Origin: Chloroflexota bacterium
GTDB lineage: Bacteria > Chloroflexota > Anaerolineae > Anaerolineales > VGOW01
Direction: 5' to 3'
Assembly: GCA_016197225.1 (NCBI GenBank)
Contig: JACPWC010000059.1
Location: 36,862 to 100,861, forward strand
Length of the DNA stretch: 64,000 bases
The position numbers were made by a program, and so were the translations under genes. Position 1 is the stretch's first letter, and each line of letters opens with the position of its first letter. The notes beneath the pieces were generated by a model. It worked only from the letters and a program-made list of their open reading frames with translations, was not told the origin of the DNA and did no database searches. Of this stretch, positions 1 to 64,000 are shown piece by piece.

Positions 1-870
1 ATAGATGTCCGTCTGCGGTCTGACCGAGAGCGACCGGATCTGTTCGGGCGACATGTACTGAGGCGACCCCATCACTACGTCCACCTGCGTATGCGCTTCG
101 AGATTAGGGTTGCCGAGATTTTTAGCGATGCCGAAATCGGCAAGATAGACGTTGCTGTCTTCGTCCAGCAACACATTCGCCGGTTTGAGGTCGCGATGAA
201 TGACGCCGATGCGATGAGCGGCGTTCAGGGCCGAGCAAATTTGTTCCAACAGGTGGTAGGCGGTCTCCAACGGAAGCGGCCCGTTCTGTATGAGCGCCTG
301 TATGTTGCCCCCACGCAAAAGGCGCATCACCAGATAGGCCACGCCCGGCTCGCGCCAGTAGTCGTAGAGGGGAACGATGTGCGGGTGTTCGAGGCGGGCG
401 ACGAGTTGGGCCTCGGCTTCGAAGCGGCGGATGAAGTCGGGATGATTGGCGTAAGCGGGGAGGATGATTTTGATTGCAACTTCGCGCTCGACGTTGGGCT
501 GAATGGCGCGATAGACTGCCCCCATGCCGCCACTGCCAATTCGATCAGCCAGCGCGTAGCCGCGAATAGCCCGCCCGGTTAAATCTTCCTGGCCAATCTC
601 TTCAAGCGCCGGAGCCGGGGTAGGGATTTCGGCGGGTTCAGGGTGGGCGGTTCTGGCTCGGCGGACAAACTCGGCCCGGTCGTCCAGCGGGATCGCCAGC
701 GCCATTGCCAACCTTTCCGCGATCTGGACGGAAGGTCGCAGGTCGTCTGCCTCGATTTTGCGGATGGTGATGGCGGCGCATCCCACCCGCCGGGCCAATT
801 CCTCTTGCGTCAGGTCAAGGGCGCGGCGGCGCTCGCGGACAAAGCGGCTAAAGGACTCTTCGTTGCTCAT
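1..870 (-). CDS. HTH (XRE) plus Ser/Thr protein kinase, C-terminus beyond window
   Basis: Reading leftward from ATG at 870 gives an open frame of 290 codons that runs off the window edge. Residues about 8-62 form an XRE-type helix-turn-helix (LTQEELARRVGCAAITIRKI). A Pro-rich linker follows, then an STPK catalytic domain with glycine loop IGSGGMGAVYRA, the VAIK lysine, HRDLKPANVLL catalytic loop, DFGIAK, and SPQYMSPEQ in the activation segment. Fusions of XRE HTH to a Hanks kinase often continue into WD40, TPR or propeller sensor domains; that part is outside the window. Likely a cytoplasmic sensor kinase; its targets are unknown. A GGAG-like ribosome site precedes the ATG. Family call is firm; the regulatory role is inferred. 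Confidence 0.9.
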   Translation of the reverse strand, partial: MSNEESFSRFVRERRRALDLTQEELARRVGCAAITIRKIEADDLRPSVQIAERLAMALAIPLDDRAEFVRRARTAHPEPAEIPTPAPALEEIGQEDLTGRAIRGYALADRIGSGGMGAVYRAIQPNVEREVAIKIILPAYANHPDFIRRFEAEAQLVARLEHPHIVPLYDYWREPGVAYLVMRLLRGGNIQALIQNGPLPLETAYHLLEQICSALNAAHRIGVIHRDLKPANVLLDEDSNVYLADFGIAKNLGNPNLEAHTQVDVVMGSPQYMSPEQIRSLSVRPQTDIY

Positions 871-1017
871 GTGTTTCTCCGGCGATTCAGGTTAGAGACG
901 GGAGATCAGAGATTGACCACTTTCCGATGTCTAAAATCACTCTAGCACAATTGCTTGAGGCAAGGCAATAGATTTTCGCCTTTGTATCGCTATTTCTATC
1001 GCTTGTGCCGGTGTGAA

Positions 1018-3273
1018 CTATTTCTGGTAGGAGGTGAGGGGGATGTCAGAGTAGCGTTTGCCGTCGGCCAGGGAATACAAACCGACTCGAATGCCGTATT
1101 CACCCGGCGGCAGGTCGGGCGAGATGGGGTGGCGTTGGACGATGATGTCGCCAGCTTGCCAATATTCAGCAGGAACGCCAAGGGCGTCGTAGGCTTCGGC
1201 TAAAGCGCCGTCGGGCCAGTTGAAGTGGACGAAGATGGAGACGGGCGGCGGGGCGGGTTCGGTGACGAGCCAGGTGAGGGTGAGGGCTTCAGGGGAGAGG
1301 TCGTAGTTGAGGAGGGAGAGGTATTTGGAGTTGGTTATTGGTAATTGGTTATTGGTTATTAGTAATTGGCCGCTCCGCGTGGTTATTGAGGAGCGGTAGA
1401 GGCGATAGTAGGTTGTGCCGTCACTGCGTTTCCATTCGTAAGCAGGTTGGCCGAGGTCAATGATTGGTGTTTGGTCTTCGGGGTAAAGGATGAGGCCGGG
1501 GTGGGCGGGTAGGAGGATGCTATTGGCGCAGTCGAAGGTGAGTTGGCGGGCTTGGCGGTTGAGCAGGTGAGTTGTCGTTGCCAAAATGGGTGGGGCGCAT
1601 TGAGCGAAAGAAGTAACAGGTTCCCGCTCCGGAACTTCATAGACGAAGATGGAGTAGTTAATGACGGCGAGCGGAGTCAGGTTGCGGAAGTAGGCGAAGG
1701 TGTTGGGCTGATCGAGTTGGGCGCCGACGAAGTTGCTGGCCGAGATGGCGTAGAGGCCGGGGGCCGGGTCGGCGGGGGAGAAGTCGGCAACATCATCGGG
1801 CGGCGGCCACCCCGGCAGGCGAGTCGCGTTGATGCCGTAATAAGCCGGATCGGCTTGTCCAAAGTAAGAAAGATAAACGGGGCGGCCGTCGAGGGCGCGG
1901 GCAAGCGCCGGCAAGTCTTGTCCCCAGTCTAAGTTGGAGTCGGCCAACACTTGGTAGCCGTTCTCCGGGCCGACGAATTCGTTGAAGTAGGCGAGGAAGT
2001 GAGGGGCGATGGCGAGGGTGGAGGCGGCGTGGGCGATGAAGAGAAGAGTGAGGAGTATTGCGTATCGCGTATTGCGTATTGCGTGTTGCGTAACGGAGGC
2101 GGCGAGGATGTGGAGGAGTGGAAGCGCCGGGAGGAGGTAGCGGTAGCCGACGTTGAGGGAGAAGATGGTGATGGTAGCAAGAAGGTAGAGTGAAGCCGGA
2201 AGAAAGACGTTGGCGAGCGCGTATTGCGTGTTGCGTATTGCGTATTGTTTACGAAATACGGAATACACAATAAGAGCGGTGGTCATGAAGAGCAGAATGA
2301 GGAGCGGCAGGGGTGTTTTGACTGCGAAAACAACCAGATGGTAATACCACCAGCCTTTGAGTGAGAGTTGGCCGAGGAGGTAAGCGGTGTGGCCGCCGGT
2401 GGCTAAGTTGGTCAGGTCGGTAAGCTCGCGGAGGTATTGGGCGAGCGGGTAGGGGTTGAGGGCGAAGCCGTAGGTGGCCCAGGCGGTGAGGAAGGCGGTT
2501 ACAAGAATCAATAAACCACGAAGGCACAAGGGCACAAGGGCACTAAGAAAATAATTCTTTGTGCCTTTGTGCTTTTGTGCCCTAGTGTTGAACAAGTTGA
2601 GTAGAAAAAGCAAACCGAGGGTGGGGCCGAGGAGGAGGGCGGAGAATTTGCTGGTGAGGGCGCAACCTAAGAAGATGCCGGTGAGGATGGCGTTGCGGGT
2701 GTTTGGCTTTTTGGTGAAGCGATACCAGGCGTAGAGGGTGAAGACGTAGAAGGCGGCTACGGGGAGGTCGGTGGTGGCGAGGGCGGCGTTGGCGAGAAGG
2801 TTGGGGCTGAGGGCGTGCAAGGCCAATGCCGCCATGGCGGCTTCCCAGCCGAACAATTCTTTGGCCCAGCGGGCAGTCACGGCTCCGAGTATCAGACCGA
2901 GGAGCAGAATCGGGTAGCGTCCGAGAAATGTGAGGCGGCCGGCATTGAGGCCGCGCTTCCACATCAAGTCACTGCTGGAGTCGTCGTACTGGTCGCCGGC
3001 CCAGCCGTCGAGGGTGCGCGGGTCGGGCAGGTTCGGCTCGAGGATGACGCCGAGGGCCGAGAGCCAGTGGGCGAGTGGCGGGTGGCCGATGGGGACGAGG
3101 TGGCCGGTGCGGAGGGCGGCGTAGCCGCGCAGGAGGGTGTAGCCTTCGTCGAAGGTGGGCGAGGTGGTGGTGAGTTGGGCGAGGGCGAGGGCGAAGAAAA
3201 TAGTAAGCAGTAAACAGTAAACAGTGCGTATTCCGTAGTGCGTATTGTGTATCGAAGATTGCGCGCCGTTCAC
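1018..3273 (-). CDS. GT39/ArnT-like polyprenol-phosphate-sugar glycosyltransferase, multi-pass membrane
   Basis: 751 residues with about 11-12 hydrophobic helices, then a soluble C-terminal part (about residue 430 onward). The first extracytoplasmic loop carries FDEGYTLLRG, matching the acidic catalytic motif of the GT-C/PMT superfamily (ArnT, GT39, GT83), which transfers sugars from polyprenyl phosphate outside the membrane. The GT2 gene upstream is DPM1-like and would make that donor. The start is uncertain: GTG 3273 and the first hydrophobic segment both lie in repeat DNA (3200-3303). Four further repeat copies are translated in phase, at about residues 230-254, 335-352, 395-407 and 635-650. 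Acceptor unknown. Confidence 0.85.
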   Translation of the reverse strand: MNGAQSSIHNTHYGIRTVYCLLLTIFFALALAQLTTTSPTFDEGYTLLRGYAALRTGHLVPIGHPPLAHWLSALGVILEPNLPDPRTLDGWAGDQYDDSSSDLMWKRGLNAGRLTFLGRYPILLLGLILGAVTARWAKELFGWEAAMAALALHALSPNLLANAALATTDLPVAAFYVFTLYAWYRFTKKPNTRNAILTGIFLGCALTSKFSALLLGPTLGLLFLLNLFNTRAQKHKGTKNYFLSALVPLCLRGLLILVTAFLTAWATYGFALNPYPLAQYLRELTDLTNLATGGHTAYLLGQLSLKGWWYYHLVVFAVKTPLPLLILLFMTTALIVYSVFRKQYAIRNTQYALANVFLPASLYLLATITIFSLNVGYRYLLPALPLLHILAASVTQHAIRNTRYAILLTLLFIAHAASTLAIAPHFLAYFNEFVGPENGYQVLADSNLDWGQDLPALARALDGRPVYLSYFGQADPAYYGINATRLPGWPPPDDVADFSPADPAPGLYAISASNFVGAQLDQPNTFAYFRNLTPLAVINYSIFVYEVPEREPVTSFAQCAPPILATTTHLLNRQARQLTFDCANSILLPAHPGLILYPEDQTPIIDLGQPAYEWKRSDGTTYYRLYRSSITTRSGQLLITNNQLPITNSKYLSLLNYDLSPEALTLTWLVTEPAPPPVSIFVHFNWPDGALAEAYDALGVPAEYWQAGDIIVQRHPISPDLPPGEYGIRVGLYSLADGKRYSDIPLTSYQK
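1325..1371. repeat. ttggttattggtaattgg repeat inside GT39
   Basis: Near-tandem units; translated in phase as LLITNNQLPITNSK (about residues 635-650). Confidence 0.8.
2055..2091. repeat. gcgtattgcgtattgcgtgttgc repeat inside GT39
   Basis: Tandem gcgtattgc units, encoding QHAIRNTRYAIL on the minus strand between helices. Confidence 0.8.
2218..2271. repeat. gcgtattgcgtgttgcgtattgc repeat inside GT39
   Basis: Second in-gene copy, encoding FRKQYAIRNTQYALANVF at a loop between helices. Confidence 0.8.
2514..2584. repeat. Palindromic cacgaaggcacaagggcac repeat inside GT39
   Basis: A 71-nt unit with ends ccacgaaggcaca/tgtgcc...; encodes RAQKHKGTKNYFLSALVPLC in a loop plus the start of a helix. Confidence 0.8.
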
Positions 3274-3303
3274 TGTTCACTACTCACTGTTGGCTGTTCA
3301 CTG
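3200..3303. repeat. Composite repeat at the GT2-GT39 junction
   Basis: cagtaaacagtaaacagt, then gcgtattccgtagtgcgtattgtg, then cactgttcactactcactg. It encodes the end of GT2, the GTG start of GT39 and part of its first helix. Confidence 0.8.
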
Positions 3304-4042
3304 ACAATCGGTGCCGCCACATGAGCCGCCACATGTCTTTGATGTTCTGCCACACTTTCATTTTGGTTGCGCCGGGTTTGCGGTCGTAGCGCAAGTCCAT
3401 GGGCGTTTCGCCGAACTTGAGGCCGGGCAGGAGCGAGAGCTTGAGCAAAATTTCGGTCATGCAGGCGAAGCCTTGCTCGGTGATCAGTTGATCGCCCCAA
3501 CGATTCACAGTGCGCCGCAGGGCGCTGGCGCGGTAAAGGCGGAAGCCGCACGAGAAGTCGCGCACGCCGGGAATGGGGGTGAAGGTTTGAAATAGCACGC
3601 TCACGCCCCAACTGAACAGTTGGCGGTGCGGCGGGATGCCTTCCATTTTTGCGCCGGGTTGAAAACGGGAAGCGATCACCACGTCAAGGCCGGTGTTCAG
3701 TTTGTCGAGCATGAGTTTGAGTTCGCGCGGCTGATGTGAGTTGTCAGCGTCCATGCTGGCGATGAGGCCATCTTCAGGGGCGGCGGCCAACGCGGCGGCG
3801 AGGCCGGTGCGCATGGCCTGGGCCAGGCCCATGTTGCGCGGGTGCGGCACGAGCTTCACCCAGCCAGTGTTAAAATCGCGGACGACCTGGGCAGTATTGT
3901 CCTTGCTTCCGTCGTTCACGACGATGACGCTCAGGTTGGGGAGGAGGGTGGCGCGGGTCTCGGCGACGGCGGCGAGCAGGGGCGGGAGGGCTTCCTGCTC
4001 GTTGTAGGCGGGGAGGACAAGGATGATAGAAGGATGGGGCAT
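3284..4042 (-). CDS. Glycosyltransferase family 2, dolichol/polyprenol-phosphate sugar synthase type
   Basis: 252 residues with the GT-A pattern of DPM1-like enzymes: VLPAYNEQEALP at the N-terminus, VVNDGSKDNT nucleotide-binding strand, SMDADNSHQP (D-x-D metal motif), and the DFSCGFRLYR acceptor-side motif. The expected reaction is transfer of a hexose from an NDP-sugar to polyprenyl phosphate on the cytoplasmic face. There is no C-terminal membrane helix, so it is probably peripheral. It lies 10 nt upstream of the GT39 gene on the same strand, an obvious donor-maker and donor-user pair. Its last residues (LSVNSQQ) are encoded by an intergenic repeat of the cagtgaacag type, so the natural C-terminus has been extended or replaced. 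Confidence 0.9.
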   Translation of the reverse strand: MPHPSIILVLPAYNEQEALPPLLAAVAETRATLLPNLSVIVVNDGSKDNTAQVVRDFNTGWVKLVPHPRNMGLAQAMRTGLAAALAAAPEDGLIASMDADNSHQPRELKLMLDKLNTGLDVVIASRFQPGAKMEGIPPHRQLFSWGVSVLFQTFTPIPGVRDFSCGFRLYRASALRRTVNRWGDQLITEQGFACMTEILLKLSLLPGLKFGETPMDLRYDRKPGATKMKVWQNIKDMWRLMWRHRLSVNSQQ

Positions 4043-4043
4043 T

Positions 4044-4080
4044 GAGGTTGGAGATTAGAGAATTAGAGATTGGAGATTGA
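4044..4080. repeat. gagattagagaattagagattgg repeat
   Basis: Fills the gap between ettA and the GT2 gene. Confidence 0.75.
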
Positions 4081-4083
4081 TCT

Positions 4084-5757
4084 CTATCTCGTCAACGGCT
4101 TGTAGTGAATGCGATGCGGCGTGTCGGCGGCCAGGCCCAGGCGCTTGTGGCGATCTTCTTCGTAGTCGGAGAAGTTGCCGTCGAAGAAGCGCGCCTGGCT
4201 GTCGCCTTCGAAGGCCAGAATATGAGTGGCGATGCGGTCGAGGAACCAACGGTCGTGGCTGACGACGACGGCGCTCCCGCCAAAATTGTCGAGCGCCTCT
4301 TCGAGTGCGCGCAGGGTGTTCACGTCCAGGTCGTTGGTCGGCTCGTCGAGCATGATGACGTTCGCGCCTTCCTTCAGCGTCTTGGCCAGCAAAACGCGAT
4401 TGCGCTCGCCGCCGGAGAGTGACTTCACTTTCTTTTGTTGATCGGTTCCGAGGAAGTTGAAGCTGGCGACGTAAGCCCGCGAGTTCATCCGCCGTGTGCC
4501 TAACACCAGACTCTCCTCCCCGCCCGAAATTTCCTCCCATACGTTCTTCTCGCCGTCGAGCGTCTCCCGGCTTTGTTCCACGTAGGCCAGTTTGACCGTC
4601 TCGCCAAGTTTGAACGTGCCGGTGTCGGGCGACTCGTGGCCGGTGATCATTTTGAGCAGAGTCGTTTTGCCGGCGCCGTTGGGGCCGATGACGCCGACGA
4701 TGCTTCCCGGCGGCACGGTGAAGGTGGCGTTATCAATCAAGAGGCGGTCGCCAAACTATTTGCTCACGCCCTTGCACTCGATCACCACGTCGCCCAATCG
4801 CGGGCCGGGCGGGATATAAATTTCCAGATTCTCGCGGCGCTCCTCTTGTTCCTGGCTGAGGAGTTTTTCGTAGGCGGTGACGCGCGCTTTGCCTTTGGCC
4901 TGCCGCGCTTTGGGCGACATGCGAATCCATTCCAGCTCGCGCTCCAGCGTCTTCTGGCGTTTGCTCTCGGCCTGCTCTTCCTGCGTCAGCCGCGTCTGCT
5001 TTTGCTCCAGCCACGACGAGTAGTTGCCCTTCCACGGAATGCCGTAGCCGCGATCCAGTTCCAGGATCCAACCGGCCGCGTTGTCGAGAAAGTAACGGTC
5101 GTGGGTGACGGCGATGACCGTGCCTTTGTATTGTTGCAAATGCTTTTCCAGCCAGGCCACCGACTCGGCGTCGAGATGATTCGTCGGCTCGTCGAGGAGC
5201 AAAATGTCCGGTTCGGTGAGCAGGAGACGGCAGAGGGCGGCGCGGCGGCGCTCGCCACCGGAGAGAACGGTGACGGGCGTGTCGCCGGGCGGACAACGAA
5301 GCGCGTCCATCGCCAGTTCCAGCCGGGCGTCCAGGTTCCAGGCGTCGTGCTTGTCCAACTCATCTTGCAGTCGCGCCTGTTGCGCGATCAGCGCGTCGAA
5401 GTCGGCGTCGGGTTCGGCGAACCTGGCGTTGACTTCGTCGAACTTCGCCAGCATGTCTTTGATGGGTTGGACGGCCTCTTCGACAACTTGCTTCACCGTT
5501 TTGTTTGAATCAAGTTGCGGTTCCTGCTCAAGCAGGCCGACGGTGTAACCGGGGCTTCTGACGATTTCGCCGACGTAGTCCTGATCGACTCCGGCCATGA
5601 TGCGAAGCAAAGTGCTTTTGCCGGCGCCGTTGAGGCCGAGCACGCCGATCTTTGCGCCGTAGTAGAAACCGAGCGAGATGTCGCGCAGGACTTGCTTGTT
5701 GGGTGGGTGGATGCGCCCGACGCGCACCATCGAAAAGATGACTTGTCCGTCTGCCAT
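4084..5757 (-). pseudogene. ettA: ettA-like ABC-F protein interrupted by one in-frame TAG
   Basis: 558 codons including one internal amber at 4756-4758. The N-terminal half (5757-4759) has GLNGAGKST, LSGGERRRAALC, LLDEPTNHLDAESV, and the charged linker of ABC-F proteins. The C-terminal half (4755-4084) has [32 protein letters not shown] and the HRIHYKPL tail typical of EttA. The frame is unchanged across the stop: codons read [14 protein letters not shown], where relatives normally have S/G/A/N. Total length fits full EttA, the E-site factor that gates translation elongation by energy state. Either a nonsense mutation, a base error, or readthrough. ATG at 4740 could restart the second half, but no good ribosome site precedes it. 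Confidence 0.85.
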
Positions 5758-5806
5758 GATGGTTATTGGTAATCAGTTATTGGTTATTGGTGTTCAGCAA
5801 TCAGCC
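5758..5806. repeat. TTGGTTATTGGTAATCAG intergenic repeat
   Basis: Near-tandem units of ttattggt/aatcagt lie directly upstream of ettA. The same unit lies inside the GT39 gene at 1325-1371. Confidence 0.7.
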
Positions 5807-5846
5807 GTCAGTAGTTGCGCTGACGGCTGGGGTTGGGGCAATTATC

Positions 5847-6206
5847 TCACAACTTTGACTCAAGATAGCGTTTGAGGCGCGGAATGGCATCTTCGATCCA
5901 ATCACTTCGCCGGTTGCGTGCGACCTTAAGCCACAATCGCCGCTCACGAGGCCACCATGTGATCTCAAGCGTGGCGCGTTCTTTGCCTTTCTTATAGTGC
6001 CAATGGATACAGCCTGGATATTTGGCGAGAGTGCCTTTCAGCGTGAGCGTGAGATCAAGAGTCGTACAGGCACGCTCGACGGTGCGAGGAGCTAGGGTTG
6101 GTTTCGCAGAAAGAGGAACGGGGATTTCGATCTCGGTCACGGTCAAAGGCTCGTGGGGCAAATTGGAAATTTGCCCTATAGCAATTCGGTCAACAACTCG
6201 GCGCAT
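5847..6206 (-). CDS. Small basic protein, unrecognised
   Basis: Up to 119 residues, rich in Arg, Lys and Trp, with a C-terminal half (HWHYKKGKERATLEITWWPR to YLESKL) that reads like a compact alpha/beta domain. I do not recognise the family. The ATG at 6206 overlaps the stop of the upstream kinase gene and falls on the 5' side of a hairpin repeat (6156-6176), which would encode GQISNLPHE. In-frame TTG at 6146 or GTG at 6140 just after the repeat are equally good starts and give about 97-99 residues. It follows the APH-like gene on the same strand and may be co-transcribed. Confidence 0.55.
   Translation of the reverse strand: MRRVVDRIAIGQISNLPHEPLTVTEIEIPVPLSAKPTLAPRTVERACTTLDLTLTLKGTLAKYPGCIHWHYKKGKERATLEITWWPRERRLWLKVARNRRSDWIEDAIPRLKRYLESKL
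6156..6176. repeat. REP-like hairpin, gggcaaatt stem
   Basis: Nine-base perfect inverted repeat with loop gga. It touches the TAG stop of the upstream kinase gene. Related in shape to copies at 7094-7120, 43464-43490 and 57781-57809. Confidence 0.65.
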
Positions 6207-7084
6207 ACCATTGCTTCTTCCCAGCCATGTCCATGATCCTCAATACTCCACCACGCCGAGAGCACAGCCTGAGCCACGCCCCAGCCGAGGATGCGCTGGC
6301 GGTCGAAGCCGAGTTCCTCGGCGAGGATGGCGACCCGGCGGGCGAAGAGGCGACTCGGGTTGGGTTGGTTGAAGAGGTGGCCGACCGGGTTGCGGAGCCA
6401 CGCGCCCACTTCATAGCACGGCTCGCCGACGATGCCTTTGGGATCGAGGGCGAGCCAGGGTAAGCGTGTGGCAGAGAGGATATTCCAGTGATGCAAGTCG
6501 CCGTGAAGCAAGACCGGATCGGCTTGTGAACCGAGCAATTCGGCAAAAAGCGACTCGGCGGTCTCGACGATTTTTGCGGGCAGAGGGCCGGTGTCGCCGT
6601 CGAATCGTTTACGAAGCCGCCTCAGGCCCTCGGCCCAGGTCTGCGGGGTGTCGAAGTTGTGAACGGCGGGGGCGGGTATCCGAAGTTGGCGGGCAACCTG
6701 GGCGAAGATGCGGGTGGCTTCTTCATCGTCTTCGACGGTGACGAGCGGTGTGCCGGGCTGGAGGCGTTCGAGGAGCATGATACCCTGATCAGGATCGCAG
6801 TCGAGCAATTGCACAATACCGCGACCATCCCACAAACGAAGCGCCGTCATCTCGTCGGTGAGCGCGCCGTCAGGCACGCCGAGTTTGAGGACGACTTCGG
6901 TTCCGTCGGCGCAGATAGCCGGGGCGACGTAGTTGTAGGAAAGATCAAACGGGGGCAGAACTTGGAGCGACCAGCGGCGTTCGCAGTCGGCGATGAGGCC
7001 CGGCAAGTTCTCTAGCCATGCAACGCCGCGCTCGTTGAAGAGATCGGTGATGGTGCGGATGAAATTGTCGGGGAGGAAGGGCAT
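6176..7084 (-). CDS. APH(6)/hydroxyurea-phosphotransferase-like small-molecule kinase
   Basis: 302 residues. Catalytic loop VLLHGDLHHWNIL (about residue 190) and metal-binding DPKGIVGEPCYEVGAWLRNP place it in the aminoglycoside/hydroxyurea resistance kinase family (the streptomycin 6-kinase group), which transfers phosphate from ATP to a hydroxyl of an antibiotic or metabolite. The N-terminal lobe (NYVAPAICADGTEVVLKLG) supplies the ATP-binding lysine. Cytoplasmic. The chromosomal setting beside DUF4058, with no mobile or other resistance genes, suggests a housekeeping or intrinsic kinase rather than acquired resistance; substrate not predictable. The last codons and stop run into a repeat hairpin. 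Confidence 0.85.
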   Translation of the reverse strand: MPFLPDNFIRTITDLFNERGVAWLENLPGLIADCERRWSLQVLPPFDLSYNYVAPAICADGTEVVLKLGVPDGALTDEMTALRLWDGRGIVQLLDCDPDQGIMLLERLQPGTPLVTVEDDEEATRIFAQVARQLRIPAPAVHNFDTPQTWAEGLRRLRKRFDGDTGPLPAKIVETAESLFAELLGSQADPVLLHGDLHHWNILSATRLPWLALDPKGIVGEPCYEVGAWLRNPVGHLFNQPNPSRLFARRVAILAEELGFDRQRILGWGVAQAVLSAWWSIEDHGHGWEEAMVCAELLTELL

Positions 7085-7093
7085 TCAAAGCAT

Positions 7094-7120
7094 GTAGCGC
7101 AAACTGACAAGTTGCGCTAC
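7094..7120. repeat. REP-like hairpin, gtagcgcaa stem
   Basis: Inverted repeat gtagcgcaa ... ttgcgctac, 9-bp stem with a 9-nt loop. The right arm contains the TAG stop codon of the DUF4058 gene, and the element fills the gap before the next gene. Confidence 0.65.
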
Positions 7121-7881
7121 TGAGCCTTCTTGATCAGTTCACGCGCCCAGGCGGAGTCTTCGTTGCTCAACTGCGGCACGGGCGGCTGGTCGTAGTCCAG
7201 GCCTAAATCGAATCGAGCGCGGTCGTAGAGGGCGTGCAAGATGGTGTTGAGGTCAACGGTCGGTTCGTCGTCACCGGGTAAGAGGGGGAGGAGAAAGGGC
7301 GGAATGGGCTTGCGAACGCTGAACGCATAAAGCTTGCCCTGAGGCCGCGTGTCGCCGCGCATCACTAGAATCCGGTAATCGCTTCGCACTTGTTTGCTAA
7401 CCGGCATCGGGTCGCCGGCGCGGAGCAAGTCAATCTCGACCAGGTGGGTGAGGCTATGCAAAATATGTTTGCGTTTCTTTTCGTAGTCGCGCCGGCCTTC
7501 GGCGTGCAGTTTATTAGCGGGCGATAGAACCTCGACGACGGTGACGACGTTGCGTGTTTTGGTGTCGTGGACTTCAAGATAGCTTTCGCCGACCTCATCC
7601 TGGATGAGAGCTTCAACTTCGATTACGTCCATTTCAGCCAGCGGCAAGTTAGCGCGCGGCGTTGGAACATGCAACGGCATTACACTTAAATCGGGGCGGC
7701 CAATAAATTCCAAGTCATTGGGTGTGAACACGTAGGCGCGCCGTTCAAGGCGGATGTAGTAGTTGGGCGCAAGAAGAGGCGATAATTCGTCTCGAATAGC
7801 CGCGATTAAGCTGTTATGCAAGTCGGGCCACAGCGCCGGGTGTTCGAGCCACGGATCCATGCCAGGAAATGGTGAGCGCAT
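7117..7881 (-). CDS. DUF4058 family protein
   Basis: 254 residues starting MRSPFPGMDPWLEHPALWPD, the near-invariant opening of DUF4058. The centre has VVEVLSPANK followed by GRRDYEKKRKHIL, an arrangement like the acidic-x-Lys core of PD-(D/E)XK-type folds, as in the Uma2 group. This family is abundant in cyanobacteria and Chloroflexota, usually in many copies, and has no established function. The upstream sequence TAAAAT-agagat-ATG places a -10-like box 6 nt before the start codon, suggesting a leaderless mRNA. Confidence 0.85.
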   Translation of the reverse strand: MRSPFPGMDPWLEHPALWPDLHNSLIAAIRDELSPLLAPNYYIRLERRAYVFTPNDLEFIGRPDLSVMPLHVPTPRANLPLAEMDVIEVEALIQDEVGESYLEVHDTKTRNVVTVVEVLSPANKLHAEGRRDYEKKRKHILHSLTHLVEIDLLRAGDPMPVSKQVRSDYRILVMRGDTRPQGKLYAFSVRKPIPPFLLPLLPGDDEPTVDLNTILHALYDRARFDLGLDYDQPPVPQLSNEDSAWARELIKKAQ

Positions 7882-7890
7882 ATCTCTATT

Positions 7891-9870
7891 TTATGCCGCT
7901 TTGCGGATTTCTTCCACCGCCACCGGATTCTCCAACGAGCTTGTGTCGCCCGGGTCTTGGCCCAAATACGCCGAGCGGATGATGCGGCGCATGACTTTGG
8001 CGTTGCGGGTTTTCGGCAGGTCGCGCACGAATTTGATCTCGCGCGGCTTGAGGGGCTTGCCGAGTTCGGCGGCCACTTTTTCTTTGAGGGCTTCACGCAA
8101 CTCATCCGATGGTTGGTGGCTTGGCTTGAGTACGCAGAAGCACACCACTTCGTTGCCCTTCACTTCGTCGGGGACGGCGATGGCGGCGGCCTCGGCCACG
8201 GCGGGGTGGGCGACGAGAATCGACTCGACTTCAGCCGGACCGAGACGCTTGCCCGCCACTTTGATCGTGTCGTCCGACCGGCCCAGGATGTACCACAGGC
8301 CGTCGTCGTCAATGGCGGCCCAGTCGCCGTGAACCCAAACATTCGGCCAACGCGACCAATAGATGTCTTCGTAACGTTGCGGGTCTTTCCAGAAGCCGTG
8401 CGTCATGCCAATCCAGGGCGCTTTGATGACGAGTTCGCCGACGGCATTGCGAACCGGCTGGCCGTTCTCGTCGAACACGTCGGCGGCGATGCCGGGGCAG
8501 GGCGCAGAGAAGGCGCAGGGCTTGAGGGGCAGGAGCGGATTGCCCATGACGATGCCGCCCGAAATTTCGGTGCCGCCGGAATAGTTGATGATGGGCAGTT
8601 TGCCGCCGCCCACGGTGTTGAACAGCCACAGCCAGGGATCAGGATTCCACGGCTCGCCCGTTGAGGCGAAGGCGCGAAGCGAAGAAAGGTCGTGCTTCTT
8701 CACCGGCTCGTCGCCAAACTTGAGAATGGCGCGAATGAAGGTTGGGGACACGCCGAGGGTCGTGACCTTGTGGCGGGCGACCATTGACCAGAGTCGGTCG
8801 GGGCCGCCTCCTAGCTTCGCCGGGGCGTAGTCGGGTGACCCGTCGTAAAGAAACATCGTCGCGCCCAACAGAGTCACGCCGAACACTTGCCAGGGGCCCA
8901 TCATCCAACCCATGTCGGTCATCCAATACAAAATGTCGCCGGGTTGAATATCAGTGCCGAAGGCCATGTCTTGCGCCGCTTTGACCGGGAAGCCGCAGTG
9001 CGTATGAACCGCGCCTTTGGGTTTGCCGGTCGTGCCGCTGGTGTAGATGATCATCAGCGGGTCTTCGGCAGAGGTCGGCTCGCTGGGGGCCAGCTCCATT
9101 TGCTTTGGCATTTCGTCGTGCCACCAGTGATCGCGCCCGGCCTGCATGTTCACTTCGTTGCCGACGCGCTTGAAGACGAACATTTTTTGCAGAGTCGGAA
9201 TCTGTTTGGCCGCCTCGTCGGCGGTGGGTTTGAGGGGGACAAGCTGGCCGCGCCGGAAGAATCCGTCGGCGGTGAAGAGCGCCTTCGCGCCCGCGTCGTT
9301 GAGGCGCGAGACGATGGCCGAGACGCCGTAGCCGGAGAAGAGCGGCAGAACAATGCCGCCGATCTTGACGATGGCGAGCAGGGCGACGACGATTTCCGGC
9401 GTCATGGGCATGAAGAGGCCGACGGCATCGCCCTTCTTCAAGCCGTGCGCCCGGAGCATGTTGGCGCAACGGTTGACTTCAAAGAAGAGGTCGCCGTAAG
9501 TGAGCAAGCGGACATCTCCTTCTTCGCTTTCGTAGATGATGGCGACTCGTTCTCGCGTCCCGGTTTCGAAATGTTTGTCTACGCAGTTGAAGGCGATGTT
9601 GGTCATGCCGCCCACACACCACTGCGGCCACTGAATGCCTTTGGACAGATCGATGACGGACGAATAGGGGCGCTGGAAACTGATGTCCAGAAACTTGAGC
9701 ACGGCATCGGTGAACCAGGCCACGTCGGTGGTCGAGCGCGCCAGCAATTCGTCAAAGGAGGTGATGTTGTGCTGACTCATAAATTTTTGCAGGTTGGAGC
9801 GAGCGATGATTTCGGGCGACGGTCGCCAGACGATGTCGCCGCCGAAGGTGAAGGTGCCTGTGTCGGTCAT
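7891..9870 (-). CDS. AMP-forming acyl-CoA (acetyl-CoA-like) synthetase
   Basis: 659 residues from ATG 9870; the open frame continues upstream through repeat DNA, so the later start is preferred. ANL-superfamily motifs in order: acetyl-CoA-synthetase-like N-terminal cap, [16 protein letters not shown] (P-loop, about residue 265), [30 protein letters not shown] (hinge and C-terminal domain), and [12 protein letters not shown] with the adenylation lysine. It makes an acyl-CoA from a carboxylate, ATP and CoA via acyl-AMP. Length and cap resemble acetate or short-chain acyl-CoA synthetases more than fatty acyl ligases; exact substrate open. A TACAAT box ends 7 nt before ATG. Confidence 0.88.
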
Positions 9871-9884
9871 GCGATATATTGTAA

Positions 9885-9959
9885 TGAACAATGAACAATG
9901 AGACAATGAAGAAATGAAAACCCCCAATTTCCAAAATCCCAAATTCCAAATCCCAATGA
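9885..9959. repeat. Two adjoining intergenic repeats (aatgaacaatg and ccaaattccaaa types)
   Basis: Units of aatgaacaatgagac are followed by caaaatcccaaattccaaatccc. Both types recur elsewhere (14384, 24303; 17828, 24319). They create spurious in-frame starts for the genes on either side. Confidence 0.7.
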
Positions 9960-9970
9960 GGGTTAGCACG

Positions 9971-11296
9971 ATGAAACGACAAACGACAATGAGGGTGTTG
10001 AGCCTGCTGGTGGCGGTGACGCTGGCGGCCTGCGGCGGGGGCGCTCAGGTTCCGCCGACTCTGGTGGTGGAGATTCCCACGTCGTCCTCCGGGTCGGCGG
10101 CGACGAACGCGCCGCCGACGGCCACAACAGAGGCGGCGACTGCCACGACTCGCGCGCCGGCTGGCCAGGGGACGGCGACACAATCTTCATCAGGCCAACC
10201 ATCTGCGGCGACGGTCGTTGCGGCGACAAACGCCGTTTCAACCACAGCCGCCTCGTCGCCCACGCCCGCCGAGGGAGTGGGTGGCGGCGGCGGCGCGCAG
10301 GGTATTGACGGCTCAATCGTGGTGCTGGCGAACTTTTCTATTGACCCGCCGCAATTGACGGCAGTTGATCCGGCAACCGGCGAGGCCGAGGCCATCTTTT
10401 CTGCGCCGGGATTGAGGGAAAGCTTTTCACAGTGGGTGGCCGATGGCTACTTGTTTTATATTGACGATGAGACTCAGGTGGTGAAGCGAGTGGCGTTTGA
10501 TAACACGCTCACCGAGTTGCCGTTTGTCAACTCTGGTGGCGAGTTATTTGAAGGCCAGTTCCTGCCGTCGCCGAATGGCGAGCGAATAGCATGGGGCACT
10601 TCCGTCTTTGAGCCGCACCCGGAGGGCGACACGCACATTCAGTTGAAGGCGGCGAACGCGGACGGCTCGGACGAGCAATTCATTCTGGATAAAAGGTTGC
10701 CGGACGAAGCGATTTTGCCGCAACCCATCGGCTGGTCGCCCGAGGGGCGGTATTTGTATTTCACCAATCCGCTTTATGGCATCGGCGGCTACATCTTGTT
10801 TTTTGGCGGGTCGGACTTGCAACAGGCCGATTTGAAGACCGGGTTGGTCAAGGAGATTCTGCCGAACATGGATTGCCTGTGCGCCATGTCGCTCTCGCCC
10901 GACGGTTCAACCGTCGCCTACATCCCCGGCGTTGAACAATTGGAGTTGGTTTTGCATGACGTGGCAAGCGGGGCTGAACAGCGCGTGCCGATTGACGTTG
11001 ACCATCATCAAGCCGGCGGCATCATCTGGTCGCCTGACGGCGGCTTGCTGATGTACACGATGGCCGTCGGCAACCCCGACTCAGAAGCGTATTCGGTGGT
11101 GAAGGTGGATGTTGCGACGATGTCCCAGACTGTCTTGATTCAGGATGATGACCGCCTCTTGCAAACCATCCTCTGGCCGGTGACCGACACAGTTTGGTTG
11201 AACGACGCCAGCGGCAGCGCCTGGAGAATGGATACCGAAAGCGGCGCGCTGACGAAGGCTGACGTGCCGGGAGGGGTGGTGAGAGCCGGGTGGTAA
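9971..11296 (+). CDS. Secreted lipoprotein with TolB/PD40-type beta-propeller
   Basis: 441 residues from ATG 9971 (ATG 9989 also possible). Signal sequence ends in a lipobox, VTLAAC, predicting lipid anchoring outside the membrane. Residues about 25-110 are a low-complexity Ala/Thr/Ser/Pro stalk. The remainder has repeated propeller blades with [38 protein letters not shown] and [12 protein letters not shown], the PD40 pattern of TolB-like proteins. Likely a cell-surface propeller of unknown ligand. It is divergent from the acyl-CoA synthetase gene, with repeat DNA between. An inverted repeat (11302-11359) follows the stop. Confidence 0.85.
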
Positions 11297-11301
11297 GAGA
11301 A

Positions 11302-11359
11302 ACCGCACCCTGAGCGGAGGCCAACGTGCTTTTCGCTGGCCGAAGTCGAAGGGTGCGGT
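11302..11359. terminator. Inverted repeat between convergent genes
   Basis: Ten-base arms accgcaccct/agggtgcggt separated by 38 nt lie between two convergent genes. A short T run follows on the plus strand. Possible bidirectional terminator or repeat element. Confidence 0.5.
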
Positions 11360-11368
11360 CCCTGCTTT

Positions 11369-11872
11369 TCAGCGAATGTAAGCCGCCGGAAAGATGCCCT
11401 GAGCAATTTCGGCCCTCAGCCTGTTCATCGTGCTGAGGGCTTTTTCTTGCTGGTCGTCGGAGAGCAGGCCGTTCTGAACGGCGGCCTCAAACTCGTCCCA
11501 GTCCAGTTCTTTGAACGTCGTCGAGTCCGGGAACACCCACAGGTCGAGCATCAAGTCGGTGAGGAAGTATTCGTCGCCAATCTTTTGCAAAGGCGTGGCA
11601 ATGTCCGAGTAGTAGCCCAGCAAGTCTCCGGCTTCGTCGCGAAGCTCAAGCACGTCGAAGTGCTCGTTGTAGAAGTGATACTTGGCGACCGAGTAAATCA
11701 GTTGCCCTTGCGAAATTAGACCCTCCCGCCACCAGCCTTCTGACATCGGTGTCTGATATTCGGGCGGCACAATATTGAACGTCCTCAGCCGCTTCCCGTC
11801 GTCTTCGAGGAGGCCTTCAGTGTAAATGGCAGTCTCTTTGCCAATCCGGGCGTAGTTAATTTTGACGTTCAA
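11369..11872 (-). CDS. DUF402 family protein
   Basis: 167 residues if started at TTG 11872. That codon overlaps the 3' end of the upstream gene by 17 nt and has GGGGAAG 5 nt before it, a good ribosome site; no ATG fits. The C-terminal part has YYSDIATPL ... FLTDLMLDLWVFPDS and LDWDEFEAAV, the conserved acidic and aromatic pattern of DUF402 (FomD/YgaC-like). Some members of this family hydrolyse nucleoside tri- or diphosphates or related phosphate bonds. Overlap with the DHH-CBS-polymerase gene indicates translational coupling. Biochemical role here unknown. Confidence 0.8.
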   Translation of the reverse strand: MNVKINYARIGKETAIYTEGLLEDDGKRLRTFNIVPPEYQTPMSEGWWREGLISQGQLIYSVAKYHFYNEHFDVLELRDEAGDLLGYYSDIATPLQKIGDEYFLTDLMLDLWVFPDSTTFKELDWDEFEAAVQNGLLSDDQQEKALSTMNRLRAEIAQGIFPAAYIR

Positions 11873-14381
11873 GAATCTTCCCCAACAGTGCCCGCTCCTC
11901 TTCGGCGTTCGTAATCTCGTCATCCAAATACGCATTTTGCAGGCGGCCCAGAATCTCGCGGTAGCGCGGACCGGGTGGCAGGCCAAGCGCCTGCAACGTC
12001 TCGCCGGTGGTCGCCAGCTTCAGCGACTCGCGGCGGCGCAAGTAGTCTTCAAGCCGGCGACGCAACGACTCTTGATCGCAAAGTGATGTGGCAAGCCGGA
12101 GTGATTCGCGATCGATTTGCCCTAGCCAGGCGTTCAGTTCGCTCATGCGGACTCCGCCGGGGAGGCCGCCGATGCCAAGATAAGCATGCGCGGCCTGTTG
12201 AACGATCTCGGCGTTGTGAGCAGAGAGCCGCAAATGTGAGACGACATCGTTCAAGACAGAAGGAGTGAGGGGCAGGAGCCACGCCGACCACTTCAAGGGC
12301 AGGGCGCACTCGCGCACAGCTTTCATCCGGCGTGGCAAGTCGGAGTCGGCGGGCAGTTCGGGGTGAATGTGCGAGAGGATGCCAAGCCCGGCCAGGCGGG
12401 CAATGTGGCGCTCCGGCTCGGCCTCTTGCAGAATCAAATCGAGTTCGTGGCGGATGCGGTCGCCGCTGACCTTGTGGAGCAAATGCAAGGCGTGGGCCAA
12501 CAACTCGGCGGTGCGGGCTTCGATGCGAAAGCCGAAGCGTTGCTCAAAGCGCACCGCCCGCAGAATCCGGGTAGCGTCGTCCACGAAGCTGAGCGAGTGC
12601 AGGACCCGGATCAGGCCGTCGCGCAAGTCGCGCTCGCCGCCCCAGAAGTCGAGCAGGTCGCCGAAGGCTTCACGGGCGAGCCGAATCGCCAGCGTGTTGA
12701 GAGTGAAATCGCGGCGGTGCAGGTCAAGCTTGATGCTCCCGCGTTCAACCTCTGGCAAGGCTGATGGATGGGCGTAAAATTCGGTGCGAGCCGAGACCAG
12801 ATCGAGGTGGCCGGACGGGATCGCCGGACTGAGCGCGGGCGGCAGTTTCCATTTGGCCGTGCCGAACTGTGAGTGCGCGGTGACTCGCCCGCCATGTTTG
12901 GCCGCCAGCCGTTTCGCCAGGGCAATGGCCTCACCTTCCACCACGATGTCGAAATCCAAACCTGGCTGGCCGAGCAAGAGATCGCGCACAAAGCCGCCGA
13001 CAATAAAGGGCGAGACGTTGAGGGCCGTCGCTTCGTCGGACACGAGATGCAAGAGCGCCAGCCGTTCCGCCGGAAGGGCACGGGCAAGTTGATCGGCCAA
13101 ATTCCGGCGAGGCGGCTTCACCGGAGTCGCCAGGCGCTTGAGCAGGTCGGTGCGAGTCACCACGCCGATCACATTTCCCGCGTCAGCGTCTACCACCGGC
13201 ACTTGCCCCCAGCCATGCGTCGTCATCAGCTTTTGCAAATGTTCCAGCGAGTCGCCTGGCTTCACCGTCACTTCACCCGAATCCATGATGGCGCTGACGG
13301 GCTGGGTGTCGAGATGATGATGGATGGCGCGATCCACTGCCCGGCGGGTAAGCAAGCCCACCACGCGCCCCGCGTCCACCACCGGATACCCTTCGTAGCT
13401 GTGTTTTTTGAATCGCTCGGCGGCGGCGCGCACGGTGGTGTCGGGCGAAAGGGTTTGCACGCCGTGCGACATGATCTGGGCGACGGTGGCGACCGGTCGA
13501 ATGTGATCGGGCAGGGCGGCGATCAAGGCGGTGCGAACGTCGTCGAGGGAACGATCGCGGATGAGGGCGGCGGCGGCCCGACCGTGGCCGCCGCCGCCAA
13601 AGTGGGTTGCCATTGCCCCCACATCCACGTTGGCCGTCGTGGAGCGGGCAATCAGTTGAACTCTCGGCTCGTGGCCGCGCAGGTTCACCAGCACGAAGAG
13701 GGCGGCGGGGTCAAGTGTGTCGCGCAGTTTGTGGGCCAGCGTTGAAAGTTCTTCGTCGGTTTCGCCGCCATCAATGGCGCTGATCGTCACTGCCTGGCCG
13801 TTAACAAGGTGAGTCTCAGCGGCGGCCAGTAGTTGATCGTAGAGCGCCCTTTGTCCGCCGGTGAGCGGGTGATGCAAAAACTCGCGCGCGGCTTCGAGTT
13901 GCGCCCCGGCCTCAAGCAGGTGAGCGGCGGCGCGGGCGTCGCGCGGGGTGGTGGTGAGATAGGTGAGCGAGCCGGTGTCTTCGTAGATGCCGAGCAGGAG
14001 CAGGGTGGCCTCGACGGGCGAGAGCGGCGTGAGCGACTCGGCCAATTGCTCGGCCAGGAGGGTGGTGTTGGCCCCGGTGCCGGAGTCGGGTTGACCGGCG
14101 TGGTGATCAATCACCGTGATCTCGGTTTTGGCCGACATCCCTTTCACTGACGAGGCCGATTGAGCGTCCACGACAATGACGCGCTCGACTCGCTGGCGCG
14201 GCAGGTCTTCGGTTTCGGCAAAGCCGAAGTGGTCGCCGTATAAGTTGAGGAAGGCGCGGACGTTGCGGTTGACGCGGCGCGGGAGGACGGGGATGGCAGA
14301 CGGATGGAGACGATGCGCGGCCCACAACGAGGCCACTGCGTCAAAGTCGGCCTGCTCGTGGGTGAGAATGAGGGTCGTCAT
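11856..14381 (-). CDS. DHH phosphoesterase - CBS pair - poly(A) polymerase/CCA tRNA nucleotidyltransferase fusion
   Basis: 841 residues in three parts. Residues 1-300: DHH/DHHA1 phosphoesterase (EQADFDAVAS, VIDHHAGQPDSG, FGGGGHGRAA). Residues about 305-425: two CBS motifs (SHGVQTLSPDTTVRAAAERF and IMDSGEVTVKPGDSLEHL), which commonly sense adenosine nucleotides. Residues about 455-841: class II nucleotidyltransferase head and neck with GGFVRDLLLG, DFDIVVEG (catalytic Asp pair) and RRDFTLNTLAI. Enzymes of this layout add C or A to tRNA 3' ends, while the DHH part resembles nanoRNase/pAp phosphatase. The tRNA gene at 59255 carries no encoded CCA, so such an enzyme is needed. Whether it adds CCA or only A cannot be told here. 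Confidence 0.9.
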   Translation of the reverse strand: MTTLILTHEQADFDAVASLWAAHRLHPSAIPVLPRRVNRNVRAFLNLYGDHFGFAETEDLPRQRVERVIVVDAQSASSVKGMSAKTEITVIDHHAGQPDSGTGANTTLLAEQLAESLTPLSPVEATLLLLGIYEDTGSLTYLTTTPRDARAAAHLLEAGAQLEAAREFLHHPLTGGQRALYDQLLAAAETHLVNGQAVTISAIDGGETDEELSTLAHKLRDTLDPAALFVLVNLRGHEPRVQLIARSTTANVDVGAMATHFGGGGHGRAAAALIRDRSLDDVRTALIAALPDHIRPVATVAQIMSHGVQTLSPDTTVRAAAERFKKHSYEGYPVVDAGRVVGLLTRRAVDRAIHHHLDTQPVSAIMDSGEVTVKPGDSLEHLQKLMTTHGWGQVPVVDADAGNVIGVVTRTDLLKRLATPVKPPRRNLADQLARALPAERLALLHLVSDEATALNVSPFIVGGFVRDLLLGQPGLDFDIVVEGEAIALAKRLAAKHGGRVTAHSQFGTAKWKLPPALSPAIPSGHLDLVSARTEFYAHPSALPEVERGSIKLDLHRRDFTLNTLAIRLAREAFGDLLDFWGGERDLRDGLIRVLHSLSFVDDATRILRAVRFEQRFGFRIEARTAELLAHALHLLHKVSGDRIRHELDLILQEAEPERHIARLAGLGILSHIHPELPADSDLPRRMKAVRECALPLKWSAWLLPLTPSVLNDVVSHLRLSAHNAEIVQQAAHAYLGIGGLPGGVRMSELNAWLGQIDRESLRLATSLCDQESLRRRLEDYLRRRESLKLATTGETLQALGLPPGPRYREILGRLQNAYLDDEITNAEEERALLGKILERQN

Positions 14382-14424
14382 TCAATGAACAATGAAACAA
14401 GCCAACAGGGCCAGACTTGGGCCG

Positions 14425-14617
14425 TCAGCGTGACATGATGGAGAAGATGACGGTGAGCAGGATGATGGTGAGCAGGGCGATGAGGCCAAACAAAATAGAG
14501 CGTGAAGTAAGTGCCGCTTTCGGTCACGGTATGCTCGGTGACGCTGAGGCAGACCGGGCAGACTTTCTGCTGGTTAGGCAGGGGCCGCTGGACTTGCTTG
14601 GTGCCGAAGAAAAGCAT
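14425..14617 (-). pseudogene. Small zinc-ribbon protein with one C-terminal helix, apparently frameshifted
   Basis: ATG 14617 opens MLFFGTKQVQRPLPNQQ, then VCPVCLSVTEHTVTESGTYFTLYF, like the N-terminus of zinc_ribbon_15-type small proteins. After TLYF the frame turns into His/Pro-rich nonsense. The +1 frame instead reads LFGLIALLTIILLTVIFSIM and stops at 14425, a clean membrane helix. A one-base indel in the ctattttg stretch near 14488 would explain this. TATAAT ends 6 nt before the ATG. Either a recent frameshift or a base error. Confidence 0.45.
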
Positions 14618-14666
14618 ATGAAGATTATACTTTGGAAGTTGAACGTTGGAGGTTAGAGGTTGGAAA

Positions 14667-15113
14667 ATGGACATTATTCACTACGAAGCGGCGGGCGGGA
14701 TTTTGTTTGACGGCGACAAGGTGCTTCTCCTGCGGAAGCATGGCCTGAACGAGGTTGTTTTGCCGAAAGGCCACGTCGAAGATGGCGAGACGGCGGAGCA
14801 GGCGGCGGTGCGGGAGACCGTTGAGGAAACGGGCTATTCAAACCTGGAAGTGCTGGCCGATCTGGGCGTGCTTCAGGCGCAGTTCCGGGGCAAGGATGGG
14901 GCATGGTACGTCCGCAACGAGCACTATTTTGTCATGCGGCTCCGCAACCACGATCATGCTGGTGAAATGGATTACGACGACGCCGAGCACGACCGCCAGA
15001 CGTTCGAGCGGCTGTGGGTTCCGGCGGCGGAGGCCGAGGCGATGATGAGCTTTGAACCAGCGCGGAGTTTCGTGCGGCAGGCGGTGGGGTGGTGGAGGGA
15101 GAGGAGAGATTAG
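14667..15113 (+). CDS. NUDIX hydrolase
   Basis: 148 residues from ATG 14667. A complete Nudix box, GHVEDGETAEQAAVRETVEE then TGY, lies at residues about 36-58, with all Glu ligands for Mg2+. The preceding strand VVLPKGH is typical of the diadenosine-polyphosphate/ADP-ribose-like bacterial groups. It hydrolyses a nucleoside diphosphate linked to some group X; substrate not determined. Cytoplasmic. Upstream is repeat DNA (14637-14665, ttggaggttagaggttgg), and the opposite-strand zinc-ribbon gene is divergent 50 nt away. Confidence 0.88.
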   Translation: MDIIHYEAAGGILFDGDKVLLLRKHGLNEVVLPKGHVEDGETAEQAAVRETVEETGYSNLEVLADLGVLQAQFRGKDGAWYVRNEHYFVMRLRNHDHAGEMDYDDAEHDRQTFERLWVPAAEAEAMMSFEPARSFVRQAVGWWRERRD

Positions 15114-15399
15114 ACGCTTCGCGTAGAGAATTGGAGATTAGAGATTGGAGAGACGGGCCACACTCTAAACTCTAACTCACCCCTTTGTTCCCTCCCAACT
15201 TCTCAGGTAAGATTGCCCTCGCACGCGCCGTCTATTAAGAGGAACGGCGCGTGTTGTGTTATAGTTGCGTGGTATTTTGAAATTGGAGTTCGGCGATTAA
15301 AATCGCGGCAACATAAGGCGAAGTCGGCTTGCGCCGACTAGTCCACGCAGGTGGACTTGGCTTTTGTAGGCGCGGTTTCCAATTGCCGGCCCTATATCT
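15108..15399. repeat. Gene-free stretch packed with palindromic elements
   Basis: About 290 nt with no gene. From left: agaattggagattagagattgg repeat (15108-15151); an inverted repeat cacgcgccgt/acggcgcgtg (about 15217-15252); two adjacent short hairpins, agtcggcttgcgccgact and agtccacgcaggtggact (about 15323-15360); and a degenerate REP-like segment (gtaggcgcggtttccaattgccggcc) just before the next gene. Confidence 0.6.
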
Positions 15400-16467
15400 A
15401 TGGCAATAAAACTTTCTCGACGCGAATTCATCAAACTCTCATCCATCACCCTCGGCGCGATGGCCTTCGGCACGTTGTCGCCTAATGACTTGCGCCTGGC
15501 CGCGCCGCTCACCCGGTTGGGTCGGGTGACGATCGCCTCGGCCCGGGTGATCACCCGGCCCAATCCTCAGGGCGAGCAGGTGACTTATAAATACCGCGAT
15601 GACATCGTGGAGATTTACCGGGCGGTAGTCGGCGAAGGCTGGTTCCCACACAATAACGTCTGGTTTGAAATTCCCGAAGGTTACATCTACTCGTCGGGCG
15701 TCCAGCCGGTGAAGAACGAGACTCATACACCCATCACCGTTCTTCCAGAAGACGGCTTCTACGGCGAGATCACTGTTCCTTACACCGAGTCGCGGGCGGC
15801 GGCGGATTCCAACTCGCCCATCGTCTACCGTCTCTACTACAGCACTGTGCTCAAGATTGACAAGATCGAAACCGGGCCGGACGGCATTGTGTGGTATCAC
15901 GTGGAAGACGACCAGGGCAAGAGTTTCTGGGCGCAGGGCCGGCACACCCGCCTCATTACCGCCGATGAAATTGCGCCCATCTCGCCGAACGCGAGCAACA
16001 AGCGCATCGTGGCCGATGTCGGCACGCACTGGCTCTCGGCTTTCGAAGGCAAGACCGAGGTGTTTCGCACCAAGATCGCTTCCGGCGCAACGTTTTTTGA
16101 GCCGGATGGAAGCAAGCGCGCGGCGCTGACTCCCGGCGGCGTTCATCCCATTTGGAGCAAGCGCATCTCGCGCCACATGACGGGCGGCACGGCCACCAAC
16201 GGCTTCGACCTGCCGGGCATCGGCTGGGTGTCGTACTTTGCCAGCAGTGGCGCGGCCATTCATTCAACTTACTGGCACAACGATTACGGGCGGCCCCGTT
16301 CACACGGTTGCCTCAACTGCCCACCGGCGGCCTCCAAGTGGCTCTTTCGCTGGACAACGCCCGAGGTGACTTATATTCCGGGCAACGTCACCGTAGAGTG
16401 GCCGGGCGGCACGCGGGTTGAGATTCAGGGCACGCCGCCGCCGCTTACCAACAACGAAGGTGGATAG
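15400..16467 (+). CDS. Tat-exported L,D-transpeptidase (YkuD)
   Basis: 355 residues. The N-terminus LSRREFIKLSSITLGAMAFG is a twin-arginine signal. An SH3-like middle part (residues about 45-190) precedes the YkuD domain, whose signature lies at residues 287-310: IHSTYWHNDYG, then SHGCLNCPP, giving the catalytic Cys and the His pair. L,D-transpeptidases make 3-3 peptidoglycan cross-links or attach proteins to the wall, acting outside the membrane. The stop is 3 nt before the CcdA-like gene, so the three genes through TlpA probably form an operon for extracytoplasmic envelope and thiol chemistry. A Tat rather than Sec signal suggests folding before export. Confidence 0.92.
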   Translation: MAIKLSRREFIKLSSITLGAMAFGTLSPNDLRLAAPLTRLGRVTIASARVITRPNPQGEQVTYKYRDDIVEIYRAVVGEGWFPHNNVWFEIPEGYIYSSGVQPVKNETHTPITVLPEDGFYGEITVPYTESRAAADSNSPIVYRLYYSTVLKIDKIETGPDGIVWYHVEDDQGKSFWAQGRHTRLITADEIAPISPNASNKRIVADVGTHWLSAFEGKTEVFRTKIASGATFFEPDGSKRAALTPGGVHPIWSKRISRHMTGGTATNGFDLPGIGWVSYFASSGAAIHSTYWHNDYGRPRSHGCLNCPPAASKWLFRWTTPEVTYIPGNVTVEWPGGTRVEIQGTPPPLTNNEGG

Positions 16468-16470
16468 ATT

Positions 16471-17250
16471 ATGAATCCTGTAGCTGTCTCTACCGAGAAG
16501 CCGACTCTGAACCAGCGGCTGACGGTGTTTGTGCACGCCGTGCTGTTTGTGTTTGGCTTTTCGCTGGTGTTCGTCGTGGGCTGGGGCGGCGCTGTCACCT
16601 TGCTGGGCGAACTGTTCGGCCAATTTAAGTCGGTCATCGCCCAAATCGGCGGCTTTGTCATTATCCTGTTCGGCTTCGCCACCCTCGGCGTCATCAAACT
16701 TCCCTGGCTCTATTACGCCGACACCCGCCCGCAATTCCAGAATCAACGCAACGGCTTCCTGGCCTCGGCCCTCATGGGCATTTTCTTCGCCGCCGGTTGG
16801 ACGCCCTGCGTAGGCACCACCCTCGGCGCTATTCTCACTCTGGGCCTCAGCCAGCAATCGGTGGGCCAGGCCATGATCTTGTCCAGCGGTTACGCCCTCG
16901 GCCTCGGCCTGCCTTTCCTGGCCATTGGCCTGGGCATGGATCGAGCCGCCCAATTTGTCCGCCGCTTCCGCAAACACATGCGCACCATCGAAATCATCAG
17001 CGGCCTCTTCCTCATCCTCATCGGCCTGATCATGTTCACTAACAACCTGAGTTGGATCGCCATCTGGGCACAACGCAACGGCTTGTTCCTCGACGTGACT
17101 TTCGGCCAGTCGGCAGTGCCCAGCTACCCGGTGGCGATTCTGGCCGGACTGCTTTCGTTCCTGTCGCCGTGCGTCCTGCCGCTTGTCCCGGCCTACATCG
17201 GCTATTTGAGCGGCCACGCCTTCGGCGGCGTATCAAAGAACTCGATTTGA
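16471..17250 (+). CDS. CcdA-like thiol:disulfide membrane protein, apparently circularly permuted
   Basis: 259 residues, six hydrophobic helices. In normal CcdA the first helix has [13 protein letters not shown] and the fourth has GWTPCIG; those two Cys exchange electrons from thioredoxin to outside proteins. Here the protein starts with what is usually the second helix ([14 protein letters not shown]), has WTPCVG with Cys113, and ends with [18 protein letters not shown] (Cys234), i.e. the usual first helix is last. Both Cys survive. Only 11 residues follow the last helix before the stop, and no rest of a second copy follows. TlpA begins 1 nt after the stop, the expected electron acceptor. 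Function is probably retained with altered order. Confidence 0.8.
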
Positions 17251-17251
17251 C

Positions 17252-17830
17252 ATGGAAAGCGGGAACTCAGCGCGCGCGACACTATTGATTCTTGGCGGCG
17301 GATTGCTGATCGGGCTGGCGATCGGCGCGATTGTGTTTATTGGCATGCCGACGCTGGCCAACAACGGTTTGGCCGCCAACGGCGGGGGCGGCGGGACTCC
17401 GGCCCCGGCCCCCATCGTCGGCTCGCCCGCGCCCGACTTCACCCTCACCAACATCAACGGCGGAACCGTCACCCTGAGCGACCTCAAAGGCAAACCCGTC
17501 CTCATCAACTTCTGGGCCACCTGGTGCGGCCCGTGCCGCGTCGAAATGCCCGCCATTCAGGCCGCCTACGACGCCAATAAAAGTGACGGCCTCACCGTGC
17601 TGGCCGTAGACGCCGACGAATCGAAAGCTGACGTGGTGGATTTCGCCAACGCTCTCGATTTATCTTTTGAGTTTCTGCTCGACCCCGGCCTGGTCGTCAA
17701 CGATCTCTATCGCATCCGCGCCTACCCGTCCAGCTTCTTCGTTGGCCGCGACGGAACCATCGCCGCTTTCCAAATCGGCTCGATGACCGAATCCCAACTC
17801 GCCGACAACCTCGCCAAAATTCTAAAGTAA
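17252..17830 (+). CDS. TlpA/ResA-like membrane-anchored thioredoxin
   Basis: 192 residues: an N-terminal membrane helix (about 9-32), a Gly/Pro-rich spacer, then a thioredoxin fold with [16 protein letters not shown] (Cys92 and Cys95) and the cis-Pro region at AYPSSFFV. Such proteins reduce or isomerise extracytoplasmic disulfides, often apocytochrome c, using electrons delivered by CcdA. It sits 1 nt downstream of the CcdA-like gene, strongly implying a partnership. No cytochrome c maturation genes are in view, so a general thiol-reducing role is as likely as haem attachment. Confidence 0.92.
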
Positions 17831-17904
17831 AAATCCCAAATCCCAAAACCCCAACTTCCAATTCTCTAATCTCCAATTCCCTAATCTCTAACCTCCAACC
17901 TCCA
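17828..17904. repeat. Intergenic repeats: aaatcccaaa units then aattctctaatctcc units
   Basis: About 75 nt of near-tandem text-like repeats fill the gap between the tlpA-like and DUF2085 genes. The second type recurs at 4044, 15108 and 33372; the first at 9919 and 24319. Confidence 0.75.
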
Positions 17905-18614
17905 TGACCTCCAAACCCGTCACTGGTCGCGAACGCGACTTCGTCATCTGGCTCGACAAGCAAATCTATGGCCTTAGCAAGCACTGGCTGGCCGTATTCA
18001 ACACGCTCGTCCTGGTCTACGTCGGCTTGCCGTTCGTCGCCCCGGTGCTGATGAAGACCGGCCTCACCGGCCCGGCCAACCTCATCTACACCGCCTACTC
18101 GCCGCTCTGCCACCAATTCGCCTTCCGCTCCTGGTTCCTCTTCGGCAAAAACTTCTTCTATGAAGCCCCGGCTTTCAAAGCCCTCACCGGCATTGATCCT
18201 TACAACCTTCTGGATCGTTTTGCCGCCAAAGCCTTTGTCGGCAACGAGATCATGGGTTATAAGGTGGCTTACTGCGAACGCGACGTGGCGATCTATGGCG
18301 CGATCTTAGTTGCTGGCCTCATCTTCGCTATCGTTCGCGCTTCGGGAGTCAAAATCAAGCCGCTCAACATCTTCGTCTACGGCCTGGTTGGCATCGCCCC
18401 TATCGCCCTCGACGGCTTCAGCCAGTTGTTCTCCCAGCCGCCGTTCAACTTCCTGCCGTTGCGCGAGAGCACGCCCTACCTGCGCACCCTCACCGGCTTC
18501 CTGTTCGGGGCCATGAACGTCTGGCTGGCTTACCCTTACGTCGAAGACTCATTCGCCGAGATCAAAGCCGAACTGACGGCCAAGCTGACGCAGGCGGGAG
18601 AGTTGAAGACTTAA
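17904..18614 (+). CDS. DUF2085 family membrane protein
   Basis: 236 residues with about five hydrophobic segments. DUF2085 hallmarks are present: SPLCHQFAFRSWFLFG, with the conserved CHQ and Arg-Ser, and YCERDVAIYGA, with Cys-x-Arg-Asp. A long lumenal insertion separates the two. The family occurs in archaea, Chloroflexota and Deinococci; its function is not known, but the conserved Cys and His suggest metal or thiol chemistry. It follows the CcdA-TlpA pair on the same strand after a repeat-filled gap of 73 nt. Confidence 0.8.
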   Translation: MTSKPVTGRERDFVIWLDKQIYGLSKHWLAVFNTLVLVYVGLPFVAPVLMKTGLTGPANLIYTAYSPLCHQFAFRSWFLFGKNFFYEAPAFKALTGIDPYNLLDRFAAKAFVGNEIMGYKVAYCERDVAIYGAILVAGLIFAIVRASGVKIKPLNIFVYGLVGIAPIALDGFSQLFSQPPFNFLPLRESTPYLRTLTGFLFGAMNVWLAYPYVEDSFAEIKAELTAKLTQAGELKT

Positions 18615-18630
18615 CCGCTAAGACGCTAAG

Positions 18631-18715
18631 CGACTGTTTAATAAATGCTCCCCAACCGCGTCCTCGCGGTTGGGAACGCCCGCGAGGACGCGGGCTAAGA
18701 GCAATTTTCAAACAG
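18631..18715. mobile_element. 85-bp palindromic element nested inside another repeat
   Basis: The surrounding repeat of the gctaagacgctaag ... agcacgaag type is split by a segment with ends ctgtttaataaatgctc and gagcaattttcaaacag (14 of 17 positions complementary) and internal stems cccaaccgcg/cgcggttggg and cccgcgaggacgcggg. The pentamer ctaag is present on both sides (18626-18630 and 18716-18720), as expected for a target duplication. No coding capacity. Confidence 0.55.
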
Positions 18716-18777
18716 CTAAGAGCACGAAGAAAACAAAATCTTTGCGTCCTTCGCGCCTTCGCGGTTCAATCCTGATC

Positions 18778-19554
18778 ATGCTTGAACATACCTCAGGCGG
18801 CCTTAGCTACTTCACCTTCAACTCTTTCCCCAACGGCTCGCTTGCCCACGCCATCTTTGCCCGCACCGGCGGCCTCAGCCCGCAACCCTGGGCCTCGCTC
18901 AACATGAGCATCAGCACCGGCGACTCGGCGGAGAATGCGCGGGCCAACCGCTTGCGAGCCTTTGAAACACTGGCGCTTTCAGCAGAAAGCATGGCCGATG
19001 TGTGGCAGATTCATGGCACGGAGACGATCCGGATTGATCACCCACGCGGCGACGGCCCCCCGATCAAAGCCGACGGCCTCATCACCGACCGCCCCGGTGT
19101 CGCCCTCTTTCAACGTTTTGCCGACTGCGTCCCCATTCTGCTTTACGATCCCAAACGTCAGGCGCTGGGCATGGTTCACTCCGGCTGGCGCGGCACGGTA
19201 AACAAAGCGGCGGCTTCTCCGGTAAAGGCGATGGCCGAGGCTTACGGCTCGCGCCCCGCTGACCTCATCGCCGGCATCGGCCCCTCCATCGGCCCCGAAC
19301 ATTACGAAGTCGGCCCCGAAGTCATCGAGGCCGTTCGTCAGGGTTTCGACAACGCCGACGAATTACTGATCACCAATAACAATAAAACTCATTTCAACCT
19401 TTGGGCCGCCAACGCCCGCGTTCTGCGCGAGGCCGGGGTGGAGCAAATTGAAGTGGCCGGGCTTTGCACTGCCTGCCGCAACGATCTGTTTTTCTCGCAC
19501 CGCGCCGAGGCCGGCAAAACCGGGCGCTTTGGGGCAGTGATTGCTTTGAGGTAA
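18778..19554 (+). CDS. pgeF: PgeF/YfiH-type laccase-domain protein (peptidoglycan editing factor family)
   Basis: 258 residues from ATG 18778; the frame is open further upstream but only through repeat DNA. Family motifs: FARTGGLSPQPWASLN, the VHSGWRGTVNKAA core, and GLCTACRNDLFFSHR near the end, supplying the His and Cys zinc ligands. Members were described as multicopper polyphenol oxidases; in E. coli YfiH removes wrongly incorporated L-Ser from muropeptide precursors, and human FAMIN has purine nucleoside activities. Cytoplasmic. It leads the common gram-positive-like cluster pgeF-yggS-yggT-yggU. Confidence 0.9.
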   Translation: MLEHTSGGLSYFTFNSFPNGSLAHAIFARTGGLSPQPWASLNMSISTGDSAENARANRLRAFETLALSAESMADVWQIHGTETIRIDHPRGDGPPIKADGLITDRPGVALFQRFADCVPILLYDPKRQALGMVHSGWRGTVNKAAASPVKAMAEAYGSRPADLIAGIGPSIGPEHYEVGPEVIEAVRQGFDNADELLITNNNKTHFNLWAANARVLREAGVEQIEVAGLCTACRNDLFFSHRAEAGKTGRFGAVIALR

Positions 19555-19556
19555 AA

Positions 19557-19630
19557 ACCACTGATTACACCGATTTCACGGATGGGAATCAAAATCTGTG
19601 CGCTTCGCGTCCGTGAAATCTGTGGTTCCC
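19557..19630. repeat. Imperfect palindrome (gatttcacgga/tccgtgaaatc)
   Basis: An 11-bp inverted repeat inside a 74-nt unit bounded by accact/gtggt fills the pgeF-yggS gap. A related unit with aaatctgtgt arms is at 34697-34764. Confidence 0.7.
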
Positions 19631-19634
19631 TTCT

Positions 19635-20354
19635 ATGACTACGCTTGCCGAGAACTACGCCAGAATTTGTGACCGCCTCGCCGCCGCCGCCCGCCGCGCC
19701 GGGCGCGAGCCGGCGAGCGTGCGGCTGGTGGCCGTCTCCAAAGGCCGCCCCTTCTCGGCCATCCGCGAGCTTTATGAACTCGGCCAGCGCGACTTTGGCG
19801 AGAACCGGATCGAAGAAGCTGGTGATAAAATTATGGCGGCTCGCGAGGCCAGCTTGAGCATCACCTGGCACATGATCGGCCACATTCAAAGCCGCAAGGC
19901 GCGGGCAGTGACGGCTGATTTCAATTGGGCGCATTCGGTGGATGGCGTCGCGCTGGCCGAGCGCCTGAGCCGGGCGGCAGGCGAGGTTAACCGGACTCTG
20001 CCGATCCTGCTGGAGTGTAACGTCTCCGGCGAAGAGGCTAAATACGGTTTGGCCGCCGACCGCGTGGGAACCGATTCGGAGCAGTGGGACGTTTTGTGCG
20101 TCGCCGTCGCCGCCATCCTGGCCCAGCCAGGCTTGCAAGTGCGCGGGCTGATGACGATGGCCCCCGTTCTGCCCGAACCGGAACAGGCCCGTCCGGTGTT
20201 TAAGAAGTTGCGAGAGTTGCGTGACCGCCTGGCCGGTCGTTTCCCGACTGCCGATTGGCGCGAACTTTCGATGGGCATGACCGACGATTTTGAACCGGCC
20301 ATCAAAGAAGGGACGACGATGGCGCGAATCGGGCGGGCAATATTTGAAACTTAG
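19635..20354 (+). CDS. yggS: YggS/PLPBP family pyridoxal-phosphate-binding protein
   Basis: 239 residues, a single TIM-barrel PLP domain. The PLP lysine is Lys36 in LVAVSKGRPF; the rest fits well: FGENRIEEA, WHMIGHIQSRKAR, the phosphate-binding ELSMGMTDDFEPAI and GTTMARIGRAIF. The protein carries PLP and buffers vitamin B6 and amino-acid pools without a known enzymatic reaction. The neighbours yggT and yggU are conserved across bacteria and match this arrangement. Confidence 0.95.
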   Translation: MTTLAENYARICDRLAAAARRAGREPASVRLVAVSKGRPFSAIRELYELGQRDFGENRIEEAGDKIMAAREASLSITWHMIGHIQSRKARAVTADFNWAHSVDGVALAERLSRAAGEVNRTLPILLECNVSGEEAKYGLAADRVGTDSEQWDVLCVAVAAILAQPGLQVRGLMTMAPVLPEPEQARPVFKKLRELRDRLAGRFPTADWRELSMGMTDDFEPAIKEGTTMARIGRAIFET

Positions 20355-20362
20355 GAGAATTT

Positions 20363-20632
20363 ATGGCTCAAACCCTGATCAGTCTTATCAACCTGCTGGC
20401 AGCATTGTTCTCATTGCTCATTTTGGCCCGGATCGTGTTTTCCTGGGTTCAGGTGGATCGTTACAACCCGGTTGTCAACTTCGTCATTCAAGTGACAGAG
20501 CCAATCCTGGCTCCCATTCGTAATATTATGCCGTCCGGGATGATGCTCGACTTCAGCCCGATGATCGCCATGTTGTTGATCAATTGGGTCATTGTCCCAA
20601 TCTTGTCTACTATAGTACGCTCCATCTTTTGA
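20363..20632 (+). CDS. yggT: YggT family membrane protein
   Basis: 89 residues, two hydrophobic segments around a conserved middle with RIVFSWVQ, NPVVNFVIQVTEPILAPIRNIM and DFSPMIAMLLI. These are the YGGT (PF02325) motifs. Members help osmotic tolerance in bacteria and place division or chloroplast factors (CCB3-like, SepF neighbourhood) at membranes. Starts 8 nt after yggS with ribosome site TAGGAG, so it is co-translated in the operon. Confidence 0.93.
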   Translation: MAQTLISLINLLAALFSLLILARIVFSWVQVDRYNPVVNFVIQVTEPILAPIRNIMPSGMMLDFSPMIAMLLINWVIVPILSTIVRSIF

Positions 20633-20661
20633 TAGTAAAATGCCAGGGTAGGGAGGGCAAT

Positions 20662-20994
20662 ATGTCGGCACATAAATTTCAGTTTGGCAAAGGCACGGGC
20701 GGGTCGGCCCTGTCGGTGAAGGTGACGCCTCGGGCGCGCAAGAACGAGATTGTGGGCGTGATGGCGGATGGCACGCTCAAGGTGCGGGTCACGGCCCCGC
20801 CGGTGGACAACAAGGCCAACGAGGCCGTCATCGAATTGCTGGCCGAGGCCCTCAACGTCCCGAAGTCGCGAATAGACATCGTGGCCGGTGAGACCAGCAC
20901 CCAGAAGCTGGTAAGCGTCACCAACATCACCCCGGCGCAAGTGGAAGAGCTGTTGCAAAAGCTGGCGCGAGAAGATGGGGATGATGAGGAGTGA
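20662..20994 (+). CDS. yggU: YggU/DUF167 family protein
   Basis: 110 residues from ATG 20662, preceded by GGTAGGGAGGGCAAT. Core: LSVKVTPRARKNEIVG, LKVRVTAPPVDNKANEAVIE, the DUF167 pattern, followed by a short acidic tail. Small alpha/beta protein of unknown biochemical role, conserved next to yggT in many bacteria. It closes the pgeF operon, followed by a strong terminator at 21013. Confidence 0.93.
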   Translation: MSAHKFQFGKGTGGSALSVKVTPRARKNEIVGVMADGTLKVRVTAPPVDNKANEAVIELLAEALNVPKSRIDIVAGETSTQKLVSVTNITPAQVEELLQKLAREDGDDEE

Positions 20995-21012
20995 ACGGTG
21001 GGCAGTGAACAG

Positions 21013-21040
21013 AAAACGGCGCGGGGAGCGCCGTTTTTTT
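21013..21040. terminator. Rho-independent terminator between convergent genes
   Basis: Stem acggcgc/gcgccgt with loop ggggga-like, flanked by AAAA and T7. Works in both directions between yggU and the HEAT-repeat NTPase. Confidence 0.9.
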
Positions 21041-21047
21041 GTTGCCC

Positions 21048-23474
21048 TTACAACGCTATTCTTTGCCCGGTGGCCATGGCAACATGCGCCAGCGCCTTGT
21101 AGGCCGCATCACGCACGCCGGGCGAATTTTCACGGGCGGCGGCGATGAGGACAGGAATGGCGTCGGTGTGTGTCAGGCGGCCCAGGTAATCGGCGGCGGC
21201 CATGCGGTTCGGCTCGTCGCCATCCTGCATGGCCTGCACCAGAGCGGCCTTGCTGGCCGGGCCGGCAGGCACGCCGCGCCCCTTGCTGGCCGCAAAGGCC
21301 ACCAGCCAGCTTGACGTTTCGGGAGAAGGCACGGGTTCGGGGAAATGATCCGGCGGCTCGCGCAATTCCTGAGCCGCGGCCTCGGCGGCGTTGCGCACCA
21401 GCCACTGCGTATCATTGAGGAAAGCGTTGTCCAACAGTTCCAGCACCCAGGGTGCCGGGCCGACGCGCTTCATGCCCGCCACCGCGCCGCGCCGCACCAC
21501 CACATCCTTGTCCTTGATGGCGTCCTGCAACATCTTGTGGCCCTCAGCCGGGTGTAGGGCCAGCGCCTCGCACACCGCCCGGCGCAGTTGCTCGTTGCCC
21601 TCTACCAGGGCGACGGCCAACCCTTCGAGCGAGTTCTGGTCGCCGATGACGGCCAGGGCCAGCGCCGCCGCCCAGCGCACGTACAAATCGTCGTCGTTCA
21701 ACAGTTTGCGAATCTCGCCCACTGCCGTCATGTCGCTCAACGCGCCGAGAGCCAGAACCGCATACTGCCGGGCCAGCGGGTCGGCGCTGCTCAGGTTTTG
21801 CTTGAAGAGCTTGTTCACGCTCTCGTCGCGCGAGGCCACCAGCGCGCAGGCCGCCCGCGCCCGCAATTGAGTGGGCAGGTTTTGGGTCACAAAGAACTGA
21901 GCCAGCTTGCGGAACACGTCGCCGCGCCAGGGCGCATTGAGGGGCGCATCGCTCAGCCAGCCGGCGGCCGCAAACAAATCCGTTTGAAAGGCGTCGGGCG
22001 GCGCGGCTACTCTTTGCATGGCGATGCTGGAGGCATTGGCCAGCGAGGCATAAAACCGCAAGGCCACCGTCCAGCCCGGCTGTCCATGAACTGCCGTGAT
22101 CGCGTCGGTGTCGCTGCCCGCCGCAAAATGTCGCGCCGCCAAATAACCGGCCACTGCCGGATGTGAAAATGAATAGCGCCCGCCGGATCGTTTGACCAGC
22201 AGGCCGCCTTTGCGCGCCAACTCGTCCACCAGATCGTCGGCGTCCATGGACGACGGGTGAGCCGTCTCGGCTCGACTGGCGTTGATCCACTCCACCAGCT
22301 TCTCGCGCGGCGCGCCGTAACGATCACGCGACAGCATTTCGGCGGCGGCGCGCTCCAATGCTTTGCGCGCTTCGGGGGCGATAGACAGGCGCTTGACGAA
22401 AGTCTCAAACCAATCTACCGGGCGCGCGCCCTCGGCGTCGCCGGCCAGCCCCGTCCAAATCTTCAGCGACACGTCCAGTGGAGACCGCCCGCCGGCGCCG
22501 CCGGTGAGCCAGCCGGCCACCAGCGCCGGGTCGAGATCGTCGTCGCGCTTGCGGCGCTTCTGCGCGGCCAGCACCGAAGGCCAGACCGCCACCCACTTGT
22601 CCACCAGCGATTGGAACATCGTCGTTGACCAGCCGCCCATGATCACCGGCACGAAGTCGAGCGAGAGGAAGGGCGCAAAGCCGGCGAGCGGCCCGGTGGC
22701 GATGATCCGATTCTTCCCGTAAGTTGCCCGGAAATTTCTCAGCCACTCGATCACCAGCGCCTGATGCGAGGACGGCAGATCGTCGAAGCCATCCAGCAGG
22801 ATCAGCGCCTTGCCTTCTTTGAGGATGTTTTTGAAGAAGGAGGGAAAAGCCGGGGCGGTGATGGCGCTCAACCGGGCCGAGACGGCCTCCACCAACGGTT
22901 GAGCCGGATCTGTTTTTTCGGCGATGGGCAATTCCAAATCCCCGACGTGAACCAGCGCCGGCACGACCGGCTTGTCAAAGATTTCAGTAGCGACGTTGGA
23001 CTCGGCGGCAATGGAGCCAAGCTGGGCCAGCAGGGCGCTCTTGCCGGCGCCGGGCCTGCCGACGACGATCAGGCTGTGCGGGGCGCGGGCGAGATCGCGC
23101 AGCGTGTAAGACGGTGTTTGATAGAGCGCGGTCAGGTCGGGGAAGTCGGGCGTGGATGGGACGACGAGGGTGAGGTCGGATTCCGGCTCTTTGCCGGGGT
23201 CGGCCATCGGTTCATCAATCCAGAAATGCGGTTGAACGAAAATTTCGTCGAGGGCGATGATGGAGCCGGCAATGTGATGGGTTTGCCAGAGGCCCAGCAC
23301 GTCCTGCCGGTAGCGTTGCTCGGCGCCGGAGCTGAGGCGTTCGCCAAATCGCTTGAAGGTGTCGCCGATGTTATCGCGTGTGTTTCGCAGACCTTCGCGG
23401 AAGCGATAGATCAGCCCGAAGAAAATGGTGGCGGTGAGAAAGCCGAGGAGGAAGGAGACGAGATCAAAGCGCAT
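21048..23474 (-). CDS. Membrane-anchored NACHT/STAND-type NTPase with HEAT repeats
   Basis: 808 residues from ATG 23474. One membrane helix at 5-25 (SFLLGFLTATIFFGLIYRF), then an NTPase with Walker A VVGRPGAGKSALLAQL (residues 137-152) and Walker B ALILLDGFDDLP. Residues about 490-808 form HEAT-like repeats (QYAVLALGALSDMTAVGEIR, YVRWAAALALAVIGD and so on). This layout, an NTPase switch with a helical solenoid sensor tethered at the membrane, resembles NLR-like bacterial signalling or defence proteins; no effector domain is recognised. It stands alone, convergent with the yggU operon. The N-terminus abuts repeat DNA at 23475-23528. Confidence 0.82.
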   Translation of the reverse strand: MRFDLVSFLLGFLTATIFFGLIYRFREGLRNTRDNIGDTFKRFGERLSSGAEQRYRQDVLGLWQTHHIAGSIIALDEIFVQPHFWIDEPMADPGKEPESDLTLVVPSTPDFPDLTALYQTPSYTLRDLARAPHSLIVVGRPGAGKSALLAQLGSIAAESNVATEIFDKPVVPALVHVGDLELPIAEKTDPAQPLVEAVSARLSAITAPAFPSFFKNILKEGKALILLDGFDDLPSSHQALVIEWLRNFRATYGKNRIIATGPLAGFAPFLSLDFVPVIMGGWSTTMFQSLVDKWVAVWPSVLAAQKRRKRDDDLDPALVAGWLTGGAGGRSPLDVSLKIWTGLAGDAEGARPVDWFETFVKRLSIAPEARKALERAAAEMLSRDRYGAPREKLVEWINASRAETAHPSSMDADDLVDELARKGGLLVKRSGGRYSFSHPAVAGYLAARHFAAGSDTDAITAVHGQPGWTVALRFYASLANASSIAMQRVAAPPDAFQTDLFAAAGWLSDAPLNAPWRGDVFRKLAQFFVTQNLPTQLRARAACALVASRDESVNKLFKQNLSSADPLARQYAVLALGALSDMTAVGEIRKLLNDDDLYVRWAAALALAVIGDQNSLEGLAVALVEGNEQLRRAVCEALALHPAEGHKMLQDAIKDKDVVVRRGAVAGMKRVGPAPWVLELLDNAFLNDTQWLVRNAAEAAAQELREPPDHFPEPVPSPETSSWLVAFAASKGRGVPAGPASKAALVQAMQDGDEPNRMAAADYLGRLTHTDAIPVLIAAARENSPGVRDAAYKALAHVAMATGQRIAL

Positions 23475-23528
23475 AGTGCGTATCGCGTATTGCGTATCGC
23501 AATAAGCTATCAGCGATACGCGATATGC
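23475..23528. repeat. gcgtatcgcgtattgcgtatcgc repeat
   Basis: Near-tandem gcgtattgc units ending in an inverted copy, gcgatacgcgat. The same family lies at 2055, 2218 and 3226, within the GT39 gene. Confidence 0.75.
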
Positions 23529-23531
23529 CAA

Positions 23532-24290
23532 TCACCACCGGAAGATCATCTCGTCTTCGCCGCCCTGTTTGAGGTTGTAGTCCACCTTTTGCCCGGCGTG
23601 CAGGATGCGGTCGCAGTTGCTGCAGCGCACCAGATTCTCGCTCTGGCGGATGGCCTGGATGCGGGCCGAGGAGGGCGCTTCGCCGCAACCGTTGCAAACG
23701 CCGCTTTCGAGCAGGGAGACGGCCAGGCCGCGTTTGCGCGGGCGGAGCGAATCGTACAGGGCCAGGTCTTCGGGGTTGATGTTGGAAGTGGCGGCTTCGC
23801 GCTCGCCGCTGGCTTTGGCAACCAGGGCTTCGAGCGCGCCTTGGTCGCGAACGAGATCGGTTTGCTCGCCTGCGCGGACGGTTTCGGCGGCGGCCAGCGC
23901 CTCGCGGGCGGCGGCCTCCCCGGCCTCGGCGGCTTCCCCGGCCTCCATCGCCGCCAACTGTTGATCGTCCAGCCCGCCGCGTCGTTTCTTCAGCGAGTCA
24001 ACCTCGGCCTGCAAGTCTTTGAGTTCGCGCGGGTTCGTCACCTTGCCGCCGTAAAGCTGGTCTTCCACTTCGGCGATCTTGGCGGCCAAGACCTGGCTTT
24101 CGGCTTCGATGTCTTTGGCCTTCTTGCGGGCTTCGGCCAGTTGGGCCTGGGCGGCGTTCAGGGCGGCCTGCGCTTTTTGCACCGCCGGGCTGTTGGCCAG
24201 CTTGGCGTCCACTTCTGCCAGCTGGGCGCGGCGCAGGTCAAGTTCGGTGTCAATGGTTTGCAATCGGTAGAGGGTAGATGAGCGGCTCAC
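23532..24290 (-). CDS. Coiled-coil protein with C-terminal C4 zinc ribbon (DUF164/zf-RING_7)
   Basis: 252 residues from GTG 24290; upstream in-frame codons lie in repeat DNA. Residues 5-175 are a long Ala/Glu/Lys-rich helical hairpin. The C-terminus has CNGCGEAPSSARIQAIR then LVRCSNCDRIL, a four-Cys zinc ribbon. This pattern is the widely conserved CT398-like/DUF164 family, thought to act in RNA or membrane-associated processes; function not established. It is divergent from the HlyD-like gene, with repeats (24303-24381) between. Confidence 0.85.
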   Translation of the reverse strand: MSRSSTLYRLQTIDTELDLRRAQLAEVDAKLANSPAVQKAQAALNAAQAQLAEARKKAKDIEAESQVLAAKIAEVEDQLYGGKVTNPRELKDLQAEVDSLKKRRGGLDDQQLAAMEAGEAAEAGEAAAREALAAAETVRAGEQTDLVRDQGALEALVAKASGEREAATSNINPEDLALYDSLRPRKRGLAVSLLESGVCNGCGEAPSSARIQAIRQSENLVRCSNCDRILHAGQKVDYNLKQGGEDEMIFRW

Positions 24291-24302
24291 AAGCAGGATT
24301 AT

Positions 24303-24381
24303 ACAATGAACAGTGAACAAAAACCCAAATCTCAAACTCCAAAACCCCAATCCCCAATCCAAAATCCCAAATCCAAAATCG
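24303..24381. repeat. Text-like repeat block (aatgaacagtgaac then ccaaatccaaaa units)
   Basis: About 80 nt with no gene, built of two repeat types found together at 9885-9959 also. A TATAAT lies just downstream at 24396-24401, a possible -10 for the HlyD-like gene. Confidence 0.7.
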
Positions 24382-24438
24382 TAAAGTGGGTGCGCTATAA
24401 TCCCCTGCTGACTCTTGCTGAAAGGAACTACACCCGAC

Positions 24439-25833
24439 ATGTTCTCACGTCGCAATCTCATCATCGCCGGCATCGTCATTCTGATCCTGGCCGGGGGAGC
24501 CGCCTACTATTTTCAACAGCAGGCGGCCCAGCGCGCCGCCGAGGCCGCCGCCCTGCGCACCGAGGTGGTGGCCACCGGTGACATTCTCTCCACCGTGAGC
24601 GCCACCGGCAGCATCGCGCCGGAGGCGCAGGTGAACTTGAGCTTCGCCACAACGGGCACAGTGGCCGAAGTGCTGGTGGAGGTAGGCGACGCCGTGAAGA
24701 AGGGTCAGGTGCTGGCCCGGCTGGACACGACGAATTTGGAGTTGACGGTGGCCCAGGCCGAGCAGACCTACGTTCTGCAACAGGCCAACCTGGAGCAACT
24801 TCAGACCGGCTCCAGCGAGTCGGAGATCAAAGCGGCCCAGGCGGCCATTGCCAGCGCCAACGCAACTTACGCCGCCGCCAAGCAACAGACCGACGCCCAG
24901 CCCGACTCGCTGGTGATTGCCCAGTCGAATCTGGACAAAGTCAAAGAGCATTTGCGGGTGGCGCAGTGGGCCTACGACAACATGCTCAACACCTGGTTCC
25001 TCAAAGACTACGCGCCCAACTCGCCGCAGGCCGAAGCCCTGAAGAATGCCCAGACCGATTACGACGTTGCCCTGGCCGACTACAACTTGAAGAAGGCGCA
25101 GATCAATTCCAGCAGTTTGTCGGCGGCTTATGCCCAGGTGACGCAGGCTCAGGCCAACCTGGCCAAGCTGGAGGCCGGGCCGAGCGCGGCCCAATTGAAG
25201 GCGGCTCAGGCGCAGGTAGAGCAGGCGCGCATTTCGCTGGAGATTGCGAAAACGAATCTGGAGAAGGCCACGCTCAAAGCGCCGTTCGTGGGCGTGGTGG
25301 CGGCGGTGAACGTGAAGCTGGGCGAGACGGCGGGCGGCGGTTCAGCTTTTGTGCTGGTAGACGACTCGCTCTTTCACATTGACGTGACGGTGGACGAAGT
25401 GGACGTGGCCCGCATTGCCCTCGGCCAGCAACTCACGGTGACTCTGGACGCCCTGCCCGGCGAAGTCATCAACGGCCAGGTGGATCAGATTGCGCCGACG
25501 GCGACGGTGAACGGCGGGGTGGTGTCATATGCCGTCCGCCTGGTGCTGGACTCGACAGACGCGCCACTGCGCGCCGGGATGAGCGCCACCGCCGACATCG
25601 TGGTGGACAGGGCCACGAACGTGGTGCTGGTTCCCAACTGGGCTATCCGCCGCGACCGGGACACGGGCGAGGTGCTGGCCAGCATTCTCAAAGACGGCCA
25701 GCCCGTCGAAGTGCCGGTCACCCTCGGCCTGCGCAACGAGACCCTCTCCGAAGTGAAAGAGGGCGTGCAGGCCGGCGACACGGTAGCCGTCTCCACCCTG
25801 CGCGAGCAGTTGAGCTTCTTCGGCGGCGGGTAG
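24439..25833 (+). CDS. HlyD/MacA-type periplasmic adaptor protein
   Basis: 464 residues from ATG 24439. Membrane anchor at 8-24, then the split lipoyl/barrel-sandwich halves: VAEVLVEVGDAVKKGQVLARL (residues 74-94) and KAPFVGVVAAVNVKLGETAG (about 283-302), separated by a long Ala/Gln-rich coiled-coil hairpin. Beta-barrel and membrane-proximal domains follow. It should link a MacB-like permease to export of a peptide, toxin or siderophore-like substrate. Two permease genes follow on the same strand, but no ABC ATPase gene is adjacent. Confidence 0.88.
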   Translation: MFSRRNLIIAGIVILILAGGAAYYFQQQAAQRAAEAAALRTEVVATGDILSTVSATGSIAPEAQVNLSFATTGTVAEVLVEVGDAVKKGQVLARLDTTNLELTVAQAEQTYVLQQANLEQLQTGSSESEIKAAQAAIASANATYAAAKQQTDAQPDSLVIAQSNLDKVKEHLRVAQWAYDNMLNTWFLKDYAPNSPQAEALKNAQTDYDVALADYNLKKAQINSSSLSAAYAQVTQAQANLAKLEAGPSAAQLKAAQAQVEQARISLEIAKTNLEKATLKAPFVGVVAAVNVKLGETAGGGSAFVLVDDSLFHIDVTVDEVDVARIALGQQLTVTLDALPGEVINGQVDQIAPTATVNGGVVSYAVRLVLDSTDAPLRAGMSATADIVVDRATNVVLVPNWAIRRDRDTGEVLASILKDGQPVEVPVTLGLRNETLSEVKEGVQAGDTVAVSTLREQLSFFGGG

Positions 25834-25835
25834 TT

Positions 25836-25907
25836 TGACAACGGATTTAACGAATGTAAATGGATAAAAAACAATCATCCGTTCTTTCCGCTCCATCCGT
25901 TGTCCAA
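25836..25907. repeat. Palindromic element, gacaacggatt/...atccgttgtc ends
   Basis: A 72-nt unit bounded by complementary ends fills the adaptor-permease gap. Same family as the in-gene palindrome at 31901 and the block at 33150-33348. Confidence 0.65.
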
Positions 25908-25911
25908 AACC

Positions 25912-27171
25912 ATGACTCTTTCCGAAAACATCCGTCTCGCGCTTCGGGCGCTGGCCGCCAACCGGCTGAGAGCGGCCCTGACCATGCTGGGCATCATTAT
26001 CGGCGTGGGGGCCGTCATCACTTTGCTTTCAGTCGGCAAGGGCGTCGAGAAGTCGGTCTCCGACTCGTTCCAGAACATCGGCACCAATTTGCTATTCGTG
26101 ATACCGGGCGGGGAGAACAGCAACGGCAACCGGCCCGGCGCGGCGGCTCAATTTCAAAGCAACCCCAAAGACCTGACGGACGACGACGCTGAGGCCTTGC
26201 TTGATCCGGTTCGCGCGCCTGACGTGATTGCCGTCTCACCGGAATACGACATCTTCGCCGCCGTCGAGTTTGGCCGCTCCGACACGCAGACCAACATCTG
26301 GGGCGTCACGCCCAACTTCCCCGCCGTGCGCGATTACGCCCTGGCCGACGGCGACTTCTTCACCCAGACTGAGCTTGTGTCTCGCTCACGGGTGGCCGTC
26401 ATCGGCCAGACCATCGTCAAGAATCTCTACGGCGAAGATGAAGCGCCGATTGGCACGACGATCAAGATTCGCGGCATCCCCTTCAAAGTGATCGGCGTGC
26501 TGGCGAGCAAAGGCGGCTCCACCTTCGGCGACGCCGACGATCTGATCCTGATCCCGCTGACGACGATGCAGGAACGTCTGGCGAATGCCCGCAACGGTGA
26601 AGGCGACTTGCGGGTGTCGTTCATTACCGCCCAGGTGAGCGCCAGTGACCGGATGGAGGCCGCCGCTCAGCAGATCACCGACCTGCTCCGCGACCGCCAC
26701 CAGATTGATTACCGGGCTGAGGACGATTTTTCGATCATCACCCAAACCGACGTGCTCTCGGCCTTTGGGCAAGTGACGGGGGCCATCACCGCTTTTCTGG
26801 GAACCATCGCCGCCATCAGTTTGCTGGTGGGCGGCATTGGCATCATGAACATCATGCTGGTCTCGGTCACCGAGCGCACGCGCGAGATTGGTTTGCGCAA
26901 GGCGGTGGGGGCCAAGCGCGGCGACGTGTTGTGGCAGTTTCTGGTGGAGGCCATGACGCTCTCGGTGACGGGCGGCGCCATCGGCATCGCTTTTGGCGTG
27001 GCGCTGGCCCTGTTGATCGCCAGCCTGCAGGACAACCTTGAGATCGTCGTGACCTGGGACGTGGTGGCGATGGCGACTCTGTTCTCTGCCGCCATCGGCT
27101 TGTTCTTCGGCATCTATCCGGCTTACCGGGCCTCTAAGTTGAGTCCAATTGAAGCCCTTAGATATGAATGA
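25912..27171 (+). CDS. MacB-type ABC transporter permease (FtsX-like)
   Basis: 419 residues from ATG 25912. N-terminal helix region NRLRAALTMLGIIIGVGAVITLLSVG, a large extracytoplasmic MacB-PCD domain (about 45-245), then three helices with the signature GGIGIMNIMLVSVTERTREI and GLRKAVGAKRGDVLWQFLVEA, ending YPAYRASKLSPIEALRYE. These are mechanotransmission permeases that couple cytoplasmic ATPase cycles to an outer adaptor. The ATPase subunit is not fused or adjacent and must be encoded elsewhere. Confidence 0.92.
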   Translation: MTLSENIRLALRALAANRLRAALTMLGIIIGVGAVITLLSVGKGVEKSVSDSFQNIGTNLLFVIPGGENSNGNRPGAAAQFQSNPKDLTDDDAEALLDPVRAPDVIAVSPEYDIFAAVEFGRSDTQTNIWGVTPNFPAVRDYALADGDFFTQTELVSRSRVAVIGQTIVKNLYGEDEAPIGTTIKIRGIPFKVIGVLASKGGSTFGDADDLILIPLTTMQERLANARNGEGDLRVSFITAQVSASDRMEAAAQQITDLLRDRHQIDYRAEDDFSIITQTDVLSAFGQVTGAITAFLGTIAAISLLVGGIGIMNIMLVSVTERTREIGLRKAVGAKRGDVLWQFLVEAMTLSVTGGAIGIAFGVALALLIASLQDNLEIVVTWDVVAMATLFSAAIGLFFGIYPAYRASKLSPIEALRYE

Positions 27172-27175
27172 TCGT

Positions 27176-27262
27176 TTCACCACGAAGGCACGAAGACTCA
27201 AAGCTACACAAAGATTTCTTGGCGGAACTTTGTGCCCTGGTGTCTTCGTGGTGAAGATATTT
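27176..27262. repeat. Palindromic element, ttcaccacgaag/cttcgtggtgaa ends
   Basis: Twelve-base inverted ends around aaggcacgaagactcaaag, located in the gap between the two permease genes. Related copies: 2514-2584, 18612-18775 and 28503-28577. Confidence 0.75.
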
Positions 27263-27267
27263 AGCAA

Positions 27268-28499
27268 ATGATTGCCGAAAACATCCGCCTTGCCTTTCGC
27301 GCCCTGACCGCCAACAAGCTGCGGGCCGCCCTGACGATGTTGGGCATTACCATCGGGGTGGCCGCCGTGATCACCCTGCTCTCGGTGGGCGACGGGGTGA
27401 GCCGCTACGTGACGGCCCAGTTTGAAGGGCTGGGGACGAATCTGGTTTTTGTCTTTCCGGGGCAGTTCAGTTTTCAGGGCGGGCCGAGGGGGGCGCGGGC
27501 CGGTTCGACCTTTCTCACCGACGCCGACTGGCGGGCGCTCTCCGATCCCTCTCGCGTGCCGTCAGCCGAATACATCGTGCCTATGTTGCGGCGCGGGGTG
27601 CGGGCCGCGCGCGCCAGCTACGACGCCGAGGTCACGCTTCGGGCGACCAGCCCCGATTATTTAGCGGCCCGAAGCTTCGAGATCGCCGCCGGGCGCAACT
27701 TCTCGCAGACTGAATACGACGAGCGGGCACGGGTGGCGCTGATCGGGCAAACGACGGTCAGCAACCTGTTCACGCCGGACGAGAATCCGCTGGAGGCGAC
27801 GGTGCGAATCAACGGCGTGCCGTTCAAGATCGTCGGGGTGCTGGCCGAGAAGGGCGGCGGCGCGTTCGGCGACGAGGACGATGTGCTGATCGTGCCCCTC
27901 AGCACGGCTTCGACCCGGTTGTTTGTGACGCGCACGGCGTCGGGCGACGTGCGGCTGAGCATCATCTTGATCAAGATTCCAAACGCCGAGTCGGTTGACC
28001 GGGCCATCTTTGAGGCGGGCGAAGTTCTGCGCGAACAACACCGCATCCCCATTTTTTGATTATATTTTAATTAAAATTAATTTGCGGTAATTTCGGCCAG
28101 ATCACCGGCATCCTCACTCTGTTTCTGGGCGCGATTGCCGGCATCAGTTTGCTGGTGGGCGGCATCGGCATCATGAACATCATGCTGGTCACCGTCACCG
28201 AGCGCACGCGGGAGATCGGCTTGCGCAAGGCGGTGGGCGCGACCGGCCAGAATATTTTGATTCAGTTTTTGGTGGAAGCGGTGACGCTGTCGGTGTCGGG
28301 CGGGGTGTTCGGGATCGGGCTGGGGATGCTGGGCGCGTACATTATTCACTTGCGCGTGCCGGAACTGGATACAACGGTGCGGGCCGACGCGGTGATTTTG
28401 GCCGTTGGCTTTTCGTTATTCGTTGGGCTGTTCTTTGGCATTTACCCGGCCACCCGCGCTGCCGCTCTCAGCCCCATGGCGGCGTTGAGGTACGAGTAG
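27268..28499 (+). pseudogene. Second MacB-type permease, broken by an AT-rich patch
   Basis: A paralogue of the preceding permease. The first part (27268-28059, 263 residues) covers the N-terminal helix (NKLRAALTMLGITIGVAAV) and the extracytoplasmic domain, ending abruptly at REQHRIPIF. The second part, readable from about 28093, resumes with FGQITGILTLFLGAIAGISL and the GGIGIMNIMLVTVTERTREI signature to the normal end YPATRAAALSPMAALRYE. Between them, 44 nt of almost pure A+T (28049-28092) replace the about 57 nt expected from the paralogue and shift the frame. Every other part is intact, so the damage is recent or an assembly artefact. Confidence 0.8.
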
Positions 28500-28502
28500 C
28501 AA

Positions 28503-28577
28503 TTTCACCGCGAAGGCGCAAAGGACGCAAAGAATTACAAGGATTCCTTTGCGCTCTTTGCGTCTTTGCGGTAAATC
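28503..28577. repeat. cgaaggcgcaaaggacgcaaag palindromic repeat
   Basis: Seventy-five nt with ends ttcaccgcgaaggc and gcgtctttgcggtaaa; the gap between convergent genes contains nothing else. Confidence 0.7.
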
Positions 28578-28580
28578 TTT

Positions 28581-29216
28581 CTATTCGTGCTTGGAGCCGT
28601 CGGGCATGGTGGCCCCGGTGAGCTTGGCCAGGCTGATGTTGGCCCCGCTGATCTTGGCCCCGGTCAGGTCGGCGTTCTCCAGAATCGCGCCGACCAGGTT
28701 GGCCCCGGTCAAATCGGCGTTCACCAAACTGGCCCCGGTGAGGTCGGCTCCCCCGAATTTCGCGCCGCACAGTTTCGCGTCCCGCAAGTTGCTGTCGAGC
28801 AGGCGGGCGTCGCGCAAGTTGGCGTCGGTCAGGTTGGCCTCGCTCAGGGTGGCCAGGCTCAGGAATGCGCCGGTGAGGTCGGCGTGGGTGAGGTTGGCTT
28901 CGATGAGCTTGGCCCCGCGCAGGTTGGCGCTGTGCAGTTTGGCCTGGCTGAGGTTGGTGAGGTTGAGCGAGGCGCCGCGCAAATCGGCCTCGGTGAGATC
29001 GGCCTCGGTGAGTTTGGCGTGGCGCAGGTTGGCGTCGCGCGCGTCGGTGTAACTCAGGTCGGCCCCGATCAGGTTGGCCTCGGTGAGGTCGGCCCCCATC
29101 AAATTCGCCCGGTTCAGGTTAATCTTGTGCATGTCCAACCCGTGCAGGCTGGCCTTGCGTAAATTGGCCCCGCGCAAATTGGCTTTGGGTTCAACTTTGT
29201 AGCCGTTGACCATCAT
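28581..29216 (-). CDS. Pentapeptide-repeat protein
   Basis: 211 residues, almost entirely A(D/N)Lxx pentapeptides (about 36 repeats, for example GANLRKASLHGLDMHKINLN) that fold as a right-handed four-sided beta-helix. No signal peptide. Such proteins sometimes mimic DNA (MfpA/Qnr and gyrase) but most have no known role. The DNA shows 15-nt periodicity. Upstream, TATACT lies about 40 nt before ATG with a GAGGA ribosome site. Confidence 0.9.
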   Translation of the reverse strand: MMVNGYKVEPKANLRGANLRKASLHGLDMHKINLNRANLMGADLTEANLIGADLSYTDARDANLRHAKLTEADLTEADLRGASLNLTNLSQAKLHSANLRGAKLIEANLTHADLTGAFLSLATLSEANLTDANLRDARLLDSNLRDAKLCGAKFGGADLTGASLVNADLTGANLVGAILENADLTGAKISGANISLAKLTGATMPDGSKHE

Positions 29217-29342
29217 AGCGTTGTCCTCAATTCCTTGCCGATAATGCCAATAGTATACTCAGAATTGTGTTATTTGCGCTGGAATGGGAAAGATTTTCTA
29301 TACGCGGAAGCATTTAGAGATGGGGTGTCGAAGATTTAGCCG

Positions 29343-29453
29343 CTCTAATCCGCCCGTGCCCCCTGGTTCAAAAGATGGGCTTGATTTTGCTGGGGTGTTT
29401 CCCAGCGGAATAATGGGCAAATTTCAGGCTAACGGTCAACGGGCGGATTAGAG
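29343..29453. mobile_element. 111-bp MITE-like element with perfect 15-bp terminal inverted repeats
   Basis: Ends ctctaatccgcccgt and acgggcggattagag are exact reverse complements. The 81-nt interior has no ORF. It lies in the 326-nt gap (29217-29542) between the pentapeptide gene and the NACHT-FGE gene; the rest of that gap holds the promoters. No clear flanking target duplication. Confidence 0.6.
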
Positions 29454-29481
29454 AAGCTCGCTCCGTCCATTGTATCTAAAG

Positions 29482-29509
29482 TTGCCTTTTCCCGGTTCTG
29501 GACTATTAT
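29482..29509 (+). promoter_or_regulatory. Probable promoter of the NACHT-FGE gene
   Basis: TTGCCT, 16-nt spacer, TATTAT. Start would be near 29516, about 27 nt before the ATG, with ribosome site AGGAGA at 29530-29535. Confidence 0.6.
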
Positions 29510-29542
29510 CTTGGTGATTCACAGGAACCAGGAGAGACTCGC

Positions 29543-32500
29543 ATGGACCCCGCCACCTTCGCCCTCATCGCCTCCGCCCCCGGCCCGGCGTTGGTCACCG
29601 TCTTCACCAAACTGGCCGAGAAGGGCGTGATAGACCCGGCCCTCGAAAAGGGCCTGGAGCCTTTCCGGGACTGGCTCACGGGCGGCTACAACGTGAAGAA
29701 GGACGAGGCCCGGCTGGCGAAGGCCTTGCAGGCCGCCCTGCCTGCCGACGAAAAAGATACCCGGCTGTTCTTCGCCTTCAGTGACCTCAGAGCCAGCCCC
29801 GGCCTCGCAACCCGCGCCGCCGCCGCCGTCGTGGAAATGACGACCGACGACCCGGCCCGCCTGCCGCCCGACCTTTTGCGCGACTTGAAGCTGGATGATT
29901 CGCACCGCCCGGCGCTGGCGACGGCGCTGTTCAAACTGCGGGTTGAGTTGGTGAAGGTGGAGGGGTTTGGCGATGGGATTCGGTATGCTGACCAATTGGA
30001 TCAGCGCGGCCTGTTGCGCGAGACGCTGGGCCACGCCCGTCGGGAGATTGAAATTGACGAAGCCTTTTTGGCTGACCGCCGCCTGACGACTGATGATGAG
30101 AAAGCGTTGCGGGATTACATAGCGCTTGTCCGCGAGCAGTTGCGCTACATGCCATTGCCGCTCGCCCGCCGCAGTGGGCCGGAGGCGCGGGCCGACGCTC
30201 AACTGGCCGAAGTGTTTGTGCCGCTTACCTTGCGCGACCCGCAGGAGGAAGAAAAAGCCCGCCGCCGCGTTGACCTGACTTCCCGCTCCTCTTTCTCGAA
30301 AAGGCAGGGGGAAATTGATCATGAAGAAATCAAACCGGCTTCGCTTAGCGATGTATTCAACCGTCACCCGTGTTTTCTGCTGAAGGGGCCGCCCGGTTCC
30401 GGCAAAACTACACTCCTGCGTCGCGCCGGTTTGGCTTTTGCCGAAGGCAGCGCCCAGGCTGATCTCGATTGGAATGGCCCGACGCTCTTGCCCGTCTTTG
30501 TTCGTCTGCGCAACTTCGGCGTGTTTCTGGGCGAGAATCGAGCGCGGTTCACCAGCCCCGCGCCGGGCGCGCTCACCGAGTTTATGGAGCATTACTTCCG
30601 CAATGAGCATCGGTTGTCGCTTTCGGCGGGTTTCTTTGACCGCCGTTTGGCCGAAGGCCGTTGCTTGATCCTGCTCGACGGATTGGACGAAGTGGCCGCA
30701 ATTCGAGCTGAAGTCGCCCAGCATGTCAACGCGTTCATTCGCCACTTTGCCGACAAGGGCAACCGCTTTGGGCTGGCCTCGCGGCCTAAAGGTTACGAGT
30801 CGGTGGAAGTGTATCTGCGCCCCGCCGCGCCTGCCATCGCCGATGTCAACCCGCTGGGCCCAGATGGCATCCGCCAATTGGTGAGCAACCTTGTCCAATC
30901 GCTTGAGTCGAATCCAGCGCAACGGGCTAAAGACTCTGCCGATCTCCCTCAGCGGATTCTGGCCTCGCGCGATTTGACGTTCATCGCCAGCACGCCGTTA
31001 TTCTGCACGGCGCTGGTGTTGGTTTACAAGTATCACGGGGCGCAGTTGCCTCAGCGCCGGGTGGAAGTCTATCAAGAGATTGTGGACTTGTTGCTCGGCT
31101 TTTGGAAAGCGCAGGAGCGCGAACTAGCCCGCGCTCACGAACTGGCGCAGGAGGACGGCACGGGCGCGGCCTTCGCCGATGTGGCCAAGGCAGTGGCGAT
31201 CAAAAAGAGCCGCTTGGCGCACCTGGCTTTGTGGATGCAAACCGAGCGACTGACCGACGCCCCAACGGCCCGCGCCCGCGCCGCCCTGGCCGACTATTTG
31301 CGCCGCCAAGAGCGCAAAGACGAAGCCACTGCTGACTCGTGGGCTGAAAATTTTTTGCTCAATTCGCACGAACGGAGCGGCCTCCTTGTCGAAATAGAGG
31401 CCGGGAAGCACACCTTCACCCATCAGGGCTTCCGCGAATATCTGGCGGCGACGGCGCTGGTGAGCAAAAGTGATGACGAGTTTGTGCGCACGGCGCTGGC
31501 CCATCTTGCCGATGACTGGTGGGAGCAGGTGATCCTTCTGGCTGGCGCTTACCCGGGGCCGCTGGAGGCAAAGCGCGCGTCCCTGATCAACGCCATCCTC
31601 GCCGCCGCCGCTGACCCAAATGCTGAACCAGGCGCTCGCCACGCTCGCCTGCTCATGGCCGGACAGTGCGCGGTGGACATGGCCGGTTACCTCCCCGGCC
31701 CGGAACAAGACCTGGTCGAGCGCGCCTTGATCCACCTCATGCGCGACACCGACCCCGCCAGCGCCGACTACCCAAACGATCAACCCCTCCACTCTCCACC
31801 CTCCACTCTCTCCCCACGCACCCGCCTCGCCGCCGGCGAACTCCTCGACGCGCTGGGCTGGACGCCGCCGGACTTGTTTGACTTTGTCCCGGTATATAAC
31901 ACGGATTGGTGGAATTTAACGGATTCCGATCCGTTAAATTCCACCAATCCGTTGTTCTTCCTCTCCCGTTTCCCCGTCACCAACATCCAATATCAACGCT
32001 TCCTCGACTCGGACGATTACGACAAAGCCACCATCTGGCAGAACGTGGCCGCCTTCGACGCCGACCAGAAGACGCCGACGCGAAACATGGGCGACGAAGC
32101 GTGGAAGTGGTTTCAAAAGAACGGCGGCAAGGAGCGCAGGCCGGTTTATTGGGATGACCCGCGCTTCGGCGCGACCCGCCGCCTCTTCCCGGTCGTCGGC
32201 GTCACCTGGTACGAAGCCGCCGCTTACTGCGTCTGGCTTTCGCATCATTGGCGTGAATGGCCCGAAGCTTCTAACCTCCAACCTCCAACTTCCAACCTCC
32301 AGTTCCGCCTGCCGACCGAAGACGAGTGGGAGAAGGCCGCCGGAGGCAAGTGGAAAGACCCGAAAGTGGAGAAGGAGAAGCCGCGTTACGCCTGGCAAAA
32401 GACTCCGGCGAAAGTGAAGGGCGATGAGATTGTGATTGCGAAGCATGCCAACACTTCCGAGTCTGACCTGGGCGGAACAACACCGGTGTGCATGTACCCG

Positions 32501-32725
32501 GCTGGCATGAGTCTTGCAAAAGTAATGGACATGAGCGGGAATGTGTGGGAGTGGCAGGCGAACCTTTACGGGAAGGACAATAATTGGCGCGCATTGCGTG
32601 GCGGCGCATGGTATAGTGATGCTGAGGACGTACCCGCTTCGGCGCGCCACGGCTCCCTCCCCGGCGACTGGGGCAACGGCTACGGTTTTCGGGTGTGCGC
32701 GGCGGCCTCTGTCTCTCGCTCTTGA
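29543..32725 (+). CDS. NACHT NTPase fused to FGE-sulfatase (CLec-fold) domain; DGR target protein
   Basis: 1060 residues. Residues 1-260: an unrecognised helical N-terminal region, perhaps the effector or partner domain. Residues about 275-560: NACHT NTPase with GPPGSGKTTLLRRAG (about 282), Walker B CLILLDGLDEV (about 374) and FGLASRPKGYESV. Residues 560-780: helical arm. Residues about 807-1060: formylglycine-generating-enzyme/sulfatase-modifying fold (VVGVTWYEAAAYCVWL, FRLPTEDEWEKAAGG, MDMSGNVWEWQ, LRGGAWYSD, GFRVC). This fold tolerates massive sequence change in DGR targets. Residues 1031-1055 are the variable repeat, matched by the template at 32871. Two intergenic repeats are embedded in phase (787-804 and about 910-921). 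Probable ligand-sensing signalling or defence protein; no catalytic FGE role is implied. Confidence 0.9.
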   Translation: MDPATFALIASAPGPALVTVFTKLAEKGVIDPALEKGLEPFRDWLTGGYNVKKDEARLAKALQAALPADEKDTRLFFAFSDLRASPGLATRAAAAVVEMTTDDPARLPPDLLRDLKLDDSHRPALATALFKLRVELVKVEGFGDGIRYADQLDQRGLLRETLGHARREIEIDEAFLADRRLTTDDEKALRDYIALVREQLRYMPLPLARRSGPEARADAQLAEVFVPLTLRDPQEEEKARRRVDLTSRSSFSKRQGEIDHEEIKPASLSDVFNRHPCFLLKGPPGSGKTTLLRRAGLAFAEGSAQADLDWNGPTLLPVFVRLRNFGVFLGENRARFTSPAPGALTEFMEHYFRNEHRLSLSAGFFDRRLAEGRCLILLDGLDEVAAIRAEVAQHVNAFIRHFADKGNRFGLASRPKGYESVEVYLRPAAPAIADVNPLGPDGIRQLVSNLVQSLESNPAQRAKDSADLPQRILASRDLTFIASTPLFCTALVLVYKYHGAQLPQRRVEVYQEIVDLLLGFWKAQERELARAHELAQEDGTGAAFADVAKAVAIKKSRLAHLALWMQTERLTDAPTARARAALADYLRRQERKDEATADSWAENFLLNSHERSGLLVEIEAGKHTFTHQGFREYLAATALVSKSDDEFVRTALAHLADDWWEQVILLAGAYPGPLEAKRASLINAILAAAADPNAEPGARHARLLMAGQCAVDMAGYLPGPEQDLVERALIHLMRDTDPASADYPNDQPLHSPPSTLSPRTRLAAGELLDALGWTPPDLFDFVPVYNTDWWNLTDSDPLNSTNPLFFLSRFPVTNIQYQRFLDSDDYDKATIWQNVAAFDADQKTPTRNMGDEAWKWFQKNGGKERRPVYWDDPRFGATRRLFPVVGVTWYEAAAYCVWLSHHWREWPEASNLQPPTSNLQFRLPTEDEWEKAAGGKWKDPKVEKEKPRYAWQKTPAKVKGDEIVIAKHANTSESDLGGTTPVCMYPAGMSLAKVMDMSGNVWEWQANLYGKDNNWRALRGGAWYSDAEDVPASARHGSLPGDWGNGYGFRVCAAASVSRS
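31901..31952. repeat. Perfect 23-bp palindrome inside the NACHT-FGE coding region
   Basis: Arms of 23 nt (31901-31923 and 31930-31952) are exact reverse complements around the loop ttccga. The insertion keeps the frame and adds TDWWNLTDSDPLNSTNP between the helical arm and the FGE domain. The same palindrome family occurs intergenically at 25836 and 33150-33348. Confidence 0.85.
32269..32303. repeat. ctaacctccaacctcc repeat inside the FGE domain
   Basis: Tandem aacctccaacttcc units encode SNLQPPTSNLQ in phase within the FGE domain, between ...CVWLSHHWREWPE and FRLPTEDEW, a loop position. The same DNA is intergenic at 17842 and 33372. Confidence 0.75.
32633..32706 (+). repeat. DGR variable repeat (VR)
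   Basis: Last 74 coding bases before the C-terminal tail of the NACHT-FGE protein. Aligned without gaps to the template at 32871-32944: 14 of 19 template A positions differ, and 1 of 55 others (one T to C). The final 23 nt, from ggttttcgg to gcggcggc, are identical and A-free, the position expected for the initiation of mutagenic homing site. Variable residues: P H G S L . G D . G N G Y. Confidence 0.92.
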
Positions 32726-32767
32726 ATTTCTGAACTTCTGAACTTCTGATTTCTGATCGCGATGAAG

Positions 32768-32782
32768 GGGCGCAAAGCGCCC
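32768..32782 (+). other. Hairpin downstream of the variable repeat
   Basis: gggcgc-aaa-gcgccc, 43 nt after the gene's stop and 61 nt after the VR. DGR targets often have a DNA hairpin just 3' of VR that aids homing; it could equally be a weak terminator. Confidence 0.45.
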
Positions 32783-32870
32783 TCGCGCAAAAATTTTCAG
32801 AAGGTGCGTGTAGTCAGCGAAAAAAGGTAGTGATAGGCAATACGTTGCCTTGCTATGGGGCCAGCCGTTT

Positions 32871-32944
32871 ACCGCTTCGGCGCGCAACAACAACCATCCC
32901 GACAACTGGAACAACAACAACGGTTTTCGGGTGTGCGCGGCGGC
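32871..32944 (+). repeat. DGR template repeat (TR)
   Basis: Non-coding 74-nt copy of the VR with AAC-rich content. In the VR frame it would read A-S-A-R-N-N-N-H-P-D-N-W-N-N-N-N-G-F-R-V, the classic form of DGR templates for FGE/CLec targets, since AAC codons can become 15 amino acids by A mutation without creating stops. It lies 164 nt downstream of the VR on the same strand. No reverse transcriptase ORF (no YxDD-type motif protein) or avd is visible nearby. Confidence 0.92.
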
Positions 32945-32965
32945 ATGACTCTCCGAAGTCTTGCT

Positions 32966-32986
32966 GGGCAGGAACGCTTCCTGCCC
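32966..32986 (+). other. Hairpin 3' of the template repeat
   Basis: gggcaggaa-cgc-ttcctgccc, a perfect 9-bp stem 21 nt after TR; outer flanks tgctgg/ccagca may extend it. Candidate structural part of the template RNA, or a transcription end. Confidence 0.5.
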
Positions 32987-33094
32987 CGTGCCAGCAGTGC
33001 TGACCGTTCACGGACGGCAGCCGAGGCCACCCACGAGAGACAGCGCGGTTGAGTCCCGTCCTGTCGCGCAAGCGATGGGGCAAATACAGAATAG

Positions 33095-33143
33095 CCCGGC
33101 CCCCTCTGGTACACCGCCTGCGCGGTGGAACGTTGGGGCCGGG
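33095..33143 (+). other. Nested stem structure
   Basis: Outer arms cccggcccc/ggggccggg enclose an inner stem caccgc/gcggtg. No gene in 32726-33414, so this could be structured RNA downstream of TR or another palindromic repeat. Confidence 0.45.
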
Positions 33144-33149
33144 CAATTT

Positions 33150-33348
33150 ACTGGACAACGGATTTGGTGAATTTGACGGATCGCGATTGCGGGCCGCAGA
33201 GCGCGGATTTTCGCGCAAAGCGTAAGCGGATCAGAATCCGCCCATTCAGGGAATCCGTGCTCTCTCCCTCTTCAGAACAACGGATTAACCGAACGCAAAG
33301 CGCGGATTGCGATCCGCTAACTCGGTTGATCCGTTGTTCTTCTTTTCA
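33150..33348. repeat. Cluster of aacggatt palindromic repeats
   Basis: Contains at least two copies; the right-hand one has 18-nt ends gaacaacggattaaccga and tcggttgatccgttgttc with a single mismatch. Fills the space between the DGR template and obg. No gene seen. Confidence 0.7.
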
Positions 33349-33371
33349 TTACGCTATAATTCAATCACCGC

Positions 33372-33414
33372 CTCAATTCTCCAATTCTCTAATTCTCTAA
33401 TTCTCTAATCTCCA
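33372..33414. repeat. caattctctaattctctaatctcc repeat at the obg start codon
   Basis: Tandem aattctct units run up to the base before the obg ATG, so obg has no normal ribosome site. TATAAT at 33355-33360 just upstream may be its -10 box. Confidence 0.65.
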
Positions 33415-34695
33415 ATGCCCCCCAAAGACATCCAATACTTCGACCAGGCCCAGATCACCATCAAAGCCGGCAACGGCGGCGACGGCATCGTGGCCTTCCG
33501 GCACGAGAAATTCATCCCGCTCGGCGGGCCGAGCGGCGGCGACGGCGGGCGAGGCGGCTCGGTCTTCCTCGTCTGCGACCCTACCCAAAACACCCTCTTC
33601 GTCTTTCAGCGCAAGCGCCACTACGCGGCTGAGAGCGGCAAGCCCGGCGGCGCGAAAAATATGTCCGGCAAGTCCGGCCCCGACCTCGAAATCAAAGCGC
33701 CGCCCGGCACGCTCGTTCGCGACGGGGAAACCGGCGACGTACTGGGCGACCTGACCGAGAAGGGTCAACGTTTGCTCATCGCCAAAGGCGGGCGGGGCGG
33801 GCGCGGCAACCAGCACTTCGCCTCGTCGCGCAACCAGGCCCCACGCACCGCCGAGCGCGGCGACCCCGGCGAGGCCCGCACCCTCAAGCTCGAACTCAAA
33901 CTCATCGCCGACATCGGCATCGTCGGCGCGCCCAACGCCGGCAAGTCCACCTACCTGGCCTCGGTCAGCGCCGCCCGCCCCAAGATCGCCGACTACCCCT
34001 TCACCACCCTCACCCCCAACCTGGGCGTGGCCGACCTGGGCAACTACAACACCGTCGTTCTGGCCGACATCCCCGGCCTCATCGAAGGCGCGCACCTCGG
34101 CTCGGGCCTCGGCTTCGCCTTCCTGCGTCACATTCAGCGCACCCGCGTCCTCATCCACATCCTCGACGGCCTCTCACCGGACCCCGTCGCCGACTTCAGC
34201 CAGATTCTCACCGAACTCTCGTTGTTCGACGAGAAGCTGATGGAGAAGCCGATGATCGTGGCCCTGAACAAGATGGACGTAGCGGACGTGGGCGAGAAGT
34301 GGCCCTCGGTGAAAGCCGAGATCGAAAAGCGCGGCTACGAGATCATGGCCGTTTCAGCCGCCACCCAAATGGGCGCCCGCGACCTGCTCAACCGCGCCAG
34401 CCAACTGCTGGCCGAAGCGCCGCCCGCGCCCGTCTACGAAGCCATGCCCGTTTACCGCCCCAGCGTTGACCCGGACGCCTTCAAGATTCACGACGAGGGC
34501 CGGGGCGTGTGGCGCGTGACCGGCAAACGCATCGAGCGCGCCGCCGAGATGACGATCTGGGAGTACGAAGATTCGGCTTTGCGCTTCCAGCAACTGCTTG
34601 AGGTGCTGGGCATCCGCGCCGCGCTCACCGAGGCGGGCGTGAAAGAGGGGGATACGGTGATGGTTGGCGATGCCGAGTTGGAGTGGAGCGATTAA
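33415..34695 (+). CDS. obg: Obg-family GTPase
   Basis: 426 residues. Obg fold with glycine-rich stretches (GGPSGGDGGRGGSVF, 1-160), G domain with GAPNAGKST (G1), FTTLTPNLG (G2), DIPGLIEGAHLGSGLG (G3), LNKMD (G4), and SAAT (G5), then an OCT C-terminal domain (about 350-426). Essential GTPase in late 50S ribosome assembly and stress or ppGpp response. It is followed by nadD, a common bacterial arrangement. Repeat DNA occupies its leader. Confidence 0.96.
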   Translation: MPPKDIQYFDQAQITIKAGNGGDGIVAFRHEKFIPLGGPSGGDGGRGGSVFLVCDPTQNTLFVFQRKRHYAAESGKPGGAKNMSGKSGPDLEIKAPPGTLVRDGETGDVLGDLTEKGQRLLIAKGGRGGRGNQHFASSRNQAPRTAERGDPGEARTLKLELKLIADIGIVGAPNAGKSTYLASVSAARPKIADYPFTTLTPNLGVADLGNYNTVVLADIPGLIEGAHLGSGLGFAFLRHIQRTRVLIHILDGLSPDPVADFSQILTELSLFDEKLMEKPMIVALNKMDVADVGEKWPSVKAEIEKRGYEIMAVSAATQMGARDLLNRASQLLAEAPPAPVYEAMPVYRPSVDPDAFKIHDEGRGVWRVTGKRIERAAEMTIWEYEDSALRFQQLLEVLGIRAALTEAGVKEGDTVMVGDAELEWSD

Positions 34696-34696
34696 T

Positions 34697-34764
34697 AGGA
34701 CGCAGATGAACGCAGATTTACACAGATTTTTTATCCGTGTTCATCTATGTAAATCTGTGTACAA
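34697..34764. repeat. gaacgcagatttacacagatt palindromic repeat
   Basis: Arms aaatctgtgt and acacagattt and gttcatct/agatgaac around a T-rich loop in the obg-nadD gap; related to 19557-19630. Confidence 0.7.
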
Positions 34765-34770
34765 ATTTAG

Positions 34771-35367
34771 GTGCGTTTAGGAATATTCGGTGGCACCTTC
34801 GATCCCCCTCACTTCGGCCATCTCGCGTTAGCCTCCGCCACTCGCGAGCAATTGAAATTGGATAAAGTGTTGTGGGTCGTCGCCGGCCAATCGCCCCTCA
34901 AACAGGATCGGCAACTCAGCCCGGAAGAAATTCGCGTCGAGATGGTGCAAGCCGCCATCGCCGATAACCCGGCCTTCACCCTCTCTCGCGTGGATTTGGA
35001 TCGGCCCGGCCCGCATTACACCGTCGAGACGCTTGAGATTTTGAGCCGCCAGTTTCCCGGCGCAGAACTTTATTTTCTGATGGGCGAAGATTCTTTGCGC
35101 GATTTGCCGAAGTGGCGGCGGCCCGGCGGCCTCATTCGTCTGGCGTTGCTGGCAGTGCTGGGGCGGCCCGGCGCTGAAGCCGACCTGGATGACTTGGAAG
35201 GAAGCATCCCCGGCGTGGCGGCCCGCATCGTCTGGGTCGAGTCGCCGCGCCTGGCAATTGCCTCCAGCGACATCCAGCAGCGCGTTCGCGAAGGTCAATC
35301 TGTGGAGGAAATGGTTCCGGGTGAAGTGCGGGCGATTATTGAGCGGGAGCAGTTGTATAAACAGTAA
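34771..35367 (+). CDS. nadD: Nicotinate-nucleotide adenylyltransferase
   Basis: 198 residues from GTG 34771. Nucleotidyltransferase motifs: GIFGGTFDPPHFGHL with the phosphate-binding HxGH-type histidines, FLMGEDSLRDLPKWRRP, and SSDIQQRVREGQSVEEMV (the ISSTxIR equivalent is IASSDIQQR). Converts nicotinate mononucleotide and ATP to deamido-NAD, the penultimate step of NAD synthesis. Cytoplasmic. Follows obg. Confidence 0.95.
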   Translation: MRLGIFGGTFDPPHFGHLALASATREQLKLDKVLWVVAGQSPLKQDRQLSPEEIRVEMVQAAIADNPAFTLSRVDLDRPGPHYTVETLEILSRQFPGAELYFLMGEDSLRDLPKWRRPGGLIRLALLAVLGRPGAEADLDDLEGSIPGVAARIVWVESPRLAIASSDIQQRVREGQSVEEMVPGEVRAIIEREQLYKQ

Positions 35368-35370
35368 GCC

Positions 35371-36945
35371 TCACAGCACTCTAAAACTTCTCGCTGCTGA
35401 CCATTGACTGAACTCCCCTTGAGCGTTCACTGCTCGCACACGCCAGTAGTACGTGCCAATTGGCAGGGCCGCTTCGGGCGTGTACTGTGAAGCCACTGTT
35501 CGCCCGCCCTGCCCGCGGCCAAGCAGGGTGGCAAAAGTTGTGCTGGTCGAAATCTGCACTTCGTAGTGCTCCAAGCCTGGAGTCGAATCGCTCCAATCCA
35601 GCGTAGGTTTGTTGTTGGTCACGGTTGCGCCGTTGGCAGGCAAGAGCAGGGCTGGCACGCTCGGCGGGTTGGGCGTATCGAAGTGCCGGACGCGAGACCA
35701 GACGCTAGATGTCCCATTCGACCTGTTTGCTCTTACCCGCCAGAATAGAGTTGTCCCCTTCGGCAAATCAATCGTCGGCGCGTAAGCCGACGATGTGACG
35801 TTCAAATTCTGCACCAGTCGGGTGAAATTCTGGTCGGTGGCAATTTGAAGATTGTAGGATGACGCTTCGCCCACCTTATCCCAATCAAACAGTGGCCGCA
35901 TCGTTTTTATGGAGGCAAGGCCCTTTGGCATTCGTGTGCATGGCGGCGGAAGGAGTAAATTGGTATTGGGAGCATACTCACGAGTAAAATGTACGCTATC
36001 AAGGAAAACGTCATAGGGTGCCTCCAAAGCGTTCCCATCTAATTGAATAGCAATGGCTAAATGATCATCAGATGGCGTGTCGGCAACAGGTGGGATAGTA
36101 ATGTCGAGAGCATGAGGTGGTTTTCCATCAATTGAAAATTCTTGATAATGAACTTCCTGGTTGGCCGTTATATTCCCTTTAAGAACTAATGTATGCCAGG
36201 CATTCCTTCTCAGTCTTACTTCTGAAGCAGGAAATGTACTCATGCCTGGAACCCCCACCCATTTTTCAGTTTGGCAAGGATTCCAATAGCGCCATTGCGG
36301 CGCGCCGTCACCAACATTTTGCCATTGCAGGGCAAATTCGTAACGATTGGACTTGTGCCATTTGTTCATGGTGAACTCAATCGCCTGGATCTTAGAAGTC
36401 GAACCAGCCTCATTGTTGAAGGTGGTTGAATCAAGCCAAAATGTCATGGTCAGATCAAATGAAACTGCATTTGGCTCGGATGGGAGATTTCGGTAACAAT
36501 GCACATTCGCGTAACCGGTGTTGTCTGGGGCAGACGTTGGTGTAGGAGCAGGAGGGGGGATAGGAGTTGCTAATCCCGTTATAGAACATTGGAGAGTTGT
36601 GCCACCAACAGGTCCTATTGTTGTTGGTTCCTGGCTTGGTATAGGCGTTGGCGGTGGAGTATTTATTTTGCGCCAGGTGGGCCATTGGCCCGAGGGCGAC
36701 TGTTCACAAAAGACGCCCCAATACCCGTGGTCACTGTCCAAGAAGAATGTGTCCGAATTGGGCGTTTGCGTTAGCGGCGCGGCATAACATGGATGAGGAG
36801 TAAGGCTAGGTGTTTGAGTAATAAGGGCCGAAGTTTCTTCAGAGGCTCTGGTTGGAAACACAGAGCCAAGAAGGACAACAATCAAGGTGCCAAACAGAAT
36901 CGCCAGTGCTCGTTTCGCCTCTAACGCCTTGCCTGGTGATTTCAT
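35371..36945 (-). CDS. Secreted protein with LamG-like and fibronectin-III-like domains
   Basis: 524 residues from ATG 36945, which has ribosome site GGGAG 6 nt upstream. Signal peptide (ALAILFGTLIVVLLGSVFPTRA). A Thr/Pro-rich segment (about 30-140) separates a beta-sandwich region resembling concanavalin-like domains (about 145-320) from two Fn3-like modules (for example PLFDWDKVGEASSYNLQIA and PTLDWSDSTPGLEHYEVQIS). No catalytic residues recognised. Probably a surface or extracellular binding protein. Less GC-rich than neighbours in its middle, which may mark acquisition. Confidence 0.75.
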   Translation of the reverse strand: MKSPGKALEAKRALAILFGTLIVVLLGSVFPTRASEETSALITQTPSLTPHPCYAAPLTQTPNSDTFFLDSDHGYWGVFCEQSPSGQWPTWRKINTPPPTPIPSQEPTTIGPVGGTTLQCSITGLATPIPPPAPTPTSAPDNTGYANVHCYRNLPSEPNAVSFDLTMTFWLDSTTFNNEAGSTSKIQAIEFTMNKWHKSNRYEFALQWQNVGDGAPQWRYWNPCQTEKWVGVPGMSTFPASEVRLRRNAWHTLVLKGNITANQEVHYQEFSIDGKPPHALDITIPPVADTPSDDHLAIAIQLDGNALEAPYDVFLDSVHFTREYAPNTNLLLPPPCTRMPKGLASIKTMRPLFDWDKVGEASSYNLQIATDQNFTRLVQNLNVTSSAYAPTIDLPKGTTLFWRVRANRSNGTSSVWSRVRHFDTPNPPSVPALLLPANGATVTNNKPTLDWSDSTPGLEHYEVQISTSTTFATLLGRGQGGRTVASQYTPEAALPIGTYYWRVRAVNAQGEFSQWSAARSFRVL

Positions 36946-37039
36946 AGTATCTCCCTGCATCGGATTAAGCCGAAATCGTCAACCAAGAATACACCTTTTC
37001 CACTTTCAACGCGCCAGCCTTTGACATTCAACAAAGCTA

Positions 37040-37597
37040 TCAAGGGATTGGCGTTGGGGCATCTGGGTTCTTGAGCCTATAAGCCTGCTCAACTCCATCT
37101 CGGTTGTAGTATCCAGCAAAAAGAACAGAATTGAGGGGAGCGTTAACTGCAACTCCAGGTGGAATAATCGTTGCGTTTGCTATCGTCTTGTCGGCATATT
37201 GAAGCATGATGCCCCATGTTGTGAGTACAACTATTTCGCCGTTGAGAACTTGATGATAGGCGCAATCTGCCTGCCAGTCAGTCAAAGGCACAGGATTCCC
37301 AGCAATAATTGCCCCCACCTCTTTTCCTTTGCATCTCGTGTCGGCGATAAATGTTGCTGTTGGTTGAGCAGCAGGTGTTAATGACAGCAGGTTTGTACTT
37401 GATTGAGGGGAAACAAAATAGCCAACAAAGCCAGCGATGACAAGAAGCGCGCCGAAAACCCCGAGGAAAATTGACTGCAGAGGAGTTAGTTGAATCAGGA
37501 GTTCTTTCAAATGAATTGTTCTAATAATAGCGATACATACGGCAATTGCTCCGATAATCAAAGCGGCTGTCGGTAGAGCAATATCCTTTAGTGACAT
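37040..37597 (-). CDS. Two-helix membrane protein, unrecognised
   Basis: 185 residues. Helices at about 8-28 and 40-62, then an extracytoplasmic domain with two Cys (TRCKGKEVG and DCAYHQV) that may pair. No family recognised. It is AT-richer than the flanking kinase gene. Same strand as, and downstream of, the kinase gene, 67 nt away; the intervening bases show nothing notable. Confidence 0.6.
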   Translation of the reverse strand: MSLKDIALPTAALIIGAIAVCIAIIRTIHLKELLIQLTPLQSIFLGVFGALLVIAGFVGYFVSPQSSTNLLSLTPAAQPTATFIADTRCKGKEVGAIIAGNPVPLTDWQADCAYHQVLNGEIVVLTTWGIMLQYADKTIANATIIPPGVAVNAPLNSVLFAGYYNRDGVEQAYRLKNPDAPTPIP

Positions 37598-37663
37598 GAA
37601 GCCTCAGATAGCCAGCGGAACCTACGCTATTGGTCCAAATGCCCAGCCAACATTACTCAGTGC

Positions 37664-39421
37664 TCAGGGAATCGCCAGCATCACCGCCAGTTGCCCCCAC
37701 CACGTTTGCAGAAGGCTGAGTGACTGCTCAACCGTTGGCAGTTGGCAACCGCTCAACCCTTGCGTTGCCACGCACGGCCACCAGGTCGCGCCCACCGTCA
37801 ACAGCCACAACCCGGCAGTCACCATCACCGCAAGCATCACCGCCTCGCGAATGAAGTACCAGCCCGGCTGGCGGGCAACCTTGACGGCGTAACTTTCGAC
37901 ATGCGGCCCGTAAGCGCGCTCGGTCTTCACGTCCAGCTTGAGGGGCGGGCGGTTTTTGGATTTTCGCACCGAACGCGGCGGGGCGACGATCTTCACCGTT
38001 TGCTTGTCGTTCAAGTCCAGGGTAAGCACGTCGGGCGAAAGTTTCACCCGGTCGTCGCTGGAGCGCAGTTCCACGCGAGCGTAGCCCGGCCCTTTGTTGA
38101 CGAGGGTGAACTCGCCGCGCCCGGTGCGGGTGAAAAATGACCGGGCCACCGTCAACGGGTCGGGTTCAATGACCAGCGCCGGGGCCGGGCGCCCCGGATC
38201 GAGTGTTTGCAGACACAACTCCAATGCTTCGTGCTCGTCAAGGCGCTTGTCGCGAATGTCGCGCACGGCCTGAGCCAGGTCGCCCCGAAAGCACTGCGCT
38301 TCGAGCCAGCGGGCCAGCGCATCGTCGTGATATAAAAAGTCCAGCGCCTCGTCAAGATGATGATCGGCCAGCATGGCGAACTCGGCTTCGGAGTGGGCGG
38401 CGTCGCCGCCGGGGAAGACCAGAGGCCGCGTCACCGTGACCGGGGCAGAGACGTTGCCGGGCCGGTTCTTCGCTTCGCGAATGGCGACGTGTCGATTCTG
38501 AAATTGGATCGCGGTCGGGCGTTGAGCCGGTTCGGTGGTGGTGGCCGCCAACAACAAGTCTTGAACGTCTTTGGGAATATCAAGCTCTTCAAAATCGGGT
38601 GGGGTCAGGCCGGCGTGAGGGGTGAAGCGCTGGCCCGTCATCTGTTCGCGCCGCACCAGGTCGGGGTAAATGCCCAGCCCGGCCAGCATCAGGTAAGCCG
38701 TCATGCCAACGGCATAAACGTCCGACATCGGCGACGGGCCGCCGCGCCAGTGATCCCAACTGGCAAAGCCCGGCGTGCCGGCCGCCGCGCCGCTCTCGGT
38801 GCTCCAGCTTCCGGGGATGGATTGCTGGCGGGCCAGACCGAAGTCCACCAGGAACAAGCGCCCGGTATCGTCTTCGATGATGTTGTCGAGTTTCACATCG
38901 CCGTGCACCACCGGCTCGGGGCGCGAGTGCATGTAATGCAGAGCCGAAAGCATTTGCTCCAGGCGCTGGCTGAGATCGTCCCAGGCCATCGGCCCGTTGG
39001 CGTAAAGTTTCTGCTTCAACGTTTCGCCGGTCACGTACTTCATCACCAGATACTCGGCCTTCTCGTCAGAGAAGGTGTCGAGCACTTCGGGGATGTTGGC
39101 GTGGCCCGGCGTGTTGAGGCCGGCCAGCAGTTTCAGTTCGCGTTCAAAGAAACGGCGGATGGTGTTGGCCTGTTCGGGCGAGCCGGGCGCAAGCTCAACA
39201 CGCTTGATGGCCACCGGTTTGCGGGTGCGAATGTCGTTCGCCAGGTAAGTGTGGGCAAAGCCGCCCTCGCCGAGACTGCGCTCAATCTTGTAACGATTGT
39301 CCAGCGGCGGGGAATCGGGCAATAACTGCTGGCACTCGCCGCAGAAGATTTTATTGTTTTGAGAAGTCTCGTGCCCGCAAACCGGGCAGGTTCGAAGCAA
39401 CGACTTTGTGACCAATTCCAT
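37664..39421 (-). CDS. Ser/Thr protein kinase with N-terminal zinc ribbon and membrane helix
   Basis: 585 residues. N-terminal zinc ribbon CPVCGHETSQNNKIFCGECQ (12-31), kinase domain with LGEGGFAHTYLA, VAIKRVEL, VHGDVKLDNII, and DFGLARQ (about 45-310). The usual HRD is HGD, which classes it as a non-RD kinase likely active without activation-loop phosphorylation. A beta-rich region follows (about 410-535), then a C-terminal membrane helix (VMLAVMVTAGLWLLTV), so the kinase is probably on the inner face. The small zinc-ribbon gene lies 9 nt upstream, in the same operon. Confidence 0.88.
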   Translation of the reverse strand: MELVTKSLLRTCPVCGHETSQNNKIFCGECQQLLPDSPPLDNRYKIERSLGEGGFAHTYLANDIRTRKPVAIKRVELAPGSPEQANTIRRFFERELKLLAGLNTPGHANIPEVLDTFSDEKAEYLVMKYVTGETLKQKLYANGPMAWDDLSQRLEQMLSALHYMHSRPEPVVHGDVKLDNIIEDDTGRLFLVDFGLARQQSIPGSWSTESGAAAGTPGFASWDHWRGGPSPMSDVYAVGMTAYLMLAGLGIYPDLVRREQMTGQRFTPHAGLTPPDFEELDIPKDVQDLLLAATTTEPAQRPTAIQFQNRHVAIREAKNRPGNVSAPVTVTRPLVFPGGDAAHSEAEFAMLADHHLDEALDFLYHDDALARWLEAQCFRGDLAQAVRDIRDKRLDEHEALELCLQTLDPGRPAPALVIEPDPLTVARSFFTRTGRGEFTLVNKGPGYARVELRSSDDRVKLSPDVLTLDLNDKQTVKIVAPPRSVRKSKNRPPLKLDVKTERAYGPHVESYAVKVARQPGWYFIREAVMLAVMVTAGLWLLTVGATWWPCVATQGLSGCQLPTVEQSLSLLQTWWGQLAVMLAIP

Positions 39422-39430
39422 GCTGGATGT

Positions 39431-39637
39431 TTAACTGGGACTCTCGGCGCTGGCCGGTTTACGGGGCAACCGCCTCTTGAGTTCCGAAACCTGAATCTTT
39501 AATGCCCGGCGGCACTTCGGGCAATTTTCCACGTGGTGGATCGCTTTGGCCGCCTGGGCGGCGGCCACGGCCGCTTCCACTGTTTCAGTCTTCATCGTAA
39601 AGTTCCAACCACACCATTGACAACGCACCTGCATCAT
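39431..39637 (-). CDS. Small double-Cys-pair zinc-ribbon protein
   Basis: 68 residues, ribosome site GGAGG 5 nt before ATG ATG. CQWCGWNF then NCPKCRRALKIQ: two CxxC pairs 30 residues apart with a helix between them and HHVENC, typical of a zinc knuckle. Function unknown. Stop is 9 nt before the kinase start, so it is likely translated with it; the kinase itself begins with a similar ribbon, hinting at a shared partner. Confidence 0.75.
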   Translation of the reverse strand: MMQVRCQWCGWNFTMKTETVEAAVAAAQAAKAIHHVENCPKCRRALKIQVSELKRRLPRKPASAESPS

Positions 39638-39726
39638 ATTGACCTCCGGTCATATTTTAGTTGGTCGTGGGTTACGAAAACGTTTCAATCCACGATCATT
39701 CCTGGCAAGCATTTCAATACTCTACC

Positions 39727-40665
39727 TTATTTATGTTGGGACGCAAGTAATATCCCGACGAGGATCAGACCGCCGCCGCCGAGTTTGAGCGGCCCCGGCG
39801 CTTCGTTCAACAGCATCACCGCCAGTATCGTCGAGCCAACCGGCTCGCCCAACACTGTCACCGAGACGTAGGTCGCCGAGAGATAACGCAAAGCCCAGTT
39901 GAAGGCCGAATGGCCGATAAGTTGCGGCACGAGGGCCAACACGGCCATCCAAAAGTAAGCGGCGGGCGGGTAGCCAACTAACGGCTGGCGGCTGACGATA
40001 ACCGTAGTGAGCAGGGTGATGGCCGCTGTGCTGTAACTCAAAAAGATGTAAGGGATGAGGGAGACGCGAAGCGCCTCGCGCAGCCGTCGCCCGATAAGCC
40101 AGTAAAAGGCAATGGCAACCGCGCCGGCCAAAGCCAGCAGGTCGCCGGCAAAAGCCCGGCCCTGCACGAAGTCGGCCAGGGGCGGGCAGGCAACCCCCCC
40201 GCGAGAGACGGCGCATACGTCGGCCAGACCGACGATGACGCCGCCGATCAGGGAGACGATCAGGCCAATGATCAACGCCCGGCTCATCTTTTCCCGCCAG
40301 GCCACGAACGAGAGGACGCCGACGAGCAACGGCGAAATGCTCACCAGCACGGCGGAACTGGCGACGGTGGTGAATTGAAGTGAGGTGATCCAGGCGGCGA
40401 AGTGCGCGGCCAGAAAGACCCCGGTTCCGCCGGCCAGCAACAAGTCGCGCCGGGTGAGGCGGGCCAGCTCGGCGCGGTGGCGGGCGGCGACCAGGGCGGC
40501 CAGCGCCAGCGAGGCAAACGCGAGGCGGTAGGTTGCGATGACCAACGGCGGCGCGCCTGCGGCCAGCGCATAGCGGATGATGATGGACGCCGCCGAGACG
40601 GCCAGCACGCCGATGACGATGCCAAGATAAGGGTGAAGGGCGGGGCGAGGCGCTGAGGTGGACAC
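39727..40665 (-). CDS. EamA-family (DMT) transporter
   Basis: 312 residues from GTG 40665, ten predicted helices in two EamA halves (GIVIGVLAVSAASIIIRYAL first; LLALAGAVAIAFYWLIGRRL second) with the usual GEP motif near the end (VTVLGEPVGSTILAVMLLNE). Drug/metabolite transporters of this type export amino acids or other small metabolites. Substrate unknown. Divergent from sodA; 118 nt between, containing the sodA promoter. Confidence 0.88.
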   Translation of the reverse strand: MSTSAPRPALHPYLGIVIGVLAVSAASIIIRYALAAGAPPLVIATYRLAFASLALAALVAARHRAELARLTRRDLLLAGGTGVFLAAHFAAWITSLQFTTVASSAVLVSISPLLVGVLSFVAWREKMSRALIIGLIVSLIGGVIVGLADVCAVSRGGVACPPLADFVQGRAFAGDLLALAGAVAIAFYWLIGRRLREALRVSLIPYIFLSYSTAAITLLTTVIVSRQPLVGYPPAAYFWMAVLALVPQLIGHSAFNWALRYLSATYVSVTVLGEPVGSTILAVMLLNEAPGPLKLGGGGLILVGILLASQHK

Positions 40666-40701
40666 GTTTTGAAACGATTCTAGCGCAAGTTATGCTTTAG
40701 C

Positions 40702-40730
40702 TTGACAACGATTTTCTATGAGGCTAAAAT
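40702..40730 (+). promoter_or_regulatory. Sigma-70-type promoter of the superoxide dismutase gene
   Basis: TTGACA, exactly 17 nt, TAAAAT. Ribosome site AAGGAG at 40771-40776, 7 nt before ATG 40784. Leader about 45 nt. Confidence 0.75.
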
Positions 40731-40783
40731 CACAAACAGTCAGAACTTAGCCAAGTTAAATTAAACATCAAAGGAGATGTCGC

Positions 40784-41389
<606 letters not shown>

Positions 41390-41411
41390 AAAATTCTCTC
41401 AGGAGACAATT

Positions 41412-41828
41412 ATGACTCACATTATCACCAGTTTGTGCCTGCGCGATGGCGCATGCATTGAGGTCTGCCCGGTCGAGTGCATCATTCCGGGCACACCGTC
41501 GGACGAATGGCCGTGGATGTATATTGATCCCGACACCTGCATTGACTGCGGCGCCTGCATTCCCGAATGCCCCTTTGAGGCCATCTTCCCCGAAGATGAA
41601 GTGCCGGGCGACTTCAGCAAGGCCGGCATGCGCGTGAGCGCCCCGCAAGACTCGAACTTTGCCGACAAGGCCACTGAAGAACACGAAGTGGAAAGTGAAA
41701 AGGGCAAAGAGCACATTATGCTCAAGCAAACGTACGTGCTGGCCGATGGCGACGTGATTGACCTCAGAGCCGACAACCAGAAGAACTACGACTACTTCAA
41801 GGGTGGGCCGGGCTATCCCGCCAAATAA
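41412..41828 (+). CDS. 7Fe/8Fe-type ferredoxin
   Basis: 138 residues. Cluster-binding Cys: C9, C15, C19, C23 in SLCLRDGACIEVCPVECII, and C43, C46, C49, C53 in DTCIDCGACIPECPFEA. The spacing in the first set (Cx5Cx3C) suits a [3Fe-4S] or altered cluster, the second a regular [4Fe-4S]. The tail of about 75 residues is longer than in FdxA. Low-potential electron carrier, cytoplasmic. Sits between sodA and a strong terminator, suggesting an oxidative-stress or redox operon. Confidence 0.92.
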   Translation: MTHIITSLCLRDGACIEVCPVECIIPGTPSDEWPWMYIDPDTCIDCGACIPECPFEAIFPEDEVPGDFSKAGMRVSAPQDSNFADKATEEHEVESEKGKEHIMLKQTYVLADGDVIDLRADNQKNYDYFKGGPGYPAK

Positions 41829-41850
41829 TTGATCCTCCCTGCTGTGGGTC

Positions 41851-41882
41851 AGAGAGAGCCTCCTCCGGCTCTCTCTTTTTTT
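41851..41882 (+). terminator. Rho-independent terminator of the sod-ferredoxin operon
   Basis: Ten-bp stem agagagagcc/ggctctctct, loop tcctcc, then T7. Confidence 0.93.
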
Positions 41883-41916
41883 GCCAAACAGCTAAGAAAT
41901 CACTGCCGTTTGTCAT

Positions 41917-41945
41917 TTGACTCGCCGATCCCGGCGCGATATATT
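41917..41945 (+). promoter_or_regulatory. Promoter of the aspartase/fumarase-family gene
   Basis: TTGACT, 17-nt spacer, TATATT; ribosome site AAGGAG just before ATG 41998. Confidence 0.7.
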
Positions 41946-41997
41946 TCTGTGACGCGACGCGGCCAAATCACGTAACCAATTTTGAAGGAGTTGCCTC

Positions 41998-43446
41998 ATG
42001 TCCAACTTTAGAACCGAAAAAGACTCGCTTGGCGAACTGCAAGTGCCAGCCGACGCGCTTTACGGCGTGCAGACTCAACGCGCCGTGCTCAACTTTCCAA
42101 TCTCCGGGATGCGGCCCTGGCGGGCCTTCATCTGGAGCATGGCTCTGATCAAACGGGCCGCCGCCGATGTCAACCGCGACCTCGGCCTGCTCGACCCGGC
42201 CAAAGCCGGGGCCATCGTCGCCGCCGCCGCCGAAGTCATGGACGGCAAATGGGACTCGCAGTTTGTCGTCGATCCCATCCAGGCCGGAGCCGGGACTTCG
42301 CACAACATGAACGCTAACGAAGTCCTCGCCAACCTGGCCTCCGAAAAGATGGGCGGGACACGGGGCAACTACCTCGTCAAGCCCAACGACGATGTGAACA
42401 TGGCCCAGTCTACCAACGACACCATTCCGACCGCGATCCGGCTGGGGTGCTTGTGGCGGCTGGACGAATTGCTGGCGGCGGTGGACAACCTGCACGGCGC
42501 GCTCGCGGCCAAAGCAACCGAGTTCGATGGCGTCGTCAAATCGGGCCGCACCCATTTGCAGGATGCCGTGCCGGTTCGCCTCGGCCAGGAGTTTGGCGGC
42601 TACGCCAAAGCGGTGGCTCGCGACCGCGAACGAATCGCCCGCGCCGCCGAAGGTCTGCGGCGGCTGGGCATCGGCGGCACGGCCACCGGCACCGGCCTCA
42701 ACGCTCACCCCGAATATCACGCCCGCATGGTCAAACGATTGAGCGAGATCAGCGGGATCAAGTTATATGAATCCGATAACCTGTTTGAGAGCATGCAATC
42801 CATGGCCGATGCTGCCGACTTCTCGGCCTCGCTTCGGACTCTGGCCGTCACCCTGATTCGGATCGCCAACGACATCCGCCTGCTCTCGTCCGGCCCCAGC
42901 ACCGGCCTTGACGAGATTCGTCTGCCCGCCGTTCAACCCGGATCGTCCATCATGCCCGGCAAGGTGAACCCGGTGCTGGCCGAGATGATGGACATGGCGA
43001 TGTTCCATGTGCAAGGCTGCGACTTCACCGTGTCGCTGGCGGCCCAGGCCGGCCAACTGGAACTCAACGTGATGATGCCCATCATCGCCCACAACCTGTT
43101 TGAGGCAATGCAGGTGATGATCGGCGCGGTGAACGCCTTTGCCGACAAGTGTGTGAAGGGCATCGTCGCCCAACGCGAGAAGGCTGAAGGCTGGCTCGCC
43201 AAAAACGCGATCGTCGCCACCGCCCTCAACCCGCTCATTGGCTACATGATCGCCGCCGAGCTGGTGAAGGAGGCCATGAAGCGCAACATGACCATCCGCG
43301 AAGTGGCGGCAGAACGGATCGCCAAAGGCGAACTAACAAACAAGGATAGCGGCGCGTTGATCACGCTGGCTGATATTGACGGCGTGCTGGGCGACATCCG
43401 CAAGCTGACTGAAGGCGGCCTCGGCGGCCCGGCGGGCGGCGGATGA
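41998..43446 (+). CDS. Class II fumarase/aspartase superfamily lyase, probably aspartate ammonia-lyase
   Basis: 482 residues. Superfamily signatures: GTSHNMNANEVLAN, VKSGRTHLQDAVP, and the mobile catalytic loop QPGSSIMPGKVNPV with its Ser. The segment LDEIRLPAVQPG before the loop resembles aspartases, while TGTGLNAHPEY resembles class II fumarases; I favour aspartate ammonia-lyase (Asp to fumarate plus ammonia) but fumarase is possible. Homotetrameric, cytoplasmic. Own promoter and followed by a REP-like hairpin at 43464. Confidence 0.85.
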   Translation: MSNFRTEKDSLGELQVPADALYGVQTQRAVLNFPISGMRPWRAFIWSMALIKRAAADVNRDLGLLDPAKAGAIVAAAAEVMDGKWDSQFVVDPIQAGAGTSHNMNANEVLANLASEKMGGTRGNYLVKPNDDVNMAQSTNDTIPTAIRLGCLWRLDELLAAVDNLHGALAAKATEFDGVVKSGRTHLQDAVPVRLGQEFGGYAKAVARDRERIARAAEGLRRLGIGGTATGTGLNAHPEYHARMVKRLSEISGIKLYESDNLFESMQSMADAADFSASLRTLAVTLIRIANDIRLLSSGPSTGLDEIRLPAVQPGSSIMPGKVNPVLAEMMDMAMFHVQGCDFTVSLAAQAGQLELNVMMPIIAHNLFEAMQVMIGAVNAFADKCVKGIVAQREKAEGWLAKNAIVATALNPLIGYMIAAELVKEAMKRNMTIREVAAERIAKGELTNKDSGALITLADIDGVLGDIRKLTEGGLGGPAGGG

Positions 43447-43463
43447 CAAATTAGCGGATTTCT

Positions 43464-43490
43464 GCAGGGCGAATTGTCAATTCGCCCTGC
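43464..43490. repeat. REP-like hairpin, gcagggcgaatt stem
   Basis: Twelve-bp perfect stem with loop gtc. Almost the same sequence as 57781-57809. Confidence 0.8.
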
Positions 43491-43515
43491 AATTTCCAAT
43501 TCCCGAGGCTTTCCT

Positions 43516-44265
43516 ATGACATCAACAATTATCCCGCCAAGCCTGCCTCCTACTAAACTCGGCGAGGCGCTCAAACATTTTGAGCCGCGCCCGGCCTCGG
43601 CTGCCCTGGCCGACATTATTCTCGGCGGGCAGGACGGGCTGGTGAACACGCTGGGGGTAATTCTGGGCGTGGCGGCGGCATCGTCCGATCTGCGGATCGT
43701 GATCGCCGGCGGTCTGGCCGCCACCTTTGCCGAATCGATCTCGATGGGCGCAGTCGCCTACACTTCGACTCTGGCCGAGCACGATCACTACCGTTCGGAA
43801 CTGGAGCGCGAGCGGCGCGAGATCCGCGAGATGCCCAATGCCGAAGAGCAGGAAGTGCGCGACGTGTTCACGGCCTGGGGGTTTGAGGGCGGCCTGCTGG
43901 AGCAGGCGGTGGCGCAGGTGATCCGAAATGAGGAAGCCTGGGTGGACGTGATGATGCGTAACGAGCTTAAGCTGGCGCCGATAGAAGACAGCAATGCTCT
44001 GCGCGCCGCGCTCGTCGTCGGGTTCTCAGCCCTCACTGGCTCGTTCATTCCGCTCATCCCGTTTTTGCTCTTTCCGCTGATGGTTGCTGTGCCGCTGTCG
44101 CTAGTGCTCTCGGCGCTGGCCCTGTTCGCGGTGGGCGCGTACAAAGCGCGCATCACTGTTGGCCGCCCTCTCAAGAGCGGGTTGCAAATGGCCGTCATTG
44201 GCATTGTCTCGGCCCTGGCCGGGTATTTGATTGGAGCCTTGTTTGGGGTTCAGTCGGGCGGCTAA
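43516..44265 (+). CDS. VIT1/CCC1-family iron/manganese transporter
   Basis: 249 residues from ATG 43516. N-terminal ILGGQDGLVNTLGVILGVAAA and SISMGAVAYTSTLAEHDHY are the VIT1 signature; a soluble acidic helical segment (ERERREIREMP to AWGFEG) follows, like the metal-binding domain of plant VIT1, then three more helices. Moves Fe2+ or Mn2+ out of the cytosol. Convergent with the SDR gene. Fits the metal-homeostasis theme of the next 10 kb. Confidence 0.88.
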   Translation: MTSTIIPPSLPPTKLGEALKHFEPRPASAALADIILGGQDGLVNTLGVILGVAAASSDLRIVIAGGLAATFAESISMGAVAYTSTLAEHDHYRSELERERREIREMPNAEEQEVRDVFTAWGFEGGLLEQAVAQVIRNEEAWVDVMMRNELKLAPIEDSNALRAALVVGFSALTGSFIPLIPFLLFPLMVAVPLSLVLSALALFAVGAYKARITVGRPLKSGLQMAVIGIVSALAGYLIGALFGVQSGG

Positions 44266-44271
44266 GACAAA

Positions 44272-45057
44272 TCAAAACGCCGGGCTGGTCGTCACGCCGC
44301 CGTCCACCACGAGATTCGTTCCAGTGATCCAGCGCGCGGCGGGCGAGGCCAGAAAGAGGCAGGCGTCGGCCACATCGTCGGGTTGGCCGAGCCGGCTAAA
44401 GGGCGCTGTGTTCTGCCAACGGGCCACACCGTCCGGCCAGCGTTCTTCGATTCCTTCGGCCCAAATCAGTCCGGGTGACACCGCGTTGACGCGAATGTTG
44501 TAGCGGCCAAGCTCGTGCGCCGCCGCGCGCGTGTGCATCAGCACCCCCGCCTTGGCCGCATCGTAATGGCTGTGACCGGGAGCGGGGTGCTCGGCTTCGA
44601 TTGACGAAACGTTGATGATGGAGCCGCCGTTGCCCTGAGCGATCATTTGCCGGGCCGCCGCCTGCGTGCAAAGAAAAACACTCTTCAAATTGGCGTTGAT
44701 CACCAAGTCCCACTCGGCCTCCGACATCTCCAGCAATGATGAAACGGGATACAGCCCGGCGTTGTTGATCATCACATCCAGCCGGCCAAAGGCCTCGACG
44801 GTTTGAGCGATGAGACGGTCAACCTCGGCCTTTTGAGTCGCGTCGGCCCGAATGGCAACCGCCTCTCGCCCCATTCCTTTGATTCTGTCCACCACCGTCT
44901 GCGCGCCGCTTGCGCTGGCCCGATAACTCACCACAACTTTCGCGCCTGCTTCGGCAAACCGGATCGCGATTCCCCGGCCCAGCCCGCTCCCACTGCCGGT
45001 GACGGCGACGGCCTGATTTGAAAAGTCCAATAAGTTTTGCGGAGAAGGAAGGGCCAT
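44272..45057 (-). CDS. Short-chain dehydrogenase/reductase
   Basis: 261 residues from ATG 45057 (6 nt after the mntH stop). Classical SDR: TGSGSGLGRGIA cofactor motif, INNAG (NNAG), catalytic Ser (NVSSIEAE), YDAAK (Tyr-x-x-x-Lys), and the C-terminal GTNLVVDGG typical of glucose dehydrogenase/FabG-like members. Position after the second strand suggests NADP use (SYRAS). Substrate unknown. Last gene of the minus-strand run from DtxR to here. Confidence 0.9.
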   Translation of the reverse strand: MALPSPQNLLDFSNQAVAVTGSGSGLGRGIAIRFAEAGAKVVVSYRASASGAQTVVDRIKGMGREAVAIRADATQKAEVDRLIAQTVEAFGRLDVMINNAGLYPVSSLLEMSEAEWDLVINANLKSVFLCTQAAARQMIAQGNGGSIINVSSIEAEHPAPGHSHYDAAKAGVLMHTRAAAHELGRYNIRVNAVSPGLIWAEGIEERWPDGVARWQNTAPFSRLGQPDDVADACLFLASPAARWITGTNLVVDGGVTTSPAF

Positions 45058-45062
45058 GTTTT

Positions 45063-46346
45063 TCAACCGGCCAGACTCTGCCACACCAGCAACACATTGA
45101 GGCCAATGATAACGGCGGCGGCGAGGATCGCCAGAATCGTCGTGCTTCGCCGGTTGGCGTACTCGCCCATTAGCGCCTTGTCTCTGGTGAACAGGATGAG
45201 CGGGATGACGGCGAGCGGCAGTTGGAAGCTGAGGCTGACCTGGCTCAACACCAGAATACGGAGCGGGTCGAGGCCGAGGCCGATGACGACGAGGGCGGGC
45301 ACGAGGGTGACGGCTCGCCGCACCCAGACATTGATATGAAAGTGCAGGAAGCCGTCCATAATCACCTGCCCGGCCATGGTGGCGGTTGTGGAAGATGAGA
45401 GGCCGGATGCTAACAGGGCGATGGCAAAGACAGTGGCCGACAGCGGGCCGAGAAGCGGCGCAAGCGTTTGGTGCGCCTGTTCGATGGAGATGACACGCAA
45501 ACCGTTCGCGTAAAACACCGCCGCCGACATGATCAAAATGGCCGAGTTCACCAGCCAGGCCCCGTTGAGGGCGATGACCGAGTCGAGGGTGGAGAGGGTG
45601 AGGGCGCGGCGGTTGGCCTCCGGGTTGTTCGCCGAGCGGCGCGATTGGATGAGGGCCGAGTGCAGGTAAAGGTTGTGAGGCATCACCGTCGCCCCGATGA
45701 TGCCGACGGCCACCAGGGTGCTCCCGCCCGGCAGGTGCGGCACGAGAGTGTGATACGTCAACTGGCTCCAGGCCGGTTGCGAGAGAAAAATTTCAACCAG
45801 GTAAGCAATGCCGATGACGGCTACCATGCCGATGATGATCATCTCGAGTCGGCGCAGGTTGTACTCTTCGAGGGTGAGGATCAGGCCGACGATTGCCCCG
45901 GTGAGCAAGGCCCCGGCAAACAATGGCAGGCCGAAGAGCAGGTTGAAGGCCACCGCGCCGCCCAGCACTTCGGCCAGGTCGGTGGCAATGGCCGCCAGCT
46001 CGGCCGTGGCCCACAGAAAGACGGCCACAGGTTTGGAAAAACGTTCGCGGCACAGCTCCGGCAGGCTCTTGCCGGTGGCGAGTCCGAGTTTGGCCGAGAG
46101 CGTCTGCAAAAGAATCGCCATCATGTTACTGACCAGGATCACCCACAGCAAGCTGTAGCCAAAACGCGAGCCGCCTTCGATGTCGGTTCCCCAGTTGCCC
46201 GGATCCATATAACCTACGCTGATGAGGAAGGCCGGGCCGAGAAAGGTGACGATGCGCTTGAGGGTGTAACCCCAGCCGTTGCGCTTGATTGAATCTCCGA
46301 AAAGCTTTAGAGGGGAAGTAGATGAATGGGTAAGGGTGCGAAGCAT
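45063..46346 (-). CDS. mntH: Nramp-family divalent metal transporter
   Basis: 427 residues, 11 helices. Helix 1 metal motif DPGNW (residues 48-52) and helix 6 motif MPHNLYLHS, which bind Mn2+/Fe2+ in Nramp proteins. Imports Mn2+ or Fe2+ with protons. Lies downstream of an ABC exporter pair and in line with the DtxR-type regulator's block, so metal-responsive control is likely though no DtxR box is visible at its own start. Confidence 0.94.
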   Translation of the reverse strand: MLRTLTHSSTSPLKLFGDSIKRNGWGYTLKRIVTFLGPAFLISVGYMDPGNWGTDIEGGSRFGYSLLWVILVSNMMAILLQTLSAKLGLATGKSLPELCRERFSKPVAVFLWATAELAAIATDLAEVLGGAVAFNLLFGLPLFAGALLTGAIVGLILTLEEYNLRRLEMIIIGMVAVIGIAYLVEIFLSQPAWSQLTYHTLVPHLPGGSTLVAVGIIGATVMPHNLYLHSALIQSRRSANNPEANRRALTLSTLDSVIALNGAWLVNSAILIMSAAVFYANGLRVISIEQAHQTLAPLLGPLSATVFAIALLASGLSSSTTATMAGQVIMDGFLHFHINVWVRRAVTLVPALVVIGLGLDPLRILVLSQVSLSFQLPLAVIPLILFTRDKALMGEYANRRSTTILAILAAAVIIGLNVLLVWQSLAG

Positions 46347-46353
46347 AAAATTT

Positions 46354-47214
46354 TTACCTCAGCGGGCGCGCGGCAGGTTTGCCCCACAAAAGGGGCCACT
46401 GCCAACTGCCTTCACCCGCTACGCGAATGTCGCGCCGCTGGAAACGCCAGGCGGCGAGAAGGGCAAAAAGGGCGGCCACGCCTAGCAAGCCGAGAAGCCA
46501 TTGGCCGTTCAGGTCCACAACTGCATTGCCGCCCTGGTAATAGTTGAGTGGGGAGAACCGGGCAATCTTCTCCAGGCTGTCGTCAATGCGAGCCAGCGAG
46601 GTGACGAAATAGCTTGCCACCAGGATAAGACCCGTTGCCATTGCCGCCAGGTTGCGCGAGGGGAGCAACATGCTCAAGAGCAGAGCCAACGCGCCAAAGA
46701 ACAGGAGCACCGCCGCCAGCGAGAGGAAAGGCCGCGCCAGTTCCGTGCCGCTAAGCTCAATAGAGGACCAATTCCTTCCAATCATCAGACCGGACCACGT
46801 CAGGGCGAGAATGGCGGCGAGGGCCGCGACCAACCCCAGCAACCGCCCCATGAACAAAGCCGTGCGGCTGATTGGGTAGGCCAGCACCAGATCGAGCGTG
46901 CCATTCTCCTCATCCGCAACTAACAGGCTGCTGCCCGCCAGCACGGCGAAGACGCCGAGGACGAGCGGCATGAAAGAAAAGAACTCGAAGCCCAGATACC
47001 CCTCCGGCGTGAACATCGTTAAGGCCGACATGTCGCCGAAGAAGGCCATGAGTTCAGGCGGATAGCTGGAGATCAGTTGCATAATCGTTTCCTGCTGTTC
47101 GGCCAGCGTGTCGTAGAACGTCATGAGATACATGCCGAGCAGGGCCAGGGAGATGCCCCAGCCGAGAATTGCGCCGCGCGAGCGGGCAAGTGTATGTAGA
47201 AAAACGGTGATCAT
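46354..47214 (-). CDS. ABC-2 type exporter permease
   Basis: 286 residues, about six helices, beginning FLHTLARSRGAILGWGISLALLGMYL and with PISRTALFMGRLLGLVAA in the middle, as in ABC-2 permeases of the NatB/CcmB-like group. Starts 1 nt after the ATPase gene, so the two form one exporter. Substrate unknown; could export metals, drugs or lipids. Confidence 0.85.
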   Translation of the reverse strand: MITVFLHTLARSRGAILGWGISLALLGMYLMTFYDTLAEQQETIMQLISSYPPELMAFFGDMSALTMFTPEGYLGFEFFSFMPLVLGVFAVLAGSSLLVADEENGTLDLVLAYPISRTALFMGRLLGLVAALAAILALTWSGLMIGRNWSSIELSGTELARPFLSLAAVLLFFGALALLLSMLLPSRNLAAMATGLILVASYFVTSLARIDDSLEKIARFSPLNYYQGGNAVVDLNGQWLLGLLGVAALFALLAAWRFQRRDIRVAGEGSWQWPLLWGKPAARPLR

Positions 47215-47215
47215 T

Positions 47216-48130
47216 TTAGTTGTCCTCCTTTCGGCCGGACTCGTAATAGGTGAGGAAAATTTCTTCCAGCGACGGGCGTTCCGTCTCGAAATCGCTCACC
47301 GGGTAGACGGCCAGCGTTTTAATCAGGCTGTCCATTTCGCCTTCAACCTGTATCAACACTCCGGTGCCGTCGTCCCGCGCCAGGATTTTCACTCCGGCCA
47401 GGTTGGCCAGGGCCGCGCTATCCACCGGCTGGCGAAAGCGAACGCGCGCCCGGCGCAGGGCGCGATTGATGAGCGCCGCCGTTTCCGCCACTTCCACAAC
47501 CACGCCTTGCCGGATGATGGCGACGCGATCGGTTATTTCCTGCACCTCGCTGAGGATGTGGGAGGAGAGGAACACGGTTGCGCCCCCGGCCTTTGCTTCT
47601 CGAATCAGGCGCAGTGTTTCTTGCTGGATCAAAGGGTCGAGGCCGAGAGTCGGCTCGTCCAAGAGGAGCAGTTCGGGGCGGTGCATCAACGCCTGAACGA
47701 GGCCGACCTTCTGCTTGTTGCCTTTCGAGAGATTCTTGATCGGGGTTTTGAGGTCGAGATCGAGTCTTTCAGCCAGGCGGCGGGTGAAGTTCCAATCTGC
47801 TTTGTTGCCGCGCAAGCGGTTGAAGAATCGCAATGCGCCCTCGACTGTCATATTGTCCTCGAGGCGCAGTTCGCCGGGAAGGTAGCCGGCGCGAGCGCGC
47901 ACGGCCAGCGGGTCGGCCTGAGGGTCGAGGCCGAGGACGCGCACCGTGCCGCCGTTGGGGCGGATGAGGTCGAGCAGGCAGCGGATGGCAGTGGTTTTGC
48001 CGGCTCCGTTCGGGCCGAGGAAACCGAAGACTTCGCCCTGGCATACTTCGAGAGTCACGCCTTGCAGGGCGTGGACGTGGCCGTAGGATTTTGTCAGGCC
48101 CTGGGTGGTGATAACAATGCTTTGATTCAT
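47216..48130 (-). CDS. ABC exporter ATPase subunit
   Basis: 304 residues from ATG 48130. Walker [15 protein letters not shown], signature LSKGNKQKVGLVQAL, Walker B LLLLDEPTLGLDP and SSHILSEVQ (switch His). Couples ATP hydrolysis to the adjacent permease. The start at 48130 is preferred over upstream in-frame codons, which lie in a repeat block at 48150. Confidence 0.93.
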   Translation of the reverse strand: MNQSIVITTQGLTKSYGHVHALQGVTLEVCQGEVFGFLGPNGAGKTTAIRCLLDLIRPNGGTVRVLGLDPQADPLAVRARAGYLPGELRLEDNMTVEGALRFFNRLRGNKADWNFTRRLAERLDLDLKTPIKNLSKGNKQKVGLVQALMHRPELLLLDEPTLGLDPLIQQETLRLIREAKAGGATVFLSSHILSEVQEITDRVAIIRQGVVVEVAETAALINRALRRARVRFRQPVDSAALANLAGVKILARDDGTGVLIQVEGEMDSLIKTLAVYPVSDFETERPSLEEIFLTYYESGRKEDN

Positions 48131-48149
48131 AGGACAACTCCTGTTGTTA

Positions 48150-48237
48150 GAGACTGTTCCAAATCCCTGTCGGAGTTCGTCCCGCAGTTGCACTGCGGGG
48201 CGCGGACGGCAGTGCAACTGCCGCCCAACAGGTTAAG
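48150..48237. repeat. Twin hairpin element
   Basis: Two palindromes, ccgcagttgcactgcgg and cggcagtgcaactgccg, lie side by side and are nearly reverse complements of each other. Left end gactgtt resembles that of the element at 18631. Confidence 0.65.
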
Positions 48238-48258
48238 ACGCTTTCTTAGATCGCCGCC

Positions 48259-49194
48259 TCAGGCAAGATGCTCGTGGCTGGCCTTCTCCAAATTGCAATA
48301 GAGCAAATCCGGCTCGCACCCGGCGCACTCCAACTGTAAGGCGGCGTGGGCGATGCCGTATTTGTGGTTCAGCAGTTCGTTGAGGTCGCGCTGAATCACT
48401 GCGCCCGTGCTGATGAGCACGTCGTCGGTCAGGATGTGGGCCGAGAGGGCGCGCATGGCTTGGGTGATGCTCCACACGTGCAGGTCGTGGACGCCGCGCA
48501 CGCCCTTCACGTTTTTTAGATCGCTCACCATCGCGTTCATATCCAGATTGTGCGGCGTGCCTTCGAGCAAAATGTCGGCGCTCTCGCGGACGATGCCCCA
48601 GGCGTTCCGCAAAATGAGCAAGCCGATAAAGACGCTAACCAGCGGGTCGAGGAAGACCCAGCCGGTGAAGCGGATGGCGACACCGGCCAGAATCGCGCCG
48701 AAGGTGGAGACGGCGTCACCGGCAAGATGCAAGTAGGCGCTCTTCAAGTTCAAGTCGCCAGAACTGCCGCGCCTGACCAGCAGTGCGGTGCCGACGTTGA
48801 CGATGAAGGCGAGAATGGCGACGACGATGAGAATGTCGGCTTCTACTTGCGGCGGGGCGATGAAGCGCCGATAGGCCTCGTAAAAAATCCACAACGTCAT
48901 CAACGCGAGTGTGGTCGAGTTGAAGAGGGCGATCAGAATCCCGGCGCGATGGTAGCCGAACGTTTTGCCGGCGTCCGCCGGGCGGGCCGCCAGCCGCAGG
49001 GCGTGCCAACTCAGGGCCAGGGCGATCACGTCGGTGAAGTTGTGGCCGGCGTCGGTGAGCAGGGCCAGGCTGTTGGCATAAATGCCGGCCAGGGCTTCGA
49101 CGAAGACGAAGGCCAGGGTGACGCCGAGGGCCAGGGCCAGCCGTTTCACAGTCAGGCTGGCGGCTTCGGAGGAGCGGGAGTGATTGGCGCTCAT
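48259..49194 (-). CDS. Cation diffusion facilitator (CzcD/ZitB-like)
   Basis: 311 residues, six helices then a cytoplasmic domain (about 205-311). Helix 2 carries LLTDAGHNFTDV with metal ligands D48, H51, D55, and helix 5 has HLAGDAVSTFGAI, a HxxxD site. Exports Zn2+ (possibly Cd2+/Co2+/Mn2+) in exchange for protons. The start overlaps the ICMT-like stop region (2 nt), so they are translationally linked. Confidence 0.94.
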   Translation of the reverse strand: MSANHSRSSEAASLTVKRLALALGVTLAFVFVEALAGIYANSLALLTDAGHNFTDVIALALSWHALRLAARPADAGKTFGYHRAGILIALFNSTTLALMTLWIFYEAYRRFIAPPQVEADILIVVAILAFIVNVGTALLVRRGSSGDLNLKSAYLHLAGDAVSTFGAILAGVAIRFTGWVFLDPLVSVFIGLLILRNAWGIVRESADILLEGTPHNLDMNAMVSDLKNVKGVRGVHDLHVWSITQAMRALSAHILTDDVLISTGAVIQRDLNELLNHKYGIAHAALQLECAGCEPDLLYCNLEKASHEHLA

Positions 49195-49195
49195 C

Positions 49196-49789
49196 TCACC
49201 TCAATAGCTTCGGGAAAAACTGCCCAGCGCGTTTCATATACTCACGATACTCGTCGCCAAACGTTTCAACTAAGTTCGCCTCTTCCCTGGATGTGCGCAG
49301 GAGCAGAATGATCAGCGGCAGGGGCATTGCCATTCCGAGCCACCAGAGTGTGGTGAGGGCGGTGAGGGCGAGGGCGCAAATGAAACCGGTTGTGTAGAGC
49401 GGATGCCGCACCCAACGATACGGCCCGTGCGTGACCAGCTTGTGATTCTGGCGCGTGGCCTGGGTGGGCGAGATGTTTACGCCAATGCTGACAAGCACCC
49501 AGTAAAACACTGGCAGTGTGGCGATGGCAATCAGCGCCGCCGCCCACCGAACCGAGTCGGGCAGAGAAAATCGCGCCCAGGCCACCCAGGCCGGATTGAT
49601 CAAGTAGCCAAGCAGTGGCAGGATGACGATCAGGCCAAGCAGGCGCAAGATGACGACCAGCTTCTGCCCTTCCGAAGTTTGCATTCGGCCTCCTTCACGA
49701 TCGGCTTTGCGCCGGAAGTAGCCGCTCATGACAAGGGCGGTGGTCAGCAGTAAAAAGGTGATTAGTCTGTAAATGATTTCGTTTTCCAC
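49196..49789 (-). CDS. Isoprenylcysteine carboxyl methyltransferase-like membrane protein
   Basis: 197 residues, five helices. Signature LVTHGPYRWVRHPLYTTGF and REEANLVETFGDEYREYMKR match the ICMT/PEMT-like methyltransferase family that uses S-adenosylmethionine at the membrane. Bacterial members are often next to CDF transporters, as here, with unknown acceptors. Co-transcribed with its neighbours on the minus strand. Confidence 0.85.
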   Translation of the reverse strand: MENEIIYRLITFLLLTTALVMSGYFRRKADREGGRMQTSEGQKLVVILRLLGLIVILPLLGYLINPAWVAWARFSLPDSVRWAAALIAIATLPVFYWVLVSIGVNISPTQATRQNHKLVTHGPYRWVRHPLYTTGFICALALTALTTLWWLGMAMPLPLIILLLRTSREEANLVETFGDEYREYMKRAGQFFPKLLR

Positions 49790-49819
49790 GGGAACTCCGA
49801 TTTGCTTTGTAATCGGGTA

Positions 49820-50416
49820 TCAAGGATTGAAGCAGTGCGGGCAAACTTCGTAAACCAGGACTTTCAACTTTGCCGCCGCCTGGACTACCGGGTCGCTGGC
49901 GCGGGCGTGGCTCTGGTCTTGCGCCCAGGGTTGAGAATTGGCAATGTCGTTGATCGTCGTTTCGAGAGCGCAAAGCTCCGACGGCGCAATTTTTCTGTCG
50001 GACGAGCTACACGAACCATAGTGAAAGATGCTTTTGCTTCGGCCATCAACAGTCACGGCGACGGTGATCAGGCGGGCGTTCGCGGTCGGATCGAAATAGC
50101 TGTCTTGCAAGGCAAAGAAATGCATTTCTTCAACGGCCTTGAGCAATTCTTCAATTTTGTCGCGGCTGAGAGTCGTCTTTCGCACGCCTTCGATGATGGA
50201 GTTGGCCTTGCCCTCAAACGTGGCTCTTCCGTCTCCGTGAATGGTCAGCAGAGAAGTTGAGCAAATTCCTGAGCACAGCGTCCGTTCTACCGAAATCACG
50301 GCGTTGATGGGCGGCATAAAATTCTGGCGGCTTCGGTAGACGAGGCTGGCAGGCACGATTGCCAGGATGACGATGACGACGGCTATCCCTGCGATCAGCT
50401 TTCTTTTGTGACTCAT
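49820..50416 (-). CDS. DUF6438-like anchored extracytoplasmic protein
   Basis: 198 residues from ATG 50416, preceded by AGGAGG. Membrane anchor (LIAGIAVVIVILAIVPASLVY), then ISVERTLCSGICSTSLLTIHGDGRATFEG, which fits DUF6438 (conserved Cys pair and [ST]-x-x-I-x-x-x-G). Four more Cys occur, including the terminal CPHC, so disulfides or metal binding are plausible. Sits between ZIP and ICMT genes in the metal operon. Confidence 0.7.
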   Translation of the reverse strand: MSHKRKLIAGIAVVIVILAIVPASLVYRSRQNFMPPINAVISVERTLCSGICSTSLLTIHGDGRATFEGKANSIIEGVRKTTLSRDKIEELLKAVEEMHFFALQDSYFDPTANARLITVAVTVDGRSKSIFHYGSCSSSDRKIAPSELCALETTINDIANSQPWAQDQSHARASDPVVQAAAKLKVLVYEVCPHCFNP

Positions 50417-50448
50417 GTCCCGGCCTCCTATCAAGGATGACGCGCCTT

Positions 50449-51663
50449 TTAAAACTTCACAAAGTAAGCCGTGAAGTACATCACGGCGATGCCAAGCGCC
50501 AGCCCGGCTACGTTGACCCAGTTGGCGACCGACTCGTTATTCTTCTCTGCATCACGGATCAGCAGACGGCCCACTTCGACGATGACCTGCCAGATTGCGC
50601 CCACGCCAACGCCGAGGAAGATCGTCGCCAGCAGAGGCGAGTAGGCGAAGCCGCCGATCCACGCGCCGAGGATGGCCGGGGCGCCGGCCAGCAGGCAGAG
50701 AAGAATGAAGGCCTTGAGCGAAGGGCGATCTTTTGTCACGGGAGCAGCAATTCCCACACCCTCGGTCACATTGTGCAGAGTGAAGCCGATGACGAGGAAG
50801 GAGCCGAGCGTCGCCTCACCCAGAGCAAAGGCCGCGCCGACGGCCAGACCTTCGCCCAAATTGTGCAGGCCGATGCTGAGGGCGATCAGAGTCGCGATCC
50901 GCAAACGCCCGCCACTGTTGTCACGTTCGGCCTCAGATGGTTTGCCGCTCACGGCCAGGATGGCCAGCCAGGCGAGCAGGGCGGCGAAGGCGGCGACGGG
51001 CAAGCCTTGAAAAACTCCGGCCACGTCGCCGGCCACTTCAATGGCTTCGAGGGCGGTGTCAATCAGCAGGAAGACGAGCAGGCCGACGGTGAGCGCCAGC
51101 ACGAAGTTCAAGCCTTTGCGGCCCATGCGGCGCATGGCCGGGAACCAAAGCAGGCCGAGGCCGACCGGGATAACGCCGATGTAGACGCCGAGCAGGCCAT
51201 AAGCCAGAAACTGGGTTGGGCCAGGTTGAGGCGTCTCGGCGGCGATGGCGACTTCCCCGGTGAAGGTCGTGCCGGATTCGGTGACGACGGTGATGGCGTG
51301 CGGCTCGCCTTGCATCCAGTCATACGGAATCGTGATCGTGCCCCGTCCCAGTCGTGGCAGTTCGGCGCTCGGCGTCATCTGCCATTCCCAAAACGCATCG
51401 TCTACGGTGACCTGGGCGATGGTGAGCGGATCGGGGCTGCCGTTGAAGACGGTGACGATGAACTCGCCGGGGCGCAGTTCAATGCGTTCGATGGAGATCG
51501 ACTCGATGGGCGGGAGGCCGTCGGCTTTGAAGGCGGCGAGCGGGTTGGTGAAGAAGAAGACGGCGACGAGCGCGCCGAGGAGGACGAGCGGCAGGAGGGC
51601 CGATAGCCATAACGGCCAGTTGGCGACCTTAGGTGTGGCGGGAACAGTGCGTGGTGTATCCAT
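50449..51663 (-). CDS. ZIP-family metal transporter with N-terminal extracytoplasmic domain
   Basis: 404 residues. Residues 18-40 are a helix, then a beta-rich domain (about 45-145), then eight ZIP helices with IGLHNLGEGLAVGAAF and TLHNVTEGVG, the His/Glu metal site of helices 4 and 5. Transports Zn2+ or Mn2+/Fe2+ inward. The extra N-terminal domain is longer than in ordinary ZIP proteins and may bind copper or other metal outside. Starts 3 nt after the multicopper oxidase stop. Confidence 0.9.
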   Translation of the reverse strand: MDTPRTVPATPKVANWPLWLSALLPLVLLGALVAVFFFTNPLAAFKADGLPPIESISIERIELRPGEFIVTVFNGSPDPLTIAQVTVDDAFWEWQMTPSAELPRLGRGTITIPYDWMQGEPHAITVVTESGTTFTGEVAIAAETPQPGPTQFLAYGLLGVYIGVIPVGLGLLWFPAMRRMGRKGLNFVLALTVGLLVFLLIDTALEAIEVAGDVAGVFQGLPVAAFAALLAWLAILAVSGKPSEAERDNSGGRLRIATLIALSIGLHNLGEGLAVGAAFALGEATLGSFLVIGFTLHNVTEGVGIAAPVTKDRPSLKAFILLCLLAGAPAILGAWIGGFAYSPLLATIFLGVGVGAIWQVIVEVGRLLIRDAEKNNESVANWVNVAGLALGIAVMYFTAYFVKF

Positions 51664-51666
51664 CGT

Positions 51667-52719
51667 TTAGGCCCTCGCGTCAAAGAAACCCATCCAGCCG
51701 AGTTCGGCCAACTCGCTCTGGTGGGCGTGGAACATGTAGCGGCCAGGGAATTCGGGCGCAAACTCCAGAATGTGGCGCTCGCCCTGGCCCATCGTCACCG
51801 TGTCGGTCAGTTCATAGTGATCGAGCCGGGTTCCGGTGCGGAAGAGTTTGTACATGCTCGAGTGCAGGTGAAGCGAATTGACCGGATCGAACTCGGTGAT
51901 GTTGACAAGATAAATGCGGATGAGGTCGCCGACTTTGACCTGGATGGGGTGCTTGGCGTAGTGGAAGGCGACGGTGTTGGCGGCATAGATTTCGTTCTCG
52001 CCGTCGAAGTTGGTGTCGAAGGCGTTCATCATCATCACCATTTCGTGGGCGGGTTCGCGCCCGCCGGGCGGGTCAATGATGAACGTGCCGTACAACCCCT
52101 TGTGAATGTGGCGCTTGAGGGGCGGGGTGTGGCAGTGATAGAGATGCAGGCCGAACGGTTTGGCGTCGAACTCGTAAGTGAAACGCTCGCCGGTTTTGAG
52201 GACGGGCGTAAAGCCGTCCATGCTTGGCGGGTGGATGCCGTGAAAATGGATGGTGTGTGGATGGGCCGACCCGTTGCCGAAGTTGAAGCGCAGGCGGTCG
52301 CCCTCGGTGCACCGAAAGGTGGGGCCGGGGATTTGCGGGGGTTGCCCCTCCAGGCCATAAGCCCAGCCGGGAAATTTAACTCCGGGCGCGACTTCGATCT
52401 CTTGATCCACAGCGTAGATGTTCCACTCGCGCAAGGTCTGGCCGCCGGGCAGGGTGGTAACTGTCCCGTAGTCAAAGTGAGTCAGATACTTTGCCGGGTC
52501 GAACGCGCCAGGACTAGTCGTGTCCACGTCGCCGGTGGTCATGTTGCCGCCGTGAACGCTGTGATCAATGACGCCCTGGTCGTTTTCCGGGCGGGCGGGC
52601 GGCGTTTCGGCGACGGCTTGCGACTGCTGAGCCAGGGCGGCAATGCCGGCTGCGCCGAGCGTGCTGACGGTGCCGATTTTTAGAAAGTCGCGTCGAGAAA
52701 GATTCGATTTCATGTCCAT
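51667..52719 (-). CDS. Tat-exported two-domain multicopper oxidase
   Basis: 350 residues. Signal LSRRDFLKIGTVSTLGAAG (twin arginine). Cupredoxin ligands: IHFHGIHP, HLYHCHTPPLKRHIHKG (Cys-His electron path), LHLHSSMY, and FHAHQSE near the end. Layout resembles two-domain laccases and nitrite-reductase-like oxidases rather than three-domain CueO. Could oxidise Fe2+, Mn2+ or Cu+ outside the membrane. Lies 14 nt from the DtxR gene, so metal-controlled. Confidence 0.9.
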   Translation of the reverse strand: MDMKSNLSRRDFLKIGTVSTLGAAGIAALAQQSQAVAETPPARPENDQGVIDHSVHGGNMTTGDVDTTSPGAFDPAKYLTHFDYGTVTTLPGGQTLREWNIYAVDQEIEVAPGVKFPGWAYGLEGQPPQIPGPTFRCTEGDRLRFNFGNGSAHPHTIHFHGIHPPSMDGFTPVLKTGERFTYEFDAKPFGLHLYHCHTPPLKRHIHKGLYGTFIIDPPGGREPAHEMVMMMNAFDTNFDGENEIYAANTVAFHYAKHPIQVKVGDLIRIYLVNITEFDPVNSLHLHSSMYKLFRTGTRLDHYELTDTVTMGQGERHILEFAPEFPGRYMFHAHQSELAELGWMGFFDARA

Positions 52720-52733
52720 GTCTGCAACTTCTT

Positions 52734-53408
52734 TCAGTTTTTGATTTCAACAAATATCTGGTTGGTCACTTGCTTGCCCAGGGCATGCGAGTCAGCGCGG
52801 TTACCCACGCGAACGTGAAGCGGCCCATCGAAGGGCGCTTTATCGGCGATGATGACCAGCGCGTCGGGAATGATGCCCAACTCGGCCAGGTAGCGAAGCA
52901 GGGCAGGGTCGTCGTCGCGCACGCGGGCTACGCGGGCGGTCTGGCCGGGGGCAAGGTTAGTCAGGGGTTCCCCGGCCGGGTCGGCGATGACCCCGTCTTT
53001 AGTCGGAATGGGGTCGCCGTGCGGGTCTACTTCCGGGTTTCCCATCAGGGCGCAGATTCGATCTTCAAAGTCTTCAGAGATAACGTGCTCCAGCTTCTCG
53101 GCTTCGGCGTCTACTTGATCCCACGAGTAGCCCAGCGCCTGATGCAAATAAAGTTCCAGCAGGCGGTGGTGGCGAATGACTTCGAGGGCGATCTTGCGCC
53201 CGGCGGCGGTGAGGGTGACGCCGCGATGCTTTTCGTAATCCACCAGGCGCGGGCGGTCTTCGGCCAGCTTTTTGATCATGCCGGTGACGGAGGCCGGGGC
53301 AACCGCCAGCTTTTCGGCCAGGGCGTTGGTGGACACTTTGCCCGTGTCTTCCTGCAATTCGTAAATAGCTTTGAGGTAGTCTTCGACGGCGTGGGAGATG
53401 GTTTCCAT
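52734..53408 (-). CDS. DtxR/MntR-family metal-dependent repressor
   Basis: 224 residues. Winged HTH (VEDYLKAIYELQEDTGKVST, ALAEKLAVAPASVTGMIKKL), dimerisation and metal-binding region with HHRLLELYLHQALGY and EAEKLEHVISEDFEDR (the ligands include Glu and His of DtxR), and a C-terminal FeoA/SH3-like domain (ARVARVRDDD). Represses transcription when loaded with Mn2+ or Fe2+. A promoter at 53455-53483 and a palindrome at 53431-53444 immediately downstream indicate autoregulation of this operon. Confidence 0.94.
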   Translation of the reverse strand: METISHAVEDYLKAIYELQEDTGKVSTNALAEKLAVAPASVTGMIKKLAEDRPRLVDYEKHRGVTLTAAGRKIALEVIRHHRLLELYLHQALGYSWDQVDAEAEKLEHVISEDFEDRICALMGNPEVDPHGDPIPTKDGVIADPAGEPLTNLAPGQTARVARVRDDDPALLRYLAELGIIPDALVIIADKAPFDGPLHVRVGNRADSHALGKQVTNQIFVEIKN

Positions 53409-53430
53409 TTTGTATTTCCGAAGAATAATT

Positions 53431-53444
53431 TTAGGCTATCCTAA
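53431..53444. promoter_or_regulatory. DtxR-type operator TTAGG-N4-CCTAA
   Basis: ttaggctatcctaa is a symmetric half-site pair like those bound by DtxR/IdeR/MntR. It lies about 11 nt downstream of the -10 box, overlapping the presumed transcription start, so a bound repressor would block the promoter. Confidence 0.65.
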
Positions 53445-53454
53445 ATTTTGAAGC

Positions 53455-53483
53455 ATAATATACCGAAATTCATCGCCTGTCAA
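53455..53483 (-). promoter_or_regulatory. Promoter of the metal operon
   Basis: On the minus strand TTGACA (53483-53478), 17-nt spacer, TATTAT (53460-53455). A textbook sigma-70 promoter for the DtxR gene and the genes behind it. Confidence 0.8.
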
Positions 53484-53529
53484 ATGGGAAATTGGGTAGA
53501 GCGAAGAGTTGCCGGGTATAATTGGTTCT

Positions 53530-54156
53530 ATGACTGACCTGCACCAGATACAGAATGAGAGTGAGGTTGAGGCGAGTTTGCGTCAGCGAGCAATGATGAA
53601 TGAGCAGTTGATTCGTGAGCGTGCGCAATTGATAGCTGACGAGTTTCCGCCCGAATTCCGGCAACCTGAGTTTCTGGAGCATGCGGCTTCTCTAATAATT
53701 TTGCAGGAGCGTCTGCAAAAGTTTGGCGAGTGGGAAAAGAAGCAGATGGAACGATCTCTTACAATCAATGTTGACCAACTATCTGAAATCTTCGCTCACC
53801 TCGACGCCGGGAAGCCCAACGAAGCTTGTGGTCTGCTGGGTGGACAAGGTGGGCGTGTTCAGAGGGTGTACTTAGTTACTAACGCCACGCCCAGCCCGGT
53901 TCGCTATTCGATGGAACCGGAGAAACTCATCCAGACAATTTTGGAGATTGACGAACGCGGCTGGGAACTGCTTGGCATCTTTCACTCTCACCCCGCCGGG
54001 CCGCCGACTCCGTCCGCCACCGACGTGGCCGAGGCCTACTACCCGGACTCGGCCTACGTCATCTGCGCCCCCGGTGCTGACGGGCGTTGGCAGGCTCGGG
54101 CATTCGAGATTCGGGGCGGGGAAGCGCGAGAGATTTTGCTCCAGGTGGAAGGCTGA
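53530..54156 (+). CDS. JAMM/MPN metalloprotease-like protein with N-terminal helical region
   Basis: 208 residues from ATG 53530; TATAAT at 53517-53522 ends 7 nt earlier, suggesting a leaderless mRNA. Residues 1-74 are an acidic helical segment, not recognised. The JAB domain has the full zinc site: Glu98 (NEACGLLGG), His152 and His154 (FHSHPAGPPTPSATD), Ser162 and Asp165. Bacterial JAMM proteins remove ubiquitin-like or sulfur-carrier tails (for example from MoaD/ThiS-like proteins). Target unknown. ATG 53746 could give the bare JAB domain. Confidence 0.88.
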   Translation: MTDLHQIQNESEVEASLRQRAMMNEQLIRERAQLIADEFPPEFRQPEFLEHAASLIILQERLQKFGEWEKKQMERSLTINVDQLSEIFAHLDAGKPNEACGLLGGQGGRVQRVYLVTNATPSPVRYSMEPEKLIQTILEIDERGWELLGIFHSHPAGPPTPSATDVAEAYYPDSAYVICAPGADGRWQARAFEIRGGEAREILLQVEG

Positions 54157-54223
54157 AACTTTATAACAAGCAGAGGGTTTAAGTGTGTTGACTTTGCCTG
54201 CTTAACCTTTTAGGAGGACACGA

Positions 54224-54892
54224 ATGAATTTGGTTCTTGGGGCGGTATCTTTGATACTGGCTTATTTTCTTGGCTCAATACCTTCCGGGGTGGTGATCGT
54301 CCGGCTCATGTCCGGCAAAAACATTCGTGAAGTGGGCAGTGGCCGCACCGGCGGCACCAACGCCATGCGGGCGGCAGGTTTTGGCGCAGGCCTGGCAACT
54401 GCCGCGTTTGATATTTTGAAAGGCACATTTGCGGTTTGGCTGGCCGGGGCGCTCACCGGCGGCAACCACTGGGCCGAGACGCTGGCCGGGGTCATGGCCG
54501 TGTTCGGCCACAACTACTCAATCTTTTTGGCCGAGCGGGTGCAACTCGAAAACGGAAAGACGCAACTAAAATTCGGCGGCGGGGCGGGCGGCGCGCCGTC
54601 GGTGGGGGCGGCCATTGGGTTGTGGCCCTGGAGCGCGCTCATCATCGTGCCGGTGGGCGCAGTCGTTCTTTTTGGCATTGGTTACGCTTCAGTCGCCACC
54701 ATGTCTGCCGGGCTGATCGCCACCGGAATCTTTCTGGTGCGCGCCATGTTTTTCGGCTCGCCCTGGGAATATGTGGCTTATGGTGTTTTGATTTTTATTC
54801 TGCAGGTGTGGGCCTTGCGCCCCAACATCCGGCGGCTGTTGGACGGCACCGAGCGCATGGTGGGCTGGCGGGCCAAACGCCGCGAAGCGTAA
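54224..54892 (+). CDS. plsY: Glycerol-3-phosphate acyltransferase PlsY-like
   Basis: 222 residues, five helices, ribosome site AGGAGG. Motif 1 LGSIPSGVVIVR, motif 2 GSGRTGGTNAMR, and motif 3, normally GGKGVAT, is GGAGGAPSVGA here. PlsY transfers acyl from acyl phosphate to glycerol-3-phosphate, starting phospholipid synthesis. The altered third motif lacks the usual Lys, so activity or specificity may differ; the rest is well conserved. Operonic relation to the JAMM gene unclear (67 nt gap). Confidence 0.88.
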   Translation: MNLVLGAVSLILAYFLGSIPSGVVIVRLMSGKNIREVGSGRTGGTNAMRAAGFGAGLATAAFDILKGTFAVWLAGALTGGNHWAETLAGVMAVFGHNYSIFLAERVQLENGKTQLKFGGGAGGAPSVGAAIGLWPWSALIIVPVGAVVLFGIGYASVATMSAGLIATGIFLVRAMFFGSPWEYVAYGVLIFILQVWALRPNIRRLLDGTERMVGWRAKRREA

Positions 54893-54957
54893 TGAGCGGC
54901 GCAGGCCGGCAACCAGTCGCCGCCGAAGTAAAAGCCCGCATGTTATAATCGCCGGCG

Positions 54958-55221
54958 ATGAGTAAAAAAACCGCCTCACCCAAAAAATTCGACTCGCGCC
55001 CAACCTCCCGCCGCTCCAAAGCGCTGCAAATCATTGGCCTGATCGTCGTCATTAGCTTTGTGCTCAGCCCGTTATTGCCGGATGTGATTCGCCTGCCCCA
55101 ACCCACGCCAACGCCAATCGTATTCCCGACGGACACGCCGACTGCCAGCGCCACGCCGACTTCCACAACCGGGCCACTGACGTTCCCCACCCCGGGGCCG
55201 CCACCCCGGCCCACCCCTTAA
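54958..55221 (+). CDS. Small single-helix membrane protein with Pro/Thr-rich tail
   Basis: 87 residues: basic start (KKTASPKKFDSRPTSRRSK), one helix (ALQIIGLIVVISFVLSPLL), and a Thr/Pro-rich outer tail such as TPTPIVFPTDTPTASATPTS. TATAAT at 54944-54949 ends 8 nt before ATG (probably leaderless). Followed by a terminator at 55233. Function unknown; such tails act as surface spacers. Confidence 0.7.
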   Translation: MSKKTASPKKFDSRPTSRRSKALQIIGLIVVISFVLSPLLPDVIRLPQPTPTPIVFPTDTPTASATPTSTTGPLTFPTPGPPPRPTP

Positions 55222-55232
55222 TCACAAACAAA

Positions 55233-55257
55233 AACGCGCCGATGTTCTCGGCGCGTT
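55233..55257. terminator. Rho-independent terminator
   Basis: Stem aacgcgccga/tcggcgcgtt with loop tgttc; A-run before and T-rich after, so it can serve both convergent genes. Confidence 0.85.
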
Positions 55258-55266
55258 GTCTTTATT

Positions 55267-56112
55267 TCATCGTGGCAAGGCCAAACTCAGGGCGATAATG
55301 CCGCCGAGCATGCCGACCACCGCAAACTCGACGATCACTCGCCGGTTGAGTTGGCCGGCGAGGTGTTGTTGGGCCAGCCCGTGCAAAGCGTAGAACAACA
55401 CCAGCAACAACAAACCGGCTCCAATCGGAGTCACCCGCCAGTAGTTCAAGGCCCACATCGTCTCGCCGCACGTCAACCCGATCACACCCGCGAAAATTAA
55501 ACTGCGCTGGGCCTCGGCCTGGTTGAGCAGGAAGAGGCGCAGGGCCAGCAATCCGCCCAGCAGGGCCGCGCTCGTGGCCGAGAGCGCCGCCCGCGTGCCG
55601 GTGAAACGTATCCAGCCAAAAATCGCCAACGCTACAATGAACGTTAACGCGGTGAGACCAAAGCTGGCGGCCCCAAAGGCCGGGTCGGTTCGTTCGACGA
55701 CGATGTACTCGGCCACAAGCACGATGACCAGCAACAGGGCGCTCAATGCCAGTCCCAGCCACCAGGCCGGCCCGAGCGGGGCCAGGTTGAGAATTAACCC
55801 CAATGCCAGCGCGGTTGCCCCCGGCAGAACCCAATGAACCGGCCCGGACATCACGCCGCCGCTGAATCGCGGGTGGCTGCGAATCAATGTGTCCGAGCCG
55901 GAACTGATCAGGGCGGCGACCATGAGCAGAATGATGACTTGCCCGTTGACTTCGACGCCGATGGAAGAGCCAAAGAGACGGGCGCTGAATTCGCGGGCCG
56001 GCAGTTCCACGACTCGGGTGAGGGCATAGGCCAGCAGAATCACGGCGGTCAGGACGCTCAACCGGTCGCGATCCGGGAAGTAGCGAGTGGGTGCGGGGGC
56101 TTGCTCAATCAT
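55267..56112 (-). CDS. Multi-pass membrane protein, unrecognised
   Basis: 281 residues, about eight hydrophobic segments (for example VHWVLPGATALALGLIL, GLALSALLLVIVLVAEYIV, FAVVGMLGGIIALSLAL). No catalytic motif stands out. TAGAAT lies 6 nt before the ATG, another leaderless-like start. Alone between a terminator and the divergent prepilin peptidase remnant. Function unknown. Confidence 0.75.
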   Translation of the reverse strand: MIEQAPAPTRYFPDRDRLSVLTAVILLAYALTRVVELPAREFSARLFGSSIGVEVNGQVIILLMVAALISSGSDTLIRSHPRFSGGVMSGPVHWVLPGATALALGLILNLAPLGPAWWLGLALSALLLVIVLVAEYIVVERTDPAFGAASFGLTALTFIVALAIFGWIRFTGTRAALSATSAALLGGLLALRLFLLNQAEAQRSLIFAGVIGLTCGETMWALNYWRVTPIGAGLLLLVLFYALHGLAQQHLAGQLNRRVIVEFAVVGMLGGIIALSLALPR

Positions 56113-56151
56113 GAGGCGATTCTAACATAGGGCTGATATATAATCTCGCCC

Positions 56152-56717
56152 ATGACTCAACTCGGTCTAGCCCTGCTCGGACTCGTGGTTGGGGCCGCCC
56201 TCAATGCCCTGGCCGACGACCTGCCGCACCGCCTCCACCCTCAGCCGCCGTACTGCCCGGCCTGCGGCCAGCCTCATCACCCGCTTCAATGGCTGTCTCT
56301 CTCTACGCCTTGTTTGCCGGCGAACAGGAACCGATCCCCGCCCTCACCAAATCCGCGTTTGGCGGGCTGGCCGGGTTTGGCGTCTTTTACCTGCTCTACC
56401 TGTTCAGCTTCGGCTTTGCCCGGCTGGTGGAACGCTTGCGGGGCGAACCTCTGACTGAAGTGCCGTTTGGCGGCGGCGATGTGAATCTGGCCGGGGTGGC
56501 CGGGTTGGCGGTGGGCTGGCCGGGCATCATTCTAACCATCGTGTTCACCATCGTGTCTGGCGGCGTGGTGGCCGGGCTGTACCTTCTCTTCAAACGCCTT
56601 CGCGGCGGCTACACCGCCTTCACCCCGATTCCTTACGGTCCGTTTATTGTGCTGGGCGCTGTCGTCGTGCTTGTCTTCAGCGCCGAGATTAAACGCTGGA
56701 ACGGGGTAGGGCCGTAA
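56152..56717 (+). pseudogene. Prepilin peptidase (A24) remnant with deletion and frameshift
   Basis: N-terminal 45 residues (LVVGAALNALADDLPHRLHP, YCPACGQPHHPLQW) match the start and Cys pair of type IV prepilin peptidases. The frame then jumps to the one beginning at 56289 and reads LYALFAGEQEPIPALTKSAF, GGLAGFGVFYLLYLF, EVPFGGGDVNLAG, YGPFIVLGA. The second catalytic Asp motif (GxGDxxL) is present, but the segment that should hold the first (DLxxxxIP) and two helices are missing. Probably inactive. TATAAT lies 7 nt before ATG. A 1-base error alone would not restore it. Confidence 0.75.
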
Positions 56718-56757
56718 GAAGTGCGACGGACTTCTGAAACTTCAATGGGACTATACA

Positions 56758-56787
56758 AAAAGAGCGCGGCATCTGCCGCGCTCTTTT
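56758..56787. terminator. Bidirectional rho-independent terminator
   Basis: Perfect 14-bp stem aaaagagcgcggca/tgccgcgctctttt with loop tc. Confidence 0.92.
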
Positions 56788-56842
56788 GATCTGATTTGAA
56801 AATGTGGGGCGACGCGAAGCGGTCAACTCGCTCTACAACAGC

Positions 56843-57757
56843 TCAAGCCGTCGCTTCGGCCTGGTTGCCGCGCCCGAACCAGCGGCCCCACTCTTTGTTC
56901 TCCCACACCACCAACAGCGGCGCGGCATTGAAAATTGAAGAGTACGTGCCGCTGAACACGCCGATGAGCAACGTAAGGATAAAGTGCTGAATAGTCACTC
57001 CGCCGAACAAAACCAGCGCCAGCAAGGTGAACATGACCGTAAGCTGGGTGTTGATCGAGCGGTCGAGCGTTTGCACGATGGAGTGGTTGACCACCGCCTC
57101 GTAGCTGGCCCGGCGGTAGACCCTCTGGTTCTCGCGGATGCGGTCGAACACCACAATCGTGTCGTGCACCGAGAAGCCAATCACGGTTAGCACGGCGGTC
57201 AGGAACAGGGCATCCACTTCCCAGCCCAAAAAGTGGCCGAGCAGGGAGGCCGCGCCGATCATCACCAGCACGTCGTGGAGCATGGCGATGATGGCGCACA
57301 CGCCGTAACGAATCGCGTGCGGCACGCTCCAAAAAGCATAAGTGATGTAGGCCAGAATGCCGATCGAAGCCGCCGCCACAGCCAGCGCCGCCTTCTGCGT
57401 CACTTCCGCGCCTACGGTGGGGCCGACATTGTCGAAGCGCAGAACCACGACTTCGCCGTATTTGTCTTTCAACCCGGCTACCACTTTTGCCTGGCTGGCT
57501 TCATCCAGGGTCTTGGTGCGGATGATGACGGTGTTGTTATCAGAGGTTTGCACGATGCTGTCGCTAAAGCCGAGATCGGCCATGAGCGATATGATTTCGG
57601 CAGTCTCGACGGCTTGCGGAAGTTGCACTTCCAGTTTTGAGCCGCCTGTGAAGTCAATGGAGAGCGGCAGGCCCCACAGCGCCAGCGAGATGATGCCGGG
57701 GATGATGACCACCAGCGAGATGGCAAAGTACCAATAACGTTTGCTGATAATGTTCAT
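56843..57757 (-). CDS. secF: Protein translocase subunit SecF
   Basis: 304 residues, six helices. Early GLPLSIDFTGGSKLEVQ is the conserved first periplasmic loop (D-F-T/K-G-G); later VLTVIGFSVHDTIVVFDRIR, with RENQRVYR, matches the SecF signature in helix 4. With SecD it uses proton motive force to pull exported proteins through SecYEG. Downstream of secD with a REP-like hairpin in the 59-nt gap. Confidence 0.95.
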   Translation of the reverse strand: MNIISKRYWYFAISLVVIIPGIISLALWGLPLSIDFTGGSKLEVQLPQAVETAEIISLMADLGFSDSIVQTSDNNTVIIRTKTLDEASQAKVVAGLKDKYGEVVVLRFDNVGPTVGAEVTQKAALAVAAASIGILAYITYAFWSVPHAIRYGVCAIIAMLHDVLVMIGAASLLGHFLGWEVDALFLTAVLTVIGFSVHDTIVVFDRIRENQRVYRRASYEAVVNHSIVQTLDRSINTQLTVMFTLLALVLFGGVTIQHFILTLLIGVFSGTYSSIFNAAPLLVVWENKEWGRWFGRGNQAEATA

Positions 57758-57780
57758 GATGTTACCTTAGACTCAACGAT

Positions 57781-57809
57781 TGTAGGGCGAATTGCCAATT
57801 CGCCCTACA
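57781..57809. repeat. REP-like hairpin between secD and secF
   Basis: tgtagggcgaatt-gcc-aattcgccctaca, 13-bp perfect stem. It could attenuate secF relative to secD. Confidence 0.85.
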
Positions 57810-57816
57810 CAGCCTC

Positions 57817-59178
57817 TTAGATGCCGAACCACGAATGGCGTTCGGAGAAATCCATGTTGTCGAGCATGGCGTGCAAAAGCGTGCGCGTGACCAGCACGGC
57901 GGTGAACAGGCTGACCACCACGCCCAGGGCCAGAGTCAGGGCAAACCCTTTGACGACGCTCGCCCCGAACTGACTGCCAAACCAGAAAAGAATGATGCAG
58001 GTGATGAGCGTCGAGATGTTCGAGTCGCGGATGGACGCCCATGCCCGGCGAAAGCCTTCTTCGACAGCAGTCACCAGCTTGCGACCGGCCCGCAATTCTT
58101 CCTTCATGCGCTCAAAGATCAGTATGTTGGCGTCCACCGCCACGCCCACCGAGAGCACGAAGCCGGCGATGCCGGGCAGGGTGAGCGTGACCGGGATGAG
58201 TTTGAACAGGGTGAAGGTGAGGGTGGCATACATCAACAGCGCCAGCACGGCCAGCACGCCCGGCAAACGGTAGTAGGCGATCATGAAGATGGCAATTACC
58301 ACCAGCCCGATGATTCCGGCGATGAGACTTTTGCGAAGCGAGTCCTGGCCCAGGGTGGGGCCGACGGTGCGGCTTTCGGCGATTTTGAGCGGCACGGGCA
58401 GAGAGCCATAACGCAATTGCAGGGCAAGCTGGTTGGCCGTCTCGACGGTGAAGTTGCCGGTGATGACGCCTGAGCCGCCGGTGATGGGGCCGTTAATGCT
58501 AGGGCTGGAGATCACGGTTTTGTCGAGGACGATGGTGAGAATTTTGCCGACGTTGGCCGTGGTATGTTGGCCGAAAATTTGCTCGCCTTCCGGCGTGAGT
58601 TCAAAGGCGACGACGACCTGACCGGCGGTCTGGTTGGTTTGGACGGTGGCGCTGGTGAGTTCCTTGCCCGTCATGAGGGTGTGATAGACCTGGCCGGTGG
58701 GGGCCGCCTCCCCGGTGGAAGTTGGGGTTGAACCGGCGGCGAAATCGGTCTGAATCACGTCGCCTTCAGCAAACCGTTGATCGACCGTGTCAACAAACTC
58801 CAGTAGGGCGGTTTGTTTGAGCAGGGCCAGCGCCTGCTCGGTGTCGGCCAGGCCGGGCAGTTCAACCACCAGGCGGCGGTCGCCCGAAAGTTGCACAATG
58901 GGTTCGGTGACGCCCAGGCCGTTGACACGATTCTCGATGATGCTCTTGGTGTCATTCATCGCGCCAGCATCAACCGCTTGGTCGGCGGGCAAGTCGGCTT
59001 CAAGCAGAACTTGCAGGCCACCCTGCAAGTCGAGACCCTGCCGCACCGAAATGTCACGGAGGAGGGATAGGTTGTCGAACGGGTTGCGGAGTTGCTGGCT
59101 GGTGGGCCAGGCCAGGTAGGCCGCAATGGCAAACAGGATGACGATCGGGATGAGCCAGCGAAAATAGCGACTTTGCAT
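57817..59178 (-). CDS. secD: Protein translocase subunit SecD
   Basis: 453 residues. Helix 1, then DLQGGLQVLLEADLP (D-L-x-G-G), a large periplasmic domain shorter than in E. coli, and the six-helix part with SVGVAVDANILIFERMKEELRAG, the SecD signature. Partner of SecF. The ATG is preceded by AGAGAGG. The tRNA-Thr gene lies 77 nt upstream on the same strand. Confidence 0.95.
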   Translation of the reverse strand: MQSRYFRWLIPIVILFAIAAYLAWPTSQQLRNPFDNLSLLRDISVRQGLDLQGGLQVLLEADLPADQAVDAGAMNDTKSIIENRVNGLGVTEPIVQLSGDRRLVVELPGLADTEQALALLKQTALLEFVDTVDQRFAEGDVIQTDFAAGSTPTSTGEAAPTGQVYHTLMTGKELTSATVQTNQTAGQVVVAFELTPEGEQIFGQHTTANVGKILTIVLDKTVISSPSINGPITGGSGVITGNFTVETANQLALQLRYGSLPVPLKIAESRTVGPTLGQDSLRKSLIAGIIGLVVIAIFMIAYYRLPGVLAVLALLMYATLTFTLFKLIPVTLTLPGIAGFVLSVGVAVDANILIFERMKEELRAGRKLVTAVEEGFRRAWASIRDSNISTLITCIILFWFGSQFGASVVKGFALTLALGVVVSLFTAVLVTRTLLHAMLDNMDFSERHSWFGI

Positions 59179-59254
59179 TTTGAAATCAGACCTCTCTATT
59201 CATGGAAACGCCAGCCGGTGGGGCTGGCGCGTTGAAAGCAGTTTTCTCAGGGTG

Positions 59255-59327
59255 AGCCGCCTTCGGGAGTTGAACCCGAAACCTATCACTTACGAAGCGA
59301 TTGCTCTGCCGATTGAGCTAAGGCGGC
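59255..59327 (-). tRNA. tRNA-Thr (anticodon CGT)
   Basis: 73-nt cloverleaf: acceptor GCCGCCT/AGGCGGC, D stem GCTC/GAGC, anticodon loop TTCGTAA in stem ATCGC/GTGAT, T arm TCGGG-TTCAACT-CCCGA. Discriminator is T, no encoded CCA. Reads ACG codons. It marks the border between secDF and the Rhs toxin region, a typical integration site. Confidence 0.95.
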
Positions 59328-59424
59328 GGTGAGGGGCATTCTACCAGAGCCAACCTGTTCTTTCAACCCGGCTGAAGTTTGAGTTAGCGTGAAGGAGTTA
59401 GAGCGCTATCCTGATAAGCAAGTG

Positions 59425-60108
59425 TTACCTGTCAAAGACCGGATGATAGACAAACCCGCCGGGTTGCAGTTTTCCAATGCGCCCGTTGCCATACAAATAC
59501 GCATTCGTCCCATCGCTCAACACCTGCGTCAGCCCCGTATTCAAGTCCAGCGTATAGTTCGTCGTCACACCATTCACCGTCTGCGAGACCCGGTCGCCCA
59601 GGCCGTTGTACTGATAACTGCTCACTGTTGACTGATCGCTTCGCGTGACGCTCGTCAGCCTGTTCGCGGCATCATAGACATACTCATTCGTGCCATCGTT
59701 CAACAGATTGCCGTTGTTATCCCAGATGTAGGCCGTGCCGTTTGCCGAGATGAGGCGGTTGGCAATGTCGTAAACGTAACTCGTCGTCACACAGTTGCCG
59801 GCGCTTACGCAGACTTCTTGCGAGAGCCGGTTGCCAACGGAATCGTAAGTGTAGACGAACGAGCGGCCATCGTAGTAGTCGGCGTGAGTCAGGCGATACA
59901 AGTTGTCATAGGCGTAAGTGATGACGATTTGCGAGACGGGCGGCGGCGGAGTCGGCGTGGGCGGCAGGGGCGTGGCCGTTAGCGTTGGCTTGGGGGTGAG
60001 AGTCTGCGTCAGTGTTGGGTGCGGCGTGCGCGTGGCAGGCTGGGTGCGTGTAGCCGAGGGTGTTCGAGTGAGAGTCGGCGTCTTCGTTGGCCTGTTGCAA
60101 GGTGCATG
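59425..60108 (-). pseudogene. 5'-truncated Rhs/YD-repeat fragment
   Basis: An open frame without a start codon runs from 60108 to a stop at 59425. It opens with a Pro/Thr-rich linker (repeated TPT units, to TPPPPVSQIVITYAYDN), then YD repeats such as YRLTHADYYDGRSFVYTYDS, NRLSQEVCVSAGNCV and YGNGRIGKLQPGGFVYH, and ends in PVFDR just after the core would begin. Very similar to the larger Rhs gene at 60864-62627 at DNA level. Likely a spent donor cassette or remnant. Confidence 0.75.
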
Positions 60109-60298
60109 TTATCCAGCAAGTGGATGCTTTGCCACTGCTCCCTTCAATGTTGCGCAGGATTGTTGTGAAAGGCGAAGCGGAAGTGAAGCTACAAAACCGA
60201 TAACGGCACAATCATGCAAGATAGAAGTAGAGAGACAACGCAGAGAAGCCCGCTGTGCAACGAGACCTCTTCTGCCTCAAACGCGTGATAATCGGCCT

Positions 60299-60856
60299 TT
60301 ATCTACAATACCAACAATATGCCTCAGCGCAGACATCAACGCCAGCAGGGGTTGGTATGCTAAAAGGCTGATTGAAAAAGTCATGCCAGAGCCACACAAG
60401 GTAGGCTGTCTCTCCAGGTGCAGATGTGGGAATAGGAAATATTTGAATATCCCCTGTGATAGAGTCGTAAATCCATACACATGTGGTTCCGCGCTTGAAT
60501 AGGTCACCGTCAAGTTTCCAGCCTGCCTGCTCCAAATTCTCTGTGTAATAAGTTGTTACCTCATCGTAGCTCAACAGAGTCGCGTAATAGAGTTGAAGCC
60601 TACGACCATATGCAGTAGTGGTTGTTTTGTACAACAGCCGAGTATCAGGAGGGGTCGGCAAGGTGGTACGCTCCTGCTCATTCAAAGCATCAAAAGTAGG
60701 ATACAGTGTAACTGCCAAACGTGAGTATTTTGCTTCTGGCGATTCGCACGCAACCACTGCGGCCATGATAAATACAGCAACAGTTAGAATAAGCGATAGA
60801 CGACAAGCGTAAATCATCATTTTGATTCTGCTAGTTTTCCCGGTGCTTTGTATCAT
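60299..60856 (-). CDS. Lipoprotein in the immunity-gene position behind a lipase-like toxin
   Basis: 185 residues from ATG 60856, which lies 7 nt after the toxin stop and has GAGGCG before it; upstream in-frame codons overlap the toxin. Lys/Arg start, then SLILTVAVFIMAAVVAC with a lipobox, so it is lipid-anchored outside the membrane. The mature part is alpha/beta with no family recognised (TTYYTENLEQAGWKLDGDLF). Position directly 3' of the Rhs toxin tip is that of an immunity protein, here acting outside the cytosol. Inferred from position, not from sequence. Confidence 0.6.
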   Translation of the reverse strand: MIQSTGKTSRIKMMIYACRLSLILTVAVFIMAAVVACESPEAKYSRLAVTLYPTFDALNEQERTTLPTPPDTRLLYKTTTTAYGRRLQLYYATLLSYDEVTTYYTENLEQAGWKLDGDLFKRGTTCVWIYDSITGDIQIFPIPTSAPGETAYLVWLWHDFFNQPFSIPTPAGVDVCAEAYCWYCR

Positions 60857-60863
60857 AGACGCC

Positions 60864-62627
60864 TCATGGGTTAGAGCCGAATCTGGGGCCTGTAGGATCA
60901 TATACCAGGTAGTCTGCCAATACTTCTAGGGGGTCTCGCCCACCATAATAGACTTTCGCGGCTTGGCTAAGCTTCTCTGCCGCATCGGCTCCATGTGCAT
61001 ATCCGTTCCTGATAAGCGGAGCATAATATTCAGGATCGTAGAGATGTTTGCCGTCACTATCGCCAAAATAATCGTGAGTGAAAAAAGCTAAATCTTTTCT
61101 TTGATAGTTAGGGTTTGAGTATAGACCAACAGACTGATTATAGTAGGCCCAACTATGATCTCGATCATCTTCGCCGACAGCACTGATTATTGCTGCTCTT
61201 GCAAGGCCTTCAACTTGATTAGCTAATTGTCTATTAGGCGTTTGATGAAGGAGCTGTGCTACTGTTATATCTAACGTGCCGCGCATATCATAAATTTTGC
61301 CAATATTGCCCCATCCTCGACTTGCTCTTAGAGGTGTGCCTAGTAAGGCGAGATTATCAACCTCAATTCCGTACCCTTTTAGCTCTTGTGCTACTCCGTA
61401 GGCGACTTGACCGCCTGCACTATATGCCAGGAAATCCACCTCCATTTGCGAACTGTTGGCAGTGTAATTGCCGCTTAGCAGGGCTCCAGCTATTATATCT
61501 GCAATTTCTTTCGCCTTTCCAGAAGAGGGATCAGAAATATTTCCAGAGCCACCATTTACTAGAGAGAGCGCATCGATAAAAATGGAGTTATACGTGTCTG
61601 GATAGGCAGCACAAAGCTGGCTCAGAGTATTATCCCCGACTATTATTTTTTGGCCGGGATTAGAATTGTTAGGATGAACATACTTCGGATTTGGGCCGAA
61701 AGGCCATATTTTCCGATAAGAGATTCCTCCTTTTTGACTCACATTAGTAAGCAGAGTATTTTCATTAGCATAATAGTTTGTGCCATCATTGCCTGCCCCA
61801 GGAAAATAGAAGAGAAAACAAAACTGTTGAACACATAATCCAGACGGATCGGTAAACAACACTGGGCTTGCCGCTGCATACACATAGAGATTAGTCTCAG
61901 CCCTTGACGGATCCTTCGTCAGAAACCTTCCCGTCGCCGACGCGTAAAATCTTGCTCTGAGGAACGTCAACCCTGTCGCGCCGTCAAATTGTTCTCCAGT
62001 GAACGCGAATACGCTACTGCCAGCACCTACACTTGTGAGTGGCGATCCAAACGGCTCAAAGCTCCTCGCCAGCGTCACCTCTCCCGTCGCATCCGCCAAC
62101 TGCCTCACGCTCCCCAGCGCATCGCCCAAGTGATACACAAATCCGCCAGGTTGCAACTCGCCAATTCTTCCATTCCCGTAGAGATAAGTGTTCGTCCCAT
62201 CGCTCAACACCTGCGTCAGCCCGGTGTTCAGGTCGAGTGTATAGTTCGTCGTCACGCCATTGACGGTCTGCGAGACACGATCTCCAAGACCGTTATACGC
62301 ATACGATGATGTATTCCCGCCGCCCGTCACGCTCGTCAGCCGATTCGCGGCGTCATACGTGTACTCATTCGTGCCATCGTTCAACAGATTGCCGTTGTTA
62401 TCCCAGATGTAGGCCGTGCCGTTTACCGAGATGAGGCGGTTGGCAATGTCGTAAACGTAACTCGTCGTCACACAGTTGCCGGCGCTCACGCACACTTCCT
62501 GTGTCAACCGGTTGCCCACCGAGTCGTAGGTGTAAGCGAATGAGCGGCCATCGTCGTAATCGGCGCGAGTCAGGCGATAGAGATTGTCGCCTAGGCGCGC
62601 GGTCAATGCGGCGGGTGTCGTTGTCAA
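60864..62627 (-). CDS. Rhs core with C-terminal alpha/beta-hydrolase (lipase-like) toxin tip
   Basis: 587 residues. Residues 1-264: YD repeats (YTYDSVGNRLTQE, YIWDNNGNLLNDGT) and the Rhs core ending in ...VLFTDPSGL, after which tips vary. Residues 265-587: a lipase-like domain with nucleophile Ser403 (FLAYSAGGQVAYG), LLGTPLRASRG, and candidate acid/His at GEDDRDHSWAYYN, resembling PGAP1/lipase hydrolases that attack membrane lipids. The N-terminus is missing: residues before about 10 come from a junction with a LamG fragment (62662). Could be a silent cassette or a toxin delivered by an upstream partner. Confidence 0.8.
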   Translation of the reverse strand: MTTTPAALTARLGDNLYRLTRADYDDGRSFAYTYDSVGNRLTQEVCVSAGNCVTTSYVYDIANRLISVNGTAYIWDNNGNLLNDGTNEYTYDAANRLTSVTGGGNTSSYAYNGLGDRVSQTVNGVTTNYTLDLNTGLTQVLSDGTNTYLYGNGRIGELQPGGFVYHLGDALGSVRQLADATGEVTLARSFEPFGSPLTSVGAGSSVFAFTGEQFDGATGLTFLRARFYASATGRFLTKDPSRAETNLYVYAAASPVLFTDPSGLCVQQFCFLFYFPGAGNDGTNYYANENTLLTNVSQKGGISYRKIWPFGPNPKYVHPNNSNPGQKIIVGDNTLSQLCAAYPDTYNSIFIDALSLVNGGSGNISDPSSGKAKEIADIIAGALLSGNYTANSSQMEVDFLAYSAGGQVAYGVAQELKGYGIEVDNLALLGTPLRASRGWGNIGKIYDMRGTLDITVAQLLHQTPNRQLANQVEGLARAAIISAVGEDDRDHSWAYYNQSVGLYSNPNYQRKDLAFFTHDYFGDSDGKHLYDPEYYAPLIRNGYAHGADAAEKLSQAAKVYYGGRDPLEVLADYLVYDPTGPRFGSNP

Positions 62628-62661
62628 TCCCGCTCAGGCCGGTCTGGTGGGTGCCATCCAG

Positions 62662-62856
62662 CTACCAGTCCACTTTGCCGTTGTTCGCGCCGGCGGCGGT
62701 GCTGACCTGCCGGTCCACTTCAATCACGTGCGGCGCGTCAGTGATGTTAACCCGGCTGCTGTTGATAAATGTTGTGGTCGCGTCGTTGATCAATCCGACA
62801 TGTAGGCAATAGCCGCCAATAGTCGTAAAGCCCATGTCCCCTTTGAGCATTACCAT
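62662..62856 (-). pseudogene. LamG-like domain fragment
   Basis: 65 residues: SSRVNITDAPHVIEVDRQVS, TAAGANNGKVDW, then a TAG at 62662-62664, after which the same frame reads LDGTHQTGLSGIDNDTRRID, the continuation of the domain. The stop and the later jump into the Rhs frame (near 62600) show decay. Such beta-sandwiches usually precede Rhs cores in Chloroflexota surface proteins. Confidence 0.55.
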
Positions 62857-62942
62857 TGAAGCAAACCACCGTAGCTGTTGAGGGCTACGGTGGCTGTAGG
62901 AGTAGAAACTGTTACCTAGAATGCTTTAGTGGAACTTGCCAA

Positions 62943-63497
62943 TTAAGGTGTATTTCTTTCATCCCCTTGCACAATGCAGTTCGGTATCCAATCTGCGCAA
63001 CCTGTTTTTTCAAATTCCTGAAACACCTCGGTCGGATCTGTCCACAAAGGCTCAACTATGCCATACTCTTGTATATATTTCTTGAAATCTTCTTCGTTTT
63101 CGAAACCTATCTCTATATTTTGGTCAGGAATAATGACGATCCAGTACCAAGCAGGTAACCAAGATGCTGATTGCCGATTCTCAGACGCAAAAGCCATTAT
63201 CACCCCTTTTTCGACTGCTATTTTTTCTATATGTTGGATTTGAAAATATACTTCTTTTCCTTGCCCGTACAGATCCATATACCAACCCAAGCTATTTCCT
63301 TTAGCATTTATGGCTTCATAAGGCTTTAACAGAGGGATACGAATAGAATCCAAATCGCCAGTTCCTTCGTAAAACGGGTCTACTTGTCTTGGTTTTTGCA
63401 TGGTTGAACCTCCACAACCGAGGACAGCAATCAGCAGTGTAGTGAGCGGAATCATAAGAAGCAACTTTTTTGCTCTGTTATTACCTTTAGCGTGCAT
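62943..63497 (-). CDS. Lipoprotein, possible second immunity protein
   Basis: 184 residues from ATG 63497. Signal KKLLLMIPLTTLLIAVLGC with a lipobox; the mature protein is AT-rich-coded with no family recognised (for example IGFENEEDFKKYIQEYGIVE). It lies directly 3' of a toxin-tip fragment (63595-63970), echoing the toxin-immunity order at 60.3-62.6 kb. Function inferred only from position. Confidence 0.6.
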   Translation of the reverse strand: MHAKGNNRAKKLLLMIPLTTLLIAVLGCGGSTMQKPRQVDPFYEGTGDLDSIRIPLLKPYEAINAKGNSLGWYMDLYGQGKEVYFQIQHIEKIAVEKGVIMAFASENRQSASWLPAWYWIVIIPDQNIEIGFENEEDFKKYIQEYGIVEPLWTDPTEVFQEFEKTGCADWIPNCIVQGDERNTP

Positions 63498-63594
63498 AAT
63501 TTCGCCTCTGTTCTTCAGTAACATGCATAAGCAGTTCTCGTTTACTAAAGATGCAACTAGAATCTGCCCATGCGTTTCATAACCCGATCGGACA

Positions 63595-63970
63595 CTAAGG
63601 GCCAATGTAGTTAGACCAATGGGCTTGTACTTTCAACTGATCGTTGCCTCCGACGACATCGTGGTAAAGTATCCCCGTTACTGTGGTGATTGTGTTATAT
63701 GCACCACTTCTGCCCCCTTGTGGACGCAAGTCAAATGTGTCGTCGAGTGTGTATGAAATGTAGGTTTTACCTTGAGCCGCGACCTTCACTTGTGCCTGAA
63801 CATTTGCATGTCGGGTTATCCAAGTCAACTCGTTGAATCCTACCCGCCAAGTATCTATGTAACTCCCGTTTCGAGTAAAATTTTAGGGTTAAAGTTGAAT
63901 TAGGTGAGTTATGCTGGGGTATATGATACCCCAGCTCCCCATAACCTCGACCCGAATAGATGACATTCCG
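63595..63970 (-). pseudogene. Frameshifted C-terminal toxin-like fragment
   Basis: Two overlapping frames join into one protein: YSGRGYGELGYHIPQHN to STLTLKFYS (frame stopping upstream at 63971-63973), then NGSYIDTWRVGFNELTWITR through ISYTLDDTFDLRPQGG to HWSNYIGP, stop 63595. A one-base indel near 63868-63875 separates them. It looks like a tip domain that lost its Rhs carrier. Family not recognised. Confidence 0.5.
63913..63935. repeat. Hairpin gctggggtat-atg-ataccccagc
   Basis: Perfect 10-bp stem inside the toxin fragment. Confidence 0.6.
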
Positions 63971-64000
63971 TTATTGATCGGCATGCTGATTCAAATGGGA

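What the first reader, a model, noticed from the sequence alone, without database searches (positions are those of the whole stretch)
32633..32944. Diversity-generating retroelement VR/TR pair on a NACHT-FGE gene
The gene's last 74-nt segment (32633-32706) aligns gap-free to a non-coding copy 164 nt downstream (32871-32944). By eye, 14 of 19 template adenines differ against 1 of 55 other positions. The template is AAC-rich (A-S-A-R-N-N-N-H-P-D-N-W-N-N-N-N if read in frame), the final 23 nt are identical and A-free, and the target domain is the FGE/C-type-lectin fold, as in known DGR targets. Only DGR mutagenic retrohoming is known to produce such A-specific change.
Basis: partly seen in the sequence, partly recalled or inferred. 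Interest (0 to 1): 0.95.

Follow-up and report, generated by a model that had tools for sequence, protein, structure and literature searches.

The report
Adenine-hypermutation cassette lacking its reverse transcriptase
The end of an immune-sensor-like (NACHT) gene differs from a template copy just downstream almost only at the template's adenines, the mark of a bacterial hypermutation system (a diversity-generating retroelement), but no reverse transcriptase lies beside it, so it is likely served by one encoded elsewhere in the genome.

Summary
It is a diversity-generating retroelement (DGR) cassette on a 1060-aa NACHT-FGE protein. The new part is what surrounds it. No reverse transcriptase (RT) or Avd gene lies near; the one DGR-like RT found in the assembly is on another contig, with a truncated Avd. 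The TR is followed by a structured RNA element (32987-33145) that recurs with strong covariation in Chloroflexota DGRs (38 of 40 pairs with changes on both sides). A same-genus species has a homologous RT-less cassette; at 20 non-adenine sites where the two templates differ, each VR matches its own template in 39 of 40 cases, the other's in 0, so retrohoming went on after the lineages split. Of 30 surveyed elements with at least 4 kb on both sides, 7 are likewise VR-TR-element cassettes without RT and Avd. I read these as non-autonomous cassettes with their own template, likely diversified in trans; stranded relics remain a serious rival (2 of 10 such genomes show no close DGR-type RT).

The parts
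29543..32725 (+). target gene: 1060-aa NACHT-FGE protein (NACHT at residues 279-449, about 30377-30889; FGE-sulfatase domain at residues 795-1051, about 31925-32695)
   Evidence: ORF; Pfam NACHT E 7.9e-8, FGE-sulfatase E 2.8e-32; 209 proteins at E <= 1e-20 among the 7995 candidates scored, best 120 listed
32633..32706 (+). variable repeat (VR)
   Evidence: 14 of 19 template A changed, 1 of 55 others
32683..32706 (+). 24 nt identical to TR and A-free, G+C-rich: place of the initiation-of-mutagenic-homing site (by analogy with BPP-1)
   Evidence: sequence; the role is inferred
32758..32787 (+). hairpin downstream of VR (6-7 bp core GGGCGC/GCGCCC), the place of the target-recognition hairpin of other DGRs; same core after the VR in L061
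   Evidence: on its own not above chance in the window (6 of 20 shuffles as good)
32871..32944 (+). template repeat (TR), non-coding, AAC-rich; lacks the 5' part present in the same-genus TR
32987..33145 (+). structured RNA element 3' of TR (linker (A/G)AATA.AGAA, terminal G+C-rich hairpin); place of the BPP-1 spacer RNA that recruits RT-Avd
   Evidence: 32945-33150 folds with z -5.1; R1/R2 models; 38 of 40 pairs with changes on both sides, 0 of 500 shuffles reach it; no Rfam match
33090..33148 (+). terminal hairpin of the element (arms 33090-33103 and 33135-33148)
   Evidence: helix 7: 98.1% of cells paired, 11 of 11 pairs with change on both sides

Best explanation
This is an RT-less diversity-generating retroelement cassette: a NACHT-FGE gene with a VR, its own TR and a conserved structured RNA element, likely diversified in trans by a DGR reverse transcriptase encoded elsewhere in the genome. 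Shown: the A-specific VR/TR pair, the covarying RNA element, the absence of an RT from the contig and of Avd from the neighbourhood, a DGR-like RT on another contig, concerted evolution of VR with its own TR in two species of the genus, and recurrence of the same architecture in other genomes of the class. Inferred: the TR and the element are transcribed together; the element is the handle that a distant RT (with Avd) binds; that RT copies the TR with errors at adenines; the cDNA replaces the VR up to the G+C-rich A-free end; and the varied FGE surface is the ligand-sensing face of a STAND-type defence or signalling protein.
For: A-specificity 14/19 against 1/55, p 3.5e-10. Own genome: 4 RT genes, none on the window's contig C59; one, on C116, is DGR-like: 356 aa, phrog_1423 E 8.5e-119, 73% identical to a relative's RT that sits in a VR-TR-element-RT-Avd locus (Avd there PF22296 E 4.9e-20). 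Same-genus cassette (L061, G002): 15 of 27 template A changed, 0 of 97 others (with looser ends 18 of 30 and 1 of 103), no RT on the stretch, and an in-frame TAG in the VR where the TR has AAG. Concerted evolution: 20 non-A sites differ between the two TRs; VR equals own TR 39 of 40, the other's 0 of 40. Element: of 12 R1 matches at E <= 1e-4 in 61 relatives, 7 were not used to build the model, and 6 of those 7 lie within 0.7 kb of a DGR-type RT match; all 7 genomes with such an element are among the 10 with such an RT match (some of these RT matches are fragments). Survey: of 60 top R2 matches, 30 have at least 4 kb on both sides; 15 of the 30 hold RT (150 bits or more) and Avd, 1 an RT fragment with Avd, 3 Avd only, 11 neither, and 7 of these 11 have an A-specific VR/TR pair. 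Their VR-TR start distance is 228-344 nt, against 1617-1744 nt in 14 of the 23 RT-and-Avd loci with a pair. A DGR-type RT lies elsewhere in 8 of 10 genomes with such a cassette (in one of the 8, G220, the main match covers only residues 9-250).
Against: No population variation of this VR could be measured. The C116 RT has only a truncated Avd (67 aa before a stop; the relative's is 121 aa) and a TR remnant beside it, and no other convincing Avd match was found in the assembly (next E 0.14), so the machinery may be incomplete today. The element in RT-less cassettes is in general not closer to the RT-linked element of the same genome than to others (window against C116: 0.56, rank 50). Two of 10 genomes with such a cassette (G332, G360) show no close DGR-type RT, and one single-contig genome with only an RT fragment at its cassette (L181, G283) still has 24 of 33 A changed and 0 of 67 others, so a relic can keep a perfect signature. 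Two RT-linked loci (L216, L225) have the same short VR-TR distance (291, 332 nt), so the layout can arise by loss of RT and Avd from that type. In G002 the cassette lies on the other side of obgE, so common descent at one site is not proven.
Confidence: 0.62

Rival explanations
1. Stranded relic: a complete DGR (such as VR-TR-element-RT-Avd of G026) lost RT and Avd recently, and the cassette now only keeps the record of past activity in cis.
For: L181 and L197 keep RT fragments between VR and Avd, which shows RT deletion as a route; L216 and L225 show the layout from which such a loss would leave VR-TR-element; G004 has a truncated RT and a shortened TR; C116 in this genome has lost half of Avd and part of its TR; G332 and G360 have cassettes without a close DGR-type RT.
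Against: Homologous cassettes in two species are both RT-less and each VR follows its own TR after divergence; in G002 the match is 97 of 97 non-A sites; the type recurs in 7 of 30 survey loci (and L205) with no RT remnant detected in the 7.
Confidence: 0.3
2. Cis-acting DGR split by assembly: the RT lies close by in the real chromosome but was placed on another contig.
For: 126 contigs; C116 ends 128 nt upstream of its RT gene.
Against: The cassette lies about 31 kb from one end and 66 kb from the other end of one continuous contig (C59, 100,861 nt) that holds no RT; obgE and nadD follow directly.
Confidence: 0.04
3. Ordinary duplication of the gene's 3' end followed by drift or A-biased substitution, without a DGR.
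For: A short near-repeat lies next to the gene.
Against: A-specific with all three products; the same in 39 of 60 surveyed loci for template A against 2, 7 and 3 of 60 for C, G and T; RT, Avd and covarying RNA in the family.
Confidence: 0.01

Closest known systems
Canonical DGR of Bordetella phage BPP-1 (Mtd, Avd, TR, bRT)
   Different: Here no RT and no Avd in the cassette; the TR stands directly after the target gene with its own structured RNA element; NACHT protein, not a tail protein
Thiohalocapsa PB-PSB1 DGRs on NACHT/STAND and MoxR conflict proteins (PMC10907252; passages and section 5 read)
   Same: NACHT-CLec targets, several DGR loci per genome, 'degenerate' loci without key machinery, trans activity proposed
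   Different: The trans targets described in the passages read (DGR 4, 5 and 1) match the TR of another locus; here the RT-less cassette has its own TR and RNA element
Partial DGRs of Nanoarchaeota DUSEL4 (PMC4372165; passages and section 6 read)
   Same: RT-less loci with A-directed VR; the authors left fossil or remote diversification open
   [quoted passage not shown] different targets; no cross-species concerted evolution or RNA-element survey in the passages read
Remote variable proteins of cyanobacteria (PMC7517822; passages read)
   Same: Targets more than 5 kb from the RT, CLec fold
   Different: Remote targets assigned to the genome's DGR by TR identity; no separate TR with each target in the passages read

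Membership tests
Diversity-generating retroelement (DGR) | VR/TR near-repeat with differences at template adenines | tested here: met
   14/19 A, 1/55 others, p 3.5e-10; homologous cassette 15/27 A, 0/97 others
Diversity-generating retroelement (DGR) | DGR-type reverse transcriptase in the cassette | tested here: not met
   No RVT_1 match on contig C59 at E <= 10; a DGR-like RT is on C116. Filed as an RT-less variant, not as a complete DGR
Diversity-generating retroelement (DGR) | accessory protein Avd in the cassette | tested here: not met
   Only a truncated Avd, on C116
Diversity-generating retroelement (DGR) | target with C-type-lectin-type fold, VR at the C terminus | tested here: met
Diversity-generating retroelement (DGR) | G+C-rich A-free identical end of VR and TR (IMH-like) | tested here: met
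   24 nt identical, A-free; its function not tested
Diversity-generating retroelement (DGR) | hairpin shortly after VR | tested here: inconclusive
   Present at VR end +61 to +77, but 6 of 20 shuffles are as good; over 42 cassettes median stem 7.5 against a mean of 5.0 in shuffles, 27 of 42 with 7 or more pairs
Diversity-generating retroelement (DGR) | structured RNA 3' of TR (BPP-1 spacer) | tested here: met
   Element 32987-33145, covariation; homology to the BPP-1 spacer and binding of RT not tested
Diversity-generating retroelement (DGR) | VR varies among strains, TR does not | not testable with these tools
Bacterial NACHT / STAND defence protein | NACHT NTPase with a C-terminal candidate sensor domain | tested here: met
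   NACHT E 7.9e-8 and C-terminal FGE; defence activity not tested; in PADLOC only a weak MkoA match, E 5.1e-6

The most novel reading that the evidence does not exclude
Anaerolineae keep non-autonomous hypermutation cassettes: dispersed NACHT-, TIR-, KAP- and CHAT-FGE sensor genes, each with its own template and a shared RNA handle but no reverse transcriptase, all diversified in trans by one or a few RT-Avd pairs, so that a genome holds a library of templates for one mutator.
Probability: 0.5. Interest if true: 0.78.

Novelty: new variant of a known kind. Interest (0 to 1): 0.62.

Why it matters
The global DGR survey says itself that it would not detect targets that are not next to the RT (PMC8144416, passage read). 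Cassettes that carry their own template and RNA handle but no RT would add a hidden set of hypermutating, immune-sensor-like genes, and the RNA model made here finds them without an RT. It also makes testable whether a DGR RT works on template RNAs made elsewhere in the genome through a conserved RNA element.

Tried and rejected
Tried without result: (1) Further VRs of the window TR in the genome: none convincing (the 12 FGE loci were among the loci scanned). (2) A VR for the C116 TR remnant: none in the assembly. (3) Rfam: no match. (4) Whether RT-less elements resemble the RT-linked element of their own genome: in general no, a result against a simple co-evolved handle. (5) The hairpin after the VR: clear for the set, not for the window alone. 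(6) phrog_1423 as a DGR marker: rejected, it also matches the C16 RT (E 9.3e-112), which I read as group-II-like, and only two candidates per genome were scored; one search was used instead. (7) L071 (G044) and L070 (G008 C239): short template-like matches, not examined for pairs and left out of the counts. (8) In one search the third RT of the search panel (L062) was translated out of frame and was useless; RT detection rested on the C116 and L067 RTs. One search repeated it with four RT types and found no RT in the 7 RT-less cassettes (best E 0.078), and an RT remnant in L197 (E 0.008). (9) L190 and L221 pairs (TR before the gene) lie at contig ends and were not counted as RT-less; L205 is 468 nt from a contig end and is named apart. 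(10) One search listed 120 rows; the top 60 of the 118 outside G000 were fetched. Five of the 60 (L168, L184, L198, L204, L213) share DNA with loci used to build R2; none of these is RT-less.

Changes made on checking: pooled non-A changes corrected to 6 of 516; distances to contig ends corrected; residues 248-251 of the model lie just before the VR, not inside it; the two RT-linked loci with short VR-TR distance were added.

Full report
OBSERVATION. The 74-nt pair is as described. VR 32633-32706 and TR 32871-32944 align without gaps; 14 of 19 template adenines and 1 of 55 other template positions differ (Fisher one-sided p 3.5e-10). With looser ends the count is 15 of 20 and 2 of 58. The adenines lie in codon positions 1 and 2 only. 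The rest of the window has nothing close (best other place 34 of 55 non-A positions), and in the 4.8-Mb assembly only the pair itself matches convincingly.

MACHINERY. The assembly holds four RT genes: C16 (490-aa ORF, group-II-like by my reading), C75 (next to a Cas6 domain ORF, E 6.5e-17), C114 (PADLOC RT_XIII, E 3.7e-91; a retron type as I recall) and C116. The C116 RT (L004) is DGR-like: its best PHROG match is a reverse transcriptase family at E 8.5e-119 (that family is not DGR-specific), it is 59-73% identical to RTs of relatives that stand with VR/TR pairs (L067, L062, L063, L069), and it carries IGNLTSQ, which I recall as the DGR-type motif. It is followed by an Avd that stops after 67 residues and by a short TR remnant, then by the same kind of RNA element (this copy was one of the five that built R1). 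The contig ends 128 nt upstream of the RT gene. No other convincing Avd match was found. None of the four RTs is on the window's contig.

RNA ELEMENT. DNA from behind the TR (about 32989-33144) recurs in relatives. In G026 it lies between TR and RT of a complete DGR. A covariance model from five sequences (R1) finds further copies beside RTs: of 12 matches at E <= 1e-4 in 61 relatives, 7 were not used to build it, and 6 of those 7 lie within 0.7 kb of an RT match. Genomes with a match at E <= 1e-4: 7; all are among the 10 with an RT match at E <= 1e-30 (several are fragments); three RT genomes (G021, G023, G037) had no such element match. On 29 aligned copies (A5) 89.7% of cells pair, 38 of 40 pairs show changes on both sides, covariation score 0.513 against 0.171 in shuffles (0 of 500 reach it) and at most 0.074 when partners are slid (the alignment was fitted to the structure, which favours it). 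No Rfam family matches. In BPP-1 the spacer between TR and RT folds and recruits bRT-Avd (PMC12875486, passage read), so a handle for RT-Avd is the likely role here; this is inference.

SAME-GENUS CASSETTE. G002 contig C99 (L061) has NACHT-FGE, VR, TR and element, and contig C47 overlaps its end by exactly 141 nt and leads to a nadD homologue. VR against TR: 15 of 27 A changed, 0 of 97 others; with looser ends 18 of 30 and 1 of 103. The VR has an in-frame TAG where the TR has AAG, which ends the 1093-aa frame, as adenine mutagenesis would do. Order in G002: permease piece, obgE, NACHT-FGE cassette, nadD; in the window: permease, NACHT-FGE cassette, obgE (Pfam GTP1_OBG E 8.2e-59), nadD (cytidylyltransferase-like, E 1.8e-22; my naming). 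The cassette thus sits in the same neighbourhood but on the other side of obgE; its protein is 49% (C-terminal) and 37% (N-terminal) identical, obgE 77%. A move, a rearrangement or two insertions are all possible.

CONCERTED EVOLUTION. In the aligned core 53 columns are non-A in both TRs; the TRs differ at 20. At these 20 the VRs match their own TR in 39 of 40 cases and the other TR in none. Retrohoming therefore happened in both lineages after the two cassettes separated.

HOW COMMON. R2 (29 sequences) matched 78 of 396 genomes of the class at E <= 0.01 (only 7 candidates per genome were scored). I fetched the top 60 of the 118 matches outside G000 with up to 6 kb on each side; 5 of the 60 share DNA with loci used to build R2, none of them RT-less. 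An A-specific pair is present in 39 of 60; the same search with C, G or T as the template base finds 2, 7 and 3 of 60, some of these being the same pairs seen from the VR. Thirty of 60 have at least 4 kb on both sides: RT (150 bits or more) and Avd 15, RT fragment and Avd 1, Avd without RT 3, neither 11; 7 of the 11 have a pair: L166 (18/29 A, 1/93 others), L169 (12/26, 0/79), L179 (9/18, 1/51), L199 (6/11, 1/33), L207 (19/27, 0/57), L214 (15/22, 1/66), L223 (11/19, 1/73). Pooled over these and L205, template A changes in 100 of 170 positions and other bases in 6 of 516. The VR-TR start distance in the 7 is 228-344 nt; in the 23 RT-and-Avd loci with a pair it is 1617-1744 nt in 14, while L216 and L225 have 291 and 332. 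Targets are FGE fused to TIR (L166, L169), KAP NTPase (L179, L214), NACHT (L207), CHAT (L223), a zinc ribbon (L199) and SAP (L205): mostly conflict-system-like proteins.

IS IT IN TRANS? For: 8 of 10 genomes with such cassettes (G000, G002, G349, G204, G343, G220, G274, G269) have a DGR-type RT elsewhere, though in G220 the main match covers only residues 9-250. A relic in a genome with other DGRs would look the same, so this is not decisive. Against: G332 and G360 have none at E <= 1e-15; L181 (a single-contig genome, G283) keeps a perfect signature with only an RT fragment at its cassette; RT remnants in L181 and L197 show decay; and elements in RT-less cassettes are in general not closer to the RT-linked element of their own genome. 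So the A-specific signature alone does not prove current trans action. The cross-species concerted evolution between two RT-less cassettes is the strongest point for it.

LITERATURE. Trans activity and degenerate loci are described for Thiohalocapsa PB-PSB1 (PMC10907252: passages and section 5), RT-less partial DGRs for Nanoarchaeota (PMC4372165: passages and section 6), remote targets for cyanobacteria (PMC7517822: passages); conflict systems with NACHT and FGS domains and DGRs in PMC7159879 (passages). In six paper searches and the passages read (one search gave no passage) I did not see RT-less cassettes with their own TR and a conserved RNA element described; papers outside the library were not searched.

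VERDICT. The finding is real and rightly named a DGR pair. Its interest lies in its being a member of a recurrent RT-less, own-template type. Confidence in trans service 0.62, relic 0.3.

Noticed in passing
window 31901-31952, 33155-33183, 33274-33340: A palindromic dispersed repeat (24-bp perfect arms) lies in frame in the linker before the FGE domain; related arms lie just downstream of the TR element, so the FGE-VR-TR-element module is flanked by copies of one repeat family. The family gives 34 matches (both strands counted) in the genome, one place on C116, the contig of the DGR-like RT. Module shuffling by these repeats is a possibility.
   Followed up: partly
G000 C114 (L003), C75 (L002), C16 (L001): Three further RTs: one matching PADLOC RT_XIII, one beside a Cas6 ORF, one group-II-like by my reading.
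   Followed up: no
G000 C38, C55, C85 contig ends: Three of 12 FGE domain matches in the genome lie at contig ends; the assembly may break at repeated FGE/DGR sequence, so VRs may be missing.
   Followed up: no
L188, L197, L218 (also L196, L200): Another architecture: VR-Avd-TR-element without a full RT; L197 keeps an RT remnant after the VR.
   Followed up: partly
L065 5755-6060 (G004 C22): TR shortened to GGAWNNNGFRVV with a well-kept RNA element and no VR pair found, next to a MurJ gene (Pfam E 5e-64); the G004 RT match stops at residue 203: a dying DGR.
   Followed up: partly
L178, L210, L215, L219: RNA elements with no RT, Avd or VR/TR pair detected within at least 4 kb; possibly solo template RNAs or decayed cassettes.
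   Followed up: no
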